The translations under genes and the position numbers were made by a program. Shown piece by piece: positions 1 to 34,712 of a stretch of 34,712 bases of DNA. Every line of letters starts with the position of its first letter. Position 1 is the first letter of the stretch. Origin of the DNA: Dehalococcoidia bacterium (GTDB lineage Bacteria > Chloroflexota > Dehalococcoidia > UBA2979); assembly GCA_003599735.1 (NCBI GenBank), contig QZJI01000046.1, forward strand, positions 1 to 34,712, in the 5' to 3' direction. The notes under the pieces are model-generated. The model did no database searches, had not been told where the DNA came from, and was given only the letters and a program-made list of their open reading frames with translations.

Positions 1-1
1 T

Positions 2-724
2 ATGCCGGCGATGATCGATAGACTTTCGCCGATGGAGATCGCGGACGAACTCATTTATCCGTACGCCAGCACCCCGCCGCGGATCGCTCTCGATGTCGCG
101 GAGGTGCTCGCGCGCTGCCCGGCCGTCTCGCGTGTCACGCTCTTCGGTTCGCTCGTGTCGCGTACGCACGACGGCTGGTCGGACATCGACATGATGTGCG
201 TGACAGCCGGGCACGCCGGCGCCTGGGAGGCGGTCCATCTGCTACGTGAGGCGATGCCGCTGCGCTGGTACGGCCCGTTCTCCAGCCTGCCGCAGCCCTC
301 TGGCCGGTACTGGCCCTACGGCGAGTCGATCTTCCACTCCATCGACCTCTCCTTTCGCACCGCCGAGGCCCATGCGCGGGTGCTGCGGGAGGGGCTTGGC
401 GGTGTGGAGGTCGTCACGAGGGATATCTTCCAGCGGGAGGAGTCGCCGTCGTCGGGAGCCGGGCCGGGAGTCGAGACGGATACGGGCGAGTACGCGTTCA
501 CGCACGCACTGTATGCGACCACGAAGGCGATGAAGGAATACCTCCGAGGCACGGGCGGCTGGGTCACCGTGTCGGCACGGATGGACGCGCTGGAGATGGA
601 GGCGCGCGCCCTACCTCGACGCCCGTCCGGTGGGCGCCCGGATGATGTACTCGACGAGGCGCGTAGTCTCTACCAGCGGCTCCTGATGGACCGGTTGCGG
701 TTGGGTGTAGGGGGTGGCACATGA
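2..724 (+). CDS. Nucleotidyltransferase-fold protein (start possibly upstream of window)
   Basis: The protein has the polymerase-beta-type nucleotidyltransferase signature: residues 46-64 read LFGS, a ten-residue loop, then SDIDMM, giving the GS...DxD metal-binding pair (G49, S50, D61, D63). A later IDLSF around residue 115 could supply the third carboxylate. Such domains transfer a nucleotide to a small molecule, protein or RNA; the substrate cannot be told from sequence. The second half (from about residue 150) is helical and has no motif I recognise. The ATG at position 2 is the first available start, but the gene begins at the window edge, so the N-terminus may be incomplete. Its stop overlaps the dapB start (ATGA, 721-724), which implies co-translation with dapB. 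No antitoxin/toxin partner is visible, so MNT-type toxin-antitoxin function is unsupported. Confidence 0.75.
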   Translation: MPAMIDRLSPMEIADELIYPYASTPPRIALDVAEVLARCPAVSRVTLFGSLVSRTHDGWSDIDMMCVTAGHAGAWEAVHLLREAMPLRWYGPFSSLPQPSGRYWPYGESIFHSIDLSFRTAEAHARVLREGLGGVEVVTRDIFQREESPSSGAGPGVETDTGEYAFTHALYATTKAMKEYLRGTGGWVTVSARMDALEMEARALPRRPSGGRPDDVLDEARSLYQRLLMDRLRLGVGGGT

Positions 725-1515
725 TCCGCGTAGCGATTACCGGTACCGGCCAGATGGCCCGGCTCGTCCTCGCGACCGTCGAGGCGCAGCCTGATTTTGA
801 CCCGGTCGGCATGGTCGAGCCGTTGGGTGCCACCTCGGACCAGTTCCAGGGTGACGCGAAAGGGGTCTACCCGCTGACGACCGATCCCGCGGACCTGTTC
901 AGGTCCGTCCATCCTGACGTCGTCGTCGACTTCACGAACGCCGCGTTCACCCCGCGGCTGGTCGAGGCCGCCCTCGCGCATGGCGTCCGCCCCGTCATCG
1001 GCACCTCCGGCGTCGATGACGCGACGATTGAGCGCCTGCGTACCGCGAGCGCCGAGGCGAAACGGGGTGCCGTCGTGGCCGCCAACTTCGCGATTGGTTC
1101 GGTGTTGCAGATGCACATGGCCGCGATCGCCGCACGCTTCTTCGACAGCGCGGAGATCATCGAGCTCCACCACGACCGGAAGGCCGACGCCCCGAGCGGC
1201 ACGGCACTGACCACCGCGCACATGATGCGCGACGTCCGCGGCCGCGACTTCGAGTCGAACGTCACCACGCTGCACCACATCGAGGACACCCGGGGCGGCG
1301 CCATCGGCGGCATCCCGATCCACTCGGTCCGCCTACCGGGCTTCGTCGCCAGCCAGGAGGTCATCTTCGGCGGCACCGGCCAGATCCTCACACTCCGCCA
1401 CGACTCCACCGGCCGCGACTCCTTCATGCCGGGTGTCGTCATCGCCATTCGCGAAGTCATGCGCCGGGACGCTCTCGTCGAGGGGCTAGCCCCCCTAGTG
1501 GGACTGGGCGGTTAG
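721..1515 (+). CDS. dapB: 4-hydroxy-tetrahydrodipicolinate reductase (DapB)
   Basis: DapB reduces hydroxy-tetrahydrodipicolinate with NAD(P)H in cytoplasmic lysine/diaminopimelate synthesis. The N-terminus is a Rossmann nucleotide-binding start (GTGQMA, residues 8-13). The family signature ELHHDRKADAPSGTA contains the catalytic histidines H150/H151 and K154. The C-terminal part carries the typical GGIPIHSVRLPG and SFMPGV segments. At 264 residues it matches the family length. It starts inside the stop of the nucleotidyltransferase gene (ATGA), so it is probably translationally coupled. The remaining lysine genes asd and dapA lie downstream, but only after an inserted receiver-domain gene and a GGDEF/EAL gene. 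The last 59 bases overlap tail-to-tail with the receiver gene on the other strand. Confidence 0.95.
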   Translation: MIRVAITGTGQMARLVLATVEAQPDFDPVGMVEPLGATSDQFQGDAKGVYPLTTDPADLFRSVHPDVVVDFTNAAFTPRLVEAALAHGVRPVIGTSGVDDATIERLRTASAEAKRGAVVAANFAIGSVLQMHMAAIAARFFDSAEIIELHHDRKADAPSGTALTTAHMMRDVRGRDFESNVTTLHHIEDTRGGAIGGIPIHSVRLPGFVASQEVIFGGTGQILTLRHDSTGRDSFMPGVVIAIREVMRRDALVEGLAPLVGLGG

Positions 1516-1969
1516 TTGGGTAGCGCCCGTCATACCGCTCGGTGCAAAGGCCTATCCCGATAGTAGAGCCCCACTGACGACAATCCGTTGACGTCGTCGG
1601 GCGCGGGCTGTGGGTTGGGCTCGTATAGACCATGCGCCGAAGAGCAGTAACTGCTTCGTCCATCGAGAACGGTTTGTACAAGATATCGTCTGGCTCGAGC
1701 AGCGCCGCCACGGGCTCCAATTGGTCACGGCCATACCGGGTCATTAACAAGAGCGGGGCTGAACGCCGGTCTCGACGGAGGCTCATCGCAAGTGGCCGCA
1801 GCGGTAGCACGAGGTCAATCAGCAGGGCATCGTATCGATATGTCTCGATTGAGAGCTCAGGCGCGGATGGATCATCAATTACGGTAACCGCGTATCCGTG
1901 CAGGCCCAGGAAGCGGATCAGCAACCCTCGTACCGACGGATCATTCTCGGATAGAAGTATGTGAGGCAT
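1457..1969 (-). CDS. Stand-alone response regulator receiver protein
   Basis: Residues 1-115 form a CheY-like receiver domain: acidic pocket E8/D10, phospho-acceptor D52 in LLIDLVLP, conserved T77, and the invariant lysine K99 in YKPF. There is no DNA-binding or enzymatic output domain. The last ~55 residues are low in recognisable structure (rich in Pro, Arg, Thr) and their coding sequence runs 59 bases into the 3' end of dapB on the opposite strand. The ATG at 1969 has a GGGGGAGA ribosome-binding site 4-5 bases upstream. It is transcribed divergently from the GGDEF/EAL gene, 166 bases away, which makes a functional pairing plausible: a phospho-signal input beside a c-di-GMP enzyme. No histidine kinase is in the window. 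The tail may be a read-through extension rather than a functional region. Confidence 0.85.
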   Translation of the reverse strand: MPHILLSENDPSVRGLLIRFLGLHGYAVTVIDDPSAPELSIETYRYDALLIDLVLPLRPLAMSLRRDRRSAPLLLMTRYGRDQLEPVAALLEPDDILYKPFSMDEAVTALRRMVYTSPTHSPRPTTSTDCRQWGSTIGIGLCTERYDGRYPTNRPVPLGGLAPRRERPGA

Positions 1970-2135
1970 CTCATCTCCCCCGCTACCGCAGCGTAGCCGG
2001 GTCGAATTAGCGGACGGTTACAGATGCCTCCGCGAGCCGAGAGAATCCGGCCGTGGTTGTCCGTTTATCCCAGATTTAACTGCGCCCGCATTCGCTTTTG
2101 TCTCCTCCTGTCGATAGTCCGATGGGAGGACAGCC

Positions 2136-3914
2136 ATGATGAGTGGGGCGAGACCGGAATCACTGGTCGTTAATGCTGAAGTCGGTGAACTCGCAACGCG
2201 AGCGCTTGTGATTTCCGCGACCGAGCGATGCGAAGAAGTGGAACGCCTGTTCGCGAAGGACGCGTCGTTGGGGAGTCTCATTGCACGGCGCGCGGACGGC
2301 ACGCCGCTGCTCGTCGACCGCGTCTCGTTCTTGAACGCGATGCTGGGCAACATCGGCTACGGTCGCCCGCTGTACCACCACCGCCCCATGCTCGAACTGG
2401 TCGACCCAGCGGCGACGTTCATAGTCGGCGCCCAGTGTCCGGCTACGGTCGCTTACGAAGGTCTGCTGAAACGGCCGGCGGCCTACCGGTTCCACGACAT
2501 CATCGTCGAGTATGGGGACGGCGATTATGGCACCCTCGCGGCCGCGTTGCTTATTGAACAGGTCGCCAAGATCAGCGCCGCGGAGTCGCTACGGGATCCG
2601 CTCACCGGGCTTGCGAACCGCACCTGCATCCTTGACGCGCTCAGTCGCGAACTCGCGCCTGGTTCGCGTCGCCAACCTCTTGTGCTTCTCTTCTTAGACC
2701 TTGACCGCTTCAAGGTGGTGAACGACGGACTCGGCCATGCGGTCGGTGATCAGCTGCTGACCATCGTGGCCAAACGCATCAGTTCCTGCGTGGGTGCCGA
2801 CGATCTTGTAGGAAGACTCGGAGGTGACGAGTTCGCGGTGGTTCTCAACATCGCTGACGGCGCCACTTGGCACACGGCCGCCGCATATGCGGAACGGATC
2901 CGTCGTGTGCTGGCGGAGCCGGTTCAGATCGCGGGGCAGGAAGTGTTCGTATCTGCGAGCATCGGCATCGCGAGTGCCGCGCCCGGAGAGTCGCCGGCTA
3001 CCCTCATTCGGCGCGGTGACATCGCGATGTATCGGGCGAAGCGCCGCGGCGGCGGACACTACTTTTTCGAGGAGAGCGATGATGAGGCCGCGTCGCAACG
3101 GCTAGACATTGAAGCTTGGCTCCGCCGCGCACTCACCGACGGGACGTTGGATATCTACTACCAGCCGATCGTACAGATACCTGGTGGCACGCTCATGGGA
3201 TTCGAGGCGCTCGTCCGAGGCCACCATCCTACGATGGGTATGCTCTCGCCCGCGCAGTTTCTGCCAGTCGCCGAAGAGATCGGGGTGCTCCCCGCGATCG
3301 ACCGTCATGTTCTAGCTGGCGCTCTCCGCGCGGCCGCCGCCTGGCGTACCGAGTCGGTCGACGCTCCATTCGTGTCAGTAAACCTCTCAGCAGCCTCCCT
3401 CGGCGAGGATTCGCTGCTGACCGTCATCCCACAAGTGTTGGAGCAATGTGGCGTGGCACCGAGCGCCCTCACACTCGAGGTGACAGAGAGTGCGATGCTT
3501 CAGAATCCCAAACAGGCGGCGAGATTGCTTCAGGCCCTCCAGAGAATAGGAGTGCGCATCGCGATCGACGACTTCGGCACAGGCCATTCGTCACTCACGC
3601 AGTTCACAACATTCCGAGCGGACGTGCTGAAAATCGACCGTTCGTTTGTGAGCCGCCTGTGCAGTTCAGAGCGAGATCAGGAGGTTGTCGCCCTGATCCT
3701 TGCCTTGGCACGTGTCATACAGGCGTGCACAGTCGCCGAGGGGATCGAGGAGGCGGAACAGGCGGCGCTCCTCGCAGATATGGGCTGTGACACCGGTCAG
3801 GGCTACCTCTTTGCGGCGCCGTTCACCGCCGAGGAGGCGATGGAGGCGGTACACAATTCGGTCACCAGCCGTGCGTCGCTCGAGAGTTGCGGTGCGACGC
3901 GCCACGCGGCGTAG
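2136..3914 (+). CDS. CBS-like / GGDEF / EAL c-di-GMP turnover protein
   Basis: This 592-residue protein has three parts. Residues ~1-150 resemble a CBS-type sensor pair; the identification is weak. Residues ~165-320 are a diguanylate cyclase domain with intact GGDEF at 229-233 and LDLDRFKVVND upstream. Residues ~335-585 are an EAL phosphodiesterase domain with E357-A-L, VNLSA, EVTES, IDDFGTG, LKIDRSF, VAEGIEE and GQGYLF, so its metal and general-base residues are present. The inhibitory RxxD I-site before GGDEF is lost (GADD at 220-223), so product feedback through that site is not expected. No transmembrane segments are seen, so it is probably cytosolic. The start has a GGGAGGA site at 2124-2130. 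It lies divergent from the receiver gene, and the two interrupt the dap genes. By eye its base composition is less GC-rich than its neighbours, consistent with later acquisition. Confidence 0.93.
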   Translation: MMSGARPESLVVNAEVGELATRALVISATERCEEVERLFAKDASLGSLIARRADGTPLLVDRVSFLNAMLGNIGYGRPLYHHRPMLELVDPAATFIVGAQCPATVAYEGLLKRPAAYRFHDIIVEYGDGDYGTLAAALLIEQVAKISAAESLRDPLTGLANRTCILDALSRELAPGSRRQPLVLLFLDLDRFKVVNDGLGHAVGDQLLTIVAKRISSCVGADDLVGRLGGDEFAVVLNIADGATWHTAAAYAERIRRVLAEPVQIAGQEVFVSASIGIASAAPGESPATLIRRGDIAMYRAKRRGGGHYFFEESDDEAASQRLDIEAWLRRALTDGTLDIYYQPIVQIPGGTLMGFEALVRGHHPTMGMLSPAQFLPVAEEIGVLPAIDRHVLAGALRAAAAWRTESVDAPFVSVNLSAASLGEDSLLTVIPQVLEQCGVAPSALTLEVTESAMLQNPKQAARLLQALQRIGVRIAIDDFGTGHSSLTQFTTFRADVLKIDRSFVSRLCSSERDQEVVALILALARVIQACTVAEGIEEAEQAALLADMGCDTGQGYLFAAPFTAEEAMEAVHNSVTSRASLESCGATRHAA

Positions 3915-4025
3915 GTTCGTCGCAAGGTCTTTCTGGAGATTGCGGGTGTGGCGAGCCCCGCGGGTGGCCAACATAGTTCTATGGTCCTACCGGCATCCCC
4001 CTCGCCCCTACCCCCTCCCCCGCCG

Positions 4026-4056
4026 TACCATCGAGGGCAAGCCGCCGACGGGCGGC
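4026..4056 (+). promoter_or_regulatory. Possible asd promoter -10 and leader hairpin
   Basis: TACCAT at 4026-4031 fits the TA[C/G][A/C]NT boxes found before several other genes here. The leader then contains a 6-bp perfect hairpin, GCCGCC/GGCGGC (4041-4046 and 4051-4056), just upstream of the asd ribosome-binding site. No convincing -35 is present. Further upstream, in a locally AT-rich patch, CATAG-TT-CTATG (3972-3983) is a short inverted repeat of unknown meaning. No known riboswitch was recognised in 3915-4096. Confidence 0.3.
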
Positions 4057-4096
4057 GTCTTCGTCCCCGGGGCGACCGGGCAGCAGGAGCACCATC

Positions 4097-5125
4097 GTGG
4101 AGCCAGTGATTGCCGTGATCGGGGCCACCGGGGCCGTGGGGGATGTCTTCCTCCGCGTCGCAGCGGAACGGCGTCTGCCGATGAAGGAGCTCCGGCTCCT
4201 CGCCTCCGCCCGCTCCGAAGGCAAGACCCTCACGTACGGCGGCAAGCCGCTGACCGTGCATGAGGCCACGCGCGCGAACCTCGAGGGCGCCGACATCGTC
4301 TTCTGCTCGGCGGACTCCTCCGTCTCGAAGCAGTGGGGGCCGGTCGTCCGCGAGATGGGCGGCGTCATGATCGACGACGGTTCCGCCTACCGCATGGACG
4401 CCAACGTCCCGCTCGTCGTGCCCGAGATCAACGGCGACGACCTCGAATGGCACGAGGGCATCGTCTCGATCCCCAACTGCACCACCACACCGCTCGTCAT
4501 GGCGTTGCACGCGATGCGCTCCGTCGCGCCGCTGAAGCGCGTCACGGCGGCGACCTACCAGGCTGTCTCTGGCACGGGCGCCGCGGCGGTGCGGGAGCTG
4601 AGCGAGCAGGTCGAGGCGATCGGCGCCGGGCGGGCGGTGCCCGCCCCCTCGGTCTACCCGCAGCAGATCGCGATGAACGTGCTGCCGCAGGTCGACGACT
4701 TCGCAGACGATGACTACACCAAAGAAGAACTGAAAATGCGCAACGAGACGCGCAAGATCCTGCACCAGGACGGCCTGAAGTTCGCCGCGACGTGCGTCCG
4801 CGTCCCGGTGGCCCTCAGCCACTCGGAGGCGGTCCACGTCGAGTTCGATGGCCCGGCGCCGTTGGAAGCCCTGAAGGCCGCGCTTCGCCAGATGCCCGGC
4901 CTCGTGCTGATCGAGGACCCGAAGCAGTACATCACCCCGCTCCAGGCGGCCAACCGCGACGAGGCGTTCGTCGCCCGGCTGCGCGTCGACCCGACGGTCG
5001 ACCACGGCGTCGTCTTCTGGTGCGTGACGGACAACCTGCGCAAGGGCGCCGCCACCAACGCGATCCAGATCGCCGAGGAACTCCTCCGCCGGAACCTCGT
5101 GCGGCGTCCCGCGCTCAAGCGGTAG
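4097..5125 (+). CDS. asd: Aspartate-semialdehyde dehydrogenase
   Basis: Asd reduces aspartyl phosphate to aspartate semialdehyde, the branch point for lysine and threonine. The N-terminus has the Rossmann glycine motif VIGATGAVG. The active-site cysteine is C128 in SIPNCTTTPL, and the catalytic-region histidine is H242 in RVPVALSHSEAV. At 342 residues it matches the family. The start is GTG at 4097, with an AGGAG site at 4086-4090; no nearer ATG fits the Rossmann start. dapA follows after 118 bases with its own possible -10 box, so the two may be co-transcribed or separately tuned. Together with dapA, dapB and the distant lysC, it supplies the aspartate family of amino acids and diaminopimelate for the cell wall. 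Confidence 0.96.
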   Translation: MEPVIAVIGATGAVGDVFLRVAAERRLPMKELRLLASARSEGKTLTYGGKPLTVHEATRANLEGADIVFCSADSSVSKQWGPVVREMGGVMIDDGSAYRMDANVPLVVPEINGDDLEWHEGIVSIPNCTTTPLVMALHAMRSVAPLKRVTAATYQAVSGTGAAAVRELSEQVEAIGAGRAVPAPSVYPQQIAMNVLPQVDDFADDDYTKEELKMRNETRKILHQDGLKFAATCVRVPVALSHSEAVHVEFDGPAPLEALKAALRQMPGLVLIEDPKQYITPLQAANRDEAFVARLRVDPTVDHGVVFWCVTDNLRKGAATNAIQIAEELLRRNLVRRPALKR

Positions 5126-5150
5126 CGGCCACTTCGCCCGCGGCCCGCGC

Positions 5151-5156
5151 TACACT
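5151..5156 (+). promoter_or_regulatory. Possible dapA -10 box (TACACT)
   Basis: TACACT in the context GCGCTACACTGCGC lies 87 bases before dapA, in the asd-dapA gap. It resembles the other TA[C/G][A/C]NT boxes in this window. No good -35 at 16-18 bases was found, so it rests on the recurring motif alone. Confidence 0.35.
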
Positions 5157-5243
5157 GCGCCCGCCGCGAGGTGGGATGGCTGCATGCCGCGCGATTGACT
5201 GTGCCGCGACCCCGCCCCGCCCAGACCCTCAAAGGACGCCACC

Positions 5244-6140
5244 ATGACCGCCCCGCTTGGCCGGCTGCTCACCGCGATGATCACGCCGATGACCCCGTCC
5301 GGGGAGGTCGACCTTGATGGAGTGAAGCGGCTGGCGCAGGCGCTTATTGCCTCCGGCACCGAGGGCATCGTCTCGACCGGCTCGACCGGCGAGGCGGCCG
5401 CGCTCTCCGAGGAGGAGACGGTTGCCGTCTGGAAGGCGACGAAGGCGGCCGTCGGCCCGGGCGTCGCCGTGATCGCTGGCGCGACGAACAACAACCACCG
5501 CGCCTCGCTCCGCCTGACTCGCGAGGCGGTGAAGGCGGGCCTCGACGGTGTCCTGCTAACGGTGCCGGCGTACAGCAAGCCGCCCCAGGCGGGCCTCGTC
5601 CGCCACTTCACCGCGCTGGCGGAGGCGGCCGAGGGGCTGCCGTGCCTGCTCTACAACATCCCCGGCCGCGCCGCGCTGAACATGACCGCGGAGACGACGC
5701 TCCGGCTCGCTGAGGTGCCGAATATCGTTGGCATCAAGGAGTCGAGCGAGATGTTTGGCCAGATCGGCGAGATCATCGCCCGCGCGCCCGAGGGCTTCCG
5801 CGTTTGGTCCGGGAACGACACCGACACGTTGATGGTGATGGCGCTTGGCGGCTACGGCGTCGTCAGCGTCGCCAGCCATATCGTCGGACGCCAGATCCGC
5901 GCGCAGATCGAGGCGGCTTGCGCCGGACGCACCGCGGACGCGGCGGCGATCCACCACCGCTTGATGCCGCTCATCGGCGCGCTCTTCGTGGAAAGCAACC
6001 CAATCCCCGTGAAGTACGCCGTCGCAAAGGCCGGCCTCCCGGCCGGGCCCCCGCGGCTCCCGCTCATCGAGGCCTCAGACGTGGCCCGCGCCCGCATCGA
6101 CGCCGAGATGGCGAAGGTGACGGTCGATCTCGGCAGATAA
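5244..6140 (+). CDS. dapA: 4-hydroxy-tetrahydrodipicolinate synthase (DapA)
   Basis: DapA condenses pyruvate with aspartate semialdehyde, the committed lysine step. It is a TIM-barrel class I aldolase. The Schiff-base lysine is K165 in VGIKESSEM, the catalytic tyrosine is Y137 in YNIPGR, and the pyruvate-binding loop is TGSTGE (45-50; the family norm is G-T-T-G-E, so one Thr is Ser). The 298-residue length is normal. The ATG at 5244 has an AAAGGA site at 5231-5236. It follows asd, its substrate supplier. It ends 13 bases before the stop of the convergent gene at 6154 with no visible terminator hairpin between them. Confidence 0.96.
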   Translation: MTAPLGRLLTAMITPMTPSGEVDLDGVKRLAQALIASGTEGIVSTGSTGEAAALSEEETVAVWKATKAAVGPGVAVIAGATNNNHRASLRLTREAVKAGLDGVLLTVPAYSKPPQAGLVRHFTALAEAAEGLPCLLYNIPGRAALNMTAETTLRLAEVPNIVGIKESSEMFGQIGEIIARAPEGFRVWSGNDTDTLMVMALGGYGVVSVASHIVGRQIRAQIEAACAGRTADAAAIHHRLMPLIGALFVESNPIPVKYAVAKAGLPAGPPRLPLIEASDVARARIDAEMAKVTVDLGR

Positions 6141-6153
6141 TGAGGCGCGTGCC

Positions 6154-6864
6154 CTACAGCAACGTCCCGTCCCGCCGGTCCTCGACCAGCGCGATCTCGC
6201 CCATCCCCAGTTCGTCCCGGACCGCGATGAGCGACTCGACGCAGGCCTCCGGGCTGCCCCACCCGCTGGCGCGCACCAGTTGCGCGACGCCCTCGCCGCT
6301 CTCGGAGAGTGCCGGGAACTTGCGGTTGAACTCCTTGCGGAGGCCCGCCCACAGCTCCTCCGGGTGGTCGAGGGCGAAGCGGGCATAGAGCAACGCTCCG
6401 AAGACGTGGTTCGGCGTCAGTACCTCGTCCCAGTCCTTCGAGGCCTGTCGCAACAGGTCCTTCATCCCCTGGTGGCGCTGTTCCGTCTCCCAGCGGGAGT
6501 CGAGGCCCAGCGGCGCGAGACGCGTCTCCGCCTCCGGCGCGAGGATGAGTTCGCGCAGCGCGTGGCGCAGCATCCCCTCGCCCTCCACCTCGGCCTCCCC
6601 CGGCACGACGTCCGGGTAGCGGTCGAGCGTCTGGCGGACGTGCTGCAGCGCGACGCCGAGGGCGTGCGCGAGGGCATGGGTCGGGATGCCGTTGTGCAGC
6701 GAGATCACGACGACGCCCGATTCGTCCCAGTCGACATCGGAGAGCGCTCCGCCCTCGAAGGCTTCGACGCGGAGTGTGTTCTCTGTCTCCGCGCGGAGGC
6801 GCTCCTCGATCTCCTGGAACAGCGGCTCGATGGCGTCGCCGATCTCTTTGCCGATGACCTTCAT
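6154..6864 (-). CDS. Unknown protein with a degenerate HExxH-like site
   Basis: I do not recognise this 236-residue protein by function. A helix around residues 63-77 reads THALAHALGVALQHV. This resembles the HELGHALQH zinc-peptidase helix, but the Glu and second His of HExxH are replaced (H-A-L-G-V). The following segment, with ELILAPEAETRLAPLGLD near 105-125, is also reminiscent of small bacterial gluzincin-like proteins. If that relationship is real, this is an inactive relative. No signal peptide or membrane segment is seen, and the composition is acidic and helical. The ATG at 6864 is preceded by a purine-rich AAGGGGGCGGGG. It is the last gene of the - strand run, 55 bases after the Fpg/Nei-like glycosylase gene, and is convergent to dapA. 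Confidence 0.75.
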   Translation of the reverse strand: MKVIGKEIGDAIEPLFQEIEERLRAETENTLRVEAFEGGALSDVDWDESGVVVISLHNGIPTHALAHALGVALQHVRQTLDRYPDVVPGEAEVEGEGMLRHALRELILAPEAETRLAPLGLDSRWETEQRHQGMKDLLRQASKDWDEVLTPNHVFGALLYARFALDHPEELWAGLRKEFNRKFPALSESGEGVAQLVRASGWGSPEACVESLIAVRDELGMGEIALVEDRRDGTLL

Positions 6865-6919
6865 CCCCGCCCCCTTCAGTGCCCGCGTCGTGGTCGGGCC
6901 TTCTGAGCTTTGTTGGAGC

Positions 6920-7735
6920 CTACTCGAAGAGCGGCTGACAGGTCAGGCAGTAGTTTGTCTCAGAGCCGCTACGTACCTGTCCGCGGATTTCAGTGCCGCA
7001 CTTCGGACAGGGTTCGCCGGCGCGCCGGTGCACCTTCAGGTGCTGCCGCCACTCTTCTTTCTTCCCCAGCCCTTCGCCCTGTACGGTGGCATCCACGATG
7101 GCGATCGACTCCTTCAGCACTTCGCGCATCGAGCGGTAGAGGCGGCGGAGATCACCCTCGTCCATTGTCGCGCGCCGTCGGTGGGGGTGGAGCCCGGCGG
7201 CCCACAGGATCTCGTCCGAGTAGGCGTTGCCGATCCCGGCCATGAACTCCTGGTTGGTGATCGTCGCCTTGATCTGTCCCCGGCGGGGTTTGAGGCGCGT
7301 GAGGAATTCCTCCTCGCTGATCGCCATCGCGTCCGGCCCGAGCGTCGCCATCTGCGGGACCTGGTTGAGCCCGTCACCGGGGACGAGGTACCAGCGTCCC
7401 ATCCGGCGCATGTCGGAATAGCGCACCTCATGACCGTCGTCGAAACGCAGCACGACGCCGAGCATCGCGGGTTTGCGCGTCCCCTTCTCGACCCAGTGGA
7501 AGCGCCCGGTGAGCATCGGGTTCACGACGAGCAGCCGTCCGTCGTCCACAAACCAGATGAGGAACTTCCCCATCCGGTGGATCTCGCCAAACCCGTGCCC
7601 AGCCAGCGTGCCGAACTCCTCCGCGCCCGTCCGCACGAGCCACGGCAACGGCGCCTCTGCCTCGGTGATCGTGAGACCTTCGAGGCGCGGCATCAGGTAG
7701 TGGCGGATGGCTTCGAGGTCGGGGATCTCCGGCAT
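6920..7735 (-). CDS. mutM: Fpg/Nei-family DNA glycosylase
   Basis: Fpg/Nei enzymes excise oxidised bases and nick the abasic site. The catalytic N-terminus is MPEIPDLE (Pro becomes residue 1 after Met removal, followed by Glu). K57 lies in MGKFL, the helix-two-turn-helix is FMAGIGNAYSDEILWAAG, and the C-terminus has the zinc finger C-x2-C-x16-C-x2-C (CPKC...CLTC). Length 271 is typical. The N-terminal IPDLE rather than LPEVE places it in an Fpg/Nei-like subgroup, so 8-oxoguanine specificity is likely but not proven. It starts 12 bases after the pheA stop and belongs to the same - strand run. The protein ends five residues past the last zinc cysteine. Confidence 0.9.
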   Translation of the reverse strand: MPEIPDLEAIRHYLMPRLEGLTITEAEAPLPWLVRTGAEEFGTLAGHGFGEIHRMGKFLIWFVDDGRLLVVNPMLTGRFHWVEKGTRKPAMLGVVLRFDDGHEVRYSDMRRMGRWYLVPGDGLNQVPQMATLGPDAMAISEEEFLTRLKPRRGQIKATITNQEFMAGIGNAYSDEILWAAGLHPHRRRATMDEGDLRRLYRSMREVLKESIAIVDATVQGEGLGKKEEWRQHLKVHRRAGEPCPKCGTEIRGQVRSGSETNYCLTCQPLFE

Positions 7736-7747
7736 CGACGGGCTCGG

Positions 7748-8578
7748 TCAGTCCCCTGCGGCCCAGCGCGGGTACGAGCCGAGGACGACCAGCCAGTGCG
7801 CGATCACCTCGACCTCGCGCAGGGCATCCGCCAGACCGGGGTCGGTGCGGTGGCCCTGGAGGTCGAGCCAGAAAATGTACGTGCCGAGCTGCCGCCGTGT
7901 CGGCCGAGACTCGATCCGTGTCAGATTGATCCCGCGGGAGGCGAACCGCTGGAGTACCTCGACGAGCGACCCCGGACGGTCGTGTGCGGTGGTGAACGCC
8001 AGCGAGGTCTTGTCGGCGCCGGTCGGAGCGTGATCCTCCTGCGCAAGCACCACGAAGCGTGTCGCGTTGCCCGACTCGTCGCCAATGTCGCGCGCGTAGA
8101 TGTGTGCGCCGTAGATCACAGCCGCGCGTTCACCGCCGATCGCGAGTGTCCCGGGCTCTGCCAGGGCCGCCTCGATCGCCGCCGTCGTCGAGAGCGCGGC
8201 CACCGGCTTCGCCTTCGGCGCAAGTCGTGCGAGGTGCTGGCGGCACTGGCCGAGGGCGTTCGGGTGGGAGTAGACGGCCGTCGCCTGTGCCAGTTCGAGC
8301 CCCGTTGCTCCGACGAGCATGTGCTGGATGGGCAGGACGACCTCGCCGCGGATCCGCATGCCCGTCGCCGGGTCGAGGAGGAGGTCGGTGGTCTCGATGG
8401 AGACGGAGCCCTCGATGGAGTTCTCCAGGGCGCAGACGGCGGCATCCGCCGCGCCTGCGCGTACCGCCGCCACCGCGCTGGCAACGGTGGCATGCGGCGT
8501 CAGCTCGGCGGCGGCGTCATAGAGGATCGCCGCCGCCTCGGTATAGGTGCCGCGGGGGCCAAGGTAGGAAAGTCGCAT
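7748..8578 (-). CDS. pheA: Prephenate dehydratase with ACT domain
   Basis: This enzyme converts prephenate to phenylpyruvate for phenylalanine synthesis. It begins with the family start MRLSYLGPRGTYTEAA, contains the NSIEGSV segment, and has the catalytic TRF motif at 173-175 in GNATRFVVL. Residues ~187-262 form a regulatory ACT domain with DRPGSL and IESRPT, the usual phenylalanine-sensing region. There is no chorismate mutase domain, so it is the monofunctional 276-residue type. The reading frame is open further upstream to 8647, but that would overlap the TrkA gene and add residues foreign to the family, so the ATG at 8578 was chosen. Its ribosome-binding site is weak. It sits 58 bases after the TrkA/RCK gene and 12 before mutM. 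Confidence 0.95.
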   Translation of the reverse strand: MRLSYLGPRGTYTEAAAILYDAAAELTPHATVASAVAAVRAGAADAAVCALENSIEGSVSIETTDLLLDPATGMRIRGEVVLPIQHMLVGATGLELAQATAVYSHPNALGQCRQHLARLAPKAKPVAALSTTAAIEAALAEPGTLAIGGERAAVIYGAHIYARDIGDESGNATRFVVLAQEDHAPTGADKTSLAFTTAHDRPGSLVEVLQRFASRGINLTRIESRPTRRQLGTYIFWLDLQGHRTDPGLADALREVEVIAHWLVVLGSYPRWAAGD

Positions 8579-8636
8579 GGCCGGCAGTCTAACGGAGTGG
8601 ATACGAAGGTGTTCGAGTGGGCGGTGGGGAACCCTG

Positions 8637-9308
8637 CTACATCCCATCTTCGACGGTCACCATCGCTCGTACGCGTTGCTCCGCCTCATGCGGGATGACG
8701 GCGATGATCTCGTCGCCGGGGACCAAGACGGTGTCGCCGTCCGGGACGCGCGCGCCCTGCGGGCCCACGACGACCGCGACGAGGACGCCCGAGGGGAACT
8801 TCAGATCGCGGAGGGCGTGGCCGGATACCTCAGCACCGCTCTGTACGCGCATGTCTACGACCTTCAGCCCGGCACTCTGGAGCGCCATCAGCGGGACGAG
8901 CGTGTGCTGCGGCAGGCTGGTCTCGATCTGCGCCATGACGGCGGCTGCCGCGGAGACTGTCGTGGTAATCCCCAGTTTCAGGAAGAGCGCCTCGTTTCGG
9001 GGGTCGTTCACCCGCGCTACCGTGCGCTGCACGCCGAACCAGTGCTTCGCTACCTGGCAGGCGACCAGGTTCGCGCCGTCGTCCGCCGTGACCGCGATCA
9101 CCATGTCCGCGCGCCGGGCCCCGACGCCTTCGAGGAAGGCAATCTCACTGCCGTCGCCATGCACGACCATCTCGCCCAGTTCGTCGCGCAGCTGGGCTGC
9201 GCGCGACGCCGACAGTTCGACGATGGCGACCTCAGTGTCCGCGACCTGCTGGAGTTCGAGCGCGAGTCCGTATCCGACGATCCCGCCGCCCACCACGATG
9301 ATGTACAT
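8637..9308 (-). CDS. trkA: TrkA/RCK potassium-channel regulator (RCK_N + RCK_C)
   Basis: TrkA-type RCK proteins bind nucleotides and gate K+ transporters from the cytoplasm. Residues 1-~130 are a Rossmann RCK_N domain with VVGGGIVG and an acidic ribose-binding position (IVELSAS). Residues ~140-220 are an RCK_C domain ending in PGDEIIAVI. The total of 223 residues is typical for a single-unit TrkA/KtrA. The ATG at 9308 follows the preceding gene's stop by 2 bases, with a GGAGGAC site inside that gene's end. It pairs with the RCK_N-only protein upstream and the UspA and small membrane genes before it. No TrkH/KtrB-type transporter is in the window, so the partner is unknown. Confidence 0.9.
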   Translation of the reverse strand: MYIIVVGGGIVGYGLALELQQVADTEVAIVELSASRAAQLRDELGEMVVHGDGSEIAFLEGVGARRADMVIAVTADDGANLVACQVAKHWFGVQRTVARVNDPRNEALFLKLGITTTVSAAAAVMAQIETSLPQHTLVPLMALQSAGLKVVDMRVQSGAEVSGHALRDLKFPSGVLVAVVVGPQGARVPDGDTVLVPGDEIIAVIPHEAEQRVRAMVTVEDGM

Positions 9309-9310
9309 CG

Positions 9311-9724
9311 CTACTGTCCTCCGGTGGCGTCGAGCAGCGCCTCGTGGGCCAGGTTGATGCCGAACTTGGTCGGGCTAAACGTCTTCAGCCCCAGCCGCGC
9401 GAAGAGCTCAGAGCGCAGGGGGTCGCGCACGCGCGTGACCACGTTCCGCACTCCGTACACCTCCTTCGCCTTTTCGGAGGCAAGGATGTTTCGGTTGTCG
9501 CCAGAAGCGAGCGCGATGAAACAGTCCGCCTGCTCGATGCCCGCCTCGATCAGCGTGCGGTCGTCTGTCCCGGAGCCCACCAGGCGGCGCCCGGAGAACT
9601 CCGGCAGCAGCCTTTGAAAGGCGAACGCGTTGGTATCGAGGATCGTCACCTCGTGTCCTTCGTTCACCAGTTGCTGGGCGAGTCCAGCGCCCACGCGCCC
9701 GCAGCCCATGATCACGACACGCAT
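9311..9724 (-). CDS. TrkA-N (RCK_N) domain protein, single domain
   Basis: This 137-residue protein is a lone RCK_N Rossmann domain: GCGRVG glycine motif (8-13), the ILDTN acidic strand end, and VVTRVRDP typical of the last strands. It lacks an RCK_C ligand-binding domain. The start has a strong GGAGGA site 7 bases upstream of ATG 9724 and the gene is intact, so it does not look like a truncation. Split arrangements, in which an RCK_N-only and an RCK_N/RCK_C protein act together, are known in Chloroflexota and Actinobacteria K+ systems. The 2-base gap to the downstream RCK gene suggests tightly linked synthesis and perhaps a hetero-oligomer (inference). Confidence 0.88.
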   Translation of the reverse strand: MRVVIMGCGRVGAGLAQQLVNEGHEVTILDTNAFAFQRLLPEFSGRRLVGSGTDDRTLIEAGIEQADCFIALASGDNRNILASEKAKEVYGVRNVVTRVRDPLRSELFARLGLKTFSPTKFGINLAHEALLDATGGQ

Positions 9725-9751
9725 CGGTTTTCCTCCGCCCTGCGCCTGCGC

Positions 9752-10204
9752 CTAGCGCACTTCAGCCGAGGGATAGCGCACCAGCCACACGAGTACGGGC
9801 GCGTGCTCCAGCACGTATTGCGCGAGTCGCCCGAGTTGGAATTGCCCGAGAGGCCGTTTGTAGTCGACGCCAAGGACGATCACGTCCACGCCGCGTTCGA
9901 CCGCTTCGTCCACCACGGCGTGCCCGGCCTGGCGTGCCTGGACCAGGTCTCCCTGTACGTTCATGCCGTGGTCAGCGGCAATCCGTTCCGCCCGCTGGAG
10001 CACTCGTTCGCCCTCGCGCACCGCGCCTGAGAGGTCGGCGTCCAGAGCGAGCGCGCGGGGCACTTCGATCACATGCACTAAATGGAGGTGTGCGCGATGT
10101 TTCTTTGCGAGATCAGCGGCGATCGCGAGCGCGTTGTAGCCAGCTTCACCGCCATCGACGGCGACGAGGTAGGTGTGCAGGGCGTCCAGTGCGTCTTTCG
10201 CCAT
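9752..10204 (-). CDS. Universal stress protein (UspA) family
   Basis: A single-domain USP fold of 150 residues. It has the YLVAVDGGEAGYNAL first strand and acidic nucleotide pocket, LHLVHVIE, DVIVLG and the C-terminal YVLEHAPVLVWLVR strand. The nucleotide-binding loop runs GVDYKRPLGQFQLG, a variant of the usual G-x2-G-x9-G-S/T; whether ATP binds is unclear. USP proteins often accompany transporters as nucleotide- or cyclic-dinucleotide-responsive regulators. Here it lies between a small membrane protein (2 bases upstream) and two TrkA/RCK genes (27 bases downstream). A role in K+ transport control is the most economical reading, but it is inference. Confidence 0.88.
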   Translation of the reverse strand: MAKDALDALHTYLVAVDGGEAGYNALAIAADLAKKHRAHLHLVHVIEVPRALALDADLSGAVREGERVLQRAERIAADHGMNVQGDLVQARQAGHAVVDEAVERGVDVIVLGVDYKRPLGQFQLGRLAQYVLEHAPVLVWLVRYPSAEVR

Positions 10205-10206
10205 CG

Positions 10207-10383
10207 TTACCTCGGCCCGCCGGAAGTGTCACGGGCCAATTGCCAGCGCACCGCGGCCAGCGCCAGCAGCACGACCCCTAGCAGCGTCAGCCAGGAGAAC
10301 GGACGGTCGGTAGCGATCGCGCGGCCCAGTGCCGCCGCCCCACCCATCGCCGAGACGAGTGCTCCGATGAGTCCGCGCCGCAT
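10207..10383 (-). CDS. Small (58 aa) membrane protein heading the UspA-TrkA operon
   Basis: A short gene of 58 codons plus TAA. The ATG at 10383 has a GGAGGG site 4 bases upstream and is preceded by a -35/-10 promoter. The stop lies 2 bases before the uspA start, whose ribosome-binding site (GAGG) falls inside this gene's end. The product has a basic start (MRRG), a first hydrophobic stretch at ~4-20, a short loop with RAIATDRP, a second stronger hydrophobic stretch at ~29-45 (WLTLLGVVLLALAAV), and a polar tail. This fits a two-helix membrane hairpin. I do not recognise a family. Position suggests a small subunit or anchor for the UspA/RCK system. Confidence 0.7.
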   Translation of the reverse strand: MRRGLIGALVSAMGGAAALGRAIATDRPFSWLTLLGVVLLALAAVRWQLARDTSGGPR

Positions 10384-10393
10384 TCGCCCTCCG

Positions 10394-10406
10394 GCCCGTG
10401 TCGGGC
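10394..10406 (-). other. Short leader hairpin
   Basis: GCCCG (10394-10398) pairs with CGGGC (10402-10406) across a 3-base loop. The hairpin lies in the predicted 5' leader of the small membrane gene, just before its ribosome-binding site. It could affect translation, but there is no evidence that it does. Confidence 0.35.
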
Positions 10407-10416
10407 ACGGAAACGG

Positions 10417-10445
10417 ACGCTACGCCCGCCCTGATCGAGCGTCAA
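10417..10445 (-). promoter_or_regulatory. Promoter of the small protein-UspA-TrkA operon
   Basis: On the - strand, TTGACG (10445-10440) is followed by exactly 17 bases and TAGCGT (10422-10417). The -35 matches the housekeeping consensus in 5 of 6 positions and the -10 in 3 of 6. The predicted start near 10410 leaves about a 27-base leader to the ATG at 10383. It lies just after the metallophosphoesterase stop, which separates that gene from this operon. Confidence 0.6.
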
Positions 10446-10457
10446 CGGAACCGCGCG

Positions 10458-11048
10458 CTAGTGCAGTTGCTCGATCCAGGCGTCGACACGACCGCCCTGT
10501 ACCTCGAGGAATCCGACGGTCCCGAGCTGGGTCAGCAGGTTTCGTGGGTAGAGCGGCGAACCGGAGTTCACGATCAGCGTGCCCTCCCAGGTCTTCACCA
10601 GCGGGACGTGCGTATCTCCTCCCACCACCACATGGCATGGACCACCGAAATGTCGGTCCATCCGTTCTCGCAGGTTGGCGGAACCCATGAATGGCCGGTC
10701 CGGGAAGTCGTGCGTTGTCCCGATGCGCAGGCCGTCGATATGTAGCAGGTGGTTGTAGGACAGCCGCGGGTCGTCCGGCGCGATATTTCGCCCGGACGAG
10801 CCGTCATCGCCATTCCCGCAGGCCCCCAGCACCGGTGCCCCGCAGCGGTCCTCCAGCCAGTCGAGGACGACCACGTCGTGCATATCCCCGCCATGAAGGA
10901 TCAGGTCGACCCCCCGGAGGGCAGCGTAGACCTCGTCAAAGATCGTCCGGCGAGCTTCCGGGACGTGGGTATCCGACACCAGCCCAATGAGCATTGGGCC
11001 GGAGAACTGGTGTTCGCTGAGCCATTGCCGGGGCGGAAGTTGTGGCAT
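10458..11048 (-). CDS. YfcE/MJ0936-type metallophosphoesterase
   Basis: A calcineurin-like phosphoesterase of the small YfcE/MJ0936 group. Motifs in order: GLVSDTH (metal-binding D-x-H), [14 protein letters not shown] (family GNCD/GNHD), VVVGGDTH and NSGSP. The fourth motif reads GDTH where GHTH is usual, so one metal-ligand His is Asp. Substrates of this group are typically phosphodiesters, but the native one is not inferable. Two starts are possible: ATG 11048 (196 aa, with a 17-residue lead) and ATG 10994 (178 aa, beginning [10 protein letters not shown]). Neither has a clear ribosome-binding site; the shorter matches family length. It is divergent from pdxS. Confidence 0.85.
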
Positions 11049-11124
11049 CGCCGCAGGGTAGCGCAGCCCGAGGCGGGCGTCGCCGCCGCGCGCCGGACCG
11101 GCGGTGCGGAACAGCGGCGAGCGG

Positions 11125-11130
11125 TACAAT
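11125..11130 (+). promoter_or_regulatory. Likely pdxS operon -10 box (TACAAT)
   Basis: TACAAT matches the housekeeping -10 in 5 of 6 positions and lies 31 bases before the pdxS ATG, in the divergent gap with the metallophosphoesterase. No -35-like hexamer stands out at 16-18 bases. Confidence 0.5.
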
Positions 11131-11161
11131 GACTATTCAAGTCACCTGTACGGGGAGCACC

Positions 11162-12268
11162 ATGGCAACGAACGGCACCAGAAACGGGTCCACCCGGCCG
11201 GCTCGGGGGGGCGCTGGCCGCGTCACCTCGAAGGCCGCCGCACCGAAGACGATGGCGAAGGCGCCGGTAGCCAAGGCTGCCACGAAGGCTCCCGCAAAGC
11301 CGTCCACCAACGGACGTGCCAACGGCGTCGCGTCGAAGGTCGACGTGCGCGGTACGACCGCCACATGGACGGTGAAAGCGGGCCTCGCGCAGATGCTCAA
11401 GGGCGGCGTCATTATGGACGTCGTCACCGCCGAACAGGCCGAGATCGCGCAGGAGGCTGGTGCCGTCGCCGTCATGGCGCTCGAGCGCGTCCCCGCCGAC
11501 ATCCGTGCCGCTGGCGGCGTCGCGCGCATGAGCCACGTGAAGAAGATCAAAGAGATTCAGGCCGCCGTCTCCATCCCCGTGATGGCGAAGGCCCGCATCG
11601 GCCACTTTGTCGAGGCGCAGATCCTCGAGGCGCTTGGCGTTGACTACATCGACGAGTCCGAAGTGCTGACGCCGGCGGACGACCAGTACCACATCGACAA
11701 GCACGCGTTCGCGGTGCCGTACGTCTGCGGTTGCCGGAACCTGGGTGAGGCGCTTCGTCGCATCTCCGAGGGTGCCGCGATGATCCGCACGAAAGGCGAG
11801 GCCGGTACCGGCGACATCGTCGAAGCCGTGCGCCATATGCGGTCGCTCTGGTCTGAGATCCGCCGCGTGCAGGGCATGCGCGACGACGAGCTGTGGACGA
11901 CCGCCAAAGACCTTCAGGTCCCGATCGAATTGCTGCGCGAAGTGAAGCGACTTGGCAAATTGCCAGTCGTGAACTTCTCGGCTGGCGGTGTGGCGACTCC
12001 GGCAGACGCCGCGCTGATGATGCAGCTGGGTGCGGAGGGCGTGTTCGTCGGCTCAGGCATCTTCAAGTCTGCCGAGGATGTCACGGACAAGCGTCGCAAA
12101 CTTGACCAGCAGCGGCGCATGGCCACCGCGATCGTGAAGGCTGTGACCCACTTCAATGACCCGAAGATGCTCGCTGCCGTTTCCGAGGAGATCCCCGAAG
12201 AGGCGATGCGCGGTCGCTCGACCGCGACGATGCCCCGCGAGGAGCTCCTAGCGCACCGCGGGAGTTAG
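11162..12268 (+). CDS. pdxS: Pyridoxal 5'-phosphate synthase subunit PdxS with basic N-terminal tail
   Basis: PdxS builds pyridoxal 5'-phosphate from a pentose phosphate, a triose phosphate and ammonia supplied by PdxT. The TIM-barrel core starts near residue 70. Its catalytic residues fall at D86 (VIMDVV), K143 (VMAKARIGH) and K211 ([11 protein letters not shown]), each exactly 62 beyond the B. subtilis D24, K81 and K149. The protein therefore carries a ~62-residue N-terminal extension rich in Ala, Lys, Pro, Thr and Arg ([16 protein letters not shown]), like a histone-H1 tail. The start is ATG 11162 with GGGGAG at 11153-11158; upstream in-frame codons lack a site and run into the divergent gene. 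pdxT follows 9 bases downstream. The tail is part of the translated frame, but its function is unknown. Confidence 0.96.
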
Positions 12269-12277
12269 CCCGCCCGC

Positions 12278-12946
12278 ATGCCGCGCGTATCGCGCACTGC
12301 CGCCGCCGTCACGCCCGCACCCGCGGACGTGCGGGTCGGCGTGCTGGCGCTGCAAGGCGATTTCGCTGAACATCTTGTCGCGCTGCGCACCCTTGGAGTG
12401 GATGCCATCGAGGTGCGCACGCTCGATCAGCTCCGGTCGGTCGATGGCCTCATCATCCCCGGAGGTGAGAGCACCACGATCGCTCGCCTGTTGATCGCGT
12501 TCGATCTGCTCGAACCGTTGCGTGACCTGATCGCAAAGGGACTTCCGGTGTGGGGCACCTGCGCCGGCGCAATCCTGCTCGCAAAGCGCGTCCCCAACCT
12601 CGACCGGCCGCCGCTGGCCGTGATGGACATCACTGTCGAGCGCAACGCCTTTGGACGCCAGGTCGACTCGTTCGAGGCCGACCTGAAGGTTGCGGGGATC
12701 GAGGGTGCACCGCTGCGCGCTATCTTCATCCGGGCCCCGCTGATCAGCCGCGCCGGGCGGAGCGTGTCCGTGCTCGCGACTCTCAATGACGGCACGATCG
12801 TCGCCGCCCGTCAGGGACATCTGCTCGCGACTTCATTCCACCCGGAGTTGACCGAGGACCGGCGGATGCACGGCCTGTTCCTCCAGATGGTCGACGAGGC
12901 GGTGGTGTTCCGCGCCACAAGCGGATCGGGCAGGCCGCCACGATGA
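12278..12946 (+). CDS. pdxT: Pyridoxal 5'-phosphate synthase glutaminase subunit PdxT
   Basis: PdxT hydrolyses glutamine and passes ammonia to PdxS. The class I amidotransferase triad is C95 (GTCAGA), H188 and E190 (SFHPEL). The family segments VGVLALQGDFAEH and PGGESTTI are present. There is a ~17-residue Pro/Ala-rich lead before the first strand (MPRVSRTAAAVTPAPAD), a smaller echo of the tail on PdxS. Length is 222 against a usual ~190-200. Its stop overlaps the start of the GNAT-like gene (ATGA, 12943-12946). Confidence 0.96.
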   Translation: MPRVSRTAAAVTPAPADVRVGVLALQGDFAEHLVALRTLGVDAIEVRTLDQLRSVDGLIIPGGESTTIARLLIAFDLLEPLRDLIAKGLPVWGTCAGAILLAKRVPNLDRPPLAVMDITVERNAFGRQVDSFEADLKVAGIEGAPLRAIFIRAPLISRAGRSVSVLATLNDGTIVAARQGHLLATSFHPELTEDRRMHGLFLQMVDEAVVFRATSGSGRPPR

Positions 12947-13875
12947 GTGCGGCGCGCCCGCCCCGCCCGACCGACCTGGTCGCGCTCGTGACTTTCGACG
13001 GCGTTGTGCGGGAGAACCAGGCAGTGACGCGTGATCGGTTGGGGAAGGCGCCCGGGACACCCCGGCCCTTCTCCGCAGCGGTGGAGCAGTGGCTCCATCT
13101 GGGCCGGCGGACGTGGGTGAGCGTGCGGGGGCGCTCGATCGTTGGGATCGCCACAGCGCGCGAACTGTCCGCGCCAACTGCGTGGGAACTCGATACGCTG
13201 ATTGACGCGGGGGATGACCCCGACGTGGTTGCGGATCTGCTCCGTCAGGCGGCTCAATCCGCCGCCCGCGCAAAGGTGACACACGTACTGCTGCGTACGC
13301 CGTCGGACGCACCAGCGGCGTTGCAGGCGCCGCGGGCGGGGTTCGCGAAGGCGCTGGACGAACGGTTGTGGGGAGGACACCTGCAAGTCGACGCGATGGC
13401 CGAGGGCGTACGGGACTGGCGCGCGGGCGACGACATCGCCTGCTTCCAGTTGTACAGCCGCGCGCTCCCCGTGGCTACCCGCTCCGTCCTTGCGATGACG
13501 CGCGAGGAGGCCACCGCGATCCACGAACGGCGGTGGTATGAGCGAGGCCACTCCTTCGTCGCCGAATCCGAGGGCCGCATCACGGGGCTGGCGCGAGTGG
13601 CGCGTTCCGCCGGCCAGTTCTCCTTGATGGTGGAACCAGGCCAGCGCGAGGCTGCGCAGGCACTCGTGGCTGCGGTTGCCGGCCGCCTTGGCAGGGCCGC
13701 CGTCCATCGCGCGCTGATCCCCGTGTGCGGGACGGACGAAGAGCGCGTGCTGCGGGAGGCCGCGCTGGAGCCAGGCAACGAGTTCACACTGTTCTGCCAC
13801 CGGACAGCACGCCCGGTGTTGGACGAAGCGCATGCCGCCGTCCGGGTGGTCGCGCAGGGTCGGGTCGTGGGGTAG
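12943..13875 (+). CDS. GNAT-like conserved protein of unknown function
   Basis: This 310-residue protein looks like one or two degenerate GNAT acetyltransferase folds. A stretch reading FVAESEGRITGLARVAR (around 205-221) resembles the beta2-beta3 hairpin of GNATs. The segments VADLLRQAAQSAARAKVTHV and EAAQALVAAVAGRLG resemble the helices before the acetyl-CoA region. The Q/R-x-x-G-x-G/A acetyl-CoA motif is not clear in either half, so activity is doubtful. The coding start overlaps the pdxT stop by 4 bases, and the R3H/AAA ATPase gene follows within ~20 bases, so it is in the same operon. No membrane segments are seen. Calling it an acetyltransferase would go beyond the evidence. Confidence 0.7.
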   Translation: MSAARPPRPTDLVALVTFDGVVRENQAVTRDRLGKAPGTPRPFSAAVEQWLHLGRRTWVSVRGRSIVGIATARELSAPTAWELDTLIDAGDDPDVVADLLRQAAQSAARAKVTHVLLRTPSDAPAALQAPRAGFAKALDERLWGGHLQVDAMAEGVRDWRAGDDIACFQLYSRALPVATRSVLAMTREEATAIHERRWYERGHSFVAESEGRITGLARVARSAGQFSLMVEPGQREAAQALVAAVAGRLGRAAVHRALIPVCGTDEERVLREAALEPGNEFTLFCHRTARPVLDEAHAAVRVVAQGRVVG

Positions 13876-13895
13876 TCGGGAAGGTGGACGAGCGC

Positions 13896-15701
13896 ATGCA
13901 GGACCGCCGGCCGCGGGACGACGACGCAATCTTCGACGCACTCGAACGGGAGGCGGCGCGCGCGGCGGAGGACGCCGAGGCCGCTGACCTCGAGGATCTG
14001 CTCGACGAAGATGACTTCGCGTTCGACAGCGACGAGGACGGCGAGGGGACGCCCCCCAGCCGCATCACCCACGTCGAGCCGGCGTGGGCCGCCGCGCCGC
14101 GTGAGATGACCAAGGAAGAACGCGACGAGATCGAGCTGCTCGTCGGCATCATGCCGCGTCGCGTGGCGGACGCCGTCCGCGCCAAGGGATTCGAGGGGCT
14201 CATCGAGGTCGTGCTCGACCTCGGTCGTTCCCCCACCGCGCGGTACCAGCGTGAGGAGACCCCGCTGGATGAGTCTGAGGTGACTGACCTCGAGCTCGGC
14301 CAGGTGGTGGCGCAGGTCTCGGAGTTCGGCGAGGACAACCGCGCCGGCATCCCTCGCACGCTGCACCGCATCTCCGCGATCCGCAACCGTCGGGGCCACA
14401 TCGTTGGCCTCACCTGCCGCGTCGGACGCTCCGTCTCGGGCTCCGGCCACATCATGCGTGACCTGATCGAGGCTGGGAAGAGTGTGCTGCTGCTGGGCCG
14501 GCCCGGCGTCGGGAAGACAACGATGTTGCGCGACGTGGCGCGCCTGTGCGCGGACGAGCTCGGCAAGCGTGTCGTGATCGTCGACACCTCGAACGAGATC
14601 GGTGGCGACGGCGACATCCCGCATCGCGGCATCGGTCATGCCCGTCGGATGCAGGTGCCGAGCCCGCAACGTCAGCACGAGATCATGATCGAGGCCGTAG
14701 AGAATCACACCCCTGAGGTCGTTGTGATCGACGAGATTGGTACCGCCGAGGAAGCCGAGGCCGCCCGTACGATCGCCGAACGCGGCGTGCAACTCATCGG
14801 TACCGCGCACGGCACCACGCTCTCCAACCTGATGCAGAACCCGACGCTCTCCGACCTGATCGGCGGGATCGAATCGGTCACGCTCTCCGACGAGGAGGCA
14901 CGCCGGCGCGGCACTCAGAAGACAGTGCTCGAGCGGCGCGCCCCACCGACCTTTGACGTGCTCATCGAGATCCAGTCGTTCGACCGTCTCGCCATTCACG
15001 ATGATGTCGCTGCCACCGTTGACTCGCTGCTACGCGGCTATGAGGTGGAGGCAGAGGTCCGTGTCATCGGTGATGGCGGCCGGATCGAGACTGTCGAACG
15101 CGTCCCCCTGCGGACTACTCCACAGGAACCGCTGGAGGCGCGGCCACAGGTCGAACGGCGGCGCACGCTGGCTGCCGCGCCCGGCGGCCCGGAGAAGCGC
15201 GTCCTCCCCTTCGGTATCAGCCGCACCCACCTCGAACGCGCGATCATGGAGACGCGGTCGGCCGCGCGGATCGTTGACTCCGTGCGCGAGGCGGACGCGG
15301 TGCTCACGTTGCGCCCGTACTACCGGCGGCGGAGCGGCCCGCTGAAGCAGGCGGAGGAGCGTGGCATCCCGATCTACGTCCTGCGTAACAACACCAGCGA
15401 GCAGATGGAACGACAGCTCCTCGCGATGCGCGACGGTCAGACGGACGACCCGACCACCGCCGCGCTGCGTGAGGCGGAGGAGGCCGTGCGCCGTGTCACT
15501 CACCATGGCGACGCGAAGGTGGACCTGGCGCCGCAGAATGCCTACATCCGACGGCTCCAGCACGAACTGGCCGCCCGGCACGCGCTCGTCTCCGCCTCCA
15601 ACGGCCGCGAGCCGTACCGCTACGTCACCATCCTGCAGGAGACGGCCAGCCCGAACCGCGGCCTTCCCTGGGCCGATGACGGACGGCGTCGCGAGCGATG
15701 A
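13896..15701 (+). CDS. R3H-domain AAA ATPase (Ycf45-like)
   Basis: The family is an RNA/ssDNA-associated P-loop ATPase related to the SpoIIIAA ATPase fold; its cellular job is not settled. Residues ~1-60 are very acidic (DEDDFAFDSDEDGE). The ATPase domain has Walker A GRPGVGKT at 201-208, VDTSNEIGGDGDIPH, and a Walker B-like VVVIDEIG. The C-terminus has an R3H nucleic-acid-binding motif, R552-x3-H556, then SASNGREPYR. The protein is 601 residues from ATG 13896 (AAGGTGG 8 bases upstream); an in-frame GTG at 13884 is an alternative. Upstream frame openness into the GNAT-like gene is coincidental. Its stop overlaps the tmk start (ATGA). Neighbourhood with tmk suggests a link to nucleotide or nucleic-acid metabolism (inference). 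Confidence 0.9.
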   Translation: MQDRRPRDDDAIFDALEREAARAAEDAEAADLEDLLDEDDFAFDSDEDGEGTPPSRITHVEPAWAAAPREMTKEERDEIELLVGIMPRRVADAVRAKGFEGLIEVVLDLGRSPTARYQREETPLDESEVTDLELGQVVAQVSEFGEDNRAGIPRTLHRISAIRNRRGHIVGLTCRVGRSVSGSGHIMRDLIEAGKSVLLLGRPGVGKTTMLRDVARLCADELGKRVVIVDTSNEIGGDGDIPHRGIGHARRMQVPSPQRQHEIMIEAVENHTPEVVVIDEIGTAEEAEAARTIAERGVQLIGTAHGTTLSNLMQNPTLSDLIGGIESVTLSDEEARRRGTQKTVLERRAPPTFDVLIEIQSFDRLAIHDDVAATVDSLLRGYEVEAEVRVIGDGGRIETVERVPLRTTPQEPLEARPQVERRRTLAAAPGGPEKRVLPFGISRTHLERAIMETRSAARIVDSVREADAVLTLRPYYRRRSGPLKQAEERGIPIYVLRNNTSEQMERQLLAMRDGQTDDPTTAALREAEEAVRRVTHHGDAKVDLAPQNAYIRRLQHELAARHALVSASNGREPYRYVTILQETASPNRGLPWADDGRRRER

Positions 15702-16333
15702 CCGAAACTGGCGGGCATCGAGGCGTGTTTGTGACCCTGGAGGGTGGCGAGCACGCGGGGAAGTCGACTCAGCAGGAGGCGCTGTGGCGGCTCGTCCGCG
15801 AGGCTGGCCGCGAAGCGGTCGCCTGTCGCGAGCCTGGCGGCACCGCCCTTGGGGAACGGCTTCGCGACGCGCTTTTCGCGACGGCGCCGGACGAGCCGCC
15901 TCCGTCGCCGGCGGCTGAACTGCTCCTCTTCAACGCTGCGCGCGCCCAACTCGTCGACGAGGTCATCCGGCCTGCCCTCGATCGTGGTGCGGTCGTCATC
16001 TGCGACCGCTTTGCGGATTCGACGGTCGCCTACCAGCAGTATGGCCGTGGCCTCAACGGCCTCCTCGTCTCGATGGCGATCGATATCGCCACCGACGGTC
16101 TCGTCCCGGATCTCACCGTCCTCCTCGACATGGATCCTGCCGAGGCGTCACGCCGGGTCGACACGGAGACCGACTACCTCGAGCGCGAAGCCCTCGACTT
16201 CCACCGCCGCGTCCGCCGCGGCTTCCTCGAACTCGCCGCCGCGGAACCCTCGCGCTGGCTCGTCCTTGACGCCACGAAGCCCGCCATGCAGATCACGCAC
16301 GCGGCTTGGGCACGGTTACAGGCGTTGCTGTAG
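15698..16333 (+). CDS. tmk: Thymidylate kinase
   Basis: Tmk phosphorylates dTMP to dTDP for DNA synthesis. The P-loop is GEHAGKST (17-24), preceded by TLEG. CREPGGT is the substrate-side DRX-like motif of the family, and CDRFADSTVAYQQYGRGL is the hallmark central motif. The C-terminal LID region has DPAEASRR and FHRRVRRGF. At 211 residues it has the normal size. It is the last gene of the pdxS-to-tmk run, translationally coupled to the R3H ATPase by an ATGA overlap. A strong hairpin terminator follows 18 bases after its stop. Confidence 0.95.
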   Translation: MTETGGHRGVFVTLEGGEHAGKSTQQEALWRLVREAGREAVACREPGGTALGERLRDALFATAPDEPPPSPAAELLLFNAARAQLVDEVIRPALDRGAVVICDRFADSTVAYQQYGRGLNGLLVSMAIDIATDGLVPDLTVLLDMDPAEASRRVDTETDYLEREALDFHRRVRRGFLELAAAEPSRWLVLDATKPAMQITHAAWARLQALL

Positions 16334-16351
16334 GCGCACGCTCAGATCGAG

Positions 16352-16377
16352 GAAGCCCCCGCGTAAGCGGGGGCTTC
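16352..16377. terminator. Bidirectional intrinsic terminator hairpin
   Basis: A perfect 11-bp GC-rich stem (16352-16362 pairing with 16367-16377) closes a 4-base GTAA loop. It lies between the convergent stops of tmk and the thiolase and can serve both. The stem begins and ends with A/T-containing GAA/TTC, which gives short A and T runs on both strands; the following tract (TCTCT) is only moderately T-rich. Confidence 0.85.
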
Positions 16378-16400
16378 TCTGCCTGCGAAGCAGTGAGGCG

Positions 16401-17576
16401 TTACGGGACGCGCTCGAAGATGGCGGCAATGCCCTGGCCGCCACCGATGCAGAGCGAGACGAGGCCATAGCGGCCGCCGGTGCGCTCCAGTTCGTACATC
16501 ACCTTGATCGCGAGGATCGCGCCCGTCGCACCAACAGGGTGTCCAAGGGCGACCGCGCCGCCATTCGGGTTCGTCTTGTCGGACGGCAGGTTGAGGGCGA
16601 CCGAACAGGCCGCCGCGACCGCGGCGAACGCCTCATTCAACTCGATGACGTCCATGTCCTCGACCTTGAGGTTCGCCTTCTTCAAGACGTTCTGGATCGC
16701 TGGGATTGGGCCTGAGCCCATGATCTTCCAGTCAACGCCGGCCTCGGCGCGCGCCACCAGCCGCATGCGCGGCTTGATGCCGAGCTCAGCCGCCTTGCGC
16801 GCCGACGTCACAACGACGGCGGCTGCGCCGTCGTTGATGCCGGACGCGTTGCCGGCCGTCACGGAGCCGTCAGCCTTGAAGGCGGGGCGCAGCCTGCTGA
16901 GCACCTCCATCGAGGTCGCGCGCGGGTACTCGTCCCTGGCGAACGTGATGGTCTCACGGCCCTTCTTCACCTGGATCGGGGCGATCTGCTCGTCGTAGAT
17001 GCCAGCCTCGATCGCCTTCAGCGCGCGCTCCTGAGAACGGAGCGCGTACTCGTCCTGCACGGTGCGGGAGACCTCAAACTGCGCAGCGAGGTTCTCCGCC
17101 GTGATACCCATCGGTACATCGTCGAACGGGTCGGTCACGAGGTCCTGCGCGCCGTCTTCGAGGAGACCGTCACCGTAGCGGAGGCCGAACCGTCCCTTAC
17201 GGACGTAGTACGGCATCAGGCTCATGTTTTCGGCACCGCCGGCGACCACGATCTCGGCGTCACCAGTCTGGATCCAGCGCGCCGCGTTGTGGATCGCCTC
17301 GAGGCCGGAGCCGCAGATACGGTTCACCGTATAAGCCGGCGTACTGATCGGCATGCCTGCCTTGATCGAGGCGTGACGGGAGATGTAGCCGTCCTCGGCG
17401 ACTTGGCCTACACATCCGAGGATGACCTGGTCGATCTGCTCGGGTGACAGGCTGGCACGCTTCACCGCTTCGCGGATGACGTGCGCGGCGAGGTCGGACG
17501 CCGGCGTTTCGCCGAGCGTCCCGCCCATCGAACCGATCGGCGTACGCGCACCGCTGAGGATGACGATGTCCTCCAT
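16401..17576 (-). CDS. Acetyl-CoA acetyltransferase (thiolase)
   Basis: The protein is a 391-residue thiolase of the degradative/biosynthetic superfamily. The nucleophile is C88 (NRICGSG), with H346 (GHPVGATGA) and C376 (CIGGGQG) completing the active site, plus NEAFA near 316. The start MEDIVILSGARTPIG is typical of acetyl-CoA C-acetyltransferases. The enzyme either condenses two acetyl-CoA or cleaves acetoacetyl/3-ketoacyl-CoA; no beta-oxidation or polyhydroxyalkanoate genes are adjacent to decide between these. It stands alone on the - strand with GGGGG 7 bases before the ATG. It is convergent to tmk and divergent from thrB. Confidence 0.95.
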   Translation of the reverse strand: MEDIVILSGARTPIGSMGGTLGETPASDLAAHVIREAVKRASLSPEQIDQVILGCVGQVAEDGYISRHASIKAGMPISTPAYTVNRICGSGLEAIHNAARWIQTGDAEIVVAGGAENMSLMPYYVRKGRFGLRYGDGLLEDGAQDLVTDPFDDVPMGITAENLAAQFEVSRTVQDEYALRSQERALKAIEAGIYDEQIAPIQVKKGRETITFARDEYPRATSMEVLSRLRPAFKADGSVTAGNASGINDGAAAVVVTSARKAAELGIKPRMRLVARAEAGVDWKIMGSGPIPAIQNVLKKANLKVEDMDVIELNEAFAAVAAACSVALNLPSDKTNPNGGAVALGHPVGATGAILAIKVMYELERTGGRYGLVSLCIGGGQGIAAIFERVP

Positions 17577-17733
17577 GGAGTACCCCCGGTCGAAACCCGC
17601 CGCCCCTCGCGGACGGGATGCTGCTGTTCAGACGCCGCCCAAGCGGCGCGCCCTGAGCGCGCGAGTCCAACAGAGACGGCCCATCCAGTGTAGTACCGGC
17701 CTGGGAAGGGGAATACCGGCGCTCAGAGCGACA

Positions 17734-17762
17734 TTGCCCCGTGATCTGGGCGCTCCTAGACT
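17734..17762 (+). promoter_or_regulatory. thrB-lysC promoter, predicted leaderless
   Basis: TTGCCC (17734-17739) is followed by exactly 17 bases and TAGACT (17757-17762). The first transcribed base is expected near 17768-17769, which is the A of the thrB ATG (17769). The mRNA would then have little or no 5' leader, consistent with the lack of a good ribosome-binding site before thrB. Confidence 0.6.
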
Positions 17763-17768
17763 GGCGGA

Positions 17769-18659
17769 ATGGCGCGATCTGTGACTGTCCGCGTCCCTGC
17801 AACCTCCGCCAACCTCGGCCCCGGTTTCGACGCCCTCGGCGTCGCGCTGGACTGGGTCGGGGAGGTGACGCTGTCCGAAGTTGCCGCACCGGTGGCCCCT
17901 GCGGGTTCCATGGAGCGCCTCGTGCTGATGGCTGCCGCCGCCCTGTTCGAGCAGGCGGGCGAGCAGATGCCTCCCCTGGCTGTCGAATACCGAGGCGACA
18001 TGCCGATCGGCCGCGGTCTCGGGATGTCCGCTGCCGCCTTCGCCGGAGGGCTGGTAGCCGCGAACGCCCTGCTGGACGGACGGCACCCCATTGAGGATCT
18101 GATCCCGCTCGCCGTCGGGCTCGAAGGTCACGCCGATAACATCATCCCGGCGCTCCTCGGCGGCCTCTGCGTAGTCGCCGAGGACGATGGCGGCCCGGTC
18201 TGGTGCCGGATCGAGCCGCCAGACGACCTTCGCCTCACACTCTTCGTCCCTGACTTCGATATGCCGACGCACGAGTCGCGTGAGCGGCTCCCGGCGTCAC
18301 TGACGCGAGGCCAGGCGGTCCACAACATCGCGCGGGCGGCGCTCGTGGTCGCGGCGATCACCCAGCGTCGGTATGACCTCCTCGGTACGGCGACACAGGA
18401 CATCCTGCACCAGCCAGCGCGGGCGACGCTTTTCCCGGCAATGAACCCGGCGCTGACGGCGGCCCGCCAGGCTGGTGCCCACGGCGCATACCTCTCCGGC
18501 GGCGGCTCAACCCTCGCGGCGTTCGTGACTGGGAATGGGGAATCGGTCGCGGGCGCGATGCTGGAGGCCGCCGCGGTGCACGGCATCGGCGGCGTCACAC
18601 GCGTAGTCTCCTTGAGCGGGCGTGGCACCGAGATGATGACGACGGCGGGTGTCCGATGA
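17769..18659 (+). CDS. thrB: Homoserine kinase
   Basis: ThrB phosphorylates homoserine, the first step of the threonine branch. It is a GHMP kinase: [15 protein letters not shown] near the N-terminus, the phosphate loop [11 protein letters not shown] (family GLGSSAA; one Ser is Met), [14 protein letters not shown], and the C-terminal YLSGGGST. Length is 296, normal. The ATG at 17769 coincides with the start of transcription predicted from the -35/-10 upstream, so translation may be leaderless. It overlaps lysC by four bases (ATGA, 18656-18659). The neighbourhood joins the top of the aspartate pathway (lysC) with the threonine branch. Confidence 0.95.
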
Positions 18660-19891
18660 CGGACGCGCCAACGATCCGGACGGTCCAAAAGTACGGCGGT
18701 TCCTCGGTCGCCACGGCTGACCACATTAAGCGGGTGGCGGGACGCGTCGCCGAACGCCGTCGCCAGGGTGAGCAAATGGTCGTCGTCGTCTCCGCCATGG
18801 GCGACACGACAGACGACCTGATCGAACTTGCGAATGCTATCAACCCGAAGCCTAACCAGCGTGAGATGGACGTCCTGCTTCACACGGGGGAGATCGTCTC
18901 TTCCACGCTGCTCTCGATGGCACTCGACGCTTTGGGTGTAGACGCGGTTAGCCTTACCGGGGCGCAGGCCGGTATCAAAACGGACGCGGTCTACGGCCGC
19001 GCACGCATCGCGGACATCGACACCACACGCATGGAGCGCGAACTCACCGCGGGTCGCGTCGTGATCGTCGCCGGTTTCCAGGGCATCTCCGAGGACTTCG
19101 ATGTCACGACGCTCGGCCGAGGCGGCAGCGACACCACGGCCGTGGCGCTGGCCGCGGCGCTGAAGGCAACCACCTGCGAGATCTACACCGACGTGCCGGG
19201 AATCTTCACCGCCGACCCGCGCGTGGTGCCACAGGCCCGCCCGCTGCGCGAGATCGGCTATGAAGAAATGCTCGAACTCGCTTCGACCGGCGCACGTGTG
19301 ATGCACGCCCGCGCGGTCGAGGTCGGGGCGATCTATGACGTGCCGATCCTCGTCGCCAGTACGTTCGACACTAGTGCGCCCGGGACGCTGATCCACAGGG
19401 AGATGACCATGGAACAGGGCAACAAGGTCCGCGGCATCGCGCACCAGGACAAGATCTCGAAGATCACTGTCCGAGGGGTTCCGGACCGCCCCGGTATTGC
19501 GGCGCAGATTTTCGAACCGCTCGCCGAAGCGCATGTCTCCGTCGACACGATCGTCCAGAACGCGAGCGTCGAACGGCTGACCGATCTCACCTTTACCGTC
19601 GCGCCCGGTGACTTCGCTCACGCGCTCGAGGTCATCAACGGTTTGATGCCGAAGATCGGGGCACGCGAGGTGGTCTCCGCTCCAGACCTTGGAACCGTCT
19701 CAATCGTCGGCACGGGGATGGCGAGCGCCCCTGGCTACGCGGCGCGGATGTTCCGGACGCTCTTCGACCACAATGTAAACATCGACATGATCTCGACGAG
19801 CGACATCCGTATCACCTGCGTCGTCTCATCCTCCCAGGTTGCGGATGCCGTCCGTGCCCTCCACGCCGCTTTCGAACTCGACCAGGGCTAG
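18656..19891 (+). CDS. lysC: Aspartate kinase with two ACT domains
   Basis: LysC phosphorylates aspartate, entry step for lysine, threonine and methionine. The kinase domain starts [10 protein letters not shown] (family KFGGTSV) and includes [13 protein letters not shown]. Two ACT domains follow: one from [15 protein letters not shown] and one from [19 protein letters not shown], ending [12 protein letters not shown]. This is the monofunctional, ACT-regulated class (411 residues) usually inhibited by lysine and/or threonine; which effector applies cannot be read here. It is translationally coupled to thrB. A weak hairpin with a T-rich tail lies ~25 bases after the stop. Confidence 0.96.
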
Positions 19892-19915
19892 GCTTTCGTC
19901 TGCCCCAGGCGTGAT

Positions 19916-19934
19916 CGAGGCCGCCTCGTTCTTT
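19916..19934 (+). terminator. Weak terminator-like hairpin after lysC
   Basis: CGAGG-CCG-CCTCG (19916-19928) is a 5-bp stem with a 3-base loop, followed by TTCTTT. The stem is short, so termination would be partial at best. Its tail overlaps the possible -35 of dnaE. Confidence 0.35.
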
Positions 19935-19961
19935 GACTTCCGCAAGCCCTCGGAGTAACGT
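19933..19961 (+). promoter_or_regulatory. Possible dnaE promoter
   Basis: TTGACT (19933-19938), 17 bases, then TAACGT (19956-19961). The -35 is good (5 of 6) and the -10 weak (3 of 6). The predicted leader to the dnaE ATG is about 83 bases. A TATATG around 20001 is an alternative -10 without a -35. Confidence 0.4.
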
Positions 19962-20050
19962 CGCGAGTCCGGGTGGTTCGCACGCCCGTTCGCGTATCTG
20001 TATATGCTGATGACGCGTTCCTGACGCCTCCGAGGACGCCCCCACCGCCG

Positions 20051-23000
20051 ATGTTCACCCACCTCCACGTCCACTCCGAGTACTCCCTCCTCGACGGCCT
20101 GTCGAAGGTGGAGCCGCTCGTGAAGCGCGCGAAAGAGATGGGCCAGAACGCCCTCGCCATCACAGACCATGGCGCCCTGTACGGCGCGATCGAGTTCTAC
20201 GAGGCAGCGAAGAAGTACGACGTGAAGCCCATCCTGGGCATCGAGGCGTACGTCGCACCGAAGTCGCGCTTCGACAAGGACCCGAAGAGCCGCTGGCCTC
20301 ACCACCTCACGATGCTTGCCACCAGCGAGACGGGCTATAGCAACCTGATCAAACTCAGCAGCGCCAGCCACCTCGAAGGCTTCTACTACCGACCGAGGAT
20401 GGACAAAGAATTGCTGGAGCAGCATTCCGAGGGGCTGATCGTGCTCTCCGGGTGCCCTTCTGGCGAGTTCATGTCCGCGCTCCGCGACGGCGACGAGAAG
20501 CGGGCGATGGAGGTCGCCGGCTGGTACGCCGACGTCTACAAAGGGCGCTATTACCTCGAAGTGATGGATCACGGGATCGCGGAGTTCTCCGCGCTGATGC
20601 CGAAGGTCGCCGAGATCGGCAAGCGGATGGGGCTGCCGCTGGTTGTTACGAATGACTCGCATTACACGCACCCCGACGACCACCGTGCGCACGAGGTGCT
20701 GCTTTGCATCGGGTCCAACACCACCGTGCACGATGAGAAGCGTTTCAAGCTAGACGGCAACACGTTCTACCTCCGTTCCGAGGCGGAGATGCGCTCGGTG
20801 TTCCCCACCCTGCCTGAGGCTGCCGACAACACGCAGGTGATTGCGGAGCAGGTCGACATCAAGTTGAATTTCGGCCGCACGATGCTGCCCGACCCTGGTG
20901 TGCCAGCCGGCACCACAGCACGCGACTGGCTGCGCGAACTGTGCGTGGCCGGCCTTTACCGCCGCTATGGCCATCCCACTGAGTCACAGCACGAGCGTCT
21001 CCGTTATGAGCTTGAAGTCGTAGCGAAGACGGGTTTCGACGAGTACATGCTGATCGTGCGCGACATCGCTCACTACGCGAAGGAGCACGGCATCCGCATG
21101 GGTGTCAGGGGCTCCGCAGCATCTTCGATCATCCTCTACACGCTGGACGTGACAGACATCGATCCGTTGGAGTACGGCCTGGTGTTCGAGCGCTTCCTGA
21201 ACCCGGAGCGCATCTCGATGCCGGATGTGGACTTTGACTTTGCGGACGACCGCCGCGAGGAAGTCATCCGTTACACGGTGGAGAAGTACGGCCGTGACCG
21301 TGTCGCTCAAATCTGTACTTTCGGGACGCTGGGTGCCAAAGCCGCACTGCGTGACTCCGGTCGCGCGCTCGGCATGGACTATGCCGCCGCCGACCGGGTG
21401 GCGCGGATGGTGCCTGAGACGCTCAACATCACGTTGGAGGATGCGCTCTCCCACTCCCAGGAGATGGCTGCCGCATACGAGACTGAGGCGGCCGTCCGTG
21501 AACTCGTCGATACCGCCCGTAAACTCGAAGGCGTCGCCCGTCACGCCTCGACACACGCGGCAGGCGTCGTCATCTCTCGCGAACCACTGGTCGAGGTGGT
21601 TCCGCTTCAGCGTGCGACGAAGAAGGATGCCGACGACGAGACGGGCGTCCCTACCACTCAGTACGCGATGGCCGAGATTGAGAAGATCGGCCTCCTCAAG
21701 ATCGACTACCTCGGTCTGACGAACCTCACGATCCTCGGCAAGGCGATCGAAGAGATCGAACGTCGGCGTGGCGAGCGTATCGACCTGCTGACCATCCCTG
21801 ATGGGGACGAAGCAGCTGCGGAATTGCTCGCGGCCGGCGAGACCTTTGGGGTGTTCCAGATGGAGTCGGCGGGGATGCGCCGCTACGTCGTGGATCTGAA
21901 ACCGAAGGATATCCGGGAACTCTCCGCGATGGTCGCGCTCTTCCGTCCAGGTCCGCTGGAGCACATCCCGCGCTTCATCGACGTGAAACACGGCCGTGTC
22001 GCCCCGTACTACGCGCACGAGGACCTTCGGCCGATCCTCGATGAGACGTATGGCGTGATTACCTACCAGGAGCAGGTGCTTCAGATCGCGCGCACGTTCG
22101 CCGGCTATTCCCTGGGCCAGGCGGATGTCATGCGCAAGGCGATGGGGAAGAAGAACGCCGCCGTGATGGTGGAGGAGCGCTCGCGTTTCCTCGACGGCAT
22201 CAGGGCCAACGGGTATACAGAAAAACTGGGGAACGACCTCTTCGACCTGATCCAGCCGTTCTCCGGTTACGCCTTCAACAAAGCGCACGCCACCTGTTAT
22301 GGCGTCATCGCGTACCAGACCGCGTATCTGAAGGCGCACTACACCGTTGAGTACATGTGCGCTGTCCTCCAGTCGGCGAGCGGCAACACTGACCGGATCG
22401 CGGCCGCCCTCGCCGAATGCCATCGCCTTGGCATCCCGGTGATGGCGCCCGACGTGAACCGCAGCGAGGCGAATTTCGCCATTGAAGTGGCTGAGGATGG
22501 GCGTGACGGCATCCGGTACGGCCTCGCCCAGATCAAGAACGTCGGTGCCGGTGCGGTCGAGGGCCTGCTCGCAGAGCGCCGTGGGGCTGGCCCGTTTGCG
22601 AGCTTGGAGGATTTTGCGCGGCGCATCAGCGCCCGTGAGATCAACAAGCGAGTGCTGGAGGCGCTCGCCCGCGCCGGTGCCATGGATAGCCTCGGCAGCC
22701 GCGGTGGGATCATCGGCGGGCTGGACCGGATCCTCTCGCTCGCACAACAGGAACAACGGTTGCGCGAGACCGGGCAGACCTCGATGTTCGACCTCTTCGG
22801 GGCGCAGGTCGCCACGCCATTGCCCGCCCTGGAGATCGAGAGTGTCGCGATCCCGCAACAGCAGTTACTCCAGTGGGAGAAGGAACTGCTCGGCACCTAC
22901 CTGTCGGAGCACCCCTTCCAGCAAGCATCGCATCACCTCGCGGAATGGGTGACGCACACTCTTTCGGAGGTGACTGCCGACCTCGTGGGCCAGGAAGCTG

Positions 23001-23761
23001 TCATCGCAGGCACGGTGGTTGGTGTGCGCTCGCTCGCCACGAAGCAAGGAAAGGCATTTGCCGCCGTCACCCTGGAAGATCTCAGCGGTCAGACGGAGGT
23101 TGTCGTTTGGTCCGACCAGTACGAACCGTGGAAAGCACGTGGTCTGCTCTTTGAGGGCACCGTGTTGATGATGAAGGTCACCATCCGTCAGCGTGGCGAT
23201 CGCCTGACCGTCGCGGCGACCGAGGCCACCGCGTACGACTACGAAGCCGGCCGACCCGCGGACGCCAACCTTTCTCGCTTCATCGTGCGTCGTACGCTCT
23301 CGCAGCTGCGGGCCGCCGAGGAGTCGCCGTCTTACCCGGGTCCCGCCTCACCACCGCCGGCCCCCGGCCCAGGGCGCCGCCCCGACCTCCGCATCGTCGC
23401 TCCGGACGAGCGTCCCGCCTCCGAGTCCGTCGAGATGCCGCCAAGTGCGCCGCGCGCCGACCTGACCGGGCCCCACCGCCTCGTGATCACGATGGAGGAG
23501 ACGACTGACCAGGCTGCCGACCTGCGTCGCCTGCAGCGGATCTGCGCGCTCCTCGACGAACATCAGGGTGACACCGCAGTCGAAATCGCGATCCGACAGC
23601 AAGGCGGTGCCACGGCCCGCTTCCGTAGGGGCGGAGTCGACCCCGCTGCGCTGGATGAACTGCTGAAGCGGCTGCGCGGATTGCTTGGTGTCCTGGGCGA
23701 CGCCCGCGAAGCCGGAGGTGCGGCTGCGTCGGACGCGCTCGCCGTCGCCGCAGGCGGCTAG
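20051..23761 (+). CDS. dnaE: DNA polymerase III alpha subunit
   Basis: This is the replicative polymerase catalytic subunit, 1236 residues. The PHP domain (1-~280) keeps candidate metal ligands: H6, H8, D15, H40 (ITDHG), E65 (GIEAY), H84/H85, the SGCPSGE cysteine and the NDSH pair. Polymerase C-family motifs follow: GVRGSAASS, catalytic D392/D394 in MPDVDFDF, MRKAMGKK, and FNKAHATCYGVIAYQ. A beta-clamp-binding motif QTSMFDLF is at 909-916. An OB-fold region (~980-1070) precedes a Pro-rich linker and a C-terminal domain beginning HRLVITMEE. ATG 20051 gives the family start MFTHLHVHSEYSLLDG; the upstream in-frame GTG at 19973 would add 26 Pro-rich residues. The ribosome-binding site is weak. 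Confidence 0.96.
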   Translation: MFTHLHVHSEYSLLDGLSKVEPLVKRAKEMGQNALAITDHGALYGAIEFYEAAKKYDVKPILGIEAYVAPKSRFDKDPKSRWPHHLTMLATSETGYSNLIKLSSASHLEGFYYRPRMDKELLEQHSEGLIVLSGCPSGEFMSALRDGDEKRAMEVAGWYADVYKGRYYLEVMDHGIAEFSALMPKVAEIGKRMGLPLVVTNDSHYTHPDDHRAHEVLLCIGSNTTVHDEKRFKLDGNTFYLRSEAEMRSVFPTLPEAADNTQVIAEQVDIKLNFGRTMLPDPGVPAGTTARDWLRELCVAGLYRRYGHPTESQHERLRYELEVVAKTGFDEYMLIVRDIAHYAKEHGIRMGVRGSAASSIILYTLDVTDIDPLEYGLVFERFLNPERISMPDVDFDFADDRREEVIRYTVEKYGRDRVAQICTFGTLGAKAALRDSGRALGMDYAAADRVARMVPETLNITLEDALSHSQEMAAAYETEAAVRELVDTARKLEGVARHASTHAAGVVISREPLVEVVPLQRATKKDADDETGVPTTQYAMAEIEKIGLLKIDYLGLTNLTILGKAIEEIERRRGERIDLLTIPDGDEAAAELLAAGETFGVFQMESAGMRRYVVDLKPKDIRELSAMVALFRPGPLEHIPRFIDVKHGRVAPYYAHEDLRPILDETYGVITYQEQVLQIARTFAGYSLGQADVMRKAMGKKNAAVMVEERSRFLDGIRANGYTEKLGNDLFDLIQPFSGYAFNKAHATCYGVIAYQTAYLKAHYTVEYMCAVLQSASGNTDRIAAALAECHRLGIPVMAPDVNRSEANFAIEVAEDGRDGIRYGLAQIKNVGAGAVEGLLAERRGAGPFASLEDFARRISAREINKRVLEALARAGAMDSLGSRGGIIGGLDRILSLAQQEQRLRETGQTSMFDLFGAQVATPLPALEIESVAIPQQQLLQWEKELLGTYLSEHPFQQASHHLAEWVTHTLSEVTADLVGQEAVIAGTVVGVRSLATKQGKAFAAVTLEDLSGQTEVVVWSDQYEPWKARGLLFEGTVLMMKVTIRQRGDRLTVAATEATAYDYEAGRPADANLSRFIVRRTLSQLRAAEESPSYPGPASPPPAPGPGRRPDLRIVAPDERPASESVEMPPSAPRADLTGPHRLVITMEETTDQAADLRRLQRICALLDEHQGDTAVEIAIRQQGGATARFRRGGVDPAALDELLKRLRGLLGVLGDAREAGGAAASDALAVAAGG

Positions 23762-23804
23762 CCGAGACTTCACATTTTCTAAACACGGCCCGATGCGCGC
23801 CCGC

Positions 23805-23810
23805 TAGACT
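23805..23810 (+). promoter_or_regulatory. Possible -10 box (TAGACT) of the MoxR-Bat operon
   Basis: TAGACT, in the same CTAGACTGGC context as the thrB promoter, lies 30 bases before the MoxR ATG at 23841. No -35 was found. The sequence just upstream (TTTTCTAAA, 23775-23783) is the only AT-rich patch in the gap. Confidence 0.4.
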
Positions 23811-23840
23811 GGCCTTCTCGCCACGTTGACGGGAGAGCCC

Positions 23841-24839
23841 ATGGCTCAATTCGCCGCTGGCCCCGCGGGTTCAGATCCGCGATCGCATGTGCTCCACCGT
23901 GAGGTGGAGGCGATCCGTGCGGAGGTCGGGCGGGTCATCGTTGGTCAGCAGGGGATGATTGATCGCCTGCTCGTTGTGTTGCTCACGAACAACCATGCGC
24001 TGATCGAAGGCGTCCCTGGCCTGGCGAAGACGCTGGCGGTTTCCACGCTGGCGCGCGCACTCGAATGCTCGTTCTCGCGCATCCAGTTCACACCGGACCT
24101 GCTGCCGGCGGACGTCACCGGGACGTTGATCTTCAACCCACAGGACGCGGAGTTCCATACGCGCCGAGGCCCGATCTTCGCCAACGTCGTCCTCGCCGAC
24201 GAGATCAACCGTGCTCCCGCGAAAGTGCAGTCCGCGCTCCTCGAGGCAATGCAGGAACGCACCGTCTCGATCGGCGGACAGACGCATGCGTTGCCTGACC
24301 CCTTCCTGGTCCTCGCGACACAGAACCCGATCGAACAGGAGGGCACCTATCCGCTGCCGGAGGCGCAGCTTGATCGCTTCATGCTGAAAATTGTCGTCCA
24401 CTACCCAGAGCGTGAGCAGGAGCGTGAAATCCTTGCGCGTGCGCTCGATCAAGAACCACAACAGGCGCATCCGGTCGTCGCACTCGCCGAGATCACACGG
24501 CTCCGCGAGGGGGTGCGTGCCGTCGAGGTGAACGAGCGGCTGCGTGAGTACATTGTCCGCATCGTCGAAGTGACGCGGGAGCCGACACGCTTCCGCCTTA
24601 GTGAGCTGCAACCGCTGCTGGAGTTTGGCGTCTCGCCGCGTGCCGCCATCTTCCTTGCGCGCGCCGCACAGGCCTATGCCTTCCTCGATGGGCGGACGTT
24701 CACCACGCCGGAAGATGTAAAGGCGTTGGCGCCGGACGTGCTCCGCCACCGCCTGATCCTCACCTACGAAGCGGAGGCGCGCGGGGTCGACGCGGACGAG
24801 GTCGCCACGCGGATTCTCGAAAGCGTCGGGATCCCCTAG
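23841..24839 (+). CDS. MoxR-family AAA+ ATPase (first copy)
   Basis: MoxR ATPases act as chaperones that load or activate VWA-domain proteins. Walker A is GVPGLAKT (57-64), Walker B VVLADEIN, followed by [17 protein letters not shown], the sensor-1 region LATQNPIEQEGTYPLPEAQ, and the C-terminal lid with SPRAAIFLARAAQAYA. It has 332 residues from ATG 23841, chosen for the GGGAG site 6-7 bases upstream; a TTG at 23826 is in frame but less likely. It heads a + strand operon with a DUF58 protein, a BatD-like protein and two VWA proteins, the classic MoxR-Bat layout. A second MoxR lies at 33284-34240 on the other strand. Confidence 0.95.
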   Translation: MAQFAAGPAGSDPRSHVLHREVEAIRAEVGRVIVGQQGMIDRLLVVLLTNNHALIEGVPGLAKTLAVSTLARALECSFSRIQFTPDLLPADVTGTLIFNPQDAEFHTRRGPIFANVVLADEINRAPAKVQSALLEAMQERTVSIGGQTHALPDPFLVLATQNPIEQEGTYPLPEAQLDRFMLKIVVHYPEREQEREILARALDQEPQQAHPVVALAEITRLREGVRAVEVNERLREYIVRIVEVTREPTRFRLSELQPLLEFGVSPRAAIFLARAAQAYAFLDGRTFTTPEDVKALAPDVLRHRLILTYEAEARGVDADEVATRILESVGIP

Positions 24840-24847
24840 GGCCAGCG

Positions 24848-25771
24848 ATGACCATCCTCGCCAGGCCGGACACCGAGGACGAAGCACTCACCCTGAGCGC
24901 GGAGGCGCTGGCCCGTGTGCGCGCCATCGAAATCCGCGCGCGGCGGCGCGCTGCCAGCATGACCGCCGGCAACTACCGCTCGATCTTCCGTGGCGCGGGC
25001 ATCGAATTCTCCGAGGCTCGCGAGTACGTGCCCGGTGATGACGCACGACGTATTGATTGGAACGTCACGGCGCGCATGGGCACGCCTTGGGTGAAGGAGT
25101 ACGTGGAGGAGCGTGAGCTCACCGTCGTTTGTGCGGTGGATGTCTCGGCGTCCGCCCTTGCCGCCCGTCCCTCGCGAGGTCGCTTCGAGGCCGCAGCGGA
25201 GGCCGTCGCGCTCCTCGGATTCTCCGCTGCCTTCAACCACGACCGTGCCGGGCTGTTGCTCTTCGATGACGGTGTGCGTTCCTTCATCCCGCCCCGTCGA
25301 GGCGTGCGGCGGGTGACGCGGCTGGTCGGCGATGTCCTGCGCGCGCAACAGTCTGCGCTGGGTCACACGACCGATATCGGAGCGGCGGCGGACTACCTCG
25401 GGCGGGTGCTGCGCCGCCGTTCCACCGTGTTCCTGCTCTCCGATTTCATTGCGAGTGGTTATGAGGAGTCGCTACGCGGCCTCGCACGCCGTCACGAGGT
25501 AATCGCGATCACCATGGTCGACCCGCTGGATGTGGCCCTTCCCGACGTGGGAATTGTCGAAGTCGTGGACGTGGAGCAAGGTGGGCATGTGCTGCTTGAC
25601 TCGTCGAGCGCCCGGGTGCGCGCGGCGTATGCGGAGGCGGCGGTCACCCGTGCCGCGCGCCGGAAGCGCTCACTCGTGACTGCGGGTGTCGACGAAATCG
25701 AGATCTATCTCGACCGCGATGTGACCATCCCGCTTATCTCATACTTCCGCCGTCGAGCGAGGGCAGTCTAA
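24848..25771 (+). CDS. DUF58 protein (VWA-like), cytosolic
   Basis: DUF58 proteins contain a degenerate VWA fold and pair with MoxR ATPases. The DUF58 signature FSEAREYVPGDDARRIDW is at ~55-73, followed by MGTPWVKEYVEERE. The VWA part keeps a MIDAS-like DVSAS (D98), so metal binding is possible. Length is 307 with no membrane segments, so it is a soluble partner of the preceding MoxR, 8 bases upstream. The stop is directly followed, without a gap, by the ATG of the BatD-like gene. Its ribosome-binding site is weak, which suggests coupling to MoxR translation. Confidence 0.92.
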   Translation: MTILARPDTEDEALTLSAEALARVRAIEIRARRRAASMTAGNYRSIFRGAGIEFSEAREYVPGDDARRIDWNVTARMGTPWVKEYVEERELTVVCAVDVSASALAARPSRGRFEAAAEAVALLGFSAAFNHDRAGLLLFDDGVRSFIPPRRGVRRVTRLVGDVLRAQQSALGHTTDIGAAADYLGRVLRRRSTVFLLSDFIASGYEESLRGLARRHEVIAITMVDPLDVALPDVGIVEVVDVEQGGHVLLDSSSARVRAAYAEAAVTRAARRKRSLVTAGVDEIEIYLDRDVTIPLISYFRRRARAV

Positions 25772-26773
25772 ATGCGCAGTGGGCTAGCCCTGTTCGTTCT
25801 GGCAGCTGCACTGTCTGTGCTCACGCCGCGTGCGGCCGGCGCGCAACAGCCGCCTGCGCCGGTTCTCGGCGTTGAGGTCACGATGAACCGTCAGGATCCC
25901 TCGATCGGCGATCGCCTGCTGCTCACACTGCGCGTACGCCACCGCGCGGATGTCGCCGTCACCGCGACGCCTGAGGCGCCCGCTTCCATCGAGTTCGGTA
26001 AGCCGGCCGTGACTACGTTCACCATGCCGGACGGTGCGGTGCAGACGACGGTGACGTGGACGGTGCAGCCATTCGTCCTCGGGCGGGTTCGGCTCAACCC
26101 GTTCCCCGTCGCCTGGGTGACGCAGGATGGACGTACCGGGCGGTTCCAGGTGCAGCCCCCCGATTTCGAGGTCGTCCCGACGCGCGCGCCGGACGATACC
26201 GCCCTGCGTCCGCTGAAGGATCCGGTGACCGTGCCCGGAGGACCAGCTGCATGGCTGCGTCCGATGTTGTTCGTGCTCGCCGTTGCCGGTGTACTGGCCC
26301 TCTTCATAGGGGCAGGCATCCTGATCGCCCGCCGCCTGCGTCCGTTCTTCCGTCGCATCCGCGGCGGCATCGATGTGGAGCCGGCACCCGTGCCGCTCAC
26401 GGCAGAGGCTTCCGCCCGCGAATCCCTCGATGGCCTCGCGGGCATGACGTTGATCGAGCCTGCGGCGTTTGAGCGGTACTACGGCACGATCGCCGCGGTC
26501 GTACGCCGCTACCTCTCGGAACGCATCGGTTTCAACGCCTACGCGCTCACCACCGAAGAACTCGATCATCGCATGACCGCGAATGGTGTCGACCGCTGGC
26601 AGGCACGCCTCGTCGGTGGCCTGCTTGAACGTTGTGACGCCGCCGTCTACGCGCACCGCTTCCCGGATCCCGCCTCCGCTGACCACGATCTCACGGTCGC
26701 CTACGAGATTGTAGAACTGTCGAGGCCCGGCGTGGTGTCAACTGGTGTGATCCCTCACGGGGCGACCGCATGA
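25772..26773 (+). CDS. BatD-like exported/membrane protein
   Basis: A 333-residue protein with a Sec signal peptide (residues 1-24, cleavage near AAGA|QQ), an extracytoplasmic beta-rich domain (~26-150, with VEVTMNRQDPSIGDRLLLTL), one transmembrane helix (~168-192), and a cytoplasmic C-terminal helical domain with YYGTIAAVVRRYL. This architecture and position match BatD-type proteins of MoxR-Bat operons, though BatD proteins are usually longer, so I call it BatD-like only. It starts immediately at the DUF58 stop and overlaps the next VWA gene by four bases (ATGA, 26770-26773). Confidence 0.8.
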   Translation: MRSGLALFVLAAALSVLTPRAAGAQQPPAPVLGVEVTMNRQDPSIGDRLLLTLRVRHRADVAVTATPEAPASIEFGKPAVTTFTMPDGAVQTTVTWTVQPFVLGRVRLNPFPVAWVTQDGRTGRFQVQPPDFEVVPTRAPDDTALRPLKDPVTVPGGPAAWLRPMLFVLAVAGVLALFIGAGILIARRLRPFFRRIRGGIDVEPAPVPLTAEASARESLDGLAGMTLIEPAAFERYYGTIAAVVRRYLSERIGFNAYALTTEELDHRMTANGVDRWQARLVGGLLERCDAAVYAHRFPDPASADHDLTVAYEIVELSRPGVVSTGVIPHGATA

Positions 26774-27729
26774 TCCCCGGTCTGAGTGGCATCTCCGGTT
26801 TCGAGGGCTTCGCGTTCGCGGCGCCGGCCCTGCTGTTGTTACTGCCCGTGGTGGCTGGGCTCGCGACCATCGGCCTCTTGAGGCGGCGGGCTACGACAGT
26901 GATCGCAGACGGCTCGCTCGCCCGTGCTGCGGCAAGGCCGACTTGGCGACTGCGGCTCCGCTGGCTCCCCGGCGTGTTGCGTACGGTCGCCATCGCTCTT
27001 CTCGTCGTCGCCATCGCCCGGCCGCGTCACGGGAACGCCGTTGCCGTCGCGCTCGAGGAGGGTGTCGATGTTGTGCTCTCGGTCGACGTCTCCTCCTCGA
27101 TGACCCAGCTGGCGGTACCGCGGGTGACGCGCCTGATGGCTGCCCAGCAGGCGGTCGCGGAGTTCGCGGATCGCCTCGATGGTGGTCGGATCGGCCTCGT
27201 CGCGTTCCAGTCAAGGGCGCTCACGCTCTCACCGCTTACCGCCGACCACCAGGCGCTGAAGCAGCGCGCGAAGACGCTTGAGCCTGGCCTGGTGGAGGAC
27301 GGCACGGCGATCGGCCTTGGGTTGGCGGAGGCGCTCACGTTGCTGGGTGACTCCCCTGCCCGCAGCCGTGTCGTCGTGCTCCTCAGTGACGGCGAGAACA
27401 ATGCGGGGAATGTGGAGCCGGCGGACGCCGCGCGAGTCGCGCAGGCTCTCGGCATCCGCGTCTACACTGTCGCCTTCGCCGGCACGACTGGCGCCGCGTC
27501 TGGGCTGCGGGCGATGGCGATCAGCACTGGCGCACAGTCATACGACGCCCGCACGCCAGACGAATTGAAGAAGATCTACGCGGACATCGGCAACCTTGAA
27601 CGCTCGCGTCTTGGCGAGCGGAAATTCGTCGGTTTTACCGAGTACGGTCCGTGGCTCGCGGGGCTGGCGGTCCTCGTACTCCTGACCGAGGGCGCGCTAC
27701 GCGCGACCTGGTTGCGGAGGACGCCGTGA
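26770..27729 (+). CDS. BatA-like VWA membrane protein
   Basis: A 319-residue VWA protein anchored by two N-terminal transmembrane segments (~15-37 and ~66-82) and one at the C-terminus (~292-308). The VWA domain has an intact MIDAS: D106-x-S-x-S110 (DVSSS), Thr in EDGTAIG and Asp in LLSDGENN. It matches BatA of MoxR-Bat clusters, which are associated with envelope stress tolerance in other bacteria; the function here is inferred. The stop overlaps the GTG start of the following VWA/TPR gene (GTGA, 27726-27729). Confidence 0.9.
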   Translation: MIPGLSGISGFEGFAFAAPALLLLLPVVAGLATIGLLRRRATTVIADGSLARAAARPTWRLRLRWLPGVLRTVAIALLVVAIARPRHGNAVAVALEEGVDVVLSVDVSSSMTQLAVPRVTRLMAAQQAVAEFADRLDGGRIGLVAFQSRALTLSPLTADHQALKQRAKTLEPGLVEDGTAIGLGLAEALTLLGDSPARSRVVVLLSDGENNAGNVEPADAARVAQALGIRVYTVAFAGTTGAASGLRAMAISTGAQSYDARTPDELKKIYADIGNLERSRLGERKFVGFTEYGPWLAGLAVLVLLTEGALRATWLRRTP

Positions 27730-29570
27730 ACACACTGACGGCTCTGTTCGGCGAGCCGCTCGCACTATGCTTGCTGGCCGCCGTCCCGGTGGCTGTCCTG
27801 CTGGCGCGCCACGAGGCTAGGCGCCGTCATGCCGCACAGGTGGCGTTGGGCGGTCCCGCCGGAGGTCGACACCGCGAGGTGGTCCGCCGCGCCGGTGCTG
27901 TTTTGCTTGTTGGGGCCATCGCGCTGGCGGCGCTTGCGTCCGCGCGGCCACGCTGGGGATTGCAGGAGGCCCCACTCGAGCAGCGCGGCGTCGATGTCGT
28001 CATCGTGCTGGACATCTCACGGTCGATGTTGGCTCAGGATGTCGTGCCATCGCGCGCGCAGGCGTCCGCCGCGGCGGTCGGAGAACTCCTCACGCACCTC
28101 CAGGGCAACCGCGTCGGTCTCGTCACCTTTGCGGGCTCGTCATTCCCTCGGTCGCCGCTCACGCTGGACATCGAGGCTGTGCGTACGCTCGTCCAGCGTG
28201 CGCAGGGCGAATCCTCGTTGGTGCGGCCAGGTTCCGACCTCGGCGGCGCTGTTGAGGCGGCGCTCACGCTGTTGGATGTTGAGGATCGTGCGACGACGCA
28301 GGTTGTGCTCGTCGTTACGGACGGTGAGGTGCAGCAGGCGGACATCACCGCAGTGGGCGCGGCGGCTGGCAAGGCACGCGGCCAACAGGTGCGTGTCTTC
28401 GGCGCGTTCGCCGCGACCGAAACCCCCATCGCTCTCCCAGCGTCGAGTGGTGGCACCGATATCACGCGTGGCCAGCGCACGCCGCTGGTCGCGCTCGCGG
28501 AACAGACCGATGCGCGGGTGCGGGACGTAGCGCAGGTACCGGGCCTCGCGGTGGAGTTCCGCCGCCTCCAGCAGACGCGGTTCGCCGAGACATCGCGGCA
28601 GGGAAGCGTGGAGCGGTTCCAGTGGTTCGCCGGTGCAGCACTGGCGTTCATCGTCTTGCCGCTACTACTGCCTCGGCCGTCCAGCCGGCGACCGTCAAGG
28701 CGGTGGCGTGGGTTCCGCCGCTCGCCCCGGGCCCTCCGGTCGGGCGTGCTCGGGATGCTGCTGTTGACGTTGATGCTGCTCTCCGGCTGCACCGCATTGC
28801 TGGGTACACCCGTCTATCGTGCCGTCGCGGAAGGTAACCGCCTCTATGCCGAGGAGAGGTACGAGGAAGCCCTGGCCGCGTACGACCGCGCCAGTGCGGT
28901 CGACCCGAAGAGCCCAGCCATCGCGTACAACCGCGGCCTCGCGCTGCATCGGCTCACTCGTTATAACGAGGCGTACCGCGCGATCGTTGGTGCGATCAAT
29001 GAGGCTTCGGACGTGCAACTTGCTGGGCGGATGGAGTTCGCTGCGGGGAATACCGCGGTGATGCTGGAGACCTGGACGGACGCGCGCGATCGGTACGTCG
29101 CGGTGCTGCACCTTGACCCCACGGACGCGGCGGCGAAGGCGAACCTGGAACTCGTGCTCTCACGTACCAACACGGGGCAGCGGCCAAGTCAAGGCAACGA
29201 CGGCGATACCCCGCAAAACGGGGACAGCGATCAACAACCACCGCTGGACGGGCAATCCAGCGACGCCCCGCAGCAGCAGCCTGGTCCCACGGGTGGACAG
29301 CCGGGAGGCCCGCAACAGGGGGAGGGAGCGGACAGCCAGCCGGGGCAGTCACCTCAACCGGGTGGCGACGCTGACACTGACGGTGCGCCCGCGGCGCCTA
29401 CCACGTTCGCTGAGGCACAGGCCGCGCTTGAAGCGGCGCTTGGGGCGCTAGGGCCAGAGGTGTCGCGTGAGCAGGCACTTCGGATCTTGGAGCTGGCCCG
29501 CCAGGCGAACTCACTAGACCGCCTGCCGAGGTCGACGCCGCAGGATGGAGGGCCACCGCCGCCCCGCTGA
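27726..29570 (+). CDS. BatB-BatC fusion: VWA domain plus internal lipobox and TPR
   Basis: This 614-residue protein joins two Bat components. Residues 1-~320 are BatB-like: two N-terminal membrane segments, a VWA domain with MIDAS D96-x-S-x-S100 (DISRS), VVTDGE, and a third membrane segment. A strongly basic stretch (~325-345) leads into a hydrophobic run ending LMLLSGC, a textbook lipobox with C355. Then come TPR-like repeats (~365-465; YEEALAAYDRASAVDP), a long Gln/Gly/Pro/Asp-rich linker (~475-560) and a helical end. The start is GTG 27726, with GGAGG 5 bases upstream. No stop or frameshift separates the two parts. Under the positive-inside rule the VWA and TPR parts would both lie outside. 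It ends 10 bases from the stop of the convergent transglutaminase-like gene. Confidence 0.88.
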   Translation: MNTLTALFGEPLALCLLAAVPVAVLLARHEARRRHAAQVALGGPAGGRHREVVRRAGAVLLVGAIALAALASARPRWGLQEAPLEQRGVDVVIVLDISRSMLAQDVVPSRAQASAAAVGELLTHLQGNRVGLVTFAGSSFPRSPLTLDIEAVRTLVQRAQGESSLVRPGSDLGGAVEAALTLLDVEDRATTQVVLVVTDGEVQQADITAVGAAAGKARGQQVRVFGAFAATETPIALPASSGGTDITRGQRTPLVALAEQTDARVRDVAQVPGLAVEFRRLQQTRFAETSRQGSVERFQWFAGAALAFIVLPLLLPRPSSRRPSRRWRGFRRSPRALRSGVLGMLLLTLMLLSGCTALLGTPVYRAVAEGNRLYAEERYEEALAAYDRASAVDPKSPAIAYNRGLALHRLTRYNEAYRAIVGAINEASDVQLAGRMEFAAGNTAVMLETWTDARDRYVAVLHLDPTDAAAKANLELVLSRTNTGQRPSQGNDGDTPQNGDSDQQPPLDGQSSDAPQQQPGPTGGQPGGPQQGEGADSQPGQSPQPGGDADTDGAPAAPTTFAEAQAALEAALGALGPEVSREQALRILELARQANSLDRLPRSTPQDGGPPPPR

Positions 29571-29580
29571 TCCGCGACGG

Positions 29581-32013
29581 TTAGCCGCGCGAGGCTCGCC
29601 CCGCCGCGCGCGTGCGCGCACCGGGCATCGACCGTACTCCAGCACGCTGGGCGCGCGCACCGCCAACCGGGGCGACGTACCGTGGACGCTCCGGCGTTTG
29701 CCAGAGCCGCAGGATGCGCTGTGCGATCCGTCTCCGCAGGATGGCGCTCACCGTGCGGTAGTCACGGTCAGCGGCGGTCACATCTCCCTCAGATGTAGTG
29801 GAGGCCTCACGAGCGTACCGCTGATGCGTGTACGCCCGTGCGAGGGCGCGCAGTGCGGCCGGTTCACCAACAGCTGGGATGAGAGCCTCGGCCGCTTCGG
29901 TTGGTGTGCATGCGGGGTCAGGTGCGAGGCCCGCGAGATCCGCGAGCCGCATGACCTTCGACCAGCGGGTGAGCGGCGCGGTTAAGCCGCGGAACGGCCC
30001 TTCCCACCACCACCTCGCGATGAGCATGACCACGAGGCCGATCGCCGAGATGACAAGCAACGACGCCAGAATGCGTGCGAACAGGCGGCGACCTGCGCCG
30101 GTGATCGTGACCGGCGTGATCGAATCCTGGAGGGCGGGGTCGCCGGCGTCCAGGTCGTCGAAGAGCAACTCATCCAGTTCGCTGGTGTCGCGTTCCCCTG
30201 CGGCGCTGGCCAATGCTGCGGTGTCGTCGCCGGGGCGCGTCACCACGCCACGCGAGGGTGTCGGGTTGAACTCCACCCACCCGAGGTTTGGGAAGTAGAC
30301 CTCGGGCCATGCCCAGGCGCGCTGTTCGGAGACGACGTAGACCCTGTCGGTGCTGGCGAAGTCGGCAGAGTCAAGCACGAACCCGGCCGCGAGGCGCGTC
30401 GGGATGCCCACGGATCGCAGCATGACCGCCATCGCGCTGGCGAAATGGTCGAAGTGACCGGCCTTCTCGTCAAAGAGGAAGAAGGCGACCGCGTCTCGCC
30501 GAGGGCTCGGACGGTCCGGTTCCAGCGTGAAGATATACGACCCGCGTAGGTAGGTCTCCACGCGCCGGACCGCTTCGTACGGTGTGGCGACAGTGCCGAT
30601 GACCTGCTTTGTCAGCTCGGCGACCTCCGGCGGGGTGCTGGCCGGCAACTGCGTGTAGATACGGAAGATGTCATCAGGGTACGCCGTCCCCGCGTCTTGC
30701 AGCGTATTGATTGCCGCCGCGGAGACCGCGCCCACCGTGGTGTATTCGCTGCCCGGTCGCACTTCTTTGTCCGGTGTGATCGCGGCTGGCTGTGCTCCCG
30801 GCGCGCCGATGATCCGCCCCGGCTTGTCGGCCGCCAGCGGGTCGCCGGGCGCGAGGAGCCGGCGGGGCGGGCCACCCTCACCCACGACCGTGATCTTTGT
30901 TTTCATCGGCCGCCGCACCAGTGCGCGACTACCCTCGGTGCCCTGCTCGGCCTGCTCGATCGTGAGGTCCGCGGGTTTCGCTGCAGCCTGGGACAGCTTC
31001 CATCCTGTGCCGGTGTATTCGTCGTACACCGCCCCACGTAACGTCATCGGCTCCGGCGCCTCGACGCGAAAGATGGGGATGCCGTCCAGCGTCACGGGCC
31101 CCTGGAGCGGCAGCGTGGCCCCGAGCGAATGTACCGGTAGTGACCTCTTCGACGAGATGCCGACGAATACGCCACCGGATCCCTCGAACCGCTGGGCAAT
31201 GGGCGCGATCAGTGTGTTCCACCCGCGCGCCACCGGGCCCCAATTGTTAGCGGTGGGCACGGTCCACGCCGCGAACACCAGCACCCCGGCCACGATCGAG
31301 GCGACCAGCAACACCTCTACCGACATGAAGTCTGGCGGCTGCACCCGCTGGTGTCCCCAACGCTCGACGGCGCGTGTGTACTGCAGTCGTGTCACTAACA
31401 GCACCGAGGCGATGACGAAGAACACGACGGCGAACGACGGCTGGCCGGGCAAGTACGAGATGTTCGTGAGCAGCACGAAGCCGCCCGGTACGATGGCCGC
31501 CCAGGGATTCTTCCAGCGCACCGTCGACCACACGGTCACGTATGCGACGGCGAAGACGGCGAAGACGAGCACTACCACGAATGGCAAGGGGTCAGTGGAG
31601 AAGTCCTTGGTCAGCAGCGCCTTCCACCAGTCCTGTAGCCGGAGCCAGAACTCCGACCACCGCTGCGTCCAGCTGTCCTTGCCGTCGATGTCGACGAGCA
31701 GCAGCGAGCGCAGCACCAGGAACAGCGTCGTACAGGCCCCGGTCACCAATCCGAGGACGGAGCCGGCCCAGCCCGACACCGGCGACTTCGCGACCAGCCA
31801 GCCGAACACCAGTCCGTACAGCGCCGTCGCCACCAGCGAGGGCATCTCGTCCACCCAGTCCGCGGACTGCAATGAACCGACGACGGGCACCATCAGGAAC
31901 AACAGCAGCGTGAAGGTCAGCCATTCTTCCCAGGAGAGCCACCACGGCCGCTGTGGGCGGTCGTCCTCACGTGTTGCCGGCGCGAAGTAGTCGTCGAGCG
32001 CGCGCACGGCCAT
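29581..32013 (-). CDS. Membrane transglutaminase-like protein, catalytic triad lost
   Basis: This 810-residue TgpA/DUF3488-type protein has about seven transmembrane helices in residues 30-255, an extracytoplasmic region with a transglutaminase-like domain (~490-600), one transmembrane helix (~645-668), and a cytoplasmic C-terminal DUF4129-like domain. In the transglutaminase core, the expected Cys is F521 (AGHFDHFASAMAVMLRSVG), the His of HAW is W567 (RAWAWPEVYFP), and the Asp of DPTP is N583 (WVEFNPTP). All three catalytic residues are replaced while the surrounding fold residues are well kept, so it is a pseudoenzyme, not a decayed gene. It is translationally coupled to the DUF58 gene (TGATG overlap at 32013). 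A role as binding or scaffold protein at the envelope is inferred. Confidence 0.9.
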   Translation of the reverse strand: MAVRALDDYFAPATREDDRPQRPWWLSWEEWLTFTLLLFLMVPVVGSLQSADWVDEMPSLVATALYGLVFGWLVAKSPVSGWAGSVLGLVTGACTTLFLVLRSLLLVDIDGKDSWTQRWSEFWLRLQDWWKALLTKDFSTDPLPFVVVLVFAVFAVAYVTVWSTVRWKNPWAAIVPGGFVLLTNISYLPGQPSFAVVFFVIASVLLVTRLQYTRAVERWGHQRVQPPDFMSVEVLLVASIVAGVLVFAAWTVPTANNWGPVARGWNTLIAPIAQRFEGSGGVFVGISSKRSLPVHSLGATLPLQGPVTLDGIPIFRVEAPEPMTLRGAVYDEYTGTGWKLSQAAAKPADLTIEQAEQGTEGSRALVRRPMKTKITVVGEGGPPRRLLAPGDPLAADKPGRIIGAPGAQPAAITPDKEVRPGSEYTTVGAVSAAAINTLQDAGTAYPDDIFRIYTQLPASTPPEVAELTKQVIGTVATPYEAVRRVETYLRGSYIFTLEPDRPSPRRDAVAFFLFDEKAGHFDHFASAMAVMLRSVGIPTRLAAGFVLDSADFASTDRVYVVSEQRAWAWPEVYFPNLGWVEFNPTPSRGVVTRPGDDTAALASAAGERDTSELDELLFDDLDAGDPALQDSITPVTITGAGRRLFARILASLLVISAIGLVVMLIARWWWEGPFRGLTAPLTRWSKVMRLADLAGLAPDPACTPTEAAEALIPAVGEPAALRALARAYTHQRYAREASTTSEGDVTAADRDYRTVSAILRRRIAQRILRLWQTPERPRYVAPVGGARAQRAGVRSMPGARTRAAGRASRG

Positions 32014-33269
32014 CAGCGTGCCTCCGGCATCGCGCGGCCGAGCGCGGGGTCGGCGCCTGAGGAGAGCACGCGGCGCAGGTCATCGTGCGCCTTCACCGTG
32101 TATGCGTAGATCCCGGCGGCGGCCAGCGTCCCGTATACCGTGAGCGGACTGGGCGCGGGCCCGAATGTGTCTGCCTCGATCAGGACGGCTGCCACTTTCA
32201 CGCCACGCGCCCCCAGCGACATCAGTGTGTACGCCCATTGTTCGTCTGTGGAGGGTGTCACCACTACGACGGTCGTGTGACGGCCGAACCGGCGTGACTC
32301 TTCGACGAGCAGGGCCGAGAGCGACGCGTCGCCCACGGCGCGGGCGAGCGCGAGTGATTCGAGGGTGCGCGCGAAGTGGCTCTGTCCTCGGTCCGGCTCG
32401 TCTACTCGGAGGTCATCGCCGAACGTGATGAGGCCGACCGACCGGTTCGCGTTAACGAAATGCCGCACGACGGCCGCGGCGACCTGCACGGCCGCCTCCT
32501 CCGTGCCATCCTCGCCTTCGCCGACGTGGTGCCGTGCCTCCAGGTCGAGCACGACCCAGATGTCGGACGCGGGGTCGAGCTCAAACTGCTTCACCATCGG
32601 CTCGCCTTTGCGGGCCGTGGCGGGCCAGTGGATCCGATTGAACGAGTCGCCCGGCGCGTACTCACGCAGCCCGGCTACGTTTGGTGTCACGTTGTGCGTG
32701 CGGCGTCGAAACCGGCCCTCGCCCGGCAGGTTTGCCGGAGGGATCGCGAAGTTCGGCAGCTCCGGGGCGTTCGGGTAGACGAGGACAGTCGTGCGTTCGC
32801 CGAAGGTGCGGCGGAACGTGAAGAAGCCGAACGGGTCGCTCGCGGAGACCGTCACGGGTCCGAGTGTGTATACGCCGCGCACACGTGTCCGGGTGCGGTA
32901 GGCCCACGACCGTACGCCGCGCGCCCCCATCGTGAACACGCGTTGCGCGCTGTGGCCGGGGATTGAGGACGGATCCTCTACCTCCAACCATACTTTCGGC
33001 AGGATCGAGCGGCTGCGTACGGTGATCTGGCCTTCGATCGGTTGGCCCTGCGTCACGCGCTGGGACGTGCGCTGCACCTCCACCTCCAGGCTGTTGGCCA
33101 TGGCGCGGGTCCAAAAGTACAACAACGGGATCGCGACCACGATCACATAGGCGATGCGGAACAGGAGCCAGAATCCCGTGGCGAACCCGACCACGACGCA
33201 GACCGCCGCGACCACCGCCGCCAGCGTGACGTTGCCGCGCCGGCCGATTTCGCGCAGGAAGCGACGCAC
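32013..33269 (-). CDS. DUF58 membrane protein (second copy)
   Basis: A 418-residue DUF58 protein with two N-terminal membrane helices (~14-55) and an Ig-like beta region (~60-170). The DUF58 core has REYAPGDSFNRIHWPATA near 200-218. Unlike the + strand DUF58 protein it lacks the MIDAS-like DxSxS: the equivalent strand reads VVLDLEARHH, so metal-dependent adhesion is not expected. The start is GTG 33269 with GAGGG 4 bases upstream, 14 bases after the MoxR stop. Its stop shares one base with the transglutaminase-like start. MoxR-DUF58-transglutaminase is a well-known triad in Actinobacteria, Chloroflexi and Proteobacteria, without an established common function. Confidence 0.92.
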   Translation of the reverse strand: MRRFLREIGRRGNVTLAAVVAAVCVVVGFATGFWLLFRIAYVIVVAIPLLYFWTRAMANSLEVEVQRTSQRVTQGQPIEGQITVRSRSILPKVWLEVEDPSSIPGHSAQRVFTMGARGVRSWAYRTRTRVRGVYTLGPVTVSASDPFGFFTFRRTFGERTTVLVYPNAPELPNFAIPPANLPGEGRFRRRTHNVTPNVAGLREYAPGDSFNRIHWPATARKGEPMVKQFELDPASDIWVVLDLEARHHVGEGEDGTEEAAVQVAAAVVRHFVNANRSVGLITFGDDLRVDEPDRGQSHFARTLESLALARAVGDASLSALLVEESRRFGRHTTVVVVTPSTDEQWAYTLMSLGARGVKVAAVLIEADTFGPAPSPLTVYGTLAAAGIYAYTVKAHDDLRRVLSSGADPALGRAMPEAR

Positions 33270-33283
33270 CGTGCCCTCGATGC

Positions 33284-34240
33284 CTACGCGCCGCCGCGGG
33301 CGCGCACGCCTGGCACCGGTACGCGTCCCAGGACTTCCTCTACGATCTGCCGCGCGTCGATCTCCCGGACGCGCGCGCTCGGGCTCACGATTACGCGATG
33401 TCCCAGCGTGGCATACGCCAGCAACTTCACGTCGTCCGGCTGCACGAAGTCGCGCCCGTCCAGCATCGCGAACGCCTGCGTCGCGCGCATCAACGCCAGC
33501 GACCCGCGCGGGGAAGCGCCCAGGTATGCTGCCTCATGCTCACGCGTCGCGTTCGCCAGGCTCACGATGTACTGCTTGATCAGCGGGTCGACGTAGATGC
33601 GCCCCACCGCGTCCTGCAACTCGATTAGCTCCGCCGGGGAGACGACCTCGCCCAGTGTCTCGATCGGGTGGCGCTCCTGCTGCGCGTCCATGATCAAGAC
33701 CTCGTCGGTCGCGCTGGGGTAGCCGAGGTGGATACGCATGAAAAAGCGGTCGAGCTGCGCTTCCGGCAGCGGGAACGTGCCTTCGTACTCAATCGGGTTC
33801 TGGGTCGCCATCACCATGTTCGGCCGTGGGAGGAGGTGTGTGACCCCGTCGACCGTGACCTGGTGTTCCTCCATCGCCTCGAGAAGCGCGGACTGCGTCT
33901 TCGGCGTCGCGCGGTTCACTTCGTCGGCCAGGACAATTTGGGCAATGATCGGGCCCGGCCTGAATATGAACTCCCCGGTGCCCTGGCGGTAGACCGAGAC
34001 GCCAGTCACATCCGTGGGCAGTAGGTCCGGCGTGAACTGGATGCGGGAGAACGAACACCCGGTGGACTTCGCCAGCGCCCGTGCGAGCATCGTCTTGCCG
34101 ACGCCGGGGACGTCCTCGATTAATAGGTGGCCGCGGCACAGTAGCGTCACGAGGGCAAACCGCGCCTCATCCGTCTTGCCGATGATCACGCGCTCGACGT
34201 TCGCCAGGATGCGCTCCGCGACGAGTTTCGGGGCTTCCAT
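33284..34240 (-). CDS. MoxR-family AAA+ ATPase (second copy)
   Basis: A 318-residue MoxR ATPase with Walker A DVPGVGKT (43-50), Walker [42 protein letters not shown] and the lid [16 protein letters not shown]. The frame is open upstream to 34639, but only ATG 34240 has a strong ribosome-binding site (GGAGGAG, 4 bases upstream), and it gives the family start. It heads the - strand MoxR-DUF58-transglutaminase operon. Compared with the first MoxR copy it has a classical GVGKT P-loop rather than GLAKT, so the two are paralogs of different MoxR subgroups and are probably each dedicated to their own neighbours. Confidence 0.95.
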
Positions 34241-34379
34241 CTGCTCCTCCACCTGGGCCGCCGGGCCCGGGGGTGCCATCCGAGAAATCAGAGGTGGCTG
34301 CTGGTGCCTCGGATCCGCCGAGGGTGCGATTGCCTGAGGGATCACAACCGGAGGCCGCGTGCCAGTTGTGAACAGCGGG

Positions 34380-34388
34380 AGTATAGCA
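34380..34388 (-). promoter_or_regulatory. Extended -10 promoter of the second MoxR operon
   Basis: On the - strand, TGC followed by TATACT (34388-34380) forms an extended -10; TATACT matches consensus in 5 of 6 positions. A TTCACA lies 20 bases further upstream, long for a -35. The predicted leader to ATG 34240 is about 130 bases, with no recognised regulatory element. Confidence 0.55.
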
Positions 34389-34412
34389 ATCCGGCATACC
34401 GCATCTGTGAAA

Positions 34413-34440
34413 TTTTCGCTCTCCGGACGCGCGGTACGAT
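34413..34440 (+). promoter_or_regulatory. Possible promoter of the Tat-exported protein gene
   Basis: TACGAT (34435-34440) is preceded, at 16 bases, by TTTTCG (34413-34418). The box belongs to the recurring TA[C/G][A/C]NT set. It is back-to-back with the extended -10 of the second MoxR operon, about 50 bases away. Confidence 0.4.
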
Positions 34441-34488
34441 AGCCATCCACAGCCATCCATCGACTGTCTGGACGCTTCGGGAGGCACC

Positions 34489-34712
34489 GTGGATCAGGCG
34501 TCCCCCCGGCGGTGGTCACGTCGCTCCATCCTGCGCACCGCCCTCGCCCTCGGGGTCGCCGTCCCTGCCAGCGCTGCCGGCCTCGTGACCCTGCGTCGTC
34601 GCGGGGGCATGCCTCCCGTCGCTGGCGAATCGGCGCCACCGAGCCCGGCCAAGAGCACCAGCCGCCCGGCGTCCTCCACGCCCACCTCGACCTCGACCTC
34701 GACCCCGACCCC
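34489..34712 (+). CDS. Tat-exported protein with Ser/Thr/Pro linker (3' truncated by window)
   Basis: Only the first 74 codons are in the window. The start is GTG 34489 with GGGAGG 4 bases upstream. The N-terminus carries a twin-arginine signal, SRRSILR (near 10-16), then a hydrophobic core ([17 protein letters not shown]), matching the S-R-R-x-F-L-K pattern with Ile at the aromatic position. After a short basic segment the chain becomes a Ser/Thr/Pro/Ala linker with TSTSTSTPT at the end. Such a linker usually tethers a folded extracellular or lipid-anchored domain, but that domain lies beyond the window, so the function is unknown. It is divergent from the second MoxR operon. Confidence 0.7.
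34684..34712 (+). repeat. Hexanucleotide repeat in the linker of the Tat protein
   Basis: ACCTCG is repeated three times (34684, 34690, 34696), then ACCCCG and a cut-off ACCCC at the window end. In frame it encodes the alternating Thr-Ser/Thr-Pro linker. Copy number changes would lengthen or shorten the linker without shifting the frame. Confidence 0.75.

Follow-up and report, generated by a model that had tools for sequence, protein, structure and literature searches.

A TgpA-like membrane protein of a Dehalococcoidia bacterium with a replaced transglutaminase triad, and the clade to which it belongs

The window analysed here, i.e. the whole stretch of 34,712 nucleotides (contig QZJI01000046.1, assembly GCA_003599735.1), comes from a Dehalococcoidia draft bin (2.0 Mb, 82 contigs, 70% complete) and encodes a TgpA-like membrane protein whose frame runs uninterrupted from an ATG start (Table 1). 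Two Pfam models exceed their curated cut-offs and follow each other in the order of the TgpA family, namely TgpA_N (35.9 bits, cut-off 30) and Transglut_core (78.4 bits, cut-off 23). A DUF4129 match (21.8 bits, below the cut-off of 24.8) lies at the expected C-terminal place, where the structure model has a helical domain, and no NCBIfam model matched the 810-residue protein. The gene (tgpA) is the last of a MoxR-DUF58-tgpA operon. A second, Bat-like operon (23826-29570, (+)), which encodes MoxR, DUF58, a possibly BatD-like protein, a vWA protein and a vWA/TPR protein, converges on the tgpA operon (29581-34639, (-)) with a gap of 10 bp. Elsewhere in the window, two long ORFs (6686-8698 (+); 8577-9617 (+)) have no Pfam match at E 1e-8 and are surrounded by ordinary genes (EAL/GGDEF, semialdehyde dehydrogenase, DHDPS, SOR/SNZ and SNO, an amino acid kinase with ACT domains, and DNA polymerase III alpha).

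Table 1. Features of the tgpA operon in the window.
Feature	Position	Strand	Basis or remark
TgpA-like membrane protein of 810 aa with F521/W567/N583 in place of the triad	29581..32013	(-)	ORF and Pfam
Cytoplasmic DUF4129-like helical domain, residues 689-739	29797..29949	(-)	Pfam match below cut-off, and model
C-terminal transmembrane helix, residues 640-674	29992..30096	(-)	Model helix 640-674; hydrophobic peak 648-666
Transglut_core domain, residues 466-584; fold kept, predicted to be non-catalytic	30262..30618	(-)	Pfam and model
Codon 583 AAC (Asn), catalytic Asp position	30265..30267	(-)	Alignments
Codon 567 TGG (Trp), catalytic His position	30313..30315	(-)	Alignments
Codon 521 TTC (Phe), catalytic Cys position	30451..30453	(-)	Alignments
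TgpA_N region, Pfam residues 37-400: N-terminal transmembrane helices and first part of the ectodomain	30814..31905	(-)	35.9 bits and hydrophobic segments
DUF58 partner	32013..33269	(-)	Stop codon shares 1 bp with the tgpA start codon (TGATG); no MIDAS-type serines (DLEARH)
MoxR-family AAA+ ATPase, first gene of the operon	33284..34639	(-)	AAA_3 2.4e-62; true start probably well inside the ORF

Among PDB sequences, phmmer recovered a single relative, 6g49, which is the TgpA periplasmic domain (E 4.7e-12). In the alignment (i) GHFDHFA stands opposite GFCAHYA, (ii) AWAW stands opposite AHAW and (iii) FNPTP stands opposite VDPTY, so that F521, W567 and N583 replace the catalytic Cys, His and Asp. 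In the AlphaFold2 model built from an 86-sequence alignment (mean pLDDT 86, about 97 in the core), residue 521 begins a helix (521-534), residue 567 lies on a strand (566-574) and residue 583 comes just after a strand (578-581), which are the places where the triad of a transglutaminase is expected according to this prediction. The alignment and the confident model both confirm the replacement that an earlier note had read by eye from this DNA. With the model as query, the top Foldseek matches were the TgpA structures 6g4h and 6g49 (E 5.4e-14 for 6g4h; target TM-score 0.70-0.71). A relative with a C-H-E triad, folded in the same manner as a control, reached 0.66-0.68 against these structures; the pseudo-domain is therefore no farther from TgpA than an active-type domain is, and the predicted fold is retained. 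By architecture, fold and operon the protein belongs to the TgpA family; by its defining residues it is not a transglutaminase.

The replacement is shared across the family-level group. An alignment of 31 homologs drawn from genomes of this group, which are 34-86% identical to the query, has W567 and N583 in every sequence (31/31); position 521 is Phe in 29 sequences and Ser in the other two, and the presence of the same three residues in 29/31 sequences excludes chance. Four further species of the genus use the same codons (TTC, TGG and AAC), and a pattern scan of genome contigs found four congeners and one Anaerolineae locus only. Selection was estimated as dN/dS by NG86; the absolute values are approximate, since dS ranges from moderate to high (0.2-1.3 in most pairs). 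Within the genus, the transglutaminase core has the lowest values of the protein (0.07-0.10, against 0.09-0.24 in the N-terminal, middle and C-terminal parts), and the DUF58 and MoxR partners are more constrained (0.05-0.09). Across seven same-genus pairs with an FWN triad, core values were 0.08-0.12 in six and 0.35 in one; two FYN pairs gave 0.14 and 0.24, and control pairs with C-H-E or S-H-E triads 0.05-0.11. The core is thus under purifying selection comparable to that of active-type relatives, with no relaxation within the genus. The term "maintained pseudoenzyme" used in the earlier note is well supported: the orthologs carry the substitutions, the frame is intact, purifying selection is strong, no substitute Cys is present (see below) and the fold is retained.

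Sampling across the class showed that the scope of this pseudoenzyme, treated as a single case in the earlier note, had been underestimated. Besides C-H-E, S-H-E and A-H-N triads, the class contains FYN, FFN, FFS, FYS, AFS, PYS, VMA, VLL, SLA, SES and YYD forms. With the three triad columns masked, a maximum-likelihood tree built from 107 sequences places the 72 Dehalococcoidia sequences without the catalytic His, from 14 family-level groups, on one branch (SH-aLRT 100); after addition of other Chloroflexota classes (172 rows) this branch still has a support of 100 and the other classes fall on one side at 99, both trees being quick searches without bootstraps. In these other classes His is kept in 67/67 sequences and C-H-E or C-H-D in 62/67. 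Since the 72 sequences share one branch and all 67 sequences of the other classes have the His, this residue was lost once for the 72-sequence clade; a further, apparently independent loss occurred in L123 (G036), whose ALN triad lies within the His-type group. Two sequences, L110 and L114 (f20), are YYD variants in which six extra residues directly precede the former Cys position (ENQEDGRPIGGYYDYHASS).

Within the pseudo clade, W, Y or F fills position 567 in 68/72 sequences, Phe fills position 521 in 61/72 and Asn or Ser position 583 in 66/72; the residue choice is a biased, not a random, drift. As diagnostic columns of the protein, those of the triad take ranks 2, 3 and 6; for conservation within the pseudo clade as a whole they are only moderate, at ranks 117, 216 and 133 of 721. 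Four clade-specific, conserved residues changed along with the triad, namely W167, I185 and W684 in transmembrane or cytoplasmic parts (W684 immediately N-terminal of the DUF4129-like domain) and G428 in the middle domain. Their joint change fits a rewiring of the protein, with the reservation that any deep split also fixes unrelated differences.

A DUF58 gene is located upstream of tgpA in nearly all loci examined, and MoxR is present in most loci with a flank long enough to show it; this operon structure is what backs the earlier proposal that the protein works with MoxR and DUF58. The tgpA-linked DUF58 proteins of the class have no MIDAS serines, and the second DUF58 protein of the window (24848-25771) has DVSAS. 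The idea that the metal site of DUF58 degenerated together with the triad was considered and rejected, as the MIDAS serines are absent beside active-type and pseudo-type copies alike. The convergent Bat-like arrangement is conserved in the genus, in 23/24 testable loci of the family and in several other groups. In each of the 31 loci that have it, the tgpA copy lacks the Cys; none of 14 C-H-E copies has it, and it was never seen beside an S-H-E copy; a link between the Bat operon and triad loss was nevertheless not retained, because a phylogeny-aware test, with only 8 changes on the tree, was not significant.

The search for an active paralog, suggested in the earlier note, gave one PF01841 match in the genome of the window and one in each of two congeners with an estimated completeness of 96% and 90%. 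Other family members encode extra short soluble PF01841 proteins, of which the two that were read are C-H-D (L038, L064), and one genome (G026) has two FWN copies. No active TgpA-like paralog was found in the family, except for a second, S-H-E copy in G013 (L145), which lies on a short contig, falls outside the pseudo clade and is possibly a contamination or a transfer. Beyond the family, 35 pseudo-type genomes were considered, and the majority of them show just one PF01841 match. The pseudo-type is the sole TgpA-like copy in most of the pseudo-type genomes checked. A separate observation concerns L106 (G040:C60), an open frame of 2166 residues with at least two transglutaminase-core domains, both C-H-E; the TgpA-like copy of that genome is S-H-E.

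This protein has no Cys-His-Asp machinery, yet its fold, frame and operon have been preserved. The explanation we favour, which we hold to be probable, is that a TgpA-family membrane protein has lost the transglutaminase or cysteine-protease chemistry and kept its extracytoplasmic fold as a non-catalytic domain. We infer that the domain has no catalytic activity and that the ectodomain serves a membrane machine of MoxR and DUF58, either by binding a ligand or as a scaffold; the peptide-binding or scaffold role put forward earlier would be plausible. The best reading of its history is that catalysis was lost once, long ago, and that the fold then persisted because it binds or couples within the MoxR/DUF58 complex. 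Mechanistically, the old active-site cleft, with its present aromatic lining (F; W, Y or F), could bind an envelope ligand, which may be a peptide or a partner protein, or serve as a scaffold; the C-terminal transmembrane helix would relay its state to the DUF4129-like domain in the cytoplasm, and there the AAA+ ring of MoxR and the vWA-like DUF58 protein would act as a remodelling machine. Catalysis would then be dispensable for the core job of MoxR, DUF58 and TgpA in this lineage. Several findings count against this explanation: the one same-genus pair with a core dN/dS of 0.35, the soluble transglutaminase-like proteins (PF01841) encoded in some pseudo-type genomes, the modest conservation ranks of the triad columns in the pseudo clade, and the varied triads outside the family (FYN, FFS, PYS, VMA, SES, YYD), which are equally compatible with a relaxed dead site and with a new binding site. 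A bolder version, for the large clade, makes the transglutaminase fold a non-catalytic receptor with an aromatic lining, which holds or senses a ligand of the envelope and passes the signal along the transmembrane helix to MoxR/DUF58, the machine having been rewired around it after a single loss of catalysis. We regard it as a tentative proposal that may well prove wrong; if true, it would make catalysis a dispensable add-on to the core function of the machine.

The strongest competitor, which we consider rather unlikely, is a pure structural scaffold, in which the fold is needed only for the folding of the membrane protein or for the docking of DUF58 and MoxR and the old cleft binds nothing. 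The drift of the triad positions among many residue sets outside the family of the window would suit such a scaffold, as would the clade-specific conserved changes in transmembrane and cytoplasmic parts (W684, W167, I185). However, the core is the most conserved region in both the pseudo and the His-type groups, motifs near the old site (GY.D, ASAM, GIPAR, W569, GW, PTP) stay conserved, and the near-invariant F/W/N of the family suggests a specific role.

The intact fold and surrounding motifs would also allow for an enzyme with a different catalytic set, which is highly improbable. Indeed, the protein has only two Cys (94 and 702), both outside the ectodomain, with none in residues 285-600 (the modelled extracytoplasmic region), and the ectodomain is Cys-free in 71/72 pseudo-type sequences; His 520 and His 523 are off the catalytic position, and W, Y or F at the His column provides no general base. 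The protein thus lacks the Cys-His-Asp/Glu triad of active transglutaminases and transglutaminase-like cysteine proteases, and the alternative active site that the earlier note had named as a possible refutation fails on the Cys alone.

Within the class, Dehalococcoides-type bacteria have no peptidoglycan wall, and several genomes of the sample have neither PBP nor MraY; a loss of peptidoglycan could in principle have removed the substrate, so that the catalytic site decayed. Searches for PBP transpeptidase and MraY in 80 genomes make this barely credible: all 50 pseudo-type genomes tested have matches to both, and the genomes without them carry S-H-E (12) or C-H-E (5) and never the pseudo type. 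The sign is opposite to the prediction, and the idea that peptidoglycan loss made the enzyme dispensable is refuted by the 50/50 count, the single change of peptidoglycan state on the tree being too few independent changes for a statistical claim. On the S-H-E side, copies L098, L102-L105, L113, L120, L128, L130, L135, L138 and L140 are all in genomes without detectable PBP and MraY (12/12 tested), with the extra copy L145, in a genome that has both, as the exception.

Finally, a decaying pseudogene or a sequencing or assembly error, to which a draft genome of this completeness lends some colour, has a negligible probability: the frame is intact, dN/dS is about 0.1 and the protein is conserved across 17 genera, and the identical codons in four other species and the residues shared in the family exclude both decay and error, including the sequencing error or relaxed selection against an intact-triad background that the earlier note had allowed for.

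The MoxR-DUF58-transglutaminase module is widespread, and a natural, long-lived clade of single origin that is predicted to lack catalysis splits the question of its job into two parts. Here, MoxR, DUF58 and the transglutaminase fold would have a joint role other than the cross-linking of proteins by the pseudo-domain, and the molecular machine around the pseudo-TgpA seems to work without its namesake chemistry. The C-H-E, S-H-E, A-H-N and His-less forms within one class offer ready-made experimental steps. Searches of open-access papers turned up no account of an inactive TgpA or of a bacterial pseudo-transglutaminase of this module.

Inactive members of the superfamily are already known in eukaryotes (PMC10318531); the present case is a TgpA-family variant in bacteria. 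Erythrocyte protein 4.2 (EPB42, 8csw), listed as an inactive transglutaminase homolog (PMC10318531), likewise has a transglutaminase fold without catalysis, put to structural use at a membrane, but it is an animal cytoskeletal protein without MoxR/DUF58 partners and not a relative of TgpA, and its Foldseek match is weak (E 0.21, not significant). Rad4/XPC, CC2D2A and FBXO21, which are inactive transglutaminase/papain-like proteins of eukaryotes (PMC10318531), belong to the same superfamily and, as pseudoenzymes, act in binding or as scaffolds in other domain contexts. SipA of Streptococcus pyogenes, a signal-peptidase pseudoenzyme at the surface that has kept its peptide cleft and is needed for assembly (PMC4049620), is an analogue in its way of working only, as fold and family differ. 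NorQD illustrates how a target can be remodelled when a MoxR ring pulls on its vWA partner (PMC13036017); such machines share the MoxR AAA+ ATPase and a vWA-type partner with the window system and offer, by analogy only, a model of force transmission, whereas target and partner differ and the DUF58 protein of the window has no MIDAS serines. The closest known system is TgpA of Pseudomonas aeruginosa (PA2873, downstream of PA2875-PA2874; 6g49/6g4h; PMC3507681), which is critical for viability in that species (PMC3507681) and is the best PDB match by sequence and structure. It resembles the window protein in domain order and ectodomain fold, and its gene is likewise the last of a three-gene unit; TgpA has a Cys/His/Asp triad and a transglutaminase activity measured in vitro, whereas in the window protein all three residues are replaced.
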